This document shows, piece by piece, positions 1 to 53,015 of a DNA stretch of 53,015 nucleotides. This DNA comes from an uncultured Bacteroidales bacterium (GTDB lineage: Bacteria; Bacteroidota; Bacteroidia; Bacteroidales; UBA932). The stretch lies in the NCBI GenBank assembly GCA_946410455.1, contig CAMKAJ010000014.1:1-53015 (forward strand). The letters run 5' to 3'. Made by a program: the position numbers and the translations under genes. Position 1 is the first letter of the stretch. Every line of letters begins with the position of its first letter. Under the pieces are notes generated by a model, which saw only the letters and a program-made list of their open reading frames with translations, did no database searches and had not been told where the DNA came from.

Positions 1-114
1 GGCTTAGCTGGCGCCTAACTCGCTGCCCCATATGTAGTTATGGCTTTTGCCTGCAAGAAAAAACGTGCAGGCAGATTGCATAAGTAGCTGTAGGAAAGGC
101 AATTGCGCGCCAGG
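1..114. other. Left-edge stretch with no assigned gene
   Basis: No complete coding region is visible between the window edge and the end of the first gene. Two perfect short inverted repeats occur: GCCTGCA at 49-55 with its complement at 66-72 around an A-rich loop, and GCCAGG at 109-114 with its complement at 120-125. The second spans the stop codon of the minus-strand gene. Neither is followed by a T-run on either strand, so I do not call a terminator. The first 18 bases could be the tail of a plus-strand gene ending in TAA at 16-18, but this cannot be judged without the upstream sequence. Confidence 0.3.
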
Positions 115-1380
115 CTATTCCTGGCAGAGCGAGGTGGCGGCGAGGTGGGCGGTAGACCAGGCGGCCTGGAGATTAAAGCCGCCGGTGATGGCATCTATGT
201 CGAGAACTTCTCCGGCTAGATAGAGACCGGGAATGATGCGGCAAGCCATTGTGGAAGGATCTACTTCTGAGAGAGCAACGCCGCCGCATGTTACGAATTC
301 CTCCTTGAAACGGGCCCTACCTATTATACTATATATATCAGAACACAATACTCCAGCCAAACGGGCCATCCCTTTACTACCTATCTCGGCCCAGCGGCAA
401 TCTTCCCGAAGGGCAGCACGCCGCAGCAAGTGCCGCCATAGTCTTTCAGTTAAGGCGGAAGGATGAATGGAGCTAAGCTGCTTCTGGGGATTGGCCTTAG
501 CAAGATTGCTAAGCTCAGAAAGAGTTGACCTCTCGTTACTCGCTAACCAATTAATAATTAACTCGCAACGATATTGATTCCCGGCCAGCCACCGTGCACC
601 GTAAGAAGACAGCTTAAGCGTTGCCGGACCGCTCACGCCCCAGTCTGTTAGCAAAAGAGTACCTGAAGATTTAAATTTTGTTCCGGCCAGACTCAAGTTA
701 ACACTCTCTACAACGGTCCCCATAAGTTCCCGTAAGGCGGCATCGTCTATCTTGAAAGTAAATAGCGAGGGGACAGAGGCTTCTGTCTTAAGTCTGCATG
801 GTTCCAGGATACGGGCGCTTGCCCCTCCGCTGCAAACCACAACGCTATCTGCCTGCACAGAGCTTCCGTCGCGAAAACGAATAGTAAGATCTGGCTCCAG
901 TGCAGATACTTTGGCACCGCACCGCACATCAACTCCGCTCTGCCTCATCAGGCGCTCAAGCAGATGAACTATCTGCATCGCATCCTGGCTGGCAGGAAAT
1001 ACGCATTGGTCTGGCTGAACTACGAGCCTGACTCCCTCCTTCTCAAACCATGAACAGCAGTCGTTCTGGTCGAAGTGCGACAGCACTTTCTTCATAAAGC
1101 GAGCCCCGCGAGGATAAACAAGCGACAGGTCGCCGGCCCTGTAGGCGGGCACAAACATATTCTCAACATAAGGCACGGTGGATGTCCGCTCATCGCCCCC
1201 GGTGACGCAGGCAAAACTGTTGGAAAGGTTGCAGCGGCCACCTCCTGTAACTGCCAGCTTGGCCATCGGCTTGGCTGCTGCCTCATAAACAGTAACATTA
1301 TAGTCTGGCCGCATCTGCTTTATCAGCACGGCGCAAAAGCACCCTGCAGCTCCTCCTCCTATAATTGCCACTTTCTTCAC
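115..1380 (-). CDS. NAD(P)/FAD-dependent oxidoreductase, HI0933/YhiN (BaiN/RdsA) family
   Basis: Predicted cytoplasmic flavoprotein of 421 residues, the usual family length. The N-terminus has the Rossmann dinucleotide motif GGGAAG at residues 8-13, followed by the family signature VTGGGRCNLSN near residue 45. The C-terminus has the second FAD-contact motif, GLYLAGEVLDIDAITGGFNLQAA, which also fits the family. Substrates of this family are poorly defined; some members are linked to flavin-dependent reduction. The start is GTG at 1378-1380, chosen because the Rossmann strand begins at once (MKKVAIIGGG). A TATATTTG promoter box ends only four bases upstream, so the mRNA may be leaderless. It is divergent from glmS and not obviously in an operon. 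Confidence 0.85.
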   Translation of the reverse strand: MKKVAIIGGGAAGCFCAVLIKQMRPDYNVTVYEAAAKPMAKLAVTGGGRCNLSNSFACVTGGDERTSTVPYVENMFVPAYRAGDLSLVYPRGARFMKKVLSHFDQNDCCSWFEKEGVRLVVQPDQCVFPASQDAMQIVHLLERLMRQSGVDVRCGAKVSALEPDLTIRFRDGSSVQADSVVVCSGGASARILEPCRLKTEASVPSLFTFKIDDAALRELMGTVVESVNLSLAGTKFKSSGTLLLTDWGVSGPATLKLSSYGARWLAGNQYRCELIINWLASNERSTLSELSNLAKANPQKQLSSIHPSALTERLWRHLLRRAALREDCRWAEIGSKGMARLAGVLCSDIYSIIGRARFKEEFVTCGGVALSEVDPSTMACRIIPGLYLAGEVLDIDAITGGFNLQAAWSTAHLAATSLCQE

Positions 1381-1384
1381 GCTG

Positions 1385-1392
1385 CAAATATA
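1385..1392 (-). promoter_or_regulatory. Promoter -7 box (TATATTTG) for the FAD oxidoreductase gene
   Basis: On the minus strand this reads TATATTTG, a full match to the Bacteroides -7 consensus TAnnTTTG. It lies four bases before the GTG start codon, which would put the transcription start at or next to the start codon. No good -33 TTTG is seen at the usual distance; only a TTGG about 16 bases upstream. Confidence 0.5.
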
Positions 1393-1418
1393 CTAAAGTA
1401 TTGTGAACCAATTTTGGC

Positions 1419-1449
1419 TTTGCATCATAGATTTTTTGAAGTATCTTTG
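1419..1449 (+). promoter_or_regulatory. glmS promoter (TTTG - 19 bp - TATCTTTG)
   Basis: TTTG at 1419-1422 and TATCTTTG at 1442-1449 are separated by 19 bases, matching the Bacteroides primary-sigma promoter (-33 and -7 elements). The expected start site lies about 15 bases before the glmS ATG at 1470, giving a short leader with no room for a riboswitch. Confidence 0.75.
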
Positions 1450-1469
1450 CGTACCAAAAATATAATCAA

Positions 1470-3320
1470 ATGTGTGGAATTGTAGCATATCTTGGCTATC
1501 GTGAAGCATATCCCATTCTTATAAAAGGGCTCCACAGGCTGGAGTACCGTGGATATGATTCAGCCGGAGTCGCTGTCTTGAATGACGAAGACAAACTTAA
1601 CATTTACAAAGCTGTAGGAAAAGTATCTAACCTTGAGCAGGAAGCCAGCGGGCACGATTGTTCGGGTTCAATTGGCATTGCCCATACGCGCTGGGCTACC
1701 CACGGAGCCCCTAACCAGGTGAATGCTCACCCGCATCTTTCGCAAAGCGGGAATATAACCATGGTGCACAACGGCATCATAGAGAATGCCTCGTCGCTGC
1801 GGGAGCAGCTCAAAGAAAAAGGTTTTAGCTTCAAGAGCGAGACAGATACAGAGGTTCTTCTTCAGCTGATAGAGTATACTCAGCAAAAGCACGGTGTAGA
1901 TCTGGCATCGGCAGTTCGCTCTGCACTCAAGAAAGTTATCGGCGCTTATGCAATAGCAGTAATCGACCGCAAGGAGCCCGGCACCATAGTTGCGGCCAGA
2001 AAGAGCAGCCCGCTAGCAATAGGTCTGGGCGAGAACAACTGCGAATTCTTCATCGCCAGCGACGCTTCTCCAATCGCAGGATATACAAATAAAGTAGTTT
2101 ATCTTAATGACGAGCAGATAGTTAGCTGCCGCAGGGGGGAGGAACTCCAGATTACCGATCTGAACGCTGGCAAGGTTGATGTGCAGGCCAAGGAGATTGA
2201 CCTTGATGTTACCATGCTGGATAAAGGAGGCTTCGCTCACTTTATGCAGAAAGAAATTTTCGACCAGCCTGCAGTCCTGAGAGATTGCATGCGCGGCCGT
2301 CTGCTTCCTGCACATAAGCGCATAGTGCTGAGCGCAGTTACCGAGCACCGCGAAGAGCTGATAAGCGCAAAGCGCTTTATCATGGTGAGTTGCGGAACTT
2401 CCTGGCATGCCGCCCTAATTGGCAAACAACTAATAGAAATGTTTTGCCGCATCCCGGTAGAGGTGGCATACGCTAGTGAGTTCCGTTACAGTGACCCTGT
2501 GGTGGGACCCGGCGATGTGGTCTTTGCCCTGTCGCAGAGCGGCGAGACAGCAGATACTCTGTCTGCTATACAGATGGCATCGGAGCGTGGCGCTATGGTG
2601 TTTGGAATCGTGAACGCTGTAGGAAGCAGTATAGCACGAGCCTCAGATACAGGTACTTACATTCATGTGGGGCCGGAAATCGGAGTAGCCAGCACCAAGG
2701 CCTTCACGGGACAGACGACCGTACTTACAATGCTCGCGCTTGCATTGGGCCGGGAGAAGGGCACCGTAGATGAGCAGACCTACGTTCACGCTCTGGAAGA
2801 ACTTGAAGCTATCCCCGACAAGATTGCGAAGATTCTGGCAAAAGACGATGAAATCAAGGCGCTGGCGGCAGAGTACGCAGACAAGAAGAACTTCCTTTAC
2901 CTGGGACGCGGAATGAATTACCCCGTAGCTCTGGAAGGTGCTCTTAAGCTCAAGGAAATCAGCTACATACATGCTGAGGGCTATCCTGCCGCAGAGATGA
3001 AGCACGGCCCTATAGCCCTTGTGGACGAGGATATGCCCGTGGTGTTCCTCGCTACTCACCATAGCCTGTATGAGAAGGTAATCAGCAACATGCAGGAAGT
3101 GGTGGCCCGCAAGGGAAAGGTGCTGGCAATTGTGAGTGAGGGAGATACTGTGGCGAGCAAGATTGCCCAGCATGTTATTGAAGTGCCGGAAACAGAGAAT
3201 TACCTCTGCCCGCTGGTGTCTGTGATTCCCCTCCAGCTTCTGGCATACCATATTGCAGTAGCAAAGGGCCTTGATGTGGATCAGCCCAGGAATCTGGCAA
3301 AGAGTGTAACCGTAGAGTAA
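1470..3320 (+). CDS. glmS: Glutamine--fructose-6-phosphate aminotransferase (isomerizing)
   Basis: Makes glucosamine-6-phosphate from fructose-6-phosphate and glutamine, the first step towards UDP-GlcNAc for peptidoglycan and lipopolysaccharide; cytoplasmic. The 616-residue protein has the whole family layout. The N-terminal glutaminase starts MCGIVAYLG with nucleophile Cys2, followed by HRLEYRGYDSAG and TRWATHG. Two SIS sugar-isomerase domains follow (MVSCGTSWHAA near residue 305 and LYLGRGMNYPVALEGALKLKE near residue 475). The C-terminus ends RNLAKSVTVE, as is typical. The ATG is fixed by the need for Cys at position 2. The next gene starts eight bases after the stop, so the two are probably co-transcribed. 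Confidence 0.98.
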   Translation: MCGIVAYLGYREAYPILIKGLHRLEYRGYDSAGVAVLNDEDKLNIYKAVGKVSNLEQEASGHDCSGSIGIAHTRWATHGAPNQVNAHPHLSQSGNITMVHNGIIENASSLREQLKEKGFSFKSETDTEVLLQLIEYTQQKHGVDLASAVRSALKKVIGAYAIAVIDRKEPGTIVAARKSSPLAIGLGENNCEFFIASDASPIAGYTNKVVYLNDEQIVSCRRGEELQITDLNAGKVDVQAKEIDLDVTMLDKGGFAHFMQKEIFDQPAVLRDCMRGRLLPAHKRIVLSAVTEHREELISAKRFIMVSCGTSWHAALIGKQLIEMFCRIPVEVAYASEFRYSDPVVGPGDVVFALSQSGETADTLSAIQMASERGAMVFGIVNAVGSSIARASDTGTYIHVGPEIGVASTKAFTGQTTVLTMLALALGREKGTVDEQTYVHALEELEAIPDKIAKILAKDDEIKALAAEYADKKNFLYLGRGMNYPVALEGALKLKEISYIHAEGYPAAEMKHGPIALVDEDMPVVFLATHHSLYEKVISNMQEVVARKGKVLAIVSEGDTVASKIAQHVIEVPETENYLCPLVSVIPLQLLAYHIAVAKGLDVDQPRNLAKSVTVE

Positions 3321-3328
3321 GTGTTATC

Positions 3329-5320
3329 ATGCAATACAGAAAGCTCAGTCAGAAAGAAATTGCAGCTCTCAAGCAGAATGGCTGCAGTGCTGTGGATTGG
3401 AACGACATAGAAGTAGCCGAAGGCTTTTCCACAGATTATATTCATCGCGCTGCATTTAGCGGAAACGTACGCCTGGGACGCTTCGAGAGTACTTTTTCTC
3501 TTCCCGGAGGCCTCCAGCGCCATGCCGGAATCTCCGATGCCACACTTCATAACGTGAGCGTGGCAGATAACTGCTGCATACGCTCTGTGCACGGATATAT
3601 AGCTAATTACGACATCGGCTCGGACACTATGATTGATGATGCCGGAATAATTGCGGTAGAGGGCGATAGTTGCTTCGGTAACGGAGTTAAGGTTTCTGTT
3701 CTCAACGAGACCGGCGGTCGCGAGGTCATTATCCACGACCGGATGTCTTCTCACGAGGCATACATGATTGCGCTGTACCGCCACAGGCCGGAGTTTATTA
3801 CCAAGATGAACGACATAATCTGCCGCTATGCAGACAGCTGCCGCTCGGCTCGCGGAAGCATAGGGCGCGGAGTGCGCATCTGCGGAGTTTCCAAGATTTC
3901 CGGCGTAAGAATAGGTGACGCATGCTCGATTGAGGGAGCTTTGCTTCTTACCAACGGCTCAATAAACAGTAGCGAAGACTCTCCTGTACGGATAGGACAA
4001 GGCGTTATCTGTGAAGACTTTATAATCTCCGAGGGGAGCGCCGTAGAGGACGGAGCCATGCTCACCCGATGCTTCGTTGGGCAGGCATGCCGCTTTGGCC
4101 ATGCGTACGCGGCTAGCGATTCGCTCTTCTTCTGCAACTGCCAGGGAGAGAATGGTGAGGCCTGTGCTGTCTTCGCCGGGCCTTACACCGTAACCCACCA
4201 CAAGAGCACCCTGCTTATTGCCGGAATGTTCTCCTTCATGAACGCAGGTTCCGGTTCCAACCAGAGCAACCACATGTACAAGCTCGGCCCCATCCATCAG
4301 GGGACCCTTGAGCGCGGAGCCAAGACGGCGTCGGATTCGTACATACTCTGGCCGGCCCGCGTGGGTGCGTTCTCCCTTGTTATGGGACGTCACGTAACTC
4401 ACTCAGACACAACAAATTTACCCTTCTCTTACCTGATAGAGAAAGGGGAGACCTCTTACCTTGCACCCGGTGTCAACTTGCGTAGCGTAGGAACTATCCG
4501 CGACGCCAGGAAGTGGCCCAAGCGCGACGGCCGCAAGGGCGCAGACCTCCACGACTTCGTGAACTACAACCTGCTGTCGCCGTTTACCATCCAAAAGATG
4601 ATACGCGGTTTGCAGACCCTGGAGAATTTAAGGTATGCCAGCGGTGAGCTTTCCGACGTGTACTCTTTCCACAGCGTAAAGATAACCAATACTTCGCTCC
4701 GCCGAGGCCTCGAGTTGTACCGCATCGCAATAGATAAGTTCATGGGTAACTCGCTGATATCCAGGCTGCAGGAACCGGATGGCAACTTCCCCCGCCTGAG
4801 TGAGGCGCAGCTGAGCGCACGCCTGCGCCCCGATACCCCTTCGGGCTCCGGAGAGTGGGTAGACATCAGCGGTCTCATAGCGCCGAAGAGTGAAATCGAA
4901 ACCCTCATGAACGGAATTGAGAGCGGCAGAGTTACGAGTCTGGAAGAAATTCGTGCCGCATTCAAGCAGATGGCCGATAATTACTACAGCTACGAATGGA
5001 CCTGGGTGTTCCAGCATATTCAGAAGCTCTACGGCATTAATCCCTCCAAGATGACCAAGGACGAGGCGGTAAAGCTCATCAATATCTGGCGCGACGCCGT
5101 GGTGAAGCTTGACAATATGGTTTACGAAGACGCCCGGAAGGAGTTTAACCTTGCATCCATGACCGGCTTCGGCGCCGACGGCAACAAGGCCCAGAAGGAG
5201 AGCGACTTTGAGCAGGTACGTGGCGACTTTGAGTCTAACCCCTTCGTGAATTCCGTGCTGGAGCATATCAAGGCCAAGACAGAACTTGGGCAGAAAGCTA
5301 TTGAGTCGCTCACGTCCTAA
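3329..5320 (+). CDS. DUF4954 family protein (hexapeptide-repeat beta-helix)
   Basis: A 663-residue protein that I recognise as the Bacteroidota DUF4954 family, often found near glmS or sugar-nucleotide genes. The region from about residue 50 to 400 is rich in short I/V-G-x-x repeats (for example IGRGVRICGVSKISGVRIGDACSIEGA) like left-handed parallel beta-helix acyl- or nucleotidyl-transferases. The C-terminal third is helical. There is no signal peptide, so it is probably cytoplasmic. The position right behind glmS, with an eight-base gap, suggests a role linked to amino-sugar metabolism, but this is inference. No catalytic residue is claimed. Confidence 0.8.
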   Translation: MQYRKLSQKEIAALKQNGCSAVDWNDIEVAEGFSTDYIHRAAFSGNVRLGRFESTFSLPGGLQRHAGISDATLHNVSVADNCCIRSVHGYIANYDIGSDTMIDDAGIIAVEGDSCFGNGVKVSVLNETGGREVIIHDRMSSHEAYMIALYRHRPEFITKMNDIICRYADSCRSARGSIGRGVRICGVSKISGVRIGDACSIEGALLLTNGSINSSEDSPVRIGQGVICEDFIISEGSAVEDGAMLTRCFVGQACRFGHAYAASDSLFFCNCQGENGEACAVFAGPYTVTHHKSTLLIAGMFSFMNAGSGSNQSNHMYKLGPIHQGTLERGAKTASDSYILWPARVGAFSLVMGRHVTHSDTTNLPFSYLIEKGETSYLAPGVNLRSVGTIRDARKWPKRDGRKGADLHDFVNYNLLSPFTIQKMIRGLQTLENLRYASGELSDVYSFHSVKITNTSLRRGLELYRIAIDKFMGNSLISRLQEPDGNFPRLSEAQLSARLRPDTPSGSGEWVDISGLIAPKSEIETLMNGIESGRVTSLEEIRAAFKQMADNYYSYEWTWVFQHIQKLYGINPSKMTKDEAVKLINIWRDAVVKLDNMVYEDARKEFNLASMTGFGADGNKAQKESDFEQVRGDFESNPFVNSVLEHIKAKTELGQKAIESLTS

Positions 5321-5371
5321 GAATCGTAAATTTTTTGTATATTCGCAAGATAACCACCAACTCTATTTAAT

Positions 5372-7588
5372 ATGGCACTTAAGGTAAAGAAAGACGGAAA
5401 ATACGAGTGGAGCTATTGTTCCCTCGGAGGCACGGTACGCGTCAACGTGCAGAGCGGCGAAGATATCGCACACCTGGGTGAGCTCGACCAGAAACTCTGG
5501 ACTGTGCTCAGTTGTCCTGTCAAAGGGCTCGAATTCGACGAATCGACCCTCAGTATGATAGATACCGACCACGACGGCAAGATTCGAGTCAAGGAGATTG
5601 TCGCCGCAGCCGAGTGGCTCACGTCTGTAATAAAAAACAAGGACCTTATTCTCAAGGGCGATTCCGTGCTGCCTCTGAATCAGATTAATGCAGAGAATCC
5701 TGCAGGCCTCAAACTGCTCAATTCTGCAAAGCAGATTCTTTCTAATCTTAAGTTGGACAAAGAAGAGATTTCTGTGGCCGACACTTCCGACAGCGTGGCA
5801 ATTTTTGCCGAGACCGGAGCCAACGGCGACGGTATCATTACCGAGGCCTCTGCTGCCGAGCAGGAGCTCAAGGATGTTATCAAGGATATTGTTGCCACCA
5901 TAGGTTCTGCAATGGACCGCAGCGGAGTGCCCGGTGTAAATACGGACCATATTGAGGCCTTCTACACGGCACTTGCCGATTATTCTGCATGGCAGGCGGC
6001 AGCAACAAAAGACATCTATCCCTTCGGAGACAATACCCAGGCCGCCCTCGATGCTTGCGAGGCCGTGAAAGCAAAGCTTGCAGATTATTTCATGCGCTGC
6101 AAGCTAATTGCTTTTACCGAGTCGGCCGCTCCTGCGGTAGACGTTTCTGCAGAGCGCATCGGACAGATTGCTGCAGAAGATCTTAGCGCACGCGAAGACG
6201 AGATATCTACCTATCCTATAGCCCGCCCTACTGCAGAGGGAATCGTGCTCTTTGATGCTGTGAACCCTGCGTGGAAACCCCGCATCGAGGCCGTACGCGC
6301 ACTCGTGGGCCTGCAAGACAGCAAGAGCATCAACGAGAGCGAGTGGAACGCAATTCTGGACAAATTCGCACCGTACATTGCCTGGAAGGCATCCAAGAAG
6401 GGCGAGGCCGTTGAACCTCTGGGGCTTGAGAGGGTGAACGCCCTTCTCAAGAGCGATGACAAGGCAGCTCTGCTTGCATTGGTAGATGCCGACAAGGCTC
6501 TGGAAGAAGAAGCCAACTCCATAGACGAGGTGAATAAGCTCACCCATCTCTATCGCGACTTCTACAAGTTGCTGAAGAACTATGTGATATTCAGCGATTT
6601 CTATTCGCCCAACATGGATGAGCCGGCAATATTCGAGGCGGGCCGTCTATTCATCGACCAGCGTTGCTGCAGGGTCTGTATCAAGATTGCCGACATGTCT
6701 GCACATGCTGATATGGCTGGATTGAGCGGAATGTTCCTGCTCTACTGCACCTGCACCTCCCGTACAACCGGGCAGACCATGGATATAGTGGCTGTGATGA
6801 CAGATGGCCACACCCGCAATCTGCGTCCCGGTCTTAACGGAGTGTTCTACGATCGCAACGGTCTTGACTGGGATGCCAAGGTTATCAAGGTCGTGGACAA
6901 CCCCATCAGCCTCAAGCAGGCATTCTGGGCTCCTTACGTGAAGCTCTGGAACTTCATTACCGGGCTGGTGCAGAAGTCGGCCGCAGAGAAGGATGCCAAG
7001 GCCGTTGAGAACCTGCAGACTGCCGCAACTTCTGCTCCCGCAGATGCTGCAGCCAAGAAGCAGCCCTTCGATATTGCAAAATACGCAGGCATTTTTGCTG
7101 CCGTAGGCATGGCTCTCGGCGTGATTGCCGCTGCACTTGCTGCGATAGTCTCCGGCCTGGCCAAGACTCCATGGTGGGGCATACTCATCATCATTGCCGG
7201 TATAATGCTGGTTATCTCCGGCCCTTCGTGCCTCATTGCCTGGTTTAAGCTGCGTCGCCGCAACCTTGGCCCGGTACTCAATGCAAACGGCTGGGCTATC
7301 AACTCAGGAGCAAAGGTCAATATTCCCTTCGGCCGTACGCTTACGAGCATTGCCAAGTATCCTAAGCTCAACCTGGACGATCCTTACAAGCCACGCACTC
7401 CGCTCTGGCGCAAGATACTCTGCTGGTTTATAACGCTTTGCGTCATTGCCTTCGGAGTGCTGTTCTTTACCGACAACCTGAAGTGCATCGGACTGCCTTT
7501 CCATAAAGACAAACCGGCCGAAGAGCTTGTAGAGGCAGCTGCCGAAGATGCTGCGCCTGCCGAGACGGTCGTAGAAGCTGCAGAATAA
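5372..7588 (+). CDS. EF-hand-containing protein with three C-terminal membrane segments
   Basis: A 738-residue protein of unknown function. Residues 64-75 form a textbook EF-hand calcium loop (D-x-D-x-D-G-x-I-x-x-x-E, reading DTDHDGKIRVKE). A second, degenerate loop (GANGDGIITE) lies near 149-158. The middle is helical and soluble. Three hydrophobic segments follow at about 573-596, 602-625 and 682-701, then an acidic Ala/Glu-rich tail. No signal peptide is seen, so the large N-terminal part probably faces the cytoplasm, which would make a calcium loop unusual. Its TAA stop shares one base with the ATG of the downstream glycosyltransferase (TAATG), indicating translational coupling. A weak promoter-like TATATTCG sits at 5338-5345. 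Confidence 0.75.
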   Translation: MALKVKKDGKYEWSYCSLGGTVRVNVQSGEDIAHLGELDQKLWTVLSCPVKGLEFDESTLSMIDTDHDGKIRVKEIVAAAEWLTSVIKNKDLILKGDSVLPLNQINAENPAGLKLLNSAKQILSNLKLDKEEISVADTSDSVAIFAETGANGDGIITEASAAEQELKDVIKDIVATIGSAMDRSGVPGVNTDHIEAFYTALADYSAWQAAATKDIYPFGDNTQAALDACEAVKAKLADYFMRCKLIAFTESAAPAVDVSAERIGQIAAEDLSAREDEISTYPIARPTAEGIVLFDAVNPAWKPRIEAVRALVGLQDSKSINESEWNAILDKFAPYIAWKASKKGEAVEPLGLERVNALLKSDDKAALLALVDADKALEEEANSIDEVNKLTHLYRDFYKLLKNYVIFSDFYSPNMDEPAIFEAGRLFIDQRCCRVCIKIADMSAHADMAGLSGMFLLYCTCTSRTTGQTMDIVAVMTDGHTRNLRPGLNGVFYDRNGLDWDAKVIKVVDNPISLKQAFWAPYVKLWNFITGLVQKSAAEKDAKAVENLQTAATSAPADAAAKKQPFDIAKYAGIFAAVGMALGVIAAALAAIVSGLAKTPWWGILIIIAGIMLVISGPSCLIAWFKLRRRNLGPVLNANGWAINSGAKVNIPFGRTLTSIAKYPKLNLDDPYKPRTPLWRKILCWFITLCVIAFGVLFFTDNLKCIGLPFHKDKPAEELVEAAAEDAAPAETVVEAAE

Positions 7589-8802
7589 TGGAGATTCTTG
7601 AGAAAATTGATAAGTATATACCAGGCCTGGAGTCAGCCAATGTGGGCCTGTTCTGCGACGCCTTCCCTCCTGTGATGGACGGCGTTGCGGTGTGCATGGA
7701 GAACTATGCATACTGGATGCAGAAAATGGCCGGGGGAGTGAAGGTGGTTACTCCCAATGTGCCCGGGGCCGACTATAGCAAACTGGATTATCAGGTGCTG
7801 GATTATTTCAGCGTGCCTGTGCCCAAGCGCCATCCTTACGTTACCGGAATAGCTGGGATAGACCCGGTATTCTTGGCCCGTATTGCCAAGATGCGCTTTA
7901 AGATAGTTCATGCTCATTGCCCGTTTGCAAGCGGCATGGCTGCGCAGCGTATCGCCAAGCTTCAGGGGATTCCCTGCGTGGCTACATTCCATTCCAAGTA
8001 TCGCGACGATTTCGGGCGCGTGCTGCCCAAGGTCATAGTGGATGGGATAATCAAGTATATTATTGATTTCTATGAGAATGCAGACCTTGTGTGGGTGCCT
8101 CAGGAATCGGTGATAGACGTGATTCGGGAGTATGGCTACAAGGGGCATGTAGAGGTGATGGACAATGGCTCCGACCTGGTTGCCGATTATCCCGAGAAGT
8201 ACTTTGTAGATGCGCGTAACGCTCTCGGAATCAAGCCGGAAGAGTTTGTGCTCCTGTTTGTTGGGCAGCATATCTGGGAGAAGAATCCACGTCTTATCAT
8301 AGAGGCGCTGTCCCGCATGGGAGATGTGCCGTTCCGTATGTATTTTGTGGGCACGGGCTATGCGGCTGAGGAGATGAAGGCTCTGGTGAGCGAGAAGGGG
8401 CTGGACGAGAAAGTGACCTTTGTGGGCAACATTACTGAAAGGGAGCGTCTTACTAAGTATTACGCCGCAGCAGACCTCTTCCTTTTCCCCTCGCTTTACG
8501 ACAATGCTCCGCTTGTAGTGCGCGAAGCTGCCGCCCTGCATACTCCTGCAGTTATGGCGGAGGGTTCTACGGCCGCTACTATATTGAAAGATGGCGAGAA
8601 CGGTTTTCTTGTGCAGAACGACCCTGCCGTTATGGAGGCCAAGCTCCGCGAGCTTATTGCAGATCCTGAGCGTGTTCACCGCGTGGGTGTACAGGCGTCG
8701 CACAGCATCGTTCGCTCGTGGGAGGACTGTGTGGGAGAGGTGCTGGACCGCTATAATGTTTTGCTTAAGATTCGCAATTTGCCTACAATCGACAGAATAT
8801 GA
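7588..8802 (+). CDS. Glycosyltransferase family 4 (GT-B fold)
   Basis: A 404-residue GT-B enzyme that transfers a sugar from an activated donor with retention; cytoplasmic or at the inner face of the membrane. The N-terminal half has NVGLFCDAFPPVMDGVA and FHSKYRDDF, as in enzymes related to 1,2-diacylglycerol glucosyltransferase. The C-terminal half has LLFVGQHIWEKNPRLIIEA, VGTGYAAEEM and the donor-binding region FLFPSLYDNAPLVVREAAA. The Glu of the usual E-x7-E motif is replaced at the first position here (LYDNAPLVVREAA). Acceptor unknown; a membrane glycolipid is a fair guess. It overlaps the upstream gene by one base and the downstream gene by four. Confidence 0.88.
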   Translation: MEILEKIDKYIPGLESANVGLFCDAFPPVMDGVAVCMENYAYWMQKMAGGVKVVTPNVPGADYSKLDYQVLDYFSVPVPKRHPYVTGIAGIDPVFLARIAKMRFKIVHAHCPFASGMAAQRIAKLQGIPCVATFHSKYRDDFGRVLPKVIVDGIIKYIIDFYENADLVWVPQESVIDVIREYGYKGHVEVMDNGSDLVADYPEKYFVDARNALGIKPEEFVLLFVGQHIWEKNPRLIIEALSRMGDVPFRMYFVGTGYAAEEMKALVSEKGLDEKVTFVGNITERERLTKYYAAADLFLFPSLYDNAPLVVREAAALHTPAVMAEGSTAATILKDGENGFLVQNDPAVMEAKLRELIADPERVHRVGVQASHSIVRSWEDCVGEVLDRYNVLLKIRNLPTIDRI

Positions 8803-9413
8803 GAAAGTTTCTTTTTGGATTTATAGTTTTAGCTATGACAGCTGTTTCTTGCTGCAACGGCAGCGACTCTAAGGCCGGCTCTCGCGAGGCTGTACTTGAG
8901 AATATTGCTAACCGTAAGAGCGTTCGTGCTTTTACAGACGAGCCTGTGAGCGAGGCTGATATAGAGACGCTTCTGCGTGCTGCTATGGCTGCTCCGTCGG
9001 CCATGAACCGCCAGCCTTGGGAGTTTATTGTAATCAATGACCGTGATTCCCTGGATGCGCTTGCGGGTAAGTTGCGTCATGCAAAGATGCTTTCTCAGTC
9101 GCCGCTGGCTATTGTTGTGTGCGCTGAGACTATGCTGACGCTGCGCGATGGTGCTGTGGTGGAGAATATTTTCTGGGAGCATGATGCGTCTGCGGCTACT
9201 GAGAATCTTCTGCTTGCTGCGGAGGCTATTGGGCTTGGTGCTGTGTGGACTGCGGCTTCTGATCCGGAGCGTTCTGCTATTGTGTGTGAGGCGTTGGGGA
9301 TTACCGGCACGGTGAAGCCGCTTTGCGTAGTTCCTGTTGGTCATCCTGCCAATCCTGTCGAGCAGCCCAAAGATAAATGGAAGCCGGAGAAAATCCATTT
9401 GAATCGCTGGTAG
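8799..9413 (+). CDS. Nitroreductase family protein with a lipoprotein signal
   Basis: FMN-dependent nitroreductase fold of 204 residues: NRKSVRAFTDEPVSEADIETLLRAAMAAPSAMNRQPWEF is the standard N-terminal signature, and AAEAIGLGAVW the later one, with GHP near the C-terminus. Unusually, residues 1-18 form a lipoprotein signal (basic start, hydrophobic core, then AVSC), so the protein is predicted to be exported and lipid-anchored. Most nitroreductases are cytoplasmic. The start ATG overlaps the previous stop (ATGA), so it is translationally coupled to the GT4 gene. Natural substrate unknown. Confidence 0.85.
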   Translation: MRKFLFGFIVLAMTAVSCCNGSDSKAGSREAVLENIANRKSVRAFTDEPVSEADIETLLRAAMAAPSAMNRQPWEFIVINDRDSLDALAGKLRHAKMLSQSPLAIVVCAETMLTLRDGAVVENIFWEHDASAATENLLLAAEAIGLGAVWTAASDPERSAIVCEALGITGTVKPLCVVPVGHPANPVEQPKDKWKPEKIHLNRW

Positions 9414-9466
9414 TCGCTGCAGACCTGCAGTCGCGGATGACGGGGTAGTGAATAATAGGACAAATA

Positions 9467-10228
9467 GTGAAAGTTAAACTGTTTCAACAAGATATTCTCT
9501 GGGGGGACCCGGAGGGGAACCGTGCGCGGCTGGATGATATTCTGGTCGGTGCGGGGGAGGCCGATTTGTTTGTGTTCCCGGAGATGTTTACGACGGGTTT
9601 TGCTACGATGGAGGGGGCTACCGTGGAGCAGAGCGACGATGCTGTGCTCTCGTGGATGAGGGAGAAGGCGAGGCAAAAGAACGCGGCGATTGCCGGAAGC
9701 GTGGCTCTGCGTACGGGGGAGAAGTGTGCTAACCGTTTGTTTTTTGTGACTCCGGAGGGTGAAGTGAGCTGGTACGACAAGCGTCACTTGTTCTATTATG
9801 GTGGCGAGGGCGCGCGTTTCGAGCCTGGCCGTGAGCGGGTGGTGGTGGACTTCCGTGGAGTCCGCTTCTTGTTGCTGGTTTGTTACGATTTGCGTTTCCC
9901 CGTGTGGATTCGTAACAGAGACGACTATGATGCTATTCTGGTGGTGGCTAATTGGCCAGACGCCAGAGCTCTGGCCTGGAATACGCTGCTCCAGGCGCGG
10001 GCGATTGAGAATCAGTGCTATGTGCTTGGTTGCAATCGGGTTGGCTCCGACCCGGCGTGCAATTACACCGGCTATACCAAGATAGTCAATCCTTACGGCG
10101 TGATTATTGCTTCCGTTCCCGACAATTCCGAGGGCTTTGCTTGCGCAGAGCTCGACCTTGGATTCCTACGCGCTTACAGTCGCAATTTCCCCGTTCTGGA
10201 GAACGCCGACAGCTTCGAACTTAAATAA
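9467..10228 (+). CDS. Nitrilase superfamily amidase (omega-amidase, YafV-like)
   Basis: Cytoplasmic C-N hydrolase of 253 residues. The catalytic triad of the nitrilase superfamily is visible: Glu in FPEMFTTGF (about residue 39), Lys in YDKRHLF (about 107) and Cys in LLVCYDLRFPVW (about 139). The RHLF and YDLRFP contexts match omega-amidases, which remove the amide from alpha-ketoglutaramate or alpha-ketosuccinamate as metabolite repair. The start is GTG at 9467, six bases after AGGA at 9457-9460, one of the few Shine-Dalgarno-like sites in this window. It is convergent with the nuclease gene, with no gap between the two stop codons. Confidence 0.88.
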   Translation: MKVKLFQQDILWGDPEGNRARLDDILVGAGEADLFVFPEMFTTGFATMEGATVEQSDDAVLSWMREKARQKNAAIAGSVALRTGEKCANRLFFVTPEGEVSWYDKRHLFYYGGEGARFEPGRERVVVDFRGVRFLLLVCYDLRFPVWIRNRDDYDAILVVANWPDARALAWNTLLQARAIENQCYVLGCNRVGSDPACNYTGYTKIVNPYGVIIASVPDNSEGFACAELDLGFLRAYSRNFPVLENADSFELK

Positions 10229-11005
10229 TTATTTCCCGAAGCGTTCGTTGAGGAGGCGGGCAAGGCGGTAGCCGGCGTCGCGAAGCTGGAGCGAGACGAT
10301 TTCGCGGGATTTCTCTACTGTGTCGGGATCAAGATCCTCGGTGAGAGGAGCGTTGATATCGTAGATATGGCAGCAGCGGTCGCCGCAGGCGCGGGCCCAG
10401 TCGATGGGTGTACCCTTTGCTATTTTACGCTGCTGGCAGGGGCTGCAATTGTCCAGCTTGGCAGCAATCTCATCCGGGTTTGCGTCTGGCCACATAAGGT
10501 CAGGAATACCGTCGTAGAAGCCATGGAAACTCTTATATTTCACTCCGTTGAGGCTGCACTTCCAGAAGTTGCGGGGCACGGGGAAGTATGAGTGCACCGG
10601 GCAGTGCATGTCTCCCACAAAGTGGATGAGCATACGCACGTTCATAACCACAGCCGAGTCTGTGAGCTCGCGGTAGTGCGAAAGGTTGTAACAGGCAACC
10701 TGGATGGCCATCACTGCATCTCCCTTATCCAGCCTGGGATTGGGATCATAATTATGATTCTCGTCTACGTTGTATACATGCCATGCAGTAGTGTATGCAA
10801 TGGGCTTGTCTCTGCGGTGCTGGTCCATCCACACGGCATCCTGCTTGAGGTCGTAGTCGAAGTAGGCGGCAATGTTGGCCTTGGTCTTTTCTGTAAGATG
10901 GCGCTGAGCCACTGCAATTACGGTCTTATGCCCAAGAGGCCCCCAGGCCTGCAGGTTGATACATAAAACTGCACAAAGCAGTACGGAAACAAGAATCTTT
11001 TTCAT
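10229..11005 (-). CDS. S1/P1 family zinc-dependent nuclease, secreted
   Basis: A 258-residue exported nuclease of the P1/S1 (phospholipase C-like) family that cleaves single-stranded nucleic acids or nucleotides. The signal peptide (residues 1-20) ends LQA, and the predicted mature protein begins with Trp (WGPLGHKTV), the residue whose free amino group binds the trinuclear zinc site. Further metal ligands are visible: the early His (GHKTV), D and H in TAWHVYNVDE, and HFVGDMHCPVH with HxxxDxHxPxH spacing. Transcribed divergently from rpsO with a TATCTTTG box upstream. Probably periplasmic, in nutrient scavenging. Confidence 0.92.
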   Translation of the reverse strand: MKKILVSVLLCAVLCINLQAWGPLGHKTVIAVAQRHLTEKTKANIAAYFDYDLKQDAVWMDQHRRDKPIAYTTAWHVYNVDENHNYDPNPRLDKGDAVMAIQVACYNLSHYRELTDSAVVMNVRMLIHFVGDMHCPVHSYFPVPRNFWKCSLNGVKYKSFHGFYDGIPDLMWPDANPDEIAAKLDNCSPCQQRKIAKGTPIDWARACGDRCCHIYDINAPLTEDLDPDTVEKSREIVSLQLRDAGYRLARLLNERFGK

Positions 11006-11026
11006 ATCCGAGTTTTTTTAATCTAT

Positions 11027-11034
11027 CAAAGATA
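11027..11034 (-). promoter_or_regulatory. Promoter -7 box (TATCTTTG) for the S1/P1 nuclease
   Basis: The minus strand reads TATCTTTG, a full match to TAnnTTTG, 21 bases before the ATG at 11005. A -33 TTTG is not evident in the AT-rich stretch upstream. Confidence 0.5.
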
Positions 11035-11065
11035 CAAAAATTCTTTAATAATAAATTATTATTCT

Positions 11066-11073
11066 TATATTTG
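11066..11073 (+). promoter_or_regulatory. rpsO promoter -7 box (TATATTTG) and leader hairpin
   Basis: TATATTTG matches the -7 consensus and lies 58 bases before the rpsO ATG. The leader between them contains a perfect short hairpin, GGCCA at 11084-11088 with TGGCC at 11092-11096. S15 represses its own translation through leader structure in several bacteria; whether this hairpin does so is inference. Confidence 0.55.
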
Positions 11074-11131
11074 CAGGCTTTTTGGCCACGGTGGCCTTAA
11101 GGTATGTTAACTATTTAAAATTTTTTGCACG

Positions 11132-11407
11132 ATGGCTGAATATTTAATGCCAGAGAAGAAGCAAGAGATTTTCGCGAAGTACGGGAAGTCCAATAAGGAC
11201 ACCGGCTCTCCTGAGAGTCAGGTTGCTTTATTTTCCTACCGTATCGCTCACCTTACTGAGCACGTGAAGGAGAACAAGAAAGACGTGGTTACACGTCGTA
11301 GTCTTCTCCGCCTTGTCGGTAAGCGTCGTCAGGTTCTGGATTATCTCCAGAAGGTCGACATCGAGAGATACAGGAAGATCGTCAAGGAGCTTGGTCTCCG
11401 TCGATAA
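11132..11407 (+). CDS. rpsO: 30S ribosomal protein S15
   Basis: Binds 16S rRNA early in assembly of the small-subunit platform. The 91-residue product has the complete family sequence, including [27 protein letters not shown] and the RNA-contacting [18 protein letters not shown], and ends KELGLRR. It precedes pnp, the classical rpsO-pnp pair, separated by a strong intrinsic terminator. Confidence 0.98.
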
Positions 11408-11424
11408 TCACGATAGGAAAACAT

Positions 11425-11457
11425 GGGTGGCTCCCAAAGGGGGAGCCATCCTTTTTT
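11425..11457 (+). terminator. Intrinsic terminator between rpsO and pnp
   Basis: An 11-bp stem (11425-11435 with 11441-11451, one G-T pair) with a five-base loop is followed by six T. It explains why the codons just upstream of pnp in the same frame, from an ATG at 11423, are not coding. Some read-through must occur or pnp has its own promoter; none is obvious in the 28 bases before the pnp ATG. Confidence 0.85.
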
Positions 11458-11485
11458 AGAAGAAAGACGTAATCGAAAAACAGTA

Positions 11486-13873
11486 ATGAACATCATCAAC
11501 AAGAAAATCGAGCTCGCGGACGGCCGCGTAATCGAGATCGAAACCGGCAAACTTGCCAAGCAGGCAGACGGTTCAGCAGTAGTTAAAATGGGTGGCACTA
11601 TGCTTCTGGCCACCGTATGCGCAGCAAAAGAAGTAAAAGAGGGAACCGACTTCATGCCCCTCACAGTTGACTATCGCGAGAAGTATTATGCAGCAGGACG
11701 CTTCCCCGGAGGTTTCCTCAAGCGTGAAAGCAAGCCCTCGGATTACGAGGTGCTGATAGCCCGTCTTATAGACAGGCCCATCCGCCCTCTGTGGCCGGAT
11801 GATTTCCATCTGGAGGTCTTTGTGCAGGTTAGCCTCATCAGCGCCGACAAGGACACCCAGCCCGATGCACTTGCAGGCCTTGCAGCATCTGCAGCCCTTG
11901 CCACTTCCGACCTGCCCTTCGGCGGCCCTGTTGGTGAGGTCCGCGTGGCCCGCATCGACGGCAAGTTCGTCATCAACCCCGGTTTTGCCGACACCGAACG
12001 CGCCGATCTTGAGCTCATGGTTGCCGCTACCGAGGAGAACATTATGATGGTTGAGGGCGAGATGAAGGAGGTGAGCGAGCACGATATGCTCGAGGCCATC
12101 AAGTTTGCCCACGAAGAAATCAAGAAGCACTGCCGTGTGCAGAAGGAGCTCATGGCCGAGCTCGGCACCGACAAGGCAAAGCGCGACTATCCTCACGACG
12201 AGCAGGACGAGGACCTGAAGAAGCAGGTGTACGATTTCTGCTATCCCAAGTGCTATGCCCTGGCAAAGAGCGCAAAGCCTAAGCACGAGCGCGAGGACGG
12301 TTTCAATGCCATCCACGACGAGTTCGTGGCCACTCTCCCCGAGCCTCATACCGAGGAGGAGAAAGAGGCTTATGCAGCCAAGGTTTCAATGGTCGCACGT
12401 TACTATCACGACGTAGAGAAAGAGGCCATGCGCAATATGATTCTGGACGAGGGTATCCGTCTGGACGGCCGCGTGTGCAACCAGGTGCGCCCCATCTGGT
12501 GCGAGGTTGACTATCTGCCTTGCGCCCACGGAAGCGCCATCTTCACTCGTGGCGAGACCCAGAGTCTTGCCAGCGTCACCCTTGGTACCAAGCTGGATAT
12601 GAAGGAGATGGACGAGGTTCTCATCCAGGGCGACCAGCAGTTCGTGCTGCATTACAACTTCCCTCCGTTCGCTACCGGTGAGGCCAAGCCCCAGAGGGGA
12701 GTGGGCCGCCGCGAGATAGGTCACGGCAACCTGGCCATGCGCGCCCTCAAGCCCGTCATCCCTACAGCCCCCGAGAATCCCTACGCAGTGCGCGTAGTTT
12801 CCGATATCCTTGAGTCTAACGGCTCATCTTCAATGGCTTCCGTTTGCGGTGGCTGCCTTGCTCTCATGGATGCAGGTGTGAAGATCAGCAAGCCGGTAGC
12901 AGGTGTGGCCATGGGTCTTATCACCGACGCAGAGCGTCCCAACGACCGTTATGCCATCCTGACCGACATCCTCGGCGACGAGGATCACCTCGGCGACATG
13001 GACTTCAAGGTGACTGGTACCGCCGACGGTATCACCGCTACCCAGATGGATATCAAGGTGGACGGCCTCAGCTACGAGGTGCTCGAAAAAGCACTTGAGC
13101 AGGCACGTCAGGGCCGCATGCACATCATGGGCGAGATGCTCAAAACCATCAGCGAACCCCGCGAGGACTACAAGCCCTTCGTGCCCCGTATCGAGCAGCT
13201 CCGCATCCCCGCAGAGTTCATCGGTGCGGTTATCGGCAAGGGTGGAGAGACCATACAGAAGATTCAGAAAGAGACCGGCGCAACCATCAATATCGACGAG
13301 GTCCCTATCCCCGGCACCAACCTCACAGAGGGTGTTGTGGACGTTGCTTCCGCAGACAAAGAGGCCATGCAGAAGGCTCTCGAGTGGATCAAGGGTATCT
13401 GCGCAGTTCCCGAAGCCGGACAGGTTTACCACGGCAAGGTGGTGAGCATCCTTGAGTTCGGTGCCTTTATCGAGATCCTCCCCGGTAAGGAAGGTCTGCT
13501 CCACGTGAGCGAGATTGCATGGACCAAGACCGAGAAGGTGGAGGATGTGCTGAAGGTTGGCGACGAGGTTGACGTGAAGCTCCTCGAGATAGATGCCAAG
13601 ACCGGCAAGATGCGCCTTAGCATGCGCGCCCTCACAGAGAAGCCCGAGGGCTATGTTGAGCCCAAGGGACGTGGCGACAGAGGCCCGCGCCGCGAGGGTG
13701 GCGAGCGTAGGGGAGAGCACGGAGGCGAGCGTCACGGTGACCGTGGCCCGCGTCGCGACGGCGACCGCCCGCGCAGGGACGACCGTCCCCGCCGCAGCGG
13801 AAGCGGCCCGCGCCCCAGCGCACCCGCTCCCACTGCAGACGACTACAGAGAACCGGTCGACGAACTCTACTAG
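11486..13873 (+). CDS. pnp: Polyribonucleotide nucleotidyltransferase (PNPase)
   Basis: Phosphorolytic 3'-5' exoribonuclease that degrades mRNA and works as a homotrimer. The 795-residue protein shows both RNase PH domains ([11 protein letters not shown] and [11 protein letters not shown] in the first; [22 protein letters not shown] and [11 protein letters not shown] in the second), the DGI-rich region [12 protein letters not shown], a KH domain ([16 protein letters not shown]) and an S1 domain ([28 protein letters not shown]). A tail of about 70 residues, very rich in Arg and Gly, follows the S1 domain. I place the start at 11486 ([10 protein letters not shown]): an upstream in-frame ATG at 11423 would translate the rpsO terminator. 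Confidence 0.97.
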
Positions 13874-13900
13874 TAGTAAACCTATATTCGGGTAAAAGAA

Positions 13901-13934
13901 AGAGGTTGACTCCAAAGTGAGTTAACCTCTTTTA
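13901..13934 (+). terminator. Intrinsic terminator after pnp
   Basis: A 12-bp stem (13901-13912 with 13919-13930, one G-T pair) with a six-base loop is followed by TTTTA-type sequence. It lies 28 bases after the pnp stop codon. A-rich sequence on its left means it could also act weakly for minus-strand transcription. Confidence 0.8.
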
Positions 13935-13940
13935 TATAGA

Positions 13941-13979
13941 ATGCGCCTGATGTCCCATATTAAGGGACATTAAGCGCAT
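13941..13979. repeat. Imperfect palindrome, copy 1 of a paired hairpin element
   Basis: A 16-bp stem (13941-13956 with 13964-13979) with one mismatch and one G-T pair closes a seven-base AT-rich loop. The inner core TGTCCC/GGGACA is shared with the second copy at 13993-14029, which has the same loop length. It lies between the pnp terminator and the 3' end of the phosphoesterase gene. Confidence 0.7.
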
Positions 13980-13992
13980 CTTTTGGGCTATT

Positions 13993-14029
13993 TGCTCCTA
14001 TCGTCCCTATTTTGGGGACATTAGAAGCA
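13993..14029. repeat. Imperfect palindrome, copy 2 of a paired hairpin element
   Basis: A 15-bp stem (13993-14007 with 14015-14029) with one clear mismatch and two G-T pairs closes a seven-base loop. The core GTCCC/GGGAC and the outer GC-containing arms correspond to copy 1, but the arm sequences differ, and pairing is largely kept by matching changes on both sides. It lies 24 bases from the phosphoesterase stop codon. Confidence 0.65.
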
Positions 14030-14053
14030 CTGCTCAATTCTTTGTTTCAGCTG

Positions 14054-15799
14054 TTAGAAGGCTGAGTAATCGATGGTGAGCGAGCTGCAATAGTAGTTAT
14101 TCACCTTGCCGCTCATGGGAATGGTCTGTATGGCCTTTACCTCCCAGTTCTTCTCTGCAGAAGGATTGCCGCTTGCGGGTACGAAGTACCAGTAATGGCT
14201 GGCTGTCTTGTTTGCCCACGATGTGGTGTTCTTGCCAAGCTCGTTGAAGAAGTATGAGCTCAGGCACACATTGCAGCAGCTGCCGTTGGCCAGCTTCTGG
14301 AAGTCCCCGATCTTTACTCCGTTCTGCCACATCTCGACCTTCCAGTTTTTGTCGTCGTCGTTGAATACCTCGGCTACGAATGCGTTCTTGAGCTTTGTGC
14401 TTCCGGTGGCGGTAATGTTGCCGGAGCCTCCAATGTTGGAGGTCCTGCACCACTGGTAAGTATAACCTTTAGATCCGGAATAAAGCTGGTTGCCGTCGTA
14501 CACGCGAAGCTGGTAATCTGCGGTGCGATTTGATCCTATGTCTATCCAGTTTACGATAGAGTTGCCTTCTACCTCATAGACGCTGTATCCGTTGGGCTGT
14601 CCCGTTACGTTGGAATCGCAACTCCACCATGCGCCGCAGGCTGCACCATGGATGTGTTCGTATATGGGCTGGCCATTCTTGCAAACGTAAGACTCGTGAA
14701 TGTAGTTCTGCGAATAATGGGTATGGCCAATCATTATGTGGGCTTCGCCGAACTGCCTGAGCAGGTCGAGGACGTCGGTATAAAAAGCGCTCTTGTTGAA
14801 TCCGCTTCCGTCCGTGGCTCCGGCCCTCATGGGGATATGCATGCACAGGACGACCATTTTCTTACCCTTGTCGGTCACGTAAGACAGGTCTTGCTTGAGC
14901 CAGTTAAGCTGCGTCTGGGTAAAGCCTCCCTTGTACTCCCAAGTGTAACCGTTGGGCTTAGAACTCTTCTTGATGCTTGTGCACTGGATATCATCCATTA
15001 CGATGATATGAGCGTCGCCCCTGTTGAAAGAATAGTCGGTAGGGCCGAAATACTTGAAGAATTCCTCTGTGGCGTCGAAATCGGAGCTCTGTACGAGGGA
15101 ATTATGGTCGTGGTTCCCTATGCACTGAAAGATTGGGAACCATCCGCCGTCCTGCAATTTGAGGTTGGACATAGACTGCCTCATATTGCCCCACATATTG
15201 GTGCTGTCGAATACAATGTCTCCGAGGGTTATACCGTAGGCGTTGGGGTACTTCCCTTTGGCATGAGCGTCATTGAGCGTGGCCAGCATGCTGGGAACGG
15301 TCTCCTGAGTGTAGCGGGATACTTCAGAAGTGTTGCTGCACTGAGGGTCACCAATCATTACGAGGGTGAACTTCTTCTCAAGCTCCTGGGGCTCCAGCTT
15401 GAAGTCTATGCGCTGTATGGCCTTGGCCTTATCCCTTGTTTTGTAGATTGCCGGCAAGTGGGCATTGTTGTCAAGAGGTATCTTATAAGCGGCCGGTACC
15501 GACATGTAAACCACGCGGCAGTAACGGCTGGCCTTCATCTGATATACTCCGTTGGCGTCTGTCACCACATAGCTGTAGCCGTCTGTAACGGGCACATCGG
15601 GAATGCCCTTGCCGGAAGTGTCAGAAATAAGTCCGCATACGGACATACCTTCTTCTATTGTGGTCCCGTTGATGACATCTACTTTTTCTTCATCACCTCC
15701 CGAAGGTTTCTCCGGATCTACGGGCTTAGGTTCGCAGGCGTAGCCTGCAAGTGCTATGGCGGCAAGCGCCACCAGTTTTAAAATACTTCTTGACTTCAT
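14054..15799 (-). CDS. Calcineurin-like metallophosphoesterase lipoprotein
   Basis: A 581-residue surface or periplasmic lipoprotein of the Bacteroidota calcineurin-like phosphoesterase family with both N- and C-terminal accessory domains. After the signal (LAGYAC, lipid Cys about residue 22) and a Pro/Glu linker comes a beta-sandwich (about 45-140), then the metallophosphoesterase core. Core motifs are GDPQ (150-153, the family variant of D-x-H), LGD (192-194), GNHD (228-231), CMHIPM and GHTH. The start at 15799 (MKSRSILKL) puts the lipoprotein signal at the N-terminus; an upstream in-frame ATG at 15868 would hide it. Last gene of the susC-susD operon, suggesting it removes phosphate from the imported substrate. 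Confidence 0.88.
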   Translation of the reverse strand: MKSRSILKLVALAAIALAGYACEPKPVDPEKPSGGDEEKVDVINGTTIEEGMSVCGLISDTSGKGIPDVPVTDGYSYVVTDANGVYQMKASRYCRVVYMSVPAAYKIPLDNNAHLPAIYKTRDKAKAIQRIDFKLEPQELEKKFTLVMIGDPQCSNTSEVSRYTQETVPSMLATLNDAHAKGKYPNAYGITLGDIVFDSTNMWGNMRQSMSNLKLQDGGWFPIFQCIGNHDHNSLVQSSDFDATEEFFKYFGPTDYSFNRGDAHIIVMDDIQCTSIKKSSKPNGYTWEYKGGFTQTQLNWLKQDLSYVTDKGKKMVVLCMHIPMRAGATDGSGFNKSAFYTDVLDLLRQFGEAHIMIGHTHYSQNYIHESYVCKNGQPIYEHIHGAACGAWWSCDSNVTGQPNGYSVYEVEGNSIVNWIDIGSNRTADYQLRVYDGNQLYSGSKGYTYQWCRTSNIGGSGNITATGSTKLKNAFVAEVFNDDDKNWKVEMWQNGVKIGDFQKLANGSCCNVCLSSYFFNELGKNTTSWANKTASHYWYFVPASGNPSAEKNWEVKAIQTIPMSGKVNNYYCSSLTIDYSAF

Positions 15800-15871
15800 T
15801 TCATTACTTACTTTTTGTGGCCGTTGCGGCCGGCGTACCGGCCGCAACAACCAGTCAAAGCTTTTCAAATA

Positions 15872-17734
15872 TTATTCCCAAAGGACGTTCTGTCCCAGCT
15901 TGGGGTTAACGTTCATAGCGGTCTGGGGGATAGGAGTTAGGTAGAACTTTTCTTCCCATACCATTCTGTGGTTGTAAACAAGGAATCCGTGGGTCTTCTC
16001 GGTGAGGGACAGGGATTCGTTGTTGCCATTGTTCGCAATGGCGTACTGCTCAGAAGTAGTGCTTCCGGAGCCAACCAGAACTTTGCGGGTGAAACCGTTG
16101 ATGTCGAAGCCGTTCTTCACATCGTCCTCGGAGATGTAGAGGCCTCTCCATCCGCCGATATTGCGGTAGCGCCTTACAATTAGGTCTGCGTCGTGCCAGC
16201 GCTTGAGGTCCCACATACGGAAACCACACTCGCATACAAACTCCGTAGCCCTCTCACGGCGGAGCTCGATCTCATAGTTTGTAAGACCGAACTCGTCGGC
16301 ATTGTAATACTCGCGCAGGTAGGTGTCAACCACATAGTCGCTGGAACCGGGATAGATGCTCTTGACACCGGCCCTTTCGCGCAGTGCGCCGATGGTGGTA
16401 TTCCAGGTGAGCTGGTCTATTACGCCTCCGTTAAGCTCGGCCTTGGCTTCTGCATAGTTGAGAAGTACCTCTGCATAGCGGTAAACAGGGATTGAATTAG
16501 TGCAGAAACTGTTGGAATAGTTTGCATAATCTTCCTGGTTCCATTTGCAGAACTGATAACCGGTATGAGTCTGGTCGAAGGGAACAGGCTTGGCTACAGT
16601 CTCGCCGGCACCATTCTTATACTGATGTCCGGGAGGCGATACGGTCTGCGAGAGGCGCCAGTCCCTGTCGGTAAACTCATCCTTGTAAGCTATCTTGCCT
16701 TCGTTGGTAATGGGCTTGCCGTCCAGCTTGAGGTAGTGGTTGATCAAGTCCTTGGTAGGAGAAGGCTGAACACTGTAGGAAGGAGAGTTGAAGTAGTGGG
16801 TGACGTCGTGCCTGACGTTGATGGACTCGTTGGTGGAGCGTCCCCAGATTACCTCTTCTTTCTGAAGCTCGTCCTTCAGGAAAACGTCGCTGTAGGCAGT
16901 CTTGACGTCGCCGCTGTGCAGTCTGTAATTACCGCCGTTGATAAGCTTCTCGCAGGCCCAGACCGCCTCTTTGAGGAAGTCTTCGCTGCCGGCAAGAGGC
17001 TCGCCGGTCTTGGGATCGTTGCTTATCCAGGGCTCACCGTCGGAGTAGTTTACATTGTGATGCTTCCTGTAGGTGCCCTCATACAGACAAACGCGGGACA
17101 TGAAAGTAAGCACAACATCCTGGTTGATGTAGATGCGTCCGTCGGTCACGAACTTGTCTCTCAAACAGTTGTTGGCTGCAAACTTGAGGTCCTGGAGAAC
17201 GTGATTCATCACAACCTCGCGCTTGTCGCGGGGACCGTAGAGAATCAGCGAGTCGGAAGGCTGGAGCACATGTTCGATCCATGGCACGTTACCGAAGGTC
17301 GTAACCTTGGTAAAGTAGAAGCGGGCCCTCCAGAAGCGGGCAACTCCCTCGTAGTGATTGTAAATATCCTCGGGAACGTTGTCCTTGGCCTTCTCCATAT
17401 TGTCCAGCATATAGTTGACGCGGCGAAGGAAAGACCAGTTGCTGGCAGCCCATCCGGAGGCGTCCGCAACCGTATAAGTGCCCTGATACAGCTTGGTAAC
17501 CTTACTTGAGGCCACCAGGTCGCTGTAGAAATCGGAGTTGGAGCAAGGAATATCAGTGAAATCAGGAAGCTGGGACTGGATAAATCCGTCTGTGTACATC
17601 TTGATTTCAGACTCGTTGCTGAAGTAGGAAGGGGCAGGAATAGTATTGGTCGGAGTCCTGTCAAAGAAATCTTTGCAGGAGTTCACGCTTACTACGGCCG
17701 CCGCACCTATGATGATGTATAGTATTCTTTTCAT
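15872..17734 (-). CDS. SusD/RagB family substrate-binding lipoprotein
   Basis: Outer-membrane lipoprotein of 620 residues that closes over a SusC barrel and captures the nutrient. The signal ends VSVNSC; the early sequence CKDFFDRTPTNTIPAPSYFSNESEIKMY is the usual RagB/SusD start. The TPR-like region includes FWRARFYFTKVTTFGNVPW and RYAEVLLNYAEAKAELNG; the C-terminus has LRRERATEFVCECGFRMWDLKRW and ends LTPIPQTAMNVNPKLGQNVLW, all family hallmarks. The start at 17734 follows the susC stop by seven bases. An ATG at 17764 lies inside susC and is rejected. The ligand cannot be predicted. Confidence 0.95.
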   Translation of the reverse strand: MKRILYIIIGAAAVVSVNSCKDFFDRTPTNTIPAPSYFSNESEIKMYTDGFIQSQLPDFTDIPCSNSDFYSDLVASSKVTKLYQGTYTVADASGWAASNWSFLRRVNYMLDNMEKAKDNVPEDIYNHYEGVARFWRARFYFTKVTTFGNVPWIEHVLQPSDSLILYGPRDKREVVMNHVLQDLKFAANNCLRDKFVTDGRIYINQDVVLTFMSRVCLYEGTYRKHHNVNYSDGEPWISNDPKTGEPLAGSEDFLKEAVWACEKLINGGNYRLHSGDVKTAYSDVFLKDELQKEEVIWGRSTNESINVRHDVTHYFNSPSYSVQPSPTKDLINHYLKLDGKPITNEGKIAYKDEFTDRDWRLSQTVSPPGHQYKNGAGETVAKPVPFDQTHTGYQFCKWNQEDYANYSNSFCTNSIPVYRYAEVLLNYAEAKAELNGGVIDQLTWNTTIGALRERAGVKSIYPGSSDYVVDTYLREYYNADEFGLTNYEIELRRERATEFVCECGFRMWDLKRWHDADLIVRRYRNIGGWRGLYISEDDVKNGFDINGFTRKVLVGSGSTTSEQYAIANNGNNESLSLTEKTHGFLVYNHRMVWEEKFYLTPIPQTAMNVNPKLGQNVLWE

Positions 17735-17741
17735 AAAGCGC

Positions 17742-20700
17742 TTATTTAATGATACATACTGCAACGCGGTTGTAGTCCGGAGTTACGGAGGCATCCTTGT
17801 CGGAGCCGATACCCTTGCAAGTGATGCGCTCGGCATCGATGCCGGACTTCACGAGCTTGACTGCCACGGCGTTGGCGCGGTTCTTAGACAGCTCCATGTT
17901 GAACTCGGGAGTGCCGGTGCCGGAATCTGCATATCCGGTGATGACAATCCTGGCCTCAGGGTTATCGTTGAGTATCTGGCAGATACGGCCAATCTTGATG
18001 GCCTCGTCGGGACGAATCTCATACTCGCCGATGACGAAGTAAACCTCTTCGCTGTACTCGCCCTTAAGAGTAGATACAGGAACTTCCACAATCTTCTCGA
18101 CCTCTTTCTCTACCTCCACGATCTTCTCTACTACCTTCTCTACCTCTACTATCTTCTCCACTTCCTTGACCTCGGTCTTGCGGGAAGACCTGCGGGCTGC
18201 AGTAGATGCGGCTGCGGTAGCGGCGGTGTACTGAGAAGCAGATGAAGGGGCAGATTTGAGCTGCATGCCGCCGAAGGTTACGTTTACGCCGAAGGTTACG
18301 GTCTTGAGCATAGGATATGAGAAGCCGTCGCCCTGGTCGTTAACGGCAGCGTCAAAGTCGCTGTCCTGTCCGATGTTCTCCGGGTCAAACATATTTGTGT
18401 GCTTGTAGATAGGGGAGAAGGTAAACATGTTCTCCAGGGACACATAGAACTTGGCCTGCTCGATGCTGATTCTCTTTGTGAGCTCGGAAGGCAGGGTGTA
18501 GTCCAGAGTAACATTCTTGAGACGCAGGTATGCGGCATCCTGCAGATAGTAGTCGTTCTCGAATCCCAGAGGACCTACGTTACGGTCTGCGCTGTAACCA
18601 ATGCATCTGGTCCAGTAAGGATTCTTGTCTGCGTTGATAACCTTCCAGTTATCGGTGCTGTAGTCGAGCTGTACGCGGTTGTCGCCCATGTGCTCGGCAA
18701 GGAGCGGTCCGTACGGACGCCAGTACATGCCCCAGAAGAAGGCTGAGTGGTTGTCGGGGTACCAGTCACGCTTGCCCACGCCCTGGAGGAACACGGAAAG
18801 GCCGAAGCCGTTCCACTTGAAGTCCAGGTTGATGCCATAGAAGTAGTGGGGAGTTGTGTTGGCTATGCGGTCCAGGTCGCCATGGTCGTCGAGGGTACCT
18901 GCACCGTAGTCAATCTTGCCGTCTCCGTTGATATCGATAAACCTGATGTCACCGGCATGCTCGGCATAGTGTCCTGTACCGTTCTGATGGAACGTGTCTG
19001 TGGCCCAGTTGTTTGCCTCTTCGTTAGACAAGAAGTAGCCGTCGGTACGGAATCCCCACATTTCGCCGAGTTCCTTGCCCTCGTAGAAGTTGAGGATGTT
19101 GCCGTTGGTGTTGTTGAACTTGGTAACCCAGGTGCGGCTGTCCCACACGCTGCCCTTGATGCTGTAGGTGAAGGGCTTACCGGCAAGCTTGAAGTGGTCT
19201 CTCCAGGAGAGGGATGCTTCCCATCCCTTAGTGCGAATGGCTCCGTAGTTTCCCTTAGGTGCACCGGCACCGAAGATCTGAGGAATCTCAGGACCTCCCA
19301 CAATCAGGTTGGTGTTGTCTCTTATATAGTAGTCTCCGGAGAAGGAGAGCCTGCTCTTCAAGAAGTCGAAGTCAAGACCTACGTCGAAGGTGGTGACGGT
19401 TTCCCAGGTAAGGTCGTCGGGAACGACGGAAGGGCTGCTTGTGTAGTAAACAGGAGAGCCGTCGAAGAGCACGGTAGATTTATCCATGCCGATGGTCTCC
19501 AGGAAGTAGTAGGCGGCAATGTTGGAGTTGCCGAGCGAACCCCAGTTAGCCCTGAGCTTGAAGTTGTCCATCCAGCTGCGGCTCCATTCCATCCAGGGCT
19601 CCTCGGATACTCTCCAACCAATGGAGGCAGAAGGGAAGAAACCCCAAACCTGGTTGGCAGGGAATTTAGACGAACCGTCGTAGCGGGCTGCAACCTCGAA
19701 GATGTACCTCTTGAGCAGGGTGTAGTTGGCACGGCCGAAGAAACCCATTGTACCGTAAGTGGTTACGTAGTCCTGGGGCTGGTTGGCCGGAAGAAGCACG
19801 TCCATCAATTCGTAACTAGGTAGGGTGTCGTACTTGATGCCCTTGTACTGGATGTAGTACCTGTCGTATCTGTAGTCCTCTATGTTCCAGCCGCCCACTA
19901 CGTTGAGGTCGTGGTTCTTGCCGAGCTTGGGAGTCCAGGTGGCGACTACGTTACCGGTAATATAATCGGTATTGTTTCTCCAGCGGGATTTGTAAGAAGC
20001 CTCAGGAGTATGGAAGTATCCCAGGGCGCCGGGAGCCTCATAATAAGGGGCAGCGGTAACAACTCGCTCTTGGTGGTTGCGGTTGGCCTTGTAAGATACG
20101 TCGCCACGGAGTTTGAGAACGTTCTTGATAAATTCGAGCTCCAGGCCTACAGCACCGGTGAACTGGGTGGGCTGCTCAATCTGGTAGTCGGTGCCCTTTT
20201 CGTATGTTACGAAGCGGATTGCCTGGCCGTAGTAGGTAGGAGTGCCGTCCTCGTTGTATGCGGGGTAGATAGGCTGGCCTCGGTGCTGGATACGGGAGAT
20301 TGCGGTGTATTTGTCGTTGGTAAACGGCTGGATGTAGTCGCGCCTGTAGTACGAGGTGTTAACGTCAATTTTGGCCCAGTCTGTAACCTTTACGTCACCC
20401 TTTACGCGGAAGTTGAACTGGTTGAACTGCTCGTTGCCAACCTTGTAAATACCTTCCTGGTTGTACCACCTTCCGGATGCGCTGATGCTGGAGCGTTTGC
20501 CTGCAGCGTTTACAGTTACGCTGTGCGACTGGGTGGAGTTGGAACGTTTGTAGAACTCCTCGGCCCAGTTGGTGCTTGCAAAGTATTTGTAGGTCCCGTC
20601 GCTGGCGGTGCCGCCCCAAGGGCTGGTGATGCCTGCGATGCGACGCTGGCGGAATTCCTCCAGGTAATCCTGGCCGAACCACTTTGCCTTGTTGTTCACT

Positions 20701-21620
20701 ACGCTGGGGAAGGAAGGCTCGCCGGCACCTACGCGCCTGTAGTCTTCCATGTAGAACTTGGCATATTCCTCAGACCATACAAGGCCGTCGGTAATCATTC
20801 CGTCTTCCCAGAGCACGGTGCGCTGGTTGATGGAATAGGTTCCGTTGTAGCGGACGGTAACTTTCTCGTCGGCAGCCTTCTTGGTGGTAACGAGCACAAC
20901 GCCGAATGCACCTCTGGCACCGTAAACGGCGGCGGATGCTGCGTCCTTGAGCACGGCTATAGTCTCGATATCATCTGGGTTGACGGAAGAAAGGCTGGCC
21001 TCAACTCCATCTACGAGCACAAGGGCGGAAGTGTCGCCGTTTCCTATGCTGTAGGTAGAGTTGTCGCGGCTCTTCATAGAGGAACGGGCGCTGTAGCTCT
21101 GGGCGTTACCACGCACGTACATGGAGCCGCTGTGGGTAGGCTTGCCGTCGTTCATGACTATGTTCAAACCTGCAACCTGGCCCTGCAGGGCTCTTGCGGC
21201 ATTAGGCGCGGTACGCTGCTCGAGAGCTTCTCCAGAGAGGTTCTCCACGGCGCCTACGAGCTGCGTCTTCTTGAGGGTACCGTAACCTACGACTACAGTT
21301 GCCTCAAGCATTTCCGAGTCTTCTTCAATTACAAAGTCAATCCTGGAGCGGCCGTTTACGGCTTCTTCGCTGTTCTTGTATCCCAGTAACTGGCATACGA
21401 GGACGTCGGAGGCCTTTGCCTTGATGGAATATGAACCGTCAGGATTAGTCATAACTCCGGTGCTGGTGCCTTTGACCATGATGGTGGCACCGATGACGGG
21501 CTCGTTCTGGGTGTCCCGCACTACACCGGTAATCGTAGAAGTCTGTGCGAAGGCTCCGGTCCCTATGAACAGGGCGACGAGTGCCAGCGCAAAGCTTCTT
21601 GGAATCGTGATTTTCATCAT
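17742..21620 (-). CDS. SusC/RagA TonB-dependent transporter fused to a C-terminal OmpA-like domain
   Basis: Outer-membrane importer of 1292 residues. Signal peptide (about 1-26, ending GAFAQ), carboxypeptidase-regulatory-like beta-sandwich (TITGVVRDTQNEPVIGATIMVKG), then a plug with ALQGQVAGLNIVMNDGKP, LVDGVE and VLKDAASAAVYGARGAFGVVLVTTK, and a barrel that ends normally in an aromatic strand at about residue 1116 (TFGVNVTF). There is no STN domain. A 35-residue Ser/Ala linker follows, then Val-Glu-Lys repeats (about 1150-1182), then an OmpA domain (about 1185-1292). The peptidoglycan-binding Asp and Arg appear kept, in GYAD (D1232) and SKNRA (R1248). SusC proteins normally stop at the barrel. 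The barrel C-terminus faces the periplasm, so the added domain is positioned to hold the cell wall. Confidence 0.95.
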   Translation of the reverse strand: MMKITIPRSFALALVALFIGTGAFAQTSTITGVVRDTQNEPVIGATIMVKGTSTGVMTNPDGSYSIKAKASDVLVCQLLGYKNSEEAVNGRSRIDFVIEEDSEMLEATVVVGYGTLKKTQLVGAVENLSGEALEQRTAPNAARALQGQVAGLNIVMNDGKPTHSGSMYVRGNAQSYSARSSMKSRDNSTYSIGNGDTSALVLVDGVEASLSSVNPDDIETIAVLKDAASAAVYGARGAFGVVLVTTKKAADEKVTVRYNGTYSINQRTVLWEDGMITDGLVWSEEYAKFYMEDYRRVGAGEPSFPSVVNNKAKWFGQDYLEEFRQRRIAGITSPWGGTASDGTYKYFASTNWAEEFYKRSNSTQSHSVTVNAAGKRSSISASGRWYNQEGIYKVGNEQFNQFNFRVKGDVKVTDWAKIDVNTSYYRRDYIQPFTNDKYTAISRIQHRGQPIYPAYNEDGTPTYYGQAIRFVTYEKGTDYQIEQPTQFTGAVGLELEFIKNVLKLRGDVSYKANRNHQERVVTAAPYYEAPGALGYFHTPEASYKSRWRNNTDYITGNVVATWTPKLGKNHDLNVVGGWNIEDYRYDRYYIQYKGIKYDTLPSYELMDVLLPANQPQDYVTTYGTMGFFGRANYTLLKRYIFEVAARYDGSSKFPANQVWGFFPSASIGWRVSEEPWMEWSRSWMDNFKLRANWGSLGNSNIAAYYFLETIGMDKSTVLFDGSPVYYTSSPSVVPDDLTWETVTTFDVGLDFDFLKSRLSFSGDYYIRDNTNLIVGGPEIPQIFGAGAPKGNYGAIRTKGWEASLSWRDHFKLAGKPFTYSIKGSVWDSRTWVTKFNNTNGNILNFYEGKELGEMWGFRTDGYFLSNEEANNWATDTFHQNGTGHYAEHAGDIRFIDINGDGKIDYGAGTLDDHGDLDRIANTTPHYFYGINLDFKWNGFGLSVFLQGVGKRDWYPDNHSAFFWGMYWRPYGPLLAEHMGDNRVQLDYSTDNWKVINADKNPYWTRCIGYSADRNVGPLGFENDYYLQDAAYLRLKNVTLDYTLPSELTKRISIEQAKFYVSLENMFTFSPIYKHTNMFDPENIGQDSDFDAAVNDQGDGFSYPMLKTVTFGVNVTFGGMQLKSAPSSASQYTAATAAASTAARRSSRKTEVKEVEKIVEVEKVVEKIVEVEKEVEKIVEVPVSTLKGEYSEEVYFVIGEYEIRPDEAIKIGRICQILNDNPEARIVITGYADSGTGTPEFNMELSKNRANAVAVKLVKSGIDAERITCKGIGSDKDASVTPDYNRVAVCIIK
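18075..18180 (-). repeat. Coding repeats for the Val-Glu-Lys linker of the SusC-OmpA fusion
   Basis: Tandem, slightly varied short units (plus strand: ATCTTCTC and ACCTCT-type words) encode alternating VEK and IVEV units over about 30 residues. Similar linkers occur in ordinary Bacteroidota OmpA-family proteins between barrel and OmpA domain. The tract could change length by slippage or recombination while staying in frame. Confidence 0.7.
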
Positions 21621-21936
21621 ATAAGGTCCTTAGTTAATTAAATTAGAATTACGCAAGCCAGGACGAAACAGCTGAAAATCAGATGGTTTTATAGGGATTG
21701 ATTAAAAAATTGTTTTGTTTTCTGTTATTAGTCGTTGTTAGTTTGTGTTATTATGTAGTGCGAATATAATCAAAAAAGTGCTTTGGTTGTACCGCATTAT
21801 TAAAAATAATTGTAATTTTGTGCTTGCAAGTCAGAGACGGGCCGAGAGGCCGGCTGTAAATAGGATTGTTTGTCAGGGACGCCCTCTTAGAAGGCGTTAA
21901 GTATTATTTGTTAATCGATAACACAAACAATTCAGT
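21621..21936. promoter_or_regulatory. Divergent intergenic region between the susC operon and the FN3/GLUG lipoproteins
   Basis: A 316-base AT-rich region without a gene. On the plus strand TAATTTTG at 21813-21820 matches TAnnTTTG, with TTTGG at 21782-21786 upstream at a longer than usual distance; this would drive the lipoprotein pair with a leader of about 110 bases. On the minus strand TATATTCG (plus 21761-21768) is a one-mismatch -7 box for susC, implying a leader of about 135 bases. The plus leader holds GGCC-GAGA-GGCC near 21841-21852 and a short ACGCC/GGCGT inverted repeat near 21879. I see no inverted repeats flanking the promoters, so no evidence of a DNA inversion switch. Confidence 0.5.
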
Positions 21937-24309
21937 ATGAAATCAATCAAAATCCTGATCGCTGCCGCTGCCCTCGTATCGGTGCTCCTCTCCGGATGCC
22001 AGAAGGAGAAGGTTGTTACCGGAATAGACAGCACCAAGGCCTGCGTAACGGACTTTACCTATGATGAGTCGATGTCGTCTACTACGGGCATCGCATTCTA
22101 CTGGAACGGAAATGATGCGATAGCCGCAGGAGCAACTTCTTTCTCCGTGCAGCTTGCCAAGAATCCCGACTTCTCCGATGTGGATATGTACAATACCCTT
22201 ATCGGCAGGACTATTCTGGTTACCAGTACCCCCAACGACGGCGTTATGTTCAACGGCCTTGCCGAATATGACAGGTATTATGCCCGTATAAGGGCCAATT
22301 ATCCCTGGTCTGTTTATTCTGAGTGGACAGTTCTCAAGAATGGTGACGCTCTGCTTTGCGTCAGTGTTGGTCACGGTCTTCTGAGCATGTCGTTCGGAGC
22401 TCCCGAGCCCCTTGAGGTTAAGGCAATATCCGAGAGCAAGATAGGTGCTTCCTGGGGTATGATAGGCCTCGCCGAGGGATATGAGTATTCCTGGAAGAAG
22501 ACAGCCGATGCAACATGGTCCGACCCTGTTTCTGTAACTGTTACCAGCGTAGAAATCCAGGGCCTCGCTCCCCAGACGGAATACGACTTCCGCGTGCGTT
22601 CTTTCAGGACCACAGAAGGCGAGAAAGAGTACTCCGAGTACCTTAGCGGCAGCGCAACCACACTCAAGTCAAACTTTATCATGATCAACGCAAAGGAGGA
22701 CTTTGTAGCCTTGCTTGCCAACGGCGCTTCGGCTGCCGGTAGCGACTATTACAAGATCAACGCCGATCTGGACCTCGCCGGCGAAAGCCTGAGCACCCTT
22801 GCTTCCTTTGCAGGAGTTCTTGACGGCCAGGGCCATACGCTTAGCAATGTGGCCGTGACCGGTAACCTTATAGACCAGCTTACCGGTACTGTAAAGGATA
22901 TCAAGTTCTCTGCTCTCACTATCTCCGGATGCCTCGTGGGCAACGTGGCGGTGGGCGCTCTTGTAAGCGGAGTAGATGTTGCTGCCAACTCCAGCATCAG
23001 CTTCCCCGAGCCTGCAGAAGAAACCAACTACGGTGTCATTGCCGCAAGGAATGCCGGTACTGTAGAAAAATGCACCAATGCTGCTCCCATCACCATGAAT
23101 TATGCCGCTCTTCCTAAAGACAAGAGCTGCAACTGGGGTGGCGTAGTGGGCTATACCGAGGGCCCTGTAAGCGGATGCTCCAACTCTGGTGCAATCGCAC
23201 TGCATGTAGATGCTCCCGGCTCTGGAACTTTCCATACCCTTGGAGGTGTGGTGGGTATGTACAAGGGCGAGCCCGGCCAGTCGCTGGTGCTTAACTGCGT
23301 CAATACCGGAAATGTCTCTGTAGAATATGTGACGGCTGTGTATTTCTACCTGGGCGGTGTGGTCGGCGGTACTCCTTCTGCAAAGGAGACTCCCGGCAAC
23401 TACGGAGTAGCCGAGGGCTGTACCAATGAGGGTAATGTTTACATGCATTACATCAACGGCGGTTCCGGAGCATATCCCAATGCCGGCGGCGTAGTTGGTT
23501 TTGTTGAGGGAGCTATCAAGGGCTGCGTCAACAGAGGTAAAGTATCTATCGAGTGTGATTCCGACAGCGCTACCTGGACCTGCGCACACCTTGCAGGTGT
23601 TGGCGCTACCGTTACTCAGGGCGCATACGATTGCCATAACTACGGCCAGCTTTATGCCAAGGGCCTGTTTGCCGGCGGTACCGACGGTAACCGTGGCGCG
23701 GGCAACGGCACCGGCAAACCCAGCTACTGGGCTGGTGTAATTGCAGCTGCAGGACCTTATAAATCCGACGGAAGCGTTGTGTTCGAGAAATGTACCAACG
23801 AGGCCGACCTCGAGCTTGAGATAGGTACCAAGACCGAAACTCCTAACCAGCAGTGCGGCGGCGTATTCGGTTACGTGACCGGCAAGATCGTGGATTGCCA
23901 CAACAACGGCAACATCACCATTACCTGCCCTTGTGCAATTAACCGTCTGGGCGGTATTGCCGGCGGCTGCAAGTACGAGGTCAGCGACTGCTCCAACAAG
24001 GGTAATCTTACAGTTATCCATAAAGGTACCGTAAAGACTGACTGGAGGGCATTTATCGGTGGTATCGTGGCCGATGCCAGCCAGGCCGGCGCCACTACCT
24101 ATACCAATTGCTCCAACAGCGGCAAACTCTCATTCGAATCAAGCTGCACCCTCTCTACCAGCAAGACCAGCTGCGTCGGTGGTATTTTGGGCGGCAAGAA
24201 GAGTGGTTCGGAGGTCACATTCACAGGCTGCTCCAACACTGGCGAACTTAGCGTTACCAGCTCCGGCGCATACAGTACAAACCCCGAATGCGGTGGTGAT
24301 TACAACTAA
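21937..24309 (+). CDS. Surface lipoprotein with FN3-like and GLUG-like beta-helix repeats
   Basis: A 790-residue lipoprotein of unknown function (signal ending LLSGC, lipid Cys about 21). Residues about 35-245 look like two fibronectin-III-type modules (second ends GLAPQTEYDFRVRSFRTTEG). From about 255 the chain has GLUG-like repeats, each with GG(I/V)xG followed by C-x-N-x-G-x-V or I (GGVVGYTEG, GGVVGMYKG, GGVVGGTPS, GGVVGFVEG, GGVFGYVTG, GGIAGGCKY, GGILGGKKS), as in the right-handed beta-helix of bacterial adhesins. Probably outer-surface, binding rather than enzymatic. The next gene, 12 bases on, is a paralogue with the same plan. Confidence 0.75.
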   Translation: MKSIKILIAAAALVSVLLSGCQKEKVVTGIDSTKACVTDFTYDESMSSTTGIAFYWNGNDAIAAGATSFSVQLAKNPDFSDVDMYNTLIGRTILVTSTPNDGVMFNGLAEYDRYYARIRANYPWSVYSEWTVLKNGDALLCVSVGHGLLSMSFGAPEPLEVKAISESKIGASWGMIGLAEGYEYSWKKTADATWSDPVSVTVTSVEIQGLAPQTEYDFRVRSFRTTEGEKEYSEYLSGSATTLKSNFIMINAKEDFVALLANGASAAGSDYYKINADLDLAGESLSTLASFAGVLDGQGHTLSNVAVTGNLIDQLTGTVKDIKFSALTISGCLVGNVAVGALVSGVDVAANSSISFPEPAEETNYGVIAARNAGTVEKCTNAAPITMNYAALPKDKSCNWGGVVGYTEGPVSGCSNSGAIALHVDAPGSGTFHTLGGVVGMYKGEPGQSLVLNCVNTGNVSVEYVTAVYFYLGGVVGGTPSAKETPGNYGVAEGCTNEGNVYMHYINGGSGAYPNAGGVVGFVEGAIKGCVNRGKVSIECDSDSATWTCAHLAGVGATVTQGAYDCHNYGQLYAKGLFAGGTDGNRGAGNGTGKPSYWAGVIAAAGPYKSDGSVVFEKCTNEADLELEIGTKTETPNQQCGGVFGYVTGKIVDCHNNGNITITCPCAINRLGGIAGGCKYEVSDCSNKGNLTVIHKGTVKTDWRAFIGGIVADASQAGATTYTNCSNSGKLSFESSCTLSTSKTSCVGGILGGKKSGSEVTFTGCSNTGELSVTSSGAYSTNPECGGDYN

Positions 24310-24321
24310 TAGTTACGAGTT

Positions 24322-26595
24322 ATGAAAACCAGCAAAATCTTTATATTGGCATTGGGCATTGCTGCTCTGGTGGCTTGTAAACAGGAGAATCCCTACAAGT
24401 TCAATCCGGGTGGGCTCGACGCTTCAAAGCCTGCTGTTGCGTCTATAGCTTATGATGCGGCAGCCTCAGGCCCTGCAAAGGCAGCCTTTACCTGGGATGC
24501 CGAGCAGGCGCTTGCTGCCGGCGCTACTTCCTTCACCCTTGAGCTCACCGACGACATTCTGGTGGACTACGTGAAGAACAACGGCACTACATGGTCGGTG
24601 ATTTATGCTCCCGAGACTTCGTATGTAGTTAGCAAAGGCATTTCTGCGGGCAAGTTCTACTATGTCCGTATCCGCGCCAACTACGACGGATACTATTATT
24701 CCAACTGGACCTATCTGGGTACAGCAGATACCATTCTTGCCGTTCTCGTAGGTACAGGCCCTATGGTAGCCAACTTCGGCGCTCCTGCTAACCTTACTGC
24801 GGTACCTACCGAGACCAGCTTCAAGGCCAGTTGGGACGCAGTTCCTTTTGCGGAAACCTATACTTTTGAGTATAAGGCCAAGAGCGCTGAGGAGTGGTCT
24901 GTGATAGATAACATGAAAGTTACCGAATACGAGGTCAACGGCCTCGTAGGAGAGACTGTTTATGATTATCGAGTCAAGGCCAACAAGGGAGGCGTAAGCA
25001 CAGAGTACACCGAGGCTACCGTCACCACTCTGGCTCCAAGCGGCTTCGACCCTCACATCGGCAATGGCGACGCTTTCCTGGCCTTCCTCGCCGAGGAGTC
25101 CGGACTTGCTGCTGTAGGCGCAGAGTACACACTGGAGGCGGATATTGACCTGAGTGGCAAGACGGTGGTTCCCGCCGCCTCATTCAAGGGCGTACTCAAC
25201 GGTAAGGGCCACAGTATCAAGGGCCTCTCGCTCACTGCCCCTCTGTTTACAACACTCTCCGGCAGCGTTAAGAATCTTGTCCTTGAGGGTACTGCTTCTC
25301 CCGAGGTCCCTGTCTTCGGCGTTGTGGCAGGAGATTGTAGCGGAAGCATAGAGGGTGTCACCAACAATGTTGCCGTGACTTACAGCGCAGCTGCTATAGC
25401 CGAGCCCATTCTCGTGGCAGGTATTGTCGGCCAGTGCAGTGGCGAACTCGTCAATTGCTTTAACGAGGCCGCAGTTTCAGTGGTTTCTTCTGGTGCTGCC
25501 GTAGGACTTGGCGTTGCAGGTGTTGCCGCACTCCTTACCGGACCTGCCAGCGGCTGCGATAACAGGGGCGACGTTAGCTTCAGCGCTACCCATTATTCTG
25601 CGAAGGCTAAGATTGCCGAGGCCGATGTGCTGCCTACAGTTGGTGGCTTTGCAGCTATTGCCGCTGCAGGCTTCTCTGTGTCAGACTGCAAAAACTATGG
25701 CAAAGTTTCCTTCGCCCTTACTGCTGCCGAGACTGACCTTGCAGCCAACATGAACCGCACCCAGATTGGTGGCGTAGTAGGTGCTCCTTGCGGAAGGATT
25801 ACCAATACCCATAACTACGGCGAAATCAACGTTTCCATGAAGCACAGTACTCCCGGAACCGCAATTGCAGCGTTTGACCTTATTGTCTGCGTGGGTGGTA
25901 TAGGCGGCGGTGACTTCTTGTTTACAAACACCAGCACCGGTCCTTTCTCCAACACAAGCTACACCAATTGCGTGAACGATGGTGCCATCATAGTAGATAG
26001 CGATGCGTCCAAGTCTAATTCGGCAATTGGTGGTATAGTGGGCTGGCCAGGGCAGGAGAAACCCGCTCCCGGTACATCTGTAAGCGGATGTACCAATAGG
26101 GGCGCTATTACCGGCCGTGGCGCTATGAAGTGCCGTCTTGGAGGCATCGAAGGCGGTTCCGGAGTGATTGAAAACAGCGTTAACGAAGGCGTTATAACTC
26201 TGGATGTCACGAGTACGGCCTGCGCGATAGGTTCTCTCTGCGGATTCCATTCACAGGGTCATGCTATTACCGCATGTGTCGCCAAGGGCGAGCTTATTGC
26301 CAAGTGTAAAGCTACAAGTGGCATCGGTGGCCTCATCGGTAATTTGGGTAATGTGGAGCATGATACGGCTTACGGCTGCATCGTAGACTGCAAAATCACT
26401 ACTTCCGAGGCCGCTCCCGAGACTACCGGCTTCGTGGTTGGTTACTTCAATGGTACTTCCAAGTCCGTTACCCTCGGTTCTGCAGCGGATCCCATCCAGG
26501 TATCCGGCAGCCTTAACGGTGCCGCTCCTACTGATGCTACGATTTGCGGAACCAAGAATCCCGACAACCACACCATCAACTACGTTATCAAGTAA
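24322..26595 (+). CDS. Surface lipoprotein, FN3-like plus GLUG-like repeats (paralogue of upstream gene)
   Basis: A 757-residue lipoprotein (signal ending ALVAC, lipid Cys about 19) with the same order as the upstream gene: a first FN3-like module with FYYVRIRANYDG (compare RYYARIRANYPW upstream), a second ending ETVYDYRVKANKGG, then a divergent beta-helix entry (DIDLSGKTVV, NGKGHSIKGL) and GLUG-like repeats (GGVVGAPCG, GGIGGGDF, GGIVGWPG, GGLIGNLG). The shared plan but low identity implies an old duplication. Co-transcribed with the upstream gene and followed by a strong terminator. Function unknown; adhesion or glycan binding is a guess. Confidence 0.75.
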   Translation: MKTSKIFILALGIAALVACKQENPYKFNPGGLDASKPAVASIAYDAAASGPAKAAFTWDAEQALAAGATSFTLELTDDILVDYVKNNGTTWSVIYAPETSYVVSKGISAGKFYYVRIRANYDGYYYSNWTYLGTADTILAVLVGTGPMVANFGAPANLTAVPTETSFKASWDAVPFAETYTFEYKAKSAEEWSVIDNMKVTEYEVNGLVGETVYDYRVKANKGGVSTEYTEATVTTLAPSGFDPHIGNGDAFLAFLAEESGLAAVGAEYTLEADIDLSGKTVVPAASFKGVLNGKGHSIKGLSLTAPLFTTLSGSVKNLVLEGTASPEVPVFGVVAGDCSGSIEGVTNNVAVTYSAAAIAEPILVAGIVGQCSGELVNCFNEAAVSVVSSGAAVGLGVAGVAALLTGPASGCDNRGDVSFSATHYSAKAKIAEADVLPTVGGFAAIAAAGFSVSDCKNYGKVSFALTAAETDLAANMNRTQIGGVVGAPCGRITNTHNYGEINVSMKHSTPGTAIAAFDLIVCVGGIGGGDFLFTNTSTGPFSNTSYTNCVNDGAIIVDSDASKSNSAIGGIVGWPGQEKPAPGTSVSGCTNRGAITGRGAMKCRLGGIEGGSGVIENSVNEGVITLDVTSTACAIGSLCGFHSQGHAITACVAKGELIAKCKATSGIGGLIGNLGNVEHDTAYGCIVDCKITTSEAAPETTGFVVGYFNGTSKSVTLGSAADPIQVSGSLNGAAPTDATICGTKNPDNHTINYVIK

Positions 26596-26621
26596 CGCAG
26601 TATAAACTACTTCATGATTGA

Positions 26622-26650
26622 GGGCGCTCCGGAAACGGGGCGCCCTTATT
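26622..26650. terminator. Intrinsic terminator between the FN3/GLUG gene and truB
   Basis: A 10-bp GC-rich stem (26622-26631 with 26636-26645, one G-T pair) capped by a GAAA tetraloop is followed by TTATTCT. It lies between convergent genes, 27 bases after one stop and next to the truB stop, and may serve both strands. Confidence 0.8.
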
Positions 26651-26652
26651 CT

Positions 26653-27465
26653 CTATCGGAGCATCTCCAGCGCCTGCTCCAGGCTGAGTGCCTGCGAGAT
26701 GTCGTAACCGCCGTTGCGGGTGCGGCGCAGGGAGCCCAGGAAAGCGCCGCCGCCCAGGGCCTCGCCCAGGTCGCGGGCCAGGGCGCGAATGTAAGTGCCC
26801 TTGGAGCAATCTACCAGTATCTCGGCGTGCTTGAGATTGTAAGAGCGCACGTCTGCTACGTTTATGCGTCCGTGCCCATCGGTGGCAGGAATCGGCTCCG
26901 GGGCTCGGAAGTGCTCGCTGAAGCTGAGCAGCTCCAGGCCGTAAATGTTTATCAATGAAGATTGAAGCACGTCTCCCGGATCGAAGGCCTCACCCCTTGC
27001 TGCAGCCTCGCGCAGCAGGCGGCGGGCAGTCTCGTAGGCTCTCACTCCGTCCACCGACTTTGCGCTGAAGAGTGGCGCCACCTGTCTGTGCTCGCCCACA
27101 AAAGAGGGGAGTATGCTCCGCAGGCTTTCGGCCGTCACGGCTTCTGAGGGGCAGATACGGTCTATATCTTTTTCCAGGTCGTACGAGGGAGTTACCGCTC
27201 CAAAGCAGACGCCTGCAATGTATTGTTTGCAGGAGGCCTGCAGCTCCTCGGCCCGGCGGGTGGCAGGCCCAATGCAGACCAGGAGTATGCCCGTGGCCAG
27301 AGGGTCCAGGGTTCCGGCGTGCCCTACCTTAAGATTCTTCTTCCCGAAGTGCCTGCATGCCGCCCACTTTATCTTGCGCACAAGGTCGGCGGAGGTCCAG
27401 CGGTAGGGCTTGTCTATCGGCAAGACTATTCCGTCGGGGTAATCTTCTATGTTGTTGGAGAACAC
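26653..27465 (-). CDS. truB: tRNA pseudouridine(55) synthase TruB
   Basis: Makes pseudouridine-55 in the T-loop of tRNAs; cytoplasmic. The catalytic Asp lies in HAGTLDPLATGILLVCIG, with the N-terminal family start GIVLPIDKPYRWTSADLVRKIK and the later KGTYIRALARDLGEALG. I place the start at a GTG whose first base is the last base of the rpiB TAG stop (TAGTG at 27463-27467), giving 270 residues, the normal length, and translational coupling. A longer reading from 27531 would add 22 residues (MAGNGVCRRQARAQ...) overlapping rpiB, without family support. Last gene of a four-gene minus-strand operon. Confidence 0.93.
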   Translation of the reverse strand: MFSNNIEDYPDGIVLPIDKPYRWTSADLVRKIKWAACRHFGKKNLKVGHAGTLDPLATGILLVCIGPATRRAEELQASCKQYIAGVCFGAVTPSYDLEKDIDRICPSEAVTAESLRSILPSFVGEHRQVAPLFSAKSVDGVRAYETARRLLREAAARGEAFDPGDVLQSSLINIYGLELLSFSEHFRAPEPIPATDGHGRINVADVRSYNLKHAEILVDCSKGTYIRALARDLGEALGGGAFLGSLRRTRNGGYDISQALSLEQALEMLR

Positions 27466-27896
27466 TATTTCAGGGGGATTTTGTGTATCCTGCGCTCGTG
27501 CCTGCCTCCGGCAAACTCCGTTACCAGCCATTCGCGCACCATGCTCACCACCATGCGATAGCTTGCAAAGCGTGCGGGAACCACAAGCACGTTTGCCAGG
27601 TTATGTTCCTTGACCAGATGTGCAATAGCAGTATTCCAGGCCAGCCCGGCGCGAATGCCCTGATGCTTGTTGAGGGTGATGGCCATGCCGTTGCCAGTGC
27701 CGCAGATGGCTATGCCCTTATCTACCTTGCCGCTCTCTACGGCCTCGGCGAGGGGGTGCGCAAAATCTGCGTAGTCGCAGGAATCTTCTGTGTCGGTGCC
27801 GAAGTTAAGCACCTTGTATCCTTTGCCCTCAAGATACTTGACGAGCTTGTTCTTGTATTCCACGCCGGCGTGGTCGTTGCAGATGCCTATCGTCAT
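27465..27896 (-). CDS. rpiB: Ribose-5-phosphate isomerase B
   Basis: Interconverts ribose-5-phosphate and ribulose-5-phosphate in the pentose phosphate pathway. The 143-residue product is full length, with ICNDHAGVEYKN at the N-terminus, the catalytic-Cys loop ICGTGNGMAITLNKHQGIRAG (Cys about 65) and the C-terminal REWLVTEFAGGRHERRI. Its ATG overlaps the stop of the upstream glycosyltransferase by four bases (ATGA), and its stop overlaps the truB start by one base. Confidence 0.96.
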   Translation of the reverse strand: MTIGICNDHAGVEYKNKLVKYLEGKGYKVLNFGTDTEDSCDYADFAHPLAEAVESGKVDKGIAICGTGNGMAITLNKHQGIRAGLAWNTAIAHLVKEHNLANVLVVPARFASYRMVVSMVREWLVTEFAGGRHERRIHKIPLK

Positions 27897-28843
27897 AGCT
27901 CTTCCTTTATATTATATGTGTTTCGTTCTGGTGCGGAGCGGGCTATCATCTCTCCCAGCAGACCTGCAAGGAAAAGCAGCACGCCCAGGATTACGGCCAG
28001 CAGGGCCAGGTAGAACAGCGGCTGGTCTGTGACTGCGCGGAACTTGAGTCCCTGCGCCTGATGCACGAGCTTTGCTGCAATAATCCAGACGGTCATCACG
28101 AATCCCGCAAGGAACATCACCAGGCCGGTGGTGCCGAAGAAATGCATGGGCCTCTTGCCGAAGGTGCTCAGGAACCACAGGCTCTGCAGGTCCAGGAATC
28201 CGTTCACAAAGCGCTCAAGGCCGAATTTGCTCTTGCCGTATTTGCGCTTCTCGTGGTGTACCTCCTTTTCGCCAATTTTCCCGAAGCCGGCATTCTTGGC
28301 GAGGTAGGGGATGTAGCGGTGCATCTCGCCGTAAACCTCAACGCTCTTCACCACCTCGCGGCGGTATGCCTTGAGGCCGCAGTTCATGTCGTGCAGCTTG
28401 ATGCCGGTTACGCGGCGGGCTGTGGCATTATAGAGTTTGGACGGCAGGTTCTTGGTGAGGGCGTTGTCTTTGCGCTGCTTCTTCCATCCGCTTACGAGGT
28501 CCAGGCCGTCTTCTACGATCATGCGCCTCATCGCCGGAATCTCAGCAGGGTCGTCCTGCAGGTCGGCATCCATGGTAACTACTATATCGCCCTGTGCCCT
28601 CTCGAATCCGCAGTACAATGCGGCAGATTTGCCATAATTCCGGCGAAAGCGTACTCCCTTGACGCACGCGTCGGCGGCCGAGAGCTCGCGGATGCATTCC
28701 CAGGAGCCGTCGGTGCTGCCGTCGTCTATAAACAGAATCTCGTAGCTCCAGGCATGCTCCTTCATTACGGCTGCGATGCGCTCCCTGAGCTCTGGCAGTG
28801 ATTCGCGCTCGTTGAGCAGCGGCACTATCACGGAAATATCCAT
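27893..28843 (-). CDS. Family 2 glycosyltransferase, dolichol-phosphate mannosyltransferase/GtrB type
   Basis: Membrane-attached GT-A enzyme of 316 residues that moves a sugar from a nucleotide donor to a polyprenyl phosphate carrier. Visible motifs are SVIVPLLNERESLPEL at the N-terminus, IDDGSTDGSWE near residue 40 and the metal-binding VTMDADLQDDPAEIP near 92. Two transmembrane helices lie in the last third (about 232-256 and 268-295), as in GtrB and related enzymes. The lipid-linked sugar would be used for O-antigen, lipid A or protein glycosylation; which one cannot be told here. Coupled to rpiB by a four-base overlap and three bases after the DUF4199 gene. Confidence 0.9.
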   Translation of the reverse strand: MDISVIVPLLNERESLPELRERIAAVMKEHAWSYEILFIDDGSTDGSWECIRELSAADACVKGVRFRRNYGKSAALYCGFERAQGDIVVTMDADLQDDPAEIPAMRRMIVEDGLDLVSGWKKQRKDNALTKNLPSKLYNATARRVTGIKLHDMNCGLKAYRREVVKSVEVYGEMHRYIPYLAKNAGFGKIGEKEVHHEKRKYGKSKFGLERFVNGFLDLQSLWFLSTFGKRPMHFFGTTGLVMFLAGFVMTVWIIAAKLVHQAQGLKFRAVTDQPLFYLALLAVILGVLLFLAGLLGEMIARSAPERNTYNIKEEL

Positions 28844-28846
28844 AAG

Positions 28847-29410
28847 CTATTGGTTATCGATGTCTTCGAACGGGTTGCGGGAAGGAATATTGCGGGAGAA
28901 GATGGCTGCCAGCACGGTCCCGAAGAACCAGCACCACAGCAGGTTGGTAAAGAAAGTGATGGTGGGCAACTTGGGCACCAGTTCCTGTATAGTTTCCATC
29001 TGCGCCTCCGTGAGCATGTTTTCGTATGCTGCCATGGCTACATCCATCGCGTCCTTCAGTTCATTTGGCTGGATAAACATGGTCCAGGCAAGGGAGAATC
29101 CTGCATACAGCAGGGCGGAGAGCAGGGCGGTGGCGGTGCCGAAGCGGAAGCTGTCGCCGTTGCTTATCCCCTCGTGGGAAGCTGCATATTTCTGCATGAA
29201 GTACTTCATCAGCCTGATGCACAGGTAGAACTTGAATGCCCACAGCAGAAGGCTCGCTACATTGATTACAGCTGCGCCTACGCCTGAAGCGTTAATCTTG
29301 CCCGTCAGCGAGTTTATGACCATGTAGGCAATTGCCACCAAGCCAAGTACCAGACCGCTGCGCGCCGCGTCGTTCCAGGTACCCTTTCTTTCAAACGTAT
29401 TATCATTCAT
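28847..29410 (-). CDS. DUF4199 family membrane protein
   Basis: A 187-residue inner-membrane protein of a Bacteroidota-specific family with no known function. Four hydrophobic segments are visible ([18 protein letters not shown]; a second beginning [50 protein letters not shown]), with the usual helical hydrophilic stretch before the last. I start at 29410 ([10 protein letters not shown]) because a TATATTTG box lies four bases upstream; a longer reading from 29452 would run through this box. It heads the operon with the GT2 gene, rpiB and truB. Confidence 0.82.
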
Positions 29411-29414
29411 ATCA

Positions 29415-29422
29415 CAAATATA
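29415..29422 (-). promoter_or_regulatory. Promoter -7 box (TATATTTG) for the DUF4199-GT2-rpiB-truB operon
   Basis: The minus strand reads TATATTTG, a full consensus match, ending four bases before the ATG at 29410. The spacing is the same as for the first gene of the window and again predicts a leaderless or nearly leaderless transcript. Confidence 0.5.
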
Positions 29423-29434
29423 TGATATTTTTTG

Positions 29435-29442
29435 TAACTTTG
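29435..29442 (+). promoter_or_regulatory. thrS promoter -7 box (TAACTTTG)
   Basis: TAACTTTG matches TAnnTTTG and lies 24 bases before the thrS ATG at 29467. It sits head-to-head with the DUF4199 promoter in a 56-base divergent gap. It also argues against any longer N-terminus for ThrRS. Confidence 0.6.
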
Positions 29443-29466
29443 CAGATTGCAAACAAAAACAATTTT

Positions 29467-31254
29467 ATGTTGACATTAGCTTTTACAGATGGAACCATCC
29501 GTCCCTGGGACGATGAGCAGACAAAACACATATTCTGGCACTCCTCAGCCCACCTCATGGCGGAGGCTCTTGAGGCTCTTTACCCCGGCGTGCGCTTTGG
29601 CGTGGGCCCGGCAGTAGAGACCGGTTTCTACTACGACGTAGATCTTGGAGACGCCCAGATAAGCGAGGCGGACCTCAAGAAGATAGAAGACAAGATGATA
29701 GAGCTGGCACGCTCCAAGGAAACTTTCGAGCGTACCGAGGTATCCAAGGCAGATGCTCTCAAGTACTTTACCGAGAAGGGCGATCCCTACAAGGTAGAAC
29801 TTATCCAGGACCTTGAAGACGGCACCATCACCTTCTACAAGAACGGCAATTTCACAGATCTCTGCCGTGGTCCTCATGTAAAGCATGTAGATGATATCAA
29901 GGCAGTTAAGCTCACCGCCATTGCCGGTGCTTACTGGAAGGGCGACCAGAACCGCCAGCAGCTTACCCGTATCTACGGCGTCACCTTCCCCAAGAAGAGC
30001 ATGCTCGACGAGTATCTGCAGATGGTAGAAGAGGCCAAGAAGCGCGACCACCGTAAGCTTGGCAAGGAAATGGAGCTCTTTACCTTCTCTGGCCGCGTAG
30101 GTCTGGGCCTGCCTCTCTGGCTGCCCCGTGGCGCAGTGATGCGCAACATACTGGAGAACTTCCTCCGCGCCAAGCAGGCCGAGATGGGGTACCTGCCCGT
30201 GGTTACTCCGCATATCGGCAGCAAGGAGCTCTATGTAACCTCCGGCCACTATGCAAAGTACGGCAAGGATTCGTTCCAGCCTATTCATACTCCGCAGGAG
30301 GGCGAAGAGTACATGCTCAAGCCCATGAACTGCCCTCACCACTGCGAGATTTTCCGCAGTTCTCCCCGCTCTTACCGCGACCTTCCCCTGCGTTTTGCAG
30401 AATTCGGTACGGTTTACCGTTACGAGCAGAGCGGTGAACTCCACGGACTTACCCGCGTGCGCGGCTTTACCCAGGACGACGCCCACCTCTTCTGCCGCCC
30501 CGACCAGCTGCAGGAGGAGTTCGAGAAGGTTATCGACCTCATCCTCTATGTCTTCAAGACGCTCAAGATGACGGACTACATGGCCCAGGTCTCCCTGCGC
30601 GACCCCAAGAACAAAGAGAAGTACATCGGCTCCGACGAGAACTGGGACAAGGCAGAGAAGGCTATCATCGACGCCGCCGAGAAGAAGGGACTCAAGACCG
30701 TAGTAGAGCTTGGCGAGGCCGCTTTCTACGGGCCCAAGCTGGACTTTATGGTAAAGGATGCCATAGGCCGCAAGTGGCAGCTCGGCACCATCCAGGTAGA
30801 TTACAACCTGCCCGAGCGCTTCGAACTTGAGTTTACCGATGCCGACGGCAGCAAGCAGCGCCCGGTGATGATCCACCGCGCCCCCTTCGGCTCCCTGGAG
30901 CGCTTTACCGCAGTGGTGCTCGAACACACCGCCGGACACCTCCCCGTGTGGCTCTCGCCAGACCAGGTCAAAGTGCTGCCAATCAGCGAAAAATATGCAG
31001 ATTATGCAGAAAAAGTTTGCGAATTACTTAAAAATTCCGATATTCGCGCTTCCATAGACTCTCGCAACGAGACACTGGGCAAGAGGATTCGTGAGATTTC
31101 CCTTCTGAGAGTGCCTGTAATTGTGATTGTCGGTGAAAAAGAGGCTACTGATGGCACCGTCTCCGTACGCAGGGAGGGTGTCGATCAGGGCGCTATGACT
31201 GTAGAACAATTTATAAATTACATTAACACAGCGGTTGCTGAAGAATTAGCTTGA
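29467..31254 (+). CDS. thrS: Threonine--tRNA ligase lacking the N-terminal TGS domain
   Basis: Class II aminoacyl-tRNA synthetase, 595 residues instead of about 640-650. The editing domain is present with its zinc/editing motifs HSSAH (about residues 25-29) and CRGPHVKH. The catalytic domain has motif 2 ([26 protein letters not shown]), the zinc-binding Cys in [10 protein letters not shown], and motif 3 ([15 protein letters not shown]). The anticodon-binding domain follows ([16 protein letters not shown]). The N-terminus reads [29 protein letters not shown] in effect: the first TGS strand is followed directly by the start of the editing domain, so about 50 residues of TGS seem deleted in frame. 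The infC ATG overlaps its TGA by one base. Confidence 0.95.
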
Positions 31255-31844
31255 TGGCAGGACCATACAGACCAAAGCCGACCTACAAACCTGGAGGTCG
31301 CCGTCCGGACCCTCGTGGGGCACAAAAGGATGAGAACGAACTCAACATCAACGGGCAGATAACTGCTCCGCAGGTGCGCCTGGTGGGAGACAACATCCCC
31401 GAACCCGGCATCTGGCCCATCGCGAAGGCGATGGCGCTTGCAGACGAGCTCGAGCTCGACCTCGTGGAAATCAGCGCCAAGGCCGACCCTCCCGTGTGCA
31501 AGATTCTGGATTACCAGAAGTATCTGTACCAGCAGCGCAAGAAGGCCAAGGAGATGAAGTCCAACGCCGCCAAGGTGGTCATCAAGGAGATCCGCTTTGG
31601 GCCCAACACAGACGAGCACGACTTCCAGTTCAAGCTCAAGCATGCCCAGGAGTTCCTCCAGGAGGGATCCAAGGTAAAGGCATCCATATTCTTCCGTGGC
31701 CGGTCTATCATGTTCGCCGAGCAGGGCGAGAAGCAGCTTTTGCGCTTTGCCGTAGAGCTTGAGCCTTACGGACGCGCAGAGAATATGCCCACCCTCGAGG
31801 GAAAGCGAATGACCATGATGCTGGCCCCGCTGAAAAAGAAATAA
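31254..31844 (+). CDS. infC: Translation initiation factor IF-3
   Basis: Keeps ribosomal subunits apart and checks the initiator codon and tRNA. The 196-residue product has a basic Pro/Arg/Gly-rich extension (about 1-30) common in Bacteroidota, then the N-domain (LNINGQITAPQVRLVGDN, ELELDLVEISAKADPPVCKILDYQKYLY), a lysine-rich linker (QQRKKAKEMKSNAAKVVIKEIRFGPN) and the C-domain (KVKASIFFRGRSIMFAEQGEKQLLRF). The start is an ordinary ATG sharing its A with the thrS TGA; a TTG one codon earlier is ignored. Confidence 0.97.
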   Translation: MAGPYRPKPTYKPGGRRPDPRGAQKDENELNINGQITAPQVRLVGDNIPEPGIWPIAKAMALADELELDLVEISAKADPPVCKILDYQKYLYQQRKKAKEMKSNAAKVVIKEIRFGPNTDEHDFQFKLKHAQEFLQEGSKVKASIFFRGRSIMFAEQGEKQLLRFAVELEPYGRAENMPTLEGKRMTMMLAPLKKK

Positions 31845-31850
31845 CAGAAG

Positions 31851-31877
31851 GCGGCAGGTTTGCCCCTGCTGTCTTTT
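31851..31877 (+). terminator. Hairpin with T-run between infC and rpmI (attenuator candidate)
   Basis: An 8-bp stem (31851-31858 with 31865-31872, two G-T pairs) with a six-base loop is followed by CTTTT. It lies seven bases after infC. Since rpmI and rplT normally belong to the same operon, it may act as a partial terminator or an L20-linked control site. Confidence 0.5.
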
Positions 31878-31911
31878 ATACTATTTTATATTAATTTAAA
31901 GTTTAAAAACA

Positions 31912-32106
31912 ATGGCAAAGCTTAAAACCAACTCCGGTGCCAAAAAGCGTTTCACGCTTACCGGATCGGGAAAAATCAAGAGGAAGCATGCTTACCACAG
32001 CCACATCCTCACCAAGAAGACCAAAAAGCGTAAAAGAAATCTGGATCACTTCGCTCTCATCGAGAAGGCAGATGTGAACAGGGTAAAAGAAATGTTGGTT
32101 CTCTAA
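31912..32106 (+). CDS. rpmI: 50S ribosomal protein L35
   Basis: Small basic ribosomal protein of 64 residues. The family sequence is complete: [20 protein letters not shown] at the start and then [24 protein letters not shown]. It lies between infC and rplT as in most bacteria. The leader is AT-rich, with no clear Shine-Dalgarno sequence. Confidence 0.97.
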
Positions 32107-32118
32107 AAGTATTGAATT

Positions 32119-32463
32119 ATGCCTAGATCAGTTAACTCAGTCGCTTCACGCGCACGCCGCAAGAAGATTCTCAAGAGAACCCGCGGTAACTTCCTGTCAA
32201 GGAAAAATGTCTGGACAGTAGCAAAGAACACCTACGAGAAAGGTCTCACCTATGCTTATCGTGACCGCAAGGCCAAGAAGCGCAACTTCCGCGCCCTTTG
32301 GATCCAGCGTATCAACGCAGCAGCCCGTCAGTACGGAATTTCTTATTCCCAGTTCATGGGCAAGCTCGCAGCTCAGAACATAGGCCTCAACCGCAAGGTG
32401 CTCGCCGACCTGGCAATGAACAATCCCCAGGCGTTCGAAGCTATCATCAATTCTGTAAAATAA
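32119..32463 (+). CDS. rplT: 50S ribosomal protein L20
   Basis: Binds 23S rRNA directly and is needed early in 50S assembly; in some bacteria it also represses its own operon. The 114-residue product has the expected sequence: [20 protein letters not shown], then [36 protein letters not shown] and [17 protein letters not shown]. It begins 12 bases after rpmI and ends 11 bases before lepB. Confidence 0.97.
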
Positions 32464-32474
32464 ACAGAGAGTAA

Positions 32475-33632
32475 GTGAGCCCGAGGAAGAAGATAAGGAC
32501 CAAGAGCAAGTTCCTCAACTGGATTCTTGACTGGGTGGACGCCATACTGTTCGCAGTGGTGGTAGTTACGCTCATCAATGTATTCTGGTTCCAGTCCTTC
32601 AAGATTCCTTCCTCATCGATGGAGAGCAGCCTCTATACCGGAGACCATCTCTTCGTCAGCAAATTGACATACGGAGCAAGGCTCCCCATGACTCCTCTCA
32701 CCATCCCCTTTACGCACAACGTCATTGGCGGCAGCGAGTCTTATTCGACTTCTGTGCAATGGAAGTATAAGCGTCTGCCGGGATTCAGGGAGGTCCGCAG
32801 GGGAGACTGTGTAGTGTTCGGCTTCCCCAACGGGGATACCGTCCTCACCAAGGCGCCGGTCGAAGATTACCACGCAGTAGTGCGTTACATGGGCCGCGAG
32901 GCGGCGGTCAAGGCTTTAGGGCCGGTGATTGTCCGCCCTATGGACAAGAAAGACCACTATGTAAAGCGCTGCGTTGCGGTAGCCGGAGACACGCTGGAGG
33001 TGCGCGACGGCCTTGTTTGGGTGAACGGAGAGCAGCAGACTGTATGGCCCGGCGTTCAGTTGAGCTACAGGGTGGTGACTACCGGCAGGGAACTCAATCC
33101 CAAGGTGGTAGATAAGCTCGGACTCAATCTCGGCGAACTACGTTTTTCTTCTTCTCTTCCCGGTTATCCGGAGCTTCCCCTTACGGCGGAAATGTTGGAG
33201 AAGGTTAAAGAACTCAAGAACGTAGTGAGCGTAGAGCCGGTTCTGCAGACCGAGGTTTCCGACTGGAGGGAGATTTTCCCCTTCTCGCCCCTGTACAGCT
33301 GGTCAAGGGATTCCTTCGGCCCTCTGTGGATTCCCCGCAAGGGAGCTACGGTAGAGATTACCCCGGAGAACATTCCCCTCTACGAGCGCTTGATACGGGA
33401 TTACGAACACTCCGACGTGCAGGCTGCACTTGCAGCGGGCTCATATACTTTCCAGCAGGATTATTATTTCATGATGGGAGACAACAGGCACAATTCTCTG
33501 GACTCAAGATACTGGGGCTTCGTTCCTGAAGATCACGTGGTCGGAAGACCTGCAGTGATTTGGCTCTCAACCGACGCGGGGCGGAAATTCCCGCACAACA
33601 TAAGGTGGCGCAGATTCTTCAAATTTCTCTAA
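32475..33632 (+). CDS. lepB: Signal peptidase I
   Basis: Inner-membrane serine protease (Ser/Lys dyad) that removes Sec signal peptides; 385 residues. The transmembrane anchor is about residues 20-39. The catalytic Ser is in IPSSSMESS (S48) and the Lys in DHYVKRCVAVAGD (K164), with the S26 box MMGDNRHNSLDSRYWGFVPEDHVVGRP near the C-terminus. A large insert between the Lys box and the GDN box (about 195-330) is usual for Bacteroidota enzymes. The start is GTG at 32475, eleven bases after rplT. Position in a translation-factor operon suggests growth-linked expression. Confidence 0.93.
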   Translation: MSPRKKIRTKSKFLNWILDWVDAILFAVVVVTLINVFWFQSFKIPSSSMESSLYTGDHLFVSKLTYGARLPMTPLTIPFTHNVIGGSESYSTSVQWKYKRLPGFREVRRGDCVVFGFPNGDTVLTKAPVEDYHAVVRYMGREAAVKALGPVIVRPMDKKDHYVKRCVAVAGDTLEVRDGLVWVNGEQQTVWPGVQLSYRVVTTGRELNPKVVDKLGLNLGELRFSSSLPGYPELPLTAEMLEKVKELKNVVSVEPVLQTEVSDWREIFPFSPLYSWSRDSFGPLWIPRKGATVEITPENIPLYERLIRDYEHSDVQAALAAGSYTFQQDYYFMMGDNRHNSLDSRYWGFVPEDHVVGRPAVIWLSTDAGRKFPHNIRWRRFFKFL

Positions 33633-33639
33633 TAGCCAA

Positions 33640-33671
33640 TTTGGAAATCCGGGAAAATAGAGCGATATTTG
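33640..33671 (+). promoter_or_regulatory. rpmB promoter (TTTG - 20 bp - GATATTTG)
   Basis: TTTG at 33640-33643 and GATATTTG at 33664-33671 (one mismatch to TAnnTTTG) are 20 bases apart. This is the correct Bacteroides spacing, placed 37 bases before the rpmB ATG. Confidence 0.55.
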
Positions 33672-33708
33672 CAGCCCTCAATAAGAAAACAATAAAAATC
33701 AGATAGTT

Positions 33709-33951
33709 ATGGCAAAAGTTTGTCAAGTGACAGGAAGGAAAAGAATGAAAGGCAACAACGTTGCCCATTCTAAACTCCGCACCAAGCGCGACTTCTCCCT
33801 CAACCTCAAGAACAAGAGGTTCTGGAGCGAGGAGGAGCAGAGATACATCACCCTCAAAGTGTCCTGCAAGGGCATGAGGATCATCGAGAAGAACGGTCTT
33901 GAAGCTACGCTTCGCGAGGCTCAGAAGAAAGGATTGATTAACCTTGTTTAA
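33709..33951 (+). CDS. rpmB: 50S ribosomal protein L28
   Basis: A ribosomal protein of 80 residues with the full family start [20 protein letters not shown], then [19 protein letters not shown] and [20 protein letters not shown]. First gene of a three-gene cluster, with rpmG 11 bases later, typical of Bacteroidota. Confidence 0.97.
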
Positions 33952-33962
33952 TTTTTACGATT

Positions 33963-34151
33963 ATGGCAAAGAAAGCAAAAGGAAACAGGGTGCAGGTCAT
34001 CCTCGAGTGCACAGAGCAGAAAGCTTCCGGAGTACCGGGCATTTCCCGCTACATCACTACCAAGAACAAGAAGAACACCCCCGACCGTCTGGAGCGTAAG
34101 AAATACAACCCTTACCTGAAGAAGGTCACTGTTCACCGTGAAATCAAATAA
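33963..34151 (+). CDS. rpmG: 50S ribosomal protein L33
   Basis: A 62-residue basic ribosomal protein. [19 protein letters not shown], then [35 protein letters not shown] fits the family. No CxxC zinc-ribbon pairs are present (only one Cys), so this is the zinc-independent form. It lies between rpmB and the DUF4295 small gene. Confidence 0.96.
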
Positions 34152-34169
34152 GTTATAGGAGATTAAATT

Positions 34170-34331
34170 ATGGCAAAGAAAGCCGTTGCAACCTTCGCAG
34201 CCAAGGCCGGTGCCAAGAGCATGGTCAAGTGCATCCGCATGGAGAAATCCCCCAAGACCGGCGCTTATGTTTTCACAGAGCAGCTGGTGGAAGCCGACAA
34301 GGCAAAAGACTTCTTCGCAAACAAGAAGTAA
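34170..34331 (+). CDS. DUF4295 family small protein (probable Bacteroidota ribosomal protein)
   Basis: A 53-residue basic protein, MAKKAVATFAAKAGAKSMVK at the start and FTEQLVEADKAKDFFANKK at the end. It is the DUF4295 family, found in Bacteroidota directly behind rpmB-rpmG as here. To my recollection, ribosome structures from Flavobacterium assigned a Bacteroidota-specific large-subunit protein (bL38) to this locus; I cannot verify this. An AGGAG lies at 34157-34161, eight bases before the ATG, unusual in a phylum where Shine-Dalgarno use is rare. Last gene before a strong terminator. Confidence 0.88.
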   Translation: MAKKAVATFAAKAGAKSMVKCIRMEKSPKTGAYVFTEQLVEADKAKDFFANKK

Positions 34332-34350
34332 ACTGCCCCACATTCTTTAA

Positions 34351-34386
34351 AAAGATGACCGGTATTGCTGCCGGTCATCTTTTTTT
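34351..34386 (+). terminator. Intrinsic terminator after the rpmB-rpmG-DUF4295 cluster
   Basis: A perfect 10-bp stem (34353-34362 with 34371-34380) with flanking A/T pairs and an eight-base loop runs into a six-T tract. This clearly separates the ribosomal cluster from the sigma-factor operon that follows. Confidence 0.93.
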
Positions 34387-34399
34387 GTGAAAAATCAAC

Positions 34400-34407
34400 T
34401 ATATTTG
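34400..34407 (+). promoter_or_regulatory. Promoter -7 box (TATATTTG) for the ECF sigma operon
   Basis: TATATTTG is a full match to the primary-sigma -7 element and lies 22 bases before the sigma-factor ATG. The -33 element is weak because the terminator occupies that region. It suggests that the regulatory genes have a basal housekeeping promoter. Nothing comparable is seen in the four bases before susC. Confidence 0.5.
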
Positions 34408-34429
34408 CAGAACAGATTCGACCACATAA

Positions 34430-34996
34430 ATGACGGATATTGATTTTACAAGAGTGTATATGGACACCTACAAGGACCTATGTCTCCTTGCCCTCAGGTA
34501 TGTACATTCTGTTTCCGTCGCAGAGGATATAGTGCAGGATTCTTTCTGTAAGATATTGATTCGCAGGCCCGAAGTGTTCCGTTTCGAAGATAGTTCCAGG
34601 ATAAGGGCTTATATGTGGAGAACAGTTCGTAATAATGCCGTGGATTGGTGCCGCAAGAATTCCGGCAAATCTGCAAGCCTTGAGGAAAGGGCCTTGGATG
34701 CAGAGATTTCTGTAATGCTAGACGATTTGTTTACCCCTGAGAATTACGGCGCTTTTGATTATGATGTCTTGACCAGAACTCTTGATGAGGTTATCTCAGG
34801 ACTGCCGCCCAGGGCACATGAGGTTTTTATGCTCCGTAGAGACAAGGGTTTGTCTAACAACGAAGTTGCCAGCAAGTTGGGCGTTTCTGTAAAGGCGGTA
34901 GAAAAGCAGATGACGATTTCTCTTAAGCGCATCAAGCGTGCCTTCATGGAGAAGGGAATACCTTTTGTGTACTTGCTCTTACTTTTTCTTGCATAA
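34430..34996 (+). CDS. ECF RNA polymerase sigma-70 factor (Bacteroidota, FecI-like)
   Basis: A 188-residue alternative sigma factor. Region 2 is visible as YMDTYKDLCLLALRYVHSVSVAEDIVQDSFCKILIR with MWRTVRNNAVDWCRK. Region 4 has LPPRAHEVFMLRRDKGLSNNEVASKLGVSVKAVEKQMTISLKRIK, the helix-turn-helix that reads the -35 element. A short hydrophobic C-terminal tail (VYLLLLFLA) occurs in many Bacteroidota family members. A FecR gene 40 bases downstream and an STN-bearing SusC after that make it the cytoplasmic end of a trans-envelope signalling chain, most likely acting on this same operon. Confidence 0.92.
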   Translation: MTDIDFTRVYMDTYKDLCLLALRYVHSVSVAEDIVQDSFCKILIRRPEVFRFEDSSRIRAYMWRTVRNNAVDWCRKNSGKSASLEERALDAEISVMLDDLFTPENYGAFDYDVLTRTLDEVISGLPPRAHEVFMLRRDKGLSNNEVASKLGVSVKAVEKQMTISLKRIKRAFMEKGIPFVYLLLLFLA

Positions 34997-35036
34997 AACG
35001 GTAGGGTAGTCTTTCTTTTTTTCGTGGTTAGCATTG

Positions 35037-36155
35037 ATGGACCACGAAAAATTACTTCTATTTAAGTATCTGGACGGCAAGGCTAGTCTGGAGGAAAAGC
35101 GGCAATTGCTTGATATTCTTAGGAATAGGCCTGAGGCAAAGCAAGAGCTGCAGGTGGCTTATTCGCAATGGACAGAAGAGAAGGGGAGAGCTTTCAACCC
35201 TTATCTCTCCTTGGATGAAGTGCTGAAGAGAGTTTCCAACAGGCATCCTTTCATGTTCCCTGCACTTGCGATAGCTGCCGTGGCGATAGCCGCCATCTTT
35301 ATTGTAACTCCGTTCATTAAGCGTAATACGAGATCTGCCCCTTCTGCTCAAGTGGAACTGTATGCATGGGCGGATTCCGATGAGCCGGTAGTAATGCTTC
35401 CGGATGGAAGGAAGATTATTTCACAGGCTAGTGAAATGCGCGTTTCCTGCCTCCCGGAAGGCTTCAGGATAGACGGACAGGATTATGGCGCAAACACCTC
35501 GCACAGGGCTCAATGCATGATATCGGTGCCTTATGGCCATAGGGCAAAGGTCCAGTTTGCCGACGGTTCCGTAGTGCATATGAACTCTCATTCCAGAATA
35601 GTATTTCCCTCCAGCTTTGCAAAAGAACGAAAGGTTCAAATGCTGGGAGAAGCTTTCTATGACATTGCCAGGGATGAGAGCAAGCCTTTTGTTGTGGATA
35701 TTGACGACATACAGATTAAGGTGCTTGGAACACGTTTTCTCGTATCTGGAAATAAGGCGGACGAGCGTTGTGTTGCATTGATTTCCGGCTCTGTAAATGT
35801 ATCCCTAAGAGACACAGGTGCCCAGTCTGTAACTTTGTCGCCGAGCCAGTTGTGTACGCTGGACGGCAACGGAAAAATCAATGTGGCAGACGTGGATGAC
35901 TTCGGAGGTATGTTAGACTGGACCGAGGGCGTCTATCGTGCGCGCAATACATCTATGAAGGAGCTACTTTCTTATCTGGGCCAGTATTACGGTGCGCATA
36001 TTGATTATTCGCCCGCCGTTGCCGGCCTGTCTTGTACAGGTACTCTTAAGCTTAAGAAGAATCTTTCTGAGATGCTGTCCGACCTGTCCCGCAGCCTTCC
36101 GCTGGTGAGTAGTTTCGAGGATGGTATATGGACGGTAAACCTTTCAAATAACTAA
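35037..36155 (+). CDS. FecR family anti-sigma factor
   Basis: Single-pass inner-membrane protein of 372 residues that holds the ECF sigma factor and receives the signal from the outer-membrane receptor. The N-terminal cytoplasmic part (about 1-70) has a short anti-sigma helix region (LLLFKYLDGKASLEEKRQLL). One transmembrane segment lies at about 74-93. The periplasmic FecR domain includes VPYGHRAKVQFADGSVVHMN, GEAFYDIARDESKPFVVD and VLGTRFLVSG. The C-terminal DUF4974/STN-like domain includes MKELLSYLGQYYGAHIDYS. I take ATG 35037 as the start. Its stop is four bases before the susC ATG. Confidence 0.93.
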   Translation: MDHEKLLLFKYLDGKASLEEKRQLLDILRNRPEAKQELQVAYSQWTEEKGRAFNPYLSLDEVLKRVSNRHPFMFPALAIAAVAIAAIFIVTPFIKRNTRSAPSAQVELYAWADSDEPVVMLPDGRKIISQASEMRVSCLPEGFRIDGQDYGANTSHRAQCMISVPYGHRAKVQFADGSVVHMNSHSRIVFPSSFAKERKVQMLGEAFYDIARDESKPFVVDIDDIQIKVLGTRFLVSGNKADERCVALISGSVNVSLRDTGAQSVTLSPSQLCTLDGNGKINVADVDDFGGMLDWTEGVYRARNTSMKELLSYLGQYYGAHIDYSPAVAGLSCTGTLKLKKNLSEMLSDLSRSLPLVSSFEDGIWTVNLSNN

Positions 36156-36159
36156 TCTT

Positions 36160-39100
36160 ATGAAGAAGGTCAAATTAATGACTCTGGTTTGCGCTCTGGC
36201 CCTGGTTCTGTCGGAGGGGGGGGGTATTTTCTCAAGCCCCTTCTTCCGGATTGAGTTTCCCGGCCGAGAGCAGAACCGTAGCTGAGCTTATTCACCTGAT
36301 AGAACAGCAGGGTGGCTACTCATTCTTTTACCAGACCAATACTATAGACCTGTCACGCAAGGTGACTGTGGGCGCAGCAAATGATTCAATCGAGGATGTG
36401 CTCAAAAAGGTCTTTCAGGGCTCGGGTGATGAATGGTCTGTTTCTGACAAGCAAATCTACCTCAAACACATTGCTCAGGCGGCCCCCGAACAACCGCAAG
36501 CCAAGAAGGATAAGCTTAAGAGAACCATTACTGGTACCGTTGTGGATGCGGCTGATGGGCTGCCCATTATAGGCGCCGGTATCCAGATCAAAGGCTCCAG
36601 CGTAGGTACAGTAACCGACATCGACGGCCGCTTCAGCATTGATATCAGCGGCAAGAGTGTAGAACTGGTTATAAGTGCCCTCGGCTACAAGGACTTGCAG
36701 GTATTCATTACCGACCAGGGTGTGATAGACGCCAAACTGGAACCAGACAATGAGGTCCTGAGCGAGGTGGTTGTCGTGGGTGCCGGTACTCAGCGCAGGG
36801 TGTCGGTTACTGGTGCTATTGCTGCGATTGACGGTAATACCCTTGTGGCTCCGACTTCTTCGCTCACAAATACTCTGGCAGGAAAGCTCGCTGGTGTTAT
36901 TGCTGTTACCTCCAGCGGACAGCCCGGCAGTACCTCCGACTTCTATATCCGAGGTATCTCCACTTTCGGCGGACGCACGGCCCCGCTTATTCTGCTCGAT
37001 GGCGTAGAGATTACCACATCAGACCTTAACAATATTCCGGCGGAGTCGATTGAGTCGTTCTCTATCCTTAAGGATGCTTCTGCAACTGCGATCTATGGAG
37101 CCCGAGGTGCAAACGGTGTTATGATTGTTACTACCAAGACCGGTTCTGAGAACACCAAGGCTCGCATTAATGTAACTGTAGAGACCTCCGTTCTCCAGCC
37201 CGTCAACATAGTTGAGTATGCCGATGGCGCCACATTTATGGAGGCCTACAACAACGCCCAGCTGGCCCGTAATCCTAATGCCGAGGTGCGCTACAGCCCT
37301 ACCGACATTGCAAATACCCGCAGCGGCCTCAATCCTTATATCTGGCCCAACGTAGACTGGTACGACCTTATGTTCCGCGACTACTCCATGAGCCAGAGGG
37401 CAAACGTGAACGTATCCGGAGGTGGATCCCGCGTCACTTATTACATGAGCCTGCAGATGAACCACGACGGTGGTATTCTAAACGTGCCGCAGAACTACTC
37501 GTTCAACAACAACTACAACCGCTGGCTCTACACATTCCAGAACAACATTGGCTACCAGATATCGCCATCTACCAAGATGACGCTCAAGATGAACGCGCAG
37601 ATTATCAACCAGACCAGTCCGTCCACCTCGGCCAATTCCATCTTCCAGGCGATTTACAATAATACTCCCGTATCCTTCCCCGCAATATTCGACGGCGTGG
37701 AGGGCTACAACCACCTCCTCTTCGGCTCGCAGATAATGAGCGCAGGGCGTTTTTATACCAACCCTTACGCCAATATGCTCAATACCTTCCAGGAGACCAA
37801 CACCAACAAGCTCAACATCTCTGTTACCCTCAACCAGAAACTTGACTTCATAACGGAGGGCCTTTCTATCAACGGATTGGTGAACTTCAACAACTACGCA
37901 TCTACCTGGTACACCCGTTCGCTGAGCCCATATTTGTATAACGTATTGCCCGGCAGTTACGACGTAGAGAATCCTACTACCTTTAGGCTCAACGAATTAC
38001 AGGTGGGTACAGAGTATGTGAGCCAATCGGGCATTTCAACATCCACCAACAACACCTTCTACCTGGACGGACGCATTAACTACGAGCGCTCTTTCGGCCA
38101 TCACAACGTCACCGCAATGCTCATGTACATGATGCGCCAGTATCGCAGCGGCGTGCTGCCCAACCGTAACCAGGGCTTCTCCGGCCGCTTTACCTACGAC
38201 TGGTACAACCGCTACCTTATAGAACTCAACTTCGGATACAACGGTACCGAAAGACTTGCATCCGGCGAACGCTTCGAGCTATTCCCTGCCATATCACTCG
38301 GTTGGGTTCCTTCGAGCGAGCCTTTCTGGCAGTCTCTCCGCCCGGTTGTAGATTATCTCAAGTTCCGAGGCTCCTACGGTCTGGTGGGCAGCGACGAGAC
38401 CGGTACATCGGCCGGTGCAGCTCACTTCCTGTACGAGAATTCTGTGAGCATGAGCGGCGGAACCACCTTCCGCACCGGTTATACCGGCGGTACCGCCCGT
38501 TCCGGCCCCACAGTACTTGCTTATGCAGTTGATGGGGCTCACTGGGAAAGGGCAAAAGAACTCGACCTTGGCTTCGACATGGAAATTATGGAGCAGCTCA
38601 ACATTACTTTCGACTGGTACTACAACCAGCGCGAGCGCATCCTCATGAAGCGAGCATCCTTCCCTAAGAGTCTGGGTTATGCATCTTCAGTGCCTTGGAG
38701 CAACATAGGTAAAGTAGATAATACCGGACTTGAACTCAGCGTGAAGTGGAAGAAGCAACTTACTAAAGATCTCCTCATAGATCTGCGTGGCAACTTCACC
38801 TATGCCAAGAACCAGTACGTCTATGTAGATGAGCCTAACTATCCTTATGTATGGCAGACCGAAACCGGCAAACCGCTCAGCCGCATGACGGGTTATATTG
38901 CAGAGGGCCTCTTCCAGAGCGAAGAAGAAATCGCTACCAGCGCCGACCAGTCGAGTTTCGGTTCTTCCGTGATGGTAGGTGACATTAAGTATCGCGACAT
39001 CAACGGAGACGGCAAGATTACCACCGTGGACCAGGTGATGATATCGCCTTACGGTTCTATGCCGAGAATCCAGTACGGTTTTGGGTGCAGCATCAACTGG

Positions 39101-39514
39101 CGCAAGCTTGATTTTAGCGTGTATTTCAACGGTTCTGCTCTCAGAAACATTATGCTGTCCGGCTTCGAACCCTTCCTCGCCGACGACTCCAACGACCACA
39201 ACCTCATGAAGTGGATCGCCGACGGATACTGGCGCGAGGGAGCTGACAACTCGGCCGCTATATACCCCCGCCTCGGACTCTTGAAGAGCCAGGTGTACAA
39301 CAACCGCCAGCCTTCCAGTTTCTGGGTTCGCCGTGCAGACTTCCTGCGATTCAAAACCATAGAGCTTGGCTGGACCTTCCCCTTTGGCAGGGTGTACGTG
39401 AACGGCGACAATATTGCCGTATGGTCTCCCTTTAAATACTGGGATCCTGAGCTGAACTACTATTCGTATCCGCTCTCCCGCACGTTCAATGTAGGTGTTC
39501 AATTCAAGTTCTGA
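36160..39514 (+). CDS. SusC/RagA TonB-dependent receptor with STN domain, interrupted by a frameshift at a G9 tract
   Basis: Outer-membrane transporter and probable signal receptor, about 1117 residues if read through. A signal peptide starts at ATG 36160 (MKKVKLMTLVCALALVLS), but the nine-G run at 36216-36224 leaves it one base out of frame with the rest and the reading stops at about 36285. With eight (or eleven) G the frame joins into ...VFSQAPSSGLSFPAES... and continues as an STN domain (RTVAELIHLIEQQ; 36270-36475), carboxypeptidase-like domain (ITGTVVDAADGLPIIGAG), plug (LILLDGVEI; ILKDASATAIYGARGANGVMIVTTK) and full barrel ending VGVQFKF. The main frame alone starts only at a TTG (36251) and would lack export. 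Nothing else in the gene is damaged. Confidence 0.9.
36216..36224 (+). repeat. Homopolymeric G9 tract in the SusC signal-peptide coding region
   Basis: Nine consecutive G lie at codons 19-22 of the signal peptide. Tracts of this length are prone to slipped-strand mispairing. Loss of one G restores a single reading frame; the present length is the OFF state if the sequence is accurate. Homopolymer miscalling is the main alternative. Confidence 0.75.
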
Positions 39515-39517
39515 CGT

Positions 39518-41470
39518 ATGAAAAAGTTCTTATATACAGTCGCACTCATCGCCTGCGCCGTCTCCTGTGACTACCTTTCCGTGGTGCCGCCGGAGCAGCC
39601 CGACCTGGACGATATGATAACCGACAATGCTACGGCGCTCAATCACCTGTACAGCTGCTATGGCTACCTGCAGGAAGAGATTCGTATCTTCCCGGACTTC
39701 ACCAGTATCGACGGTGGAGGCACCGACGAGAGCGTGGCTCCTCAGGAATGGGGCCATCTGGGTTCGCTCGTGAAGTACAACATGCTTACTCCCGAGTATA
39801 TTACTGCCACCGGCCTTGCCACTAACCGTTATCCCTGGACAAATTGCTACAACGCAATTGGTTACTGCAACCTCTTCCTCAAGAATATGGAGGAGACCAA
39901 GGCTGAGATAGACCCTGAGTTACGGCAGCAGTACCTGGCAGAGGCTCAGTTCCTTAAGGCATACTATCATTATAAGGTTCTGGCCATGTTTGGCCCTTGT
40001 CCCATTGCAGACAAGCTCTTGCCTACAAACCTCTCCAAGGAAGAGATTCCAGGGCGCTATCACTTCGATTATTGTGTAGATTACATAGTGAACTTGCTCG
40101 ACGAGGCCGCCCAGGCTTTGCCTTCAGTTGATCCGGGTCCAGACTATTCTGGCCGCGCCACATCCGTTGCTTGCAAGGCCCTTAAGGCTCGAATACTGCT
40201 GCTTGCAGCTTCGCCCATGTGGAACGGAAGCTTCCCAGACAAATCATGGAAGAACACCACTTTCGAGACACCCGGTTACGGGACCGAGCTGGTGAGTCCT
40301 ACTTATTCTCCGGAAAAGTGGACGCGTGCATACGTTGCTGCCCAGGAAGCTCTCCAAGCCGCTCTCGATGCGGGATTTGCCCTCTTTGGGACCGAGGAAT
40401 CCGAGATTCTCAGGGGCAACCAGAGTATCCCTCTTCCGTCCGTGCCCGGCAAGGCTGACTCGGCAGAAGACATACAGTTTCGTACGCTTGTGATGATGCT
40501 CCGCTATATGATGACTACCAACCCCGCAGAGGGTAACAGGGAGACTATCTGGGGCATTTCGAGGATGGAAGGCCAGTACCGCATGGCTTCCATGCCTCAC
40601 TACATACTTAATACGGACGTGCAGCCCAACGGTTACGGCGCATGGGGAGGTCTCTCACCTACACTGTACACCGTTCAGCACTTCTTTACCGAGAACGGAG
40701 TTATTCCTAAAGAAGATCCCGAGTTTGCTCCGGAGGCAGAATGGTACACTTCGGCAGAAATGCCTCAGCCTGACATTATCAAGCTGAATGTTGGTCGCGA
40801 ACCCCGTTTCTACGCGTGGGTAGCTTTTGACGGTTGCGAGTATTCGCCAGTCATTGCCAATCGCCAGCCGCTTATCTGTCACATGAGAGATCCTCAGCAG
40901 GGTGGGTACAATGCAGCCAAGTGGGGTACTCGTAATTATTGCGTGACGGGTTTCCTCAATATCAAATGGGTGCATCCAAATCTTTACTATACGGGAGTTT
41001 CCAATAAGAATAACTCAGGAGACCTTTATTATCCTGTGGCTCTCGTACGCCTTGCCGAGCTATACCTGATTCTTGCAGAATGTGCTGCATGGACGGGTAA
41101 TGACGAGGTGGGCCTGACGGCTCTCAATGCAATCCGCAGCCGCGCAGGCGTGCCTGAATGGACGGCTGCCAGCCTTGCTGCAGCAAATAAAACATTGCTT
41201 GACGCCGTGCTCGACGAGCGATTCGTAGAGCTTTACCAGGAAGGCCACCGTTACTACGACATCCGCCGTTACCTCAAAGGTAAGGAGCAGATGGGACGCA
41301 ATAATTTCTGGGGCCTCGATGCGGTGCGCACCGGTCCTACCTTTGAGGAGTTCAACACTCCGGTCCTTATTCCCCAGCCCATCCAGTGGAACGAGAGGCA
41401 GTACCTTATGCCTGTGCCGCACGATGAGGTTTATTCCAATCCACAGATGGTTCAGGCACCCATTTATTAA
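39518..41470 (+). CDS. SusD/RagB family substrate-binding lipoprotein
   Basis: A 650-residue outer-membrane lipoprotein (signal ending ACAVSC, lipid Cys about 17), partner of the SusC three bases upstream. Family features are visible: CDYLSVVPPEQPDLDDMITD start, QQYLAEAQFLKAYYHYKVLAMFGPCPIAD, YPVALVRLAELYLILAECAAWTG, DERFVELYQEGHRYYDIRRY and the C-terminal PVLIPQPIQWNERQYLMPVPHDEVYSNPQM. It binds the substrate and acts as a lid over the SusC pore. The ligand cannot be inferred from sequence. Confidence 0.95.
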   Translation: MKKFLYTVALIACAVSCDYLSVVPPEQPDLDDMITDNATALNHLYSCYGYLQEEIRIFPDFTSIDGGGTDESVAPQEWGHLGSLVKYNMLTPEYITATGLATNRYPWTNCYNAIGYCNLFLKNMEETKAEIDPELRQQYLAEAQFLKAYYHYKVLAMFGPCPIADKLLPTNLSKEEIPGRYHFDYCVDYIVNLLDEAAQALPSVDPGPDYSGRATSVACKALKARILLLAASPMWNGSFPDKSWKNTTFETPGYGTELVSPTYSPEKWTRAYVAAQEALQAALDAGFALFGTEESEILRGNQSIPLPSVPGKADSAEDIQFRTLVMMLRYMMTTNPAEGNRETIWGISRMEGQYRMASMPHYILNTDVQPNGYGAWGGLSPTLYTVQHFFTENGVIPKEDPEFAPEAEWYTSAEMPQPDIIKLNVGREPRFYAWVAFDGCEYSPVIANRQPLICHMRDPQQGGYNAAKWGTRNYCVTGFLNIKWVHPNLYYTGVSNKNNSGDLYYPVALVRLAELYLILAECAAWTGNDEVGLTALNAIRSRAGVPEWTAASLAAANKTLLDAVLDERFVELYQEGHRYYDIRRYLKGKEQMGRNNFWGLDAVRTGPTFEEFNTPVLIPQPIQWNERQYLMPVPHDEVYSNPQMVQAPIY

Positions 41471-41479
41471 TATTCGGAT

Positions 41480-43108
41480 ATGAGAAAGTTCAGCTATATA
41501 TTATTCCTGCTTCCCCTGTTGCTTGCTGTTGCGTGCGATAGGGACGATCAGGTAGAAATCTTTCCCGAAGAATACTTCAAGGTTATGTACCTCAAAGATG
41601 CCGGCGAAAGAGCTGTGGCTATGAATACTGCCCAGGACGTAGTCGTGGAGCAAATGCTCGTGGTAAAGGCAGGTGCGCATCCTGAGATGAGCGCCGAGTG
41701 CCGGCTGGAGGTAATGAGCGAGGCCGATGCAGCAGCCCGCTGGGGCTACAACGATGGGGAATTCTCCATTATCCCTGCGGCCTCTTACAAGATACCCGAG
41801 GGCGTTTTGCTCACAGAGGAATCACCCCACAGCCAGTTTTCAGTAGAATTATACCCCTCTGCTATGGTTCCTGCAATGCGCAGGGAGCCCGGCAAAGCCT
41901 GGATTCTGCCAATACAGCTCGTGAGCGAGTCCGGATCGGTAAACAAAGACAACTGCACGGTACTGCTCAACTGCTCCGTGGTGTCTCCCTTCATAGACTG
42001 GACGCTCTCCGGCGACCAGCCTGTAACTATAGACTATAAAACCCTGGAGTATCCCATAGGTCTCTCTATAAGCAAGACAGAAATCAACAGGTCTGCCTTC
42101 AGCGGCAGTATCGAGGCCCTGGGAGAAGATGCAGTGGCTGAGTATAACCAGGCTCACGGCACTTCCTATCCGCTTCTGCCTGCGGGCTCCTATACTTTGG
42201 GAGGACTGAGCTTTGCCGCAAATGAGCTTGAAGGTAACGCTACCGTGAATCTTTCCCGCACGGGACTCACTGCCGATGTGGAGTATTTGCTCCCGCTTCG
42301 CATTGTATCTGTGTCTTCCGACCTGTATGAGATTTCTGAAGCTGTCAAGTATCTCATAGTCGCAAACCCCAAGTTCGCTTTTGCAGAACTCGATCCTTCA
42401 AAATTCAAGATTGCATTCTGTAACTCGGAGGACCGTAACTCCCAGTATTGGGCCTGGAATATGTTCAACCGCAATGCGGAGAGCAATTTCTGCTCGTATT
42501 GGAACATTAGCCAGCAGACCAGGATTGGTACCGACGTTGATGACTTCCGCTATCCGGATGAGGGTTCTTATCCCGGCACTTGCAGGTATTCGTCCGGACG
42601 TCTTGCCGGCACTACCATTGAGGTGCCTTATCCTTGCTGTGACGGCGTCCGCAAGTTCGACAAAGTCGTTGTGGTGATAGACCTGGGTGAAACAGTAAAT
42701 ATTCACAGCATAGGCCTCTCCAAAATGGCTGGCAACCTTGGTAATCTTGACCTCAGGAGCATGGAATTCTTTACAGAAGACCAATTTACGCTCGAAACAG
42801 CAGCCCAGTACAAAGGTGTAGATCAGGCTAAGTACCGTGCTGCCATAGCCAACTACAGCACGGCAGATGCCGGCAATAACTGGCGCCCCTTCATGACCTG
42901 GAACGATATCCCCAAGGGTACTCAGTCCGACGGCCTGCCTACTGTTTGGAAAACTACTCCAGAAGAGTATATGAACTCAGCAGCTGCCAAGGGACGCTAC
43001 ATTAAGTTGCATCCTACCGCTTCTTATCGTCCCACCATGAGCTGCATAGAAATCTGCGACCTGTATATCCGTAAGCTCATAACCATCGATGGAGAACCCG
43101 CCCTATGA
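41480..43108 (+). CDS. DUF1735-containing surface lipoprotein with a C-terminal discoidin-like region
   Basis: A 542-residue lipoprotein (signal ending LLAVAC, lipid Cys about 19). The N-terminal half looks like two DUF1735 (BT_3987-like) beta domains, of the kind found in PUL surface glycan-binding proteins: residues about 30-170, then 175-300 with YNQAHGTSYPLLPAGSYTLG and LPLRIVSV. The C-terminal part (about 310-540) has WAWNMFNRNAESNF, FDKVVVVIDLGETVNIHSIGLSKM and ATASYRPTMSCIEI-type features resembling F5/8 discoidin carbohydrate-binding folds. It likely binds the ligand next to SusCD. Its stop overlaps the next start (ATGA). Confidence 0.8.
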   Translation: MRKFSYILFLLPLLLAVACDRDDQVEIFPEEYFKVMYLKDAGERAVAMNTAQDVVVEQMLVVKAGAHPEMSAECRLEVMSEADAAARWGYNDGEFSIIPAASYKIPEGVLLTEESPHSQFSVELYPSAMVPAMRREPGKAWILPIQLVSESGSVNKDNCTVLLNCSVVSPFIDWTLSGDQPVTIDYKTLEYPIGLSISKTEINRSAFSGSIEALGEDAVAEYNQAHGTSYPLLPAGSYTLGGLSFAANELEGNATVNLSRTGLTADVEYLLPLRIVSVSSDLYEISEAVKYLIVANPKFAFAELDPSKFKIAFCNSEDRNSQYWAWNMFNRNAESNFCSYWNISQQTRIGTDVDDFRYPDEGSYPGTCRYSSGRLAGTTIEVPYPCCDGVRKFDKVVVVIDLGETVNIHSIGLSKMAGNLGNLDLRSMEFFTEDQFTLETAAQYKGVDQAKYRAAIANYSTADAGNNWRPFMTWNDIPKGTQSDGLPTVWKTTPEEYMNSAAAKGRYIKLHPTASYRPTMSCIEICDLYIRKLITIDGEPAL

Positions 43109-44151
43109 CGAAGATGCTCTTTCATACCCGTAGCGTGGTGCTTACTGTGCTGCTCTCCTTTGTCCTGTCCTTTATTGCATGCGGCAAGGAAGACAAGCCA
43201 GGCACTGACCCTGGTACCGACCCTGGTACACCTGAGCAACCAGAGGGGAGCGGCGGGTATCTCTTTGCTCATACGGGCACCGGCAAGAACTACTATAAGC
43301 TCTTCTATGCCATCTCCCGCGACGGATTGAGCTGGACTGCTCTCAAGAGGGGAGCTTCGCCGCTCTCGACCTATCACGGATTCCCTTACATAGCTCAAGA
43401 TGCTAAGGGAACATATTGGCTGATTGGCACTTCCACAGGTTCTCTGCCTCATTTCCCTATAGTGTGGTGGTCGGACGATATGATTACATGGAAGCACAAA
43501 GACCTGCCTTCTTCTATTATGGACCTTCCGGCAGGATACAAGAACGACACCAATTCCTACGGGGCTATGAAGCTGTTTTTCGATCCCGTGTCGGAGCTGT
43601 TCATGATTAGCTGGCATGCTGGCGAGAAAGAACTTTCCGGCAATGCCTGGTGGGAGTCAATGCGTACTTTTTACATCCTTACCAAGGATTTTGAGAGCTT
43701 TACTCCGGCCCGCAGGCTCTTCGACTTCTCAGGGAAAGACGCTTCTATGGCGCAGATTGACGCTTCAGTCCATTACAGCGACGGAAAATACTACGCAGTA
43801 ATAAAAGACGAGCGCTGGCCGGAGCATGCCTCTACCGGAAAGACGGTGCGAATTGCTGTTGCCGATGCTCTTACAGGGCCTTACAGCGACCCCGGAGCCA
43901 GTTTATGCCCTGCATGGAGGGAGGCTCCTACCCTGGTGCCGTCTCCGGAGGGTGACTTCTGGTATCTGTATGTGGAGGATTACAGAGTACATCGCTACGA
44001 GCTTTACCGTTCCGCTTCTCTTTTGAACCAGAGCGTATGGCAAAAGGTGGATGCGTTCAGCCCGCCGCCAGGTGACAATTGCCGGCACGGCTGTATAATC
44101 CAAGTACCGGAAGCGGTTTACAAGAAATTACAAGAAATATACGATAAATAA
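43105..44151 (+). CDS. Lipoprotein with a GH43/GH32-like five-bladed beta-propeller, probably non-catalytic
   Basis: A 348-residue lipoprotein: signal ending LSFIAC (lipid Cys about 27), a Thr-Asp-Pro-Gly repeat linker (TDPGTDPGTDPGTP, 12-base DNA repeats near 43200-43230), then a propeller from about residue 50. Repeated blade features include LFYAISRDGLSWTAL, GTYWLIGTSTG, WSDDMITWKH, YYAVIKDERW and EAPTLVPSPEGDFWYLYVEDY. The positions usual for the GH43 base (RDP) and pKa-tuning residue (wAPE) read HGFPYI and YGAMK here, while the Glu of EAPT is kept, so hydrolysis is doubtful. The same domain is fused to a surface lipoprotein two large genes downstream (47122-50856). Confidence 0.75.
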   Translation: MTKMLFHTRSVVLTVLLSFVLSFIACGKEDKPGTDPGTDPGTPEQPEGSGGYLFAHTGTGKNYYKLFYAISRDGLSWTALKRGASPLSTYHGFPYIAQDAKGTYWLIGTSTGSLPHFPIVWWSDDMITWKHKDLPSSIMDLPAGYKNDTNSYGAMKLFFDPVSELFMISWHAGEKELSGNAWWESMRTFYILTKDFESFTPARRLFDFSGKDASMAQIDASVHYSDGKYYAVIKDERWPEHASTGKTVRIAVADALTGPYSDPGASLCPAWREAPTLVPSPEGDFWYLYVEDYRVHRYELYRSASLLNQSVWQKVDAFSPPPGDNCRHGCIIQVPEAVYKKLQEIYDK

Positions 44152-44159
44152 TACACCAC

Positions 44160-44303
44160 ATGAAAAAAATCCACTATTCATCTCCTGATGCGTATGTAGA
44201 TATCTATGAGATGTGCTACGCGTTGTTGTCCGAGAGTTCGGACATTTCTACCGACTCCTCACTGGAGGACTTTATCGATAATGGTGATATGATTTCCTGG
44301 TAA
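44160..44303 (+). CDS. Small acidic protein of 47 residues ending in Trp
   Basis: ATG 44160 opens nine bases after the propeller gene and the frame ends TAA at 44301-44303, 18 bases before the next lipoprotein. The product begins MKKIHYSSPDAYVDIYEMCY and ends FIDNGDMISW; the second half is rich in Ser, Asp and Glu. There is no signal peptide and no known domain. It resembles in plan the 49-residue product at 50870-51019 (aromatic, then S/A-P near the start, acidic Ser-rich end, final Ile-(Ser)-Trp). Tiny proteins of this style are common beside fimbrillin-type genes in Bacteroidales but have no assigned function. Confidence 0.65.
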   Translation: MKKIHYSSPDAYVDIYEMCYALLSESSDISTDSSLEDFIDNGDMISW

Positions 44304-44321
44304 CTTCTAAAGCGTAGAGTT

Positions 44322-47099
44322 ATGAAAAAGACTAGATTATTTGCATTTGCAGCTATTGCGGCCTTGCTTTCTTTTAGCTCTTGCAAAAAAGAGGCTATCA
44401 TAGAAGTTGTTCCTGTTGAAGAATCTCCTAAAGCCGAGATATCTTTAATCGCATACGGAGAGTCTGACGCAAAGGTCTCTCTGGATTTCGAGAAGTCTCC
44501 GGCACTTAACTGGGCCGATTCAGACCTGATTGCCGTTTTTGACGGTCAGTCCAAAAATCAATTCAGTGTAGTAGAAGGTTCCAACACCGGAGCAAGCGCC
44601 GTATTTGCAGGTATGGCAGCTCCTGGTGCAGACCTCTATGCCGTATATCCCTACGACTCCGCTGTTTCTCTTTCTGAGGAGAGCCTGACTATATCTATTC
44701 CTTTGCAGCAGGTTATCGCTGCCGGAGCTTGCGTAGATACTACAGCTATCGTGAGCGTGGGCAAGGCTGCTGAGGGTAAGATAGAGTTCAAGCAAGTTTG
44801 CGGACTTGTAAAGATTGAGCTTGAGAGAGGAGGAATCAATAAGATAATTCTCAGTGGTAACGCCCTGTGCGGTGAGGCTATAGTTGCTGCCGACGGCACT
44901 ATCGTTTCAGTGCCAAGCGCAGGAAACTTCGTTGAACTTAGCTACGAGGGTGGAGCCAATTTCCCTGCAGGAACTTATTACGTAGCTGTGTTGCCCGGGG
45001 TAACAGAGGCCGGCAGCTTCAATATTCAACTTATTGGAGGCGGCGGACTGAGCTGGGAGAAGGCTGCTTCTTCTGCAGTAACTATCGCACGCCGTGAGGT
45101 TATTGGAGCAGGAGTAGTTGACGGCGCTGCATCCTTCGTGCGTCATATTACTAACAAAGACGAGCTCTTTGCCTGGGGCGAGGCCATGAGCAAGGAGAGC
45201 GGAGTCACTGTCTGGCTCGATGCCGACATTGACTGCGGTTCCACCCCCTGGAACGGCACTGGAGCTACTTTCGACGGTATCTTTGAGGGACAGGGACACA
45301 TGATTTACAACCTCGTTGTGAATTACGACGGAGACACCGGATTTATCTCCAGGCTCACAGGCACTCTCAAAGACCTCACTGTAGGTTCTTCCGACGGCCA
45401 GAGCTACGACGGAAAGTCTGTTATCACCCATAACGGCACCTCCGAGGACAATGCTGATACTCACTATGTTGGCCTCGTTGGCCGTATTGCAGGCGACGGA
45501 ACCATGGAAAACGTTGTCAACTATGCTAACATAGTAGTAGCCGCCACCAATACCAGGGCCTATGTGGGCGGCTTGGTGGGTCTTGTGCCGAATGAAGAAA
45601 AAGCTACGATGATGAGCTGTATCAATTACGGTTCCGTTACCAACAATTCCACTTGGGCCGGTGGTCAGACTCGTATGGGAGGCATACTCGGCCAGTGCAG
45701 CGGTACGCTTGAGGCGTCCGGCCTTGAGAACTATGGCGCCATTACCGTCAATAACAGCGTAACCAACTTCGTCGGCGGCCTTTGTGGCGACCTCGGAAGC
45801 GATTCTTCTATATCTTTCGCCAGCAACCACGGTACTATTACCTTCACCGACGGTGGCGGCCAGAAGACCTACATCGGCGGCTGCTTTGGGTCAGTGCGCA
45901 GCGCAATTGTAATGGGATGTGAGAACTACGCTCCTATTACAGTAACCCGTAATGCAGAGCATTGGTTCGGAGGTATCGCAGGCTTCATGGAGTCTGGCGA
46001 ATCATCGCTTCAGGAATGCATTAACTATCAGGAAGCTACACTTGAGGTTGCTTCTTCCGTAGCCAAGCGCGTGTGTATGGGTGGTATAGTCGGAGGTTGC
46101 CAGTACAACGGCAGCGGCCCGTTTGCGGCTACTTTCGAGTCTTGCTTAAACGAGGCAAACATTATCAACAATGGCGCAGCGTCTGATTTCGGCGGTATTG
46201 CCGGTCTGATCGACAATTATTTCGCTGGCTCTGTAATATCCATCAACAATTGCGAAAACACAGGAGCTGTTACCAGTGCAGTGTTTGATGACGGTGGCGC
46301 TCTCAATCGTGAGCTCCGCGTAGGTGGAATCATAGGCGGTACCGATCCTGAGACTGAAGGAAGTGATTTGGTCTTTAAAGGTTGCGTGAACCGGGGAGTG
46401 GTATCGGTATCCGGGACCATGAAGAAAGGTGCATCTGTGCGTGTTGGCGGCATTGTGGGTAATACTTATGCAAATACCGTTGTGAATGGATGCAAGAATT
46501 TTGGTGACGTAGGATGCTACAAGACCGGTACCGGTGATGCCGGAGTTGCTCGCTTTACCATTGGCGGTATTGTTGGCTACGTTCATAGTCGTTCATCCAA
46601 TCGTTTCCAGCAGATTATCGATTGCATCAATACTGGCACCGTTTCTTCGTCGCGTACATTCAGTGTCCAGTACATAGGAGGTATCATTGGAGGTGGAGAA
46701 AGGGGAGATGCCCAGCCCTATGTGCAGGTAAGCGGATGTAAGAATTATGGAGAGGTATCTGCTGTAAAAACAACAGATACTATGGTTGGTGGTCTGTGCG
46801 GTTACACCATTTATACTATTGCTGACTGCTCCAACTTCGGCAACGTTACCGGAGGCTCATGGAACGGTGCAATTGTGGGTGATGGTAATGCTAATACAGT
46901 AATGACAACCGGCCTCTGCGTAGGAGATGCCGTTGAAGTTACGGGCGCTGCAAACCAGAGTGTGAAATATACCGAAGGGAAGAAGACATATTCCTTCCCT
47001 AAAGCAGATTCTATAGAAGAACGTTGGTTCAGCGGGTGGGCAGCAGATGGCGCTGCCATCACCGTTACCGTGGTAGACCAAGAAACATATGCCGAATAA
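44322..47099 (+). CDS. Fimbrillin-like/GLUG-repeat surface lipoprotein 1
   Basis: A 925-residue lipoprotein (signal ending LSFSSC, lipid Cys about 21). Residues about 35-265 look like a fimbrillin (Mfa-like) domain: ALNWADSDLIAVFDGQS, DLYAVYPYD and FPAGTYYVAVLPG. The rest is a long GLUG-type beta-helix with about a dozen turns marked by GG(I/L)xG (VGGLVGLVP, MGGILGQCSG, VGGLCGDLG, IGGCFGSVRS, FGGIAGFMES, MGGIVGGCQY, FGGIAGLID, VGGIIGGTD, VGGIVGNTY, IGGIVGYVH, IGGIIGGGE, VGGLCGYTI). It closes with a conserved tail (WFSGWAADGAAITVTVVDQETYAE). Probably surface-exposed; binding or adhesion is inferred. First of three paralogues. Confidence 0.78.
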   Translation: MKKTRLFAFAAIAALLSFSSCKKEAIIEVVPVEESPKAEISLIAYGESDAKVSLDFEKSPALNWADSDLIAVFDGQSKNQFSVVEGSNTGASAVFAGMAAPGADLYAVYPYDSAVSLSEESLTISIPLQQVIAAGACVDTTAIVSVGKAAEGKIEFKQVCGLVKIELERGGINKIILSGNALCGEAIVAADGTIVSVPSAGNFVELSYEGGANFPAGTYYVAVLPGVTEAGSFNIQLIGGGGLSWEKAASSAVTIARREVIGAGVVDGAASFVRHITNKDELFAWGEAMSKESGVTVWLDADIDCGSTPWNGTGATFDGIFEGQGHMIYNLVVNYDGDTGFISRLTGTLKDLTVGSSDGQSYDGKSVITHNGTSEDNADTHYVGLVGRIAGDGTMENVVNYANIVVAATNTRAYVGGLVGLVPNEEKATMMSCINYGSVTNNSTWAGGQTRMGGILGQCSGTLEASGLENYGAITVNNSVTNFVGGLCGDLGSDSSISFASNHGTITFTDGGGQKTYIGGCFGSVRSAIVMGCENYAPITVTRNAEHWFGGIAGFMESGESSLQECINYQEATLEVASSVAKRVCMGGIVGGCQYNGSGPFAATFESCLNEANIINNGAASDFGGIAGLIDNYFAGSVISINNCENTGAVTSAVFDDGGALNRELRVGGIIGGTDPETEGSDLVFKGCVNRGVVSVSGTMKKGASVRVGGIVGNTYANTVVNGCKNFGDVGCYKTGTGDAGVARFTIGGIVGYVHSRSSNRFQQIIDCINTGTVSSSRTFSVQYIGGIIGGGERGDAQPYVQVSGCKNYGEVSAVKTTDTMVGGLCGYTIYTIADCSNFGNVTGGSWNGAIVGDGNANTVMTTGLCVGDAVEVTGAANQSVKYTEGKKTYSFPKADSIEERWFSGWAADGAAITVTVVDQETYAE

Positions 47100-47121
47100 A
47101 TTTTGATTAAAGACTTGTTCA

Positions 47122-50100
47122 ATGAAGAATATTAGAATTTTTACAGCGGCATCCTTTGCGATTCTCCTTCTGGCTTCCTGCACGCAGGAAATCAGCGTTG
47201 ACCTTGTGAAGGATGAGTTTGCAGAGAAAGTCCCTCTGTCATTTGTCGCAACGGATGAGCAGGACAACGACACCGAGTCCAAAGTTGCGCTTGACTTCGG
47301 TCAGACAGCTAATGTCCGCTGGCAAAACAGCGACAAGATTGCCATATTCGATGGCACTGCCAAAAATGAGTTCGGTATCGAGTCCGGTACCAACACCGGT
47401 GCTACGGCTACCTTTACCGGAAATGTAACCAAGGGTTACTCCAGCCTTTGTGCAGTTTATCCATATTCTGCCGGTAATTCCCGTAGCGGAAGCAGTATTA
47501 CTGTGAACGTGCCTTCAGAGCAGATTGTCAGCGTGGGAGCAAATGCAGACCCGGCTGCCCTCGTCTCCGTGGGCTATCGGGCGGGCACAAGCGGCAGCAT
47601 CGAGTTTAAGCAGGTATGTGCCTTGGTGAAGTTCGAGATTGCTACCAGCGACATTTCCCAGGTGGTAATCCGTGGTACCAAGCTTAGTGGTACAGCTACT
47701 GTTGCAGCTTCTACCGGTCTTCTTTCATCGGTAACGGAAGGCGTTGACTATGTTGCGATTTCTTATGCAGATGGTAACTTCCCTCAGGGGAAATATTATG
47801 CTGCCGTGCTTCCGGGTACTACCGCAGCTGGCAACTTCTCCGTGGAGTTTGTAGAGAGCTCCGGACTGTCCCACGCCCGGGCAACCTCGTCCTCTCTTAC
47901 CTTCATCCGTAAGCAGGGCAAGTCCGCTGGCTCCGCCACGGGCACCTGGGGTGACGCCTGGACCACCGTGCGCCATATTTTCAACAAAGCCCAGTTGGAT
48001 GCATGGGGTACTGCAATGGAGGCCGACGAAGATGGCATGACAGTGTACCTGGATGCCGACATCGATTATGAAGGCGGCAACTGGAACCACCCCGGCGCAG
48101 AATTCAACGGCACCCTCAATGGCCAGGGCCATAAGATTTACAATATCATTGTAGAGACCGCTTCCAAGACCGGATTCTTCTATACCCTGGATGGTATTGT
48201 CAAAGACCTGGTCTTCGGGTCGTCCAATGGTTCCTCATGGGACGGCGTTTCGCGCATATCCCATGTGGGAACGGCCGGAGAAATAGAGTATGTGGCCCTT
48301 GCCTGCCGTCTTACCGGAAAGGGCTGCATGGAGGGAGTGACAAACTTTGCCAAGGTTGAAGTTCCTTCCTCTTCCAACTCCAGGGCCTATGTTGGCGGCC
48401 TGGTGGGCGTGGTGCCGGATACTGCCGTCGCAGTTGAAATCCAGAACTGTAAAAACTACGGTGCAATTAGCAACAACTCTAGCTGGACAGGTGATGAAAC
48501 CCGTATGGGCGGTATCCTGGGACAGTGTAGCGGGGCTATTACGGCCTCGGGGCTGGAGAACCGTGGAGCAATTACCGTAAACAACGAGGTTACCACTTTC
48601 ATAGGCGGACTATGCGGAGACCTGGCAAGCGGATCGACTGTAACCGGTTCCAGCAACTATGGGACAATCACCTTCCAGGACAGCGGATCCAAAACGACTT
48701 ACCTTGGTGGCTGTTTCGGCTCAGTCAGAGGCAATCCTGCAACACGGGTTTCCGACTGCCACAACTATGCGGCTATTACAGCTACCCGTGATGTCCAGCA
48801 TCGTTTTGGCGGCATTACGGGCTTTTTACAGTCCGGTACTCTTTCCTTGATTGCTTGCACAAACCACGCCGGGGCAGACCTTACCGTCGCCTCCACTTCC
48901 GGTAAACGTACAACTTTGGGCGGTATTGCAGGTTCTTGCCTGAATGGCAAGGACAATACGATGACTGTTACCATCCAGGACTGCAAGAACGAGGCCTCCG
49001 TCATCAACAACGGCGCGGCTTCTGAGATCGGCGGTATCGTCGGCATGCTGGACAGCGAATATCCCGGAGCTGCACATACCTTCAGCGTTCTGAACTGCGA
49101 GAATGCGGGTGCCGTAACAAACGCGGCGGAAGATGCTTCCTTGGGCAACCTGGGCCGCGAACTCCGTATCGGCGGAATAATCGGCTCTTCCGACGCGGAC
49201 TCCGGACTTCTGAGTATTATCGTTCGTTCCTGCTTCAATAAGGGAGACGTTACGACTTCCGGTGCCCTTTCCAGCGGCAAGGCCGTACGTATTGGAGGTA
49301 TATCCGGACTGGCATGGTACGATGCACAAATTGACAAATGTACCAACCTTGGCGCAGTAACGTGCAATGCTGCAGGAACGGACGGAGGTGCTACCATGAA
49401 CATTGGCGGCATCGTCGGATTCTTCGAGGCGAGGACGTCTTCCCGCTACCAGAAGATTACTGATTGTGTGAATACCGGCGAGGCTTCATCGATCAGGAAT
49501 GTCGGAACGCAGTACATCGGCGGCATCCTTGGTTCTGTCAACAATGCCGGAGGCTACAGCAACTACGGCCTCGTGGACGGTAGCAAGAACTACGGTACTG
49601 TGTCCGCAACGAGGACAGTCAATACGATGGTCGGCGGCGTGTGCGGCTATGCCAAGCACACGGTATCCAACTGTTCCAACTTTGGCAGTGTTTCGGGCGG
49701 AGCCTGGAATGGTGCCATTATAGGAGACGGCAACAGCGCGGCTGTTCTCACCACCGGTCTTAAGGTTGGCAATGGTGTTGAGGTGACTGGAGCGACCAAT
49801 GCCGGAACCAAATACAGCAACGGGAATACCACCTACTCGTTCACTACAACTTTGACGAATGAGAAGAAGTGGTTCAGCGGATGGGCCGACCCGGCCATTA
49901 CCGTTACCGTAGTGGATCAGGAATCCTACGATGGCGGAACAACCCCTGCCGAGACCGGCGGTTATCTCTTTGCTCACACAGGCAACGGCGACGGGAACTA
50001 TTATCGCATGTTCTATGCTATCTCTCAGGACGGTCTTAGCTGGACTGAGCTTAACAGCGGCGAGTCTCCTATGCCTACCTATTATGGCTTCCCGTACATC

Positions 50101-50856
50101 ACTAAAGACACAGAAGGTACCTATTGGCTGGTGGGAATCAGCAACACCGTTCCACGTCATCCCATGATATGGAAGTCTTCCGATTGTGTAGCCTGGAACC
50201 TGGTAAAGAATATACCCCGTTCCGTCATGGCTCTGCCGGACGGCTACGAGAACGATACCAATTCTTTCGGAGCGGTAAAAATATTCTCCGATCCAGTATC
50301 CGGAAAGTTCATGCTCACATGGCATGCTTCCGAGTCCGGCAAGACGGATAGTGACAAGTGGGAGTCTATGCGTATTTTCTACACGCTTACCAGCGATTTC
50401 GAGACCTTTACTCCAGCGCAGAAGCTGTTCGACTTCGATACTGCGCAGATCGACGCCATCATCTACTATAGAGGAGGGAAGTACTATGCCGTTTATAAGG
50501 ATGAACGCACCAAGGACAGTTCCTCCGCTTACTACAAGCGTCCCCGTATGTGCACGTCCACATCGCTGAATTATGGCTACAGCCAGCCGGGAAGCGGCCT
50601 GACCGACCGTTACCGGGAAGCCCCCACCCTTGTGGAATCCCCCACCTCCGGCAAGTGGTACTTGTACGTAGAGTATTATGGTGGATCCGATAATATTTAT
50701 GAGTGTTACCAGGCGACGTCTCTTACCAGCAGCTGGTCCAAGGTGAACAGCTTTACGCCTCCTACCGCCAAGAGCGGCAGCATCTGTCGCCACGGCTGCG
50801 TGGTTCCTGTTGATGCAAAGACTTACCGCAGACTCCAGGCGGCGTATGGAAAATAA
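47122..50856 (+). CDS. Fimbrillin-like/GLUG-repeat lipoprotein 2 fused to the GH43-like propeller
   Basis: A 1244-residue lipoprotein (signal ending LLASC, lipid Cys about 20). It has the same fimbrillin-like domain (about 30-265: VRWQNSDKIAIFDGTA, SLCAVYPYS, FPQGKYYAAVLPG) and GLUG beta-helix (about 280-905) as its neighbours, with the same closing tail (WFSGWADPAITVTVVDQESYD). Where paralogue 1 stops, a five-bladed propeller follows (about 944-1244), closely matching the separate gene at 43105-44151 (LFAHTGNGDGNYYRMFYAIS, DGYENDTNSFGAVK, ICRHGCVVPVDAKTY). The altered GH43 positions are shared too (YGFPYI, FGAVK; EAPTL kept). It looks like the product of a gene fusion within this operon. Confidence 0.8.
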   Translation: MKNIRIFTAASFAILLLASCTQEISVDLVKDEFAEKVPLSFVATDEQDNDTESKVALDFGQTANVRWQNSDKIAIFDGTAKNEFGIESGTNTGATATFTGNVTKGYSSLCAVYPYSAGNSRSGSSITVNVPSEQIVSVGANADPAALVSVGYRAGTSGSIEFKQVCALVKFEIATSDISQVVIRGTKLSGTATVAASTGLLSSVTEGVDYVAISYADGNFPQGKYYAAVLPGTTAAGNFSVEFVESSGLSHARATSSSLTFIRKQGKSAGSATGTWGDAWTTVRHIFNKAQLDAWGTAMEADEDGMTVYLDADIDYEGGNWNHPGAEFNGTLNGQGHKIYNIIVETASKTGFFYTLDGIVKDLVFGSSNGSSWDGVSRISHVGTAGEIEYVALACRLTGKGCMEGVTNFAKVEVPSSSNSRAYVGGLVGVVPDTAVAVEIQNCKNYGAISNNSSWTGDETRMGGILGQCSGAITASGLENRGAITVNNEVTTFIGGLCGDLASGSTVTGSSNYGTITFQDSGSKTTYLGGCFGSVRGNPATRVSDCHNYAAITATRDVQHRFGGITGFLQSGTLSLIACTNHAGADLTVASTSGKRTTLGGIAGSCLNGKDNTMTVTIQDCKNEASVINNGAASEIGGIVGMLDSEYPGAAHTFSVLNCENAGAVTNAAEDASLGNLGRELRIGGIIGSSDADSGLLSIIVRSCFNKGDVTTSGALSSGKAVRIGGISGLAWYDAQIDKCTNLGAVTCNAAGTDGGATMNIGGIVGFFEARTSSRYQKITDCVNTGEASSIRNVGTQYIGGILGSVNNAGGYSNYGLVDGSKNYGTVSATRTVNTMVGGVCGYAKHTVSNCSNFGSVSGGAWNGAIIGDGNSAAVLTTGLKVGNGVEVTGATNAGTKYSNGNTTYSFTTTLTNEKKWFSGWADPAITVTVVDQESYDGGTTPAETGGYLFAHTGNGDGNYYRMFYAISQDGLSWTELNSGESPMPTYYGFPYITKDTEGTYWLVGISNTVPRHPMIWKSSDCVAWNLVKNIPRSVMALPDGYENDTNSFGAVKIFSDPVSGKFMLTWHASESGKTDSDKWESMRIFYTLTSDFETFTPAQKLFDFDTAQIDAIIYYRGGKYYAVYKDERTKDSSSAYYKRPRMCTSTSLNYGYSQPGSGLTDRYREAPTLVESPTSGKWYLYVEYYGGSDNIYECYQATSLTSSWSKVNSFTPPTAKSGSICRHGCVVPVDAKTYRRLQAAYGK
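48991..49104 (+). repeat. Segment nearly identical to 52895-53008
   Basis: Counting by eye, 107 of 114 bases match the segment at a constant offset of 3904, with no gaps and one unbroken run of 35 identical bases. Six of seven differences look synonymous. This marks recent duplication or gene conversion between GLUG paralogues 2 and 3. Confidence 0.85.
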
Positions 50857-50869
50857 AAAGGAACAAAAT

Positions 50870-51019
50870 ATGAAAACCAACAATCGCTTCTGTTACAAGG
50901 CTCCCGTAGCTGATGTAAGCAGCATGGACCTGTTTGCCTCGATTATGGTTACAAGCTCTGTCGACGGCTCTTCTTCAGAAAACTTTCAGGATGAAAGCGA
51001 GTTTACTCCTATATGGTAG
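50870..51019 (+). CDS. Small acidic protein of 49 residues ending in Trp
   Basis: ATG 50870 lies 13 bases after the propeller-fused gene; the frame ends TAG at 51017-51019, 12 bases before the third lipoprotein. The product begins MKTNNRFCYKAPVADVSSMD and ends DESEFTPIW, with a hydrophobic middle (LFASIMVTSS) and an acidic Ser-rich end. An in-frame ATG at 50810 lies inside the upstream gene and is not used. It matches the 47-residue gene at 44160-44303 in position, size and composition. Function unknown; candidates include a secreted peptide precursor, a chaperone-like partner or a regulator. Confidence 0.65.
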   Translation: MKTNNRFCYKAPVADVSSMDLFASIMVTSSVDGSSSENFQDESEFTPIW

Positions 51020-51031
51020 ATACAAATAATA

Positions 51032-53015
51032 ATGCGCAAGATTCTTAAACACTTATATCTGTTTTACCGCCCCCTCCCTTTGACTATTCTTCTGTTTACG
51101 CTTTCCTGTAAGCAGGATATATGTACAGAGGTCGTCGAGGGTGTGTCTGGTAACGAGATTTCCTTATTGCTATCTGCAACTTCCGAGGATGATACCAAGG
51201 TCACTTTTACCGATTCTCAAAATGTACGATGGGAGAGTACTGACCATGTAGCTGTCTTCGATGGCTCGGCAAAAAGAAACTTTTCGAACCTGTCCGGCTC
51301 CGGGACGTCCGCACTGTTCTCCGGAACGGTGGCAGCTTCGTATTCAAACCTATACACGGTGTATCCCTATTCCGCCGCAGGCTCCCTGTCAGGCTCCAAC
51401 GTTACCGTAACGGTGCCTTCCGAGCAGACGGTGAGTACGGGCAATCGTGTGGATCCTTCCGCCATCGTGTCAGTGGGAAAGGTAAATACCTCGAATATGA
51501 CTGTGGAGTTCAAGCAGGTCTGCGGCCTGGTATCTTTCGAGATAGCTACAAGCAACATCTACAAGGTTATTATCGAGGGAAGCAATATTGCAGGCACGGC
51601 GACGGTAGCTGCTGCAACCGGCGTATTGTCGAGCGTGTCCTCCGGCTCCGGCAGGGTAATCGTAGGCTATTCCGGCGGCGGCAACTTCCCCACAGGTAAA
51701 TACTATGCGGCTGTCCTCCCCGGGACAACGGCAGCGGGTAATTTTGCAGTTGGCTTTGTACATGAGGACGGTATTACCGAGCGTCAGTCGGTGAGCTCTG
51801 CCGTTACCATTGCTCGCAAGGGCCGCAAAGCCGCAGGAACCGTGACGAACGGCAACCCTAAAGTGCGTCATATTTTCAATAAGGCCCAGCTGAACGCCTG
51901 GGGCGCGGCGATGGGTGATAATGGAGGAGATGAGCAGTCCTTTACCGTTTACCTGGATGCCGATATTAACTATGGTTCCGACTACTGGCCTTACACCGCG
52001 AAGGATACTCACTTCAATGGCAATTTCAAGGGGCAGAACCACAAGATTTACAATATGAAGATTGAGTCTGAGACCAATACCAGCTTTATTACCGGTCTTT
52101 ATGGAAGTCTCAATGACGTAATCTTTGGATCTTCGGACGGTGATAGTTGGGACGGAGTGTCTTATATCATGCATACCGGCAATACCGGAGCAATTGAATA
52201 TGTCGGTCTGGTTGGCGAACTGCGGGCAAACAATGCTACGTTTATGACCAATGTGACTAATTTTGCTCCGGTATATGTCCCAAGCGGTTATAATACACGT
52301 GCATTCATCGGTGGGTTGGTAGGCCATATTCAAAGTGGCAAGACAGTTACCATGACTGACTGCAAGAACTACGGATCTGTGAGTAACAGTTCCTCCTGGT
52401 CAGGCAACGAAACCCGTATGGGTGGCATCTTGGGTCAGTGTGACGGCGCTCTTCTCGGTTCCGGACTCGAGAACCACGGCGGCCTGACCGTTGCCAATAA
52501 TGTCACTAATTTCATAGGTGGCTTGTGCGGCGACCTTGGTTCCGGTTCCGTGGTCTCCGGCTCAATCAATTACGGAGCCATCACTTTCTCCGACAGCGGT
52601 ACGCAAACTACTTATCTGGGTGGCTGCTTCGGCTCTGTCCGTGGCTCCATAATATCCAATTGCCATAATTGCGCAGCGATTACCGCAACCCGCAATGCCC
52701 AGCACAGATTCGGGGGTATAACCGGCTTTTTACAGTCCGGCAATATTACCATTAACGACTGTGTCAACCATACGGGGGCTAACCTTACAGTGGAATCCAC
52801 TTCCAGTAAACGTACAACTTTGGGCGGCATCGCCGGAGCATGTCTGAATGGCTCAAGCAGTGCGATGAAGGTCACTATCCAGGACAGCAAGAACGAAGCC
52901 TCCGTCATCAACAACGGCGCTGCCTCTGAGATCGGCGGTATCGTCGGCATGCTGGACAGTGAATATGCCGGAGCGGCACATACCTTCAGCGTCCTGAACT
53001 GCGAGAATACTGGAG
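51032..53015 (+). CDS. Fimbrillin-like/GLUG-repeat lipoprotein 3 (runs off the right edge)
   Basis: Open frame from ATG 51032 to the window end, 661 codons so far. It begins MRKILKHLYLFYRPLPLTIL with a lipoprotein signal ending LFTLSC (lipid Cys 26). The fimbrillin-like domain (VRWESTDHVAVFDGSA, NLYTVYPYSA, FPTGKYYAAVLPG) and GLUG turns (IGGLVGHIQ, MGGILGQCDG, IGGLCGDLGSG, LGGCFGSVRG, FGGITGFLQSG, LGGIAGACLNG, IGGIVGMLDS) follow those of paralogue 2 in the same order. The last 110 or so bases are about 94% identical to 48991-49104. Whether it also ends in a propeller cannot be seen. Confidence 0.85.
   Translation, partial: MRKILKHLYLFYRPLPLTILLFTLSCKQDICTEVVEGVSGNEISLLLSATSEDDTKVTFTDSQNVRWESTDHVAVFDGSAKRNFSNLSGSGTSALFSGTVAASYSNLYTVYPYSAAGSLSGSNVTVTVPSEQTVSTGNRVDPSAIVSVGKVNTSNMTVEFKQVCGLVSFEIATSNIYKVIIEGSNIAGTATVAAATGVLSSVSSGSGRVIVGYSGGGNFPTGKYYAAVLPGTTAAGNFAVGFVHEDGITERQSVSSAVTIARKGRKAAGTVTNGNPKVRHIFNKAQLNAWGAAMGDNGGDEQSFTVYLDADINYGSDYWPYTAKDTHFNGNFKGQNHKIYNMKIESETNTSFITGLYGSLNDVIFGSSDGDSWDGVSYIMHTGNTGAIEYVGLVGELRANNATFMTNVTNFAPVYVPSGYNTRAFIGGLVGHIQSGKTVTMTDCKNYGSVSNSSSWSGNETRMGGILGQCDGALLGSGLENHGGLTVANNVTNFIGGLCGDLGSGSVVSGSINYGAITFSDSGTQTTYLGGCFGSVRGSIISNCHNCAAITATRNAQHRFGGITGFLQSGNITINDCVNHTGANLTVESTSSKRTTLGGIAGACLNGSSSAMKVTIQDSKNEASVINNGAASEIGGIVGMLDSEYAGAAHTFSVLNCENTG
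52895..53008 (+). repeat. Segment nearly identical to 48991-49104
   Basis: Partner of the segment in paralogue 2. It codes the GLUG turn with SEIGGIVGMLDSEY and the start of the next. The similarity continues to the right edge. Confidence 0.85.

What the first reader, a model, noticed from the sequence alone, without database searches (positions are those of the whole stretch)
17742..18254. SusC transporter carrying a C-terminal OmpA peptidoglycan-binding domain
The barrel of this SusC ends normally in an aromatic beta-strand (about residue 1116), yet the same frame continues for about 175 residues through a Ser/Ala linker, Val-Glu-Lys repeats and an OmpA-type domain. The diaminopimelate-binding Asp (D1232 in GYAD) and Arg (R1248 in SKNRA) appear intact. 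SusC proteins normally end at the barrel, and wall anchoring is done by separate OmpA proteins. Here one polypeptide would tie a SusCD importer to the cell wall, which could fix its position or hold the wall near TonB. I do not know of a described SusC-OmpA fusion.
Basis: partly seen in the sequence, partly recalled or inferred. Interest (0 to 1): 0.85.

Follow-up and report, generated by a model that had tools for sequence, protein, structure and literature searches.

The report
Wall-binding tail on SusC importers
In a group of uncultured gut bacteria, outer-membrane nutrient importers of the SusC type carry an extra OmpA-type domain behind the barrel, and closely similar copies of this tail sit on distantly related importers, so the tail has probably been copied from gene to gene and would pin these importers to the cell wall.

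Summary
Window 17742-21620 (-) is one 1292-residue frame with CarbopepD_reg, Plug, TonB-barrel and OmpA (PF00691) domains; D1232 and R1248 are in place. It is not an artefact: 68 of 86 protein hits have Plug and OmpA in one chain, 80 of 80 kept named loci have SusC and tail in one frame, and 33 of 300 same-genus genomes carry it, up to nine per genome. The window's own genome has a second, split by a contig break. The tail begins where the nearest tail-less relatives stop (5 of 5). Barrels at most 30% identical carry tails averaging 67-71% identity; tail identity follows the barrel weakly (Pearson 0.37), the next gene strongly (0.93). So the tail behaves like a cassette of about 400 bases copied between susC genes. 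The Asp/Arg pair is kept in 73 of 73; the tail model matches an OmpA domain solved with a diaminopimelate peptide. Most likely it ties SusCD importers to peptidoglycan; binding is untested. Ten paper searches showed no description of it.

The parts
17742..21620 (-). susC-ompA fusion gene, 1292 aa
21291..21533 (-). CarboxypepD_reg-like N-terminal domain, residues 30-110
20898..21263 (-). Plug domain, residues 120-241
18273..20897 (-). SusC barrel region, residues 242-1116, ending in F1116
   Evidence: Pfam barrel 439-919; last modelled strand 1105-1117; best Foldseek matches are SusC chains 8aa0 and 8aa4
18042..18272 (-). linker, residues 1117-1193: Ser/Ala stretch, then Val-Glu-Lys repeats
   Evidence: sequence; mostly low confidence without structure
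17745..18041 (-). OmpA-type domain, residues 1194-1292, with D1232 and R1248
15872..17734 (-). susD gene, start codon 7 bases after the fusion's stop codon
14054..15868 (-). calcineurin-like phosphoesterase gene after susD

Best explanation
This is a SusC importer whose reading frame runs on from the barrel into an OmpA-type domain that would bind peptidoglycan, so the SusCD importer is likely held on the cell wall and would in turn tie the outer membrane to it. Shown: the architecture, its recurrence, the invariant Asp/Arg pair, the fold match of the predicted tail model, and closely similar tails on distantly related barrels. Inferred: that the tail lies in the periplasm (barrels of this kind end on that side), that its long flexible linker (57-100 residues) lets the domain reach the wall, that it binds diaminopimelate there, and that the gain is envelope tethering and keeping importers beside the wall-associated Ton motor rather than a role in one substrate. 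The tail has most likely been copied between susC genes by recombination within the stretch from linker to stop codon.
Against: No binding, location or expression data. The linker is not resolved in the model. Most same-genus genomes lack the fusion (267 of 300 show none, which are lower bounds), and the window's genome keeps an ordinary OmpA, so the tail is not essential to the group. Spearman correlations separate the next gene and the tail less sharply than Pearson (0.43 and 0.24). The FastTree topologies carry long-branch warnings and cannot tell gain from loss.
Confidence: 0.7

Rival explanations
1. The OmpA domain is kept for something other than wall tethering, for example stabilising or clustering SusC complexes or docking a periplasmic partner.
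For: In Neisseria the wall binder RmpM is reported to form complexes with TonB-dependent transporters and to affect their oligomers (PMC8497027, passages), so such domains can also organise transporters.
Against: The Asp and Arg expected to hold diaminopimelate are kept in 73 of 73 tails, and the closest fold match is a peptide-bound wall binder.
Confidence: 0.17
2. The tail spreads by recombination among susC genes but does little for the cell.
For: Tails sit on many barrel clades with diverse operon genes and are patchy among genomes.
Against: Tail dN/dS of about 0.145 is close to that of the barrels, 0.127; functional residues do not vary.
Confidence: 0.07
3. The domain binds wall fragments as cargo or signal for this importer rather than as an anchor.
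For: SusCD systems import varied molecules and the domain would bind a wall peptide.
Against: The operon genes next to fusions are of many kinds: phosphoesterase, GH20, GH18-type, peptidase and others; none seen points to muropeptides.
Confidence: 0.05
4. The fusion is an assembly join or a frameshift.
For: The window comes from a draft genome of 50 contigs.
Against: Same architecture in 73 full-length loci from 41 named draft genomes and in 31 same-genus genomes with frames of at least 1000 aa.
Confidence: 0.01

Closest known systems
SusC/RagA TonB-dependent transporters (levan SusC 8aa0, dextran SusC 8aa4, RagA 6sln)
   Same: N-terminal carboxypeptidase-like domain, plug, barrel, a SusD gene next door; best fold matches of the model
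   Different: The frame continues 176 residues past the last barrel residue into an OmpA-type domain. A survey of 34,893 such transporters sorted them by N-terminal domains only (PMC6434023, passages).
OmpA of Bacteroidota
   Same: Barrel followed by a linker and a wall-binding domain. In Flavobacterium johnsoniae OmpA and a SusC complex are the two most abundant outer-membrane components (PMC12611786, passages).
   Different: The barrel here is a SusC importer, not the small OmpA barrel; stand-alone relatives of the tail carry the small barrel (three of five scanned).
RmpM of Neisseria
   Same: A wall-binding OmpA-type domain working with TonB-dependent transporters (PMC8497027, passages)
   Different: RmpM is a separate protein; here the domain is part of the transporter.
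Pal and PorE
   Same: OmpA-type wall-binding domain on an outer-membrane anchor; PorE is proposed as the tether of Bacteroidota that lack Pal (PMC12204202, section 10 read); its domain 6top is among the fold matches
   Different: Both are lipoproteins; here the anchor is an importer barrel.

Membership tests
SusC/RagA (TIGR04056) | score over the family's curated cut-off | tested here: met
   773.7 bits against 368.25
SusC/RagA (TIGR04056) | carboxypeptidase-like domain, plug and TonB-type barrel | tested here: met
   fold matches to SusC chains
SusC/RagA (TIGR04056) | SusD gene next to it | tested here: met
SusC/RagA (TIGR04056) | usual ending at the last barrel strand (recalled; not part of the family model) | tested here: not met
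   frame continues 176 residues after F1116; the window's other SusC, 36251-39514, does end there
OmpA-type peptidoglycan-binding domain (PF00691) | score over cut-off and fold | tested here: met
OmpA-type peptidoglycan-binding domain (PF00691) | Asp and Arg that hold diaminopimelate (roles recalled) | tested here: met
   D1232, R1248; 73 of 73 in relatives
OmpA-type peptidoglycan-binding domain (PF00691) | binds peptidoglycan | not testable with these tools
   needs a binding assay
Pal / PorE lipoprotein tethers | anchor is a lipoprotein without a barrel | tested here: not met
   the anchor is a SusC barrel
RmpM-type partner | separate protein associating with transporters | tested here: not met
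   domain is in the same chain

The most novel reading that the evidence does not exclude
SusC-OmpA proteins are a Ton-powered counterpart of Tol-Pal: a wall-anchor cassette hops between nutrient importers, so that the outer membrane is tethered through the very proteins on which TonB pulls, and each species sets which importers serve as anchors.
Probability: 0.22. Interest if true: 0.92.

Novelty: new variant of a known kind. Interest (0 to 1): 0.8.

Why it matters
How Bacteroidota hold their outer membrane to the wall without Pal is open; a recent study proposes PorE and expects that other systems remain to be found (PMC12204202, section 10). A tether built into nutrient importers is a concrete candidate. 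It also bears on whether importers move in the membrane and on how the pull of TonB is resisted. Closely related importers exist with and without the tail, so adding or removing it on one SusC would test these points directly.

Tried and rejected
Assembly artefact: rejected by recurrence. Role in one substrate: not favoured, since of 20 operon genes scanned the recognisable ones differ widely (5 of 20 gave no family at E 1e-5 or better), though both fusions of the window's genome lie beside a phosphoesterase gene (the second judged by eye). Replacement of the ordinary OmpA: rejected, one remains. Coiled coil in the linker: not supported, the model leaves it without structure. Fusions elsewhere: family (199 genomes), order (393) and phylum (395) draws gave fusions in the window's genome and long frames in three genomes of one sister genus (the three were not read further). 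The bait was this tail at strict thresholds, so a SusC fused to an unrelated OmpA domain could be missed.

Literature: ten searches. No listing, abstract or passage that I saw describes a SusC with a C-terminal OmpA domain. In 'SusC' could match only as a word start or not at all, so 'susceptible' crowded some lists; others (11 papers; 1 paper) used whole words, and of those 12 I looked at passages of three. Subscription papers are not held.

Rows dropped: of the 80 loci, seven were left out of the pair statistics because less than 850 residues of SusC aligned (L164, L181, L195, L201, L166, L199, L204). 62 of 73 loci had a usable next gene; I did not check each of these to be SusD: of 26 next genes scanned, 21 match SusD-like_3 and 20 SusD_RagB. 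One search used 104 rows, those of about 115 bits or more; the lower listed rows show no frame of 1000 aa or more, unlisted rows were not seen, and for many genomes only 15 candidates were scored, so per-genome counts are lower bounds. Of the 33 genomes counted, 32 have at least one locus in which I found SusC by profile; G165 rests on frame length. The first tree count (21 changes) held one mislabelled row. The six DNA profiles were chosen for high tail identity.

Full report
What is there. The frame 17742-21620 (-) encodes 1292 residues: carboxypeptidase-like domain 30-110, plug 120-241, TonB-type barrel, and OmpA family 1194-1278. It passes the SusC/RagA model at 773.7 bits over positions 2-981 of 981. 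A susD gene starts seven bases after the stop codon, and a calcineurin-like phosphoesterase gene follows.

It is not unique. A search with residues 1117-1292 among long proteins gave 86 hits. By their listed Pfam domains 68 carry both Plug and OmpA (the window's own protein is one of them), 17 carry OmpA without a listed Plug (ten of 1074-1083 aa, five of 755-851 aa, two unrelated proteins), and one has Plug but no OmpA. A scan of named genome contigs with a tail alignment kept the best 80 of 108 relatives; in 80 of 80 the SusC profile and the tail lie in one frame, several cut by contig ends. Record titles call them Bacteroidales or Bacteroidia, and many name a ruminant or a ruminant stomach; no base rate was tested. 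That the genus may be Cryptobacteroides is recalled and comes from no call.

Distribution. Of 300 same-genus genomes 33 have the fusion. Of 73 tail matches of 130 bits or more, 69 lie in frames of at least 1000 aa and four in short frames. Genome G156 has nine tail matches among its 36 SusC over the cut-off; two of the nine look like copies of one. The window's genome has 21 SusC over the cut-off and two fusions; the second is split between contigs C23 and C49, which share an exact overlap of 55 bases. The only other OmpA domain found there belongs to an ordinary OmpA with a small barrel. In a family draw of 199 genomes the fusion is in the window's genome, and tail matches in frames of 1211-1225 aa are in three genomes of one sister genus. 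In order (393 genomes) and phylum (395) draws only the window's genome has it.

A cassette. In five of five comparisons the nearest tail-less relative stops at the last barrel residue (Phe in four, Leu in one), the tailed protein runs on from the same point, and another gene starts directly downstream in both. Among 73 full fusion loci from 41 named draft genomes, pairs with barrels at most 30% identical (2182 pairs) have tails averaging 67% (different genomes) and 71% (same genome), and pairs with barrels 80-90% identical (69 pairs) have tails from 58 to 94%. As a control, the next gene follows the barrel (Pearson 0.93) and the tail does not (0.37; 1891 pairs, 62 loci); Spearman values are weaker for both, 0.43 and 0.24. 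Same-genome pairs with barrels under 40% identical have tails at 0.716, against 0.672 when genome labels are permuted (45 pairs, p at most 2e-4). DNA identity in six chosen pairs rises in the linker and drops after the stop codon. On a SusC tree of 82 fusions and 42 others the fusion label needs 20 changes, 17 forced by starred branches; with 23 rows picked afterwards, one fusion clade is rejected (p-AU 1.5e-43). These counts cannot tell gain from loss; that the tails stay alike while the barrels and next genes have diverged, and that order and phylum draws show no fusion elsewhere, speaks for copying rather than for one old tail lost many times. The OmpA domains of 92 fusions group against 53 stand-alone ones (support 91, few columns, long-branch warnings), which suggests one recruitment and later spread. 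Two kinds of linker occur: Val-Glu-Lys repeats, as in the window, and an Ala-rich one.

Verdict. The fusion is real and recurrent and, as far as ten searches of an open-access library show, undescribed. It is a new variant of SusC built from two known parts, with an unexpected mode of spread.

Noticed in passing
L220, L221, L223-L228 (with L108, L111, L114 by grouping): A second tail type with an Ala-rich linker and a related OmpA domain on SusC proteins; L224 has this tail on a barrel whose end resembles P0054, which carries the Val-Glu-Lys type (by eye).
   Followed up: partly
P0062, P0079, L166, L172, L185, L199, L204, L218: A divergent SusC-like group of about 1080 aa with weak or no Plug and barrel matches in Pfam also carries the tail.
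   Followed up: partly
window about 17754-17756 (C1289) and the same column in relatives: A cysteine in the last strand (NRVAVC) is nearly invariant in fusion tails; its role is unknown.
   Followed up: no
L051 1-1389 and window 14054-15868: Both fusions of this genome lie beside a calcineurin-like phosphoesterase gene, the second judged by eye.
   Followed up: no
window 36251-39514: The other SusC in the window ends at its last barrel Phe without a tail, an in-window contrast.
   Followed up: yes
window 21937-24309: Divergently transcribed 790-residue protein upstream of the fusion with a fibronectin type III domain; function not examined.
   Followed up: no
P0087: A SusC close to P0006 whose frame leaves the OmpA part within the tail, possibly a frameshift.
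   Followed up: no
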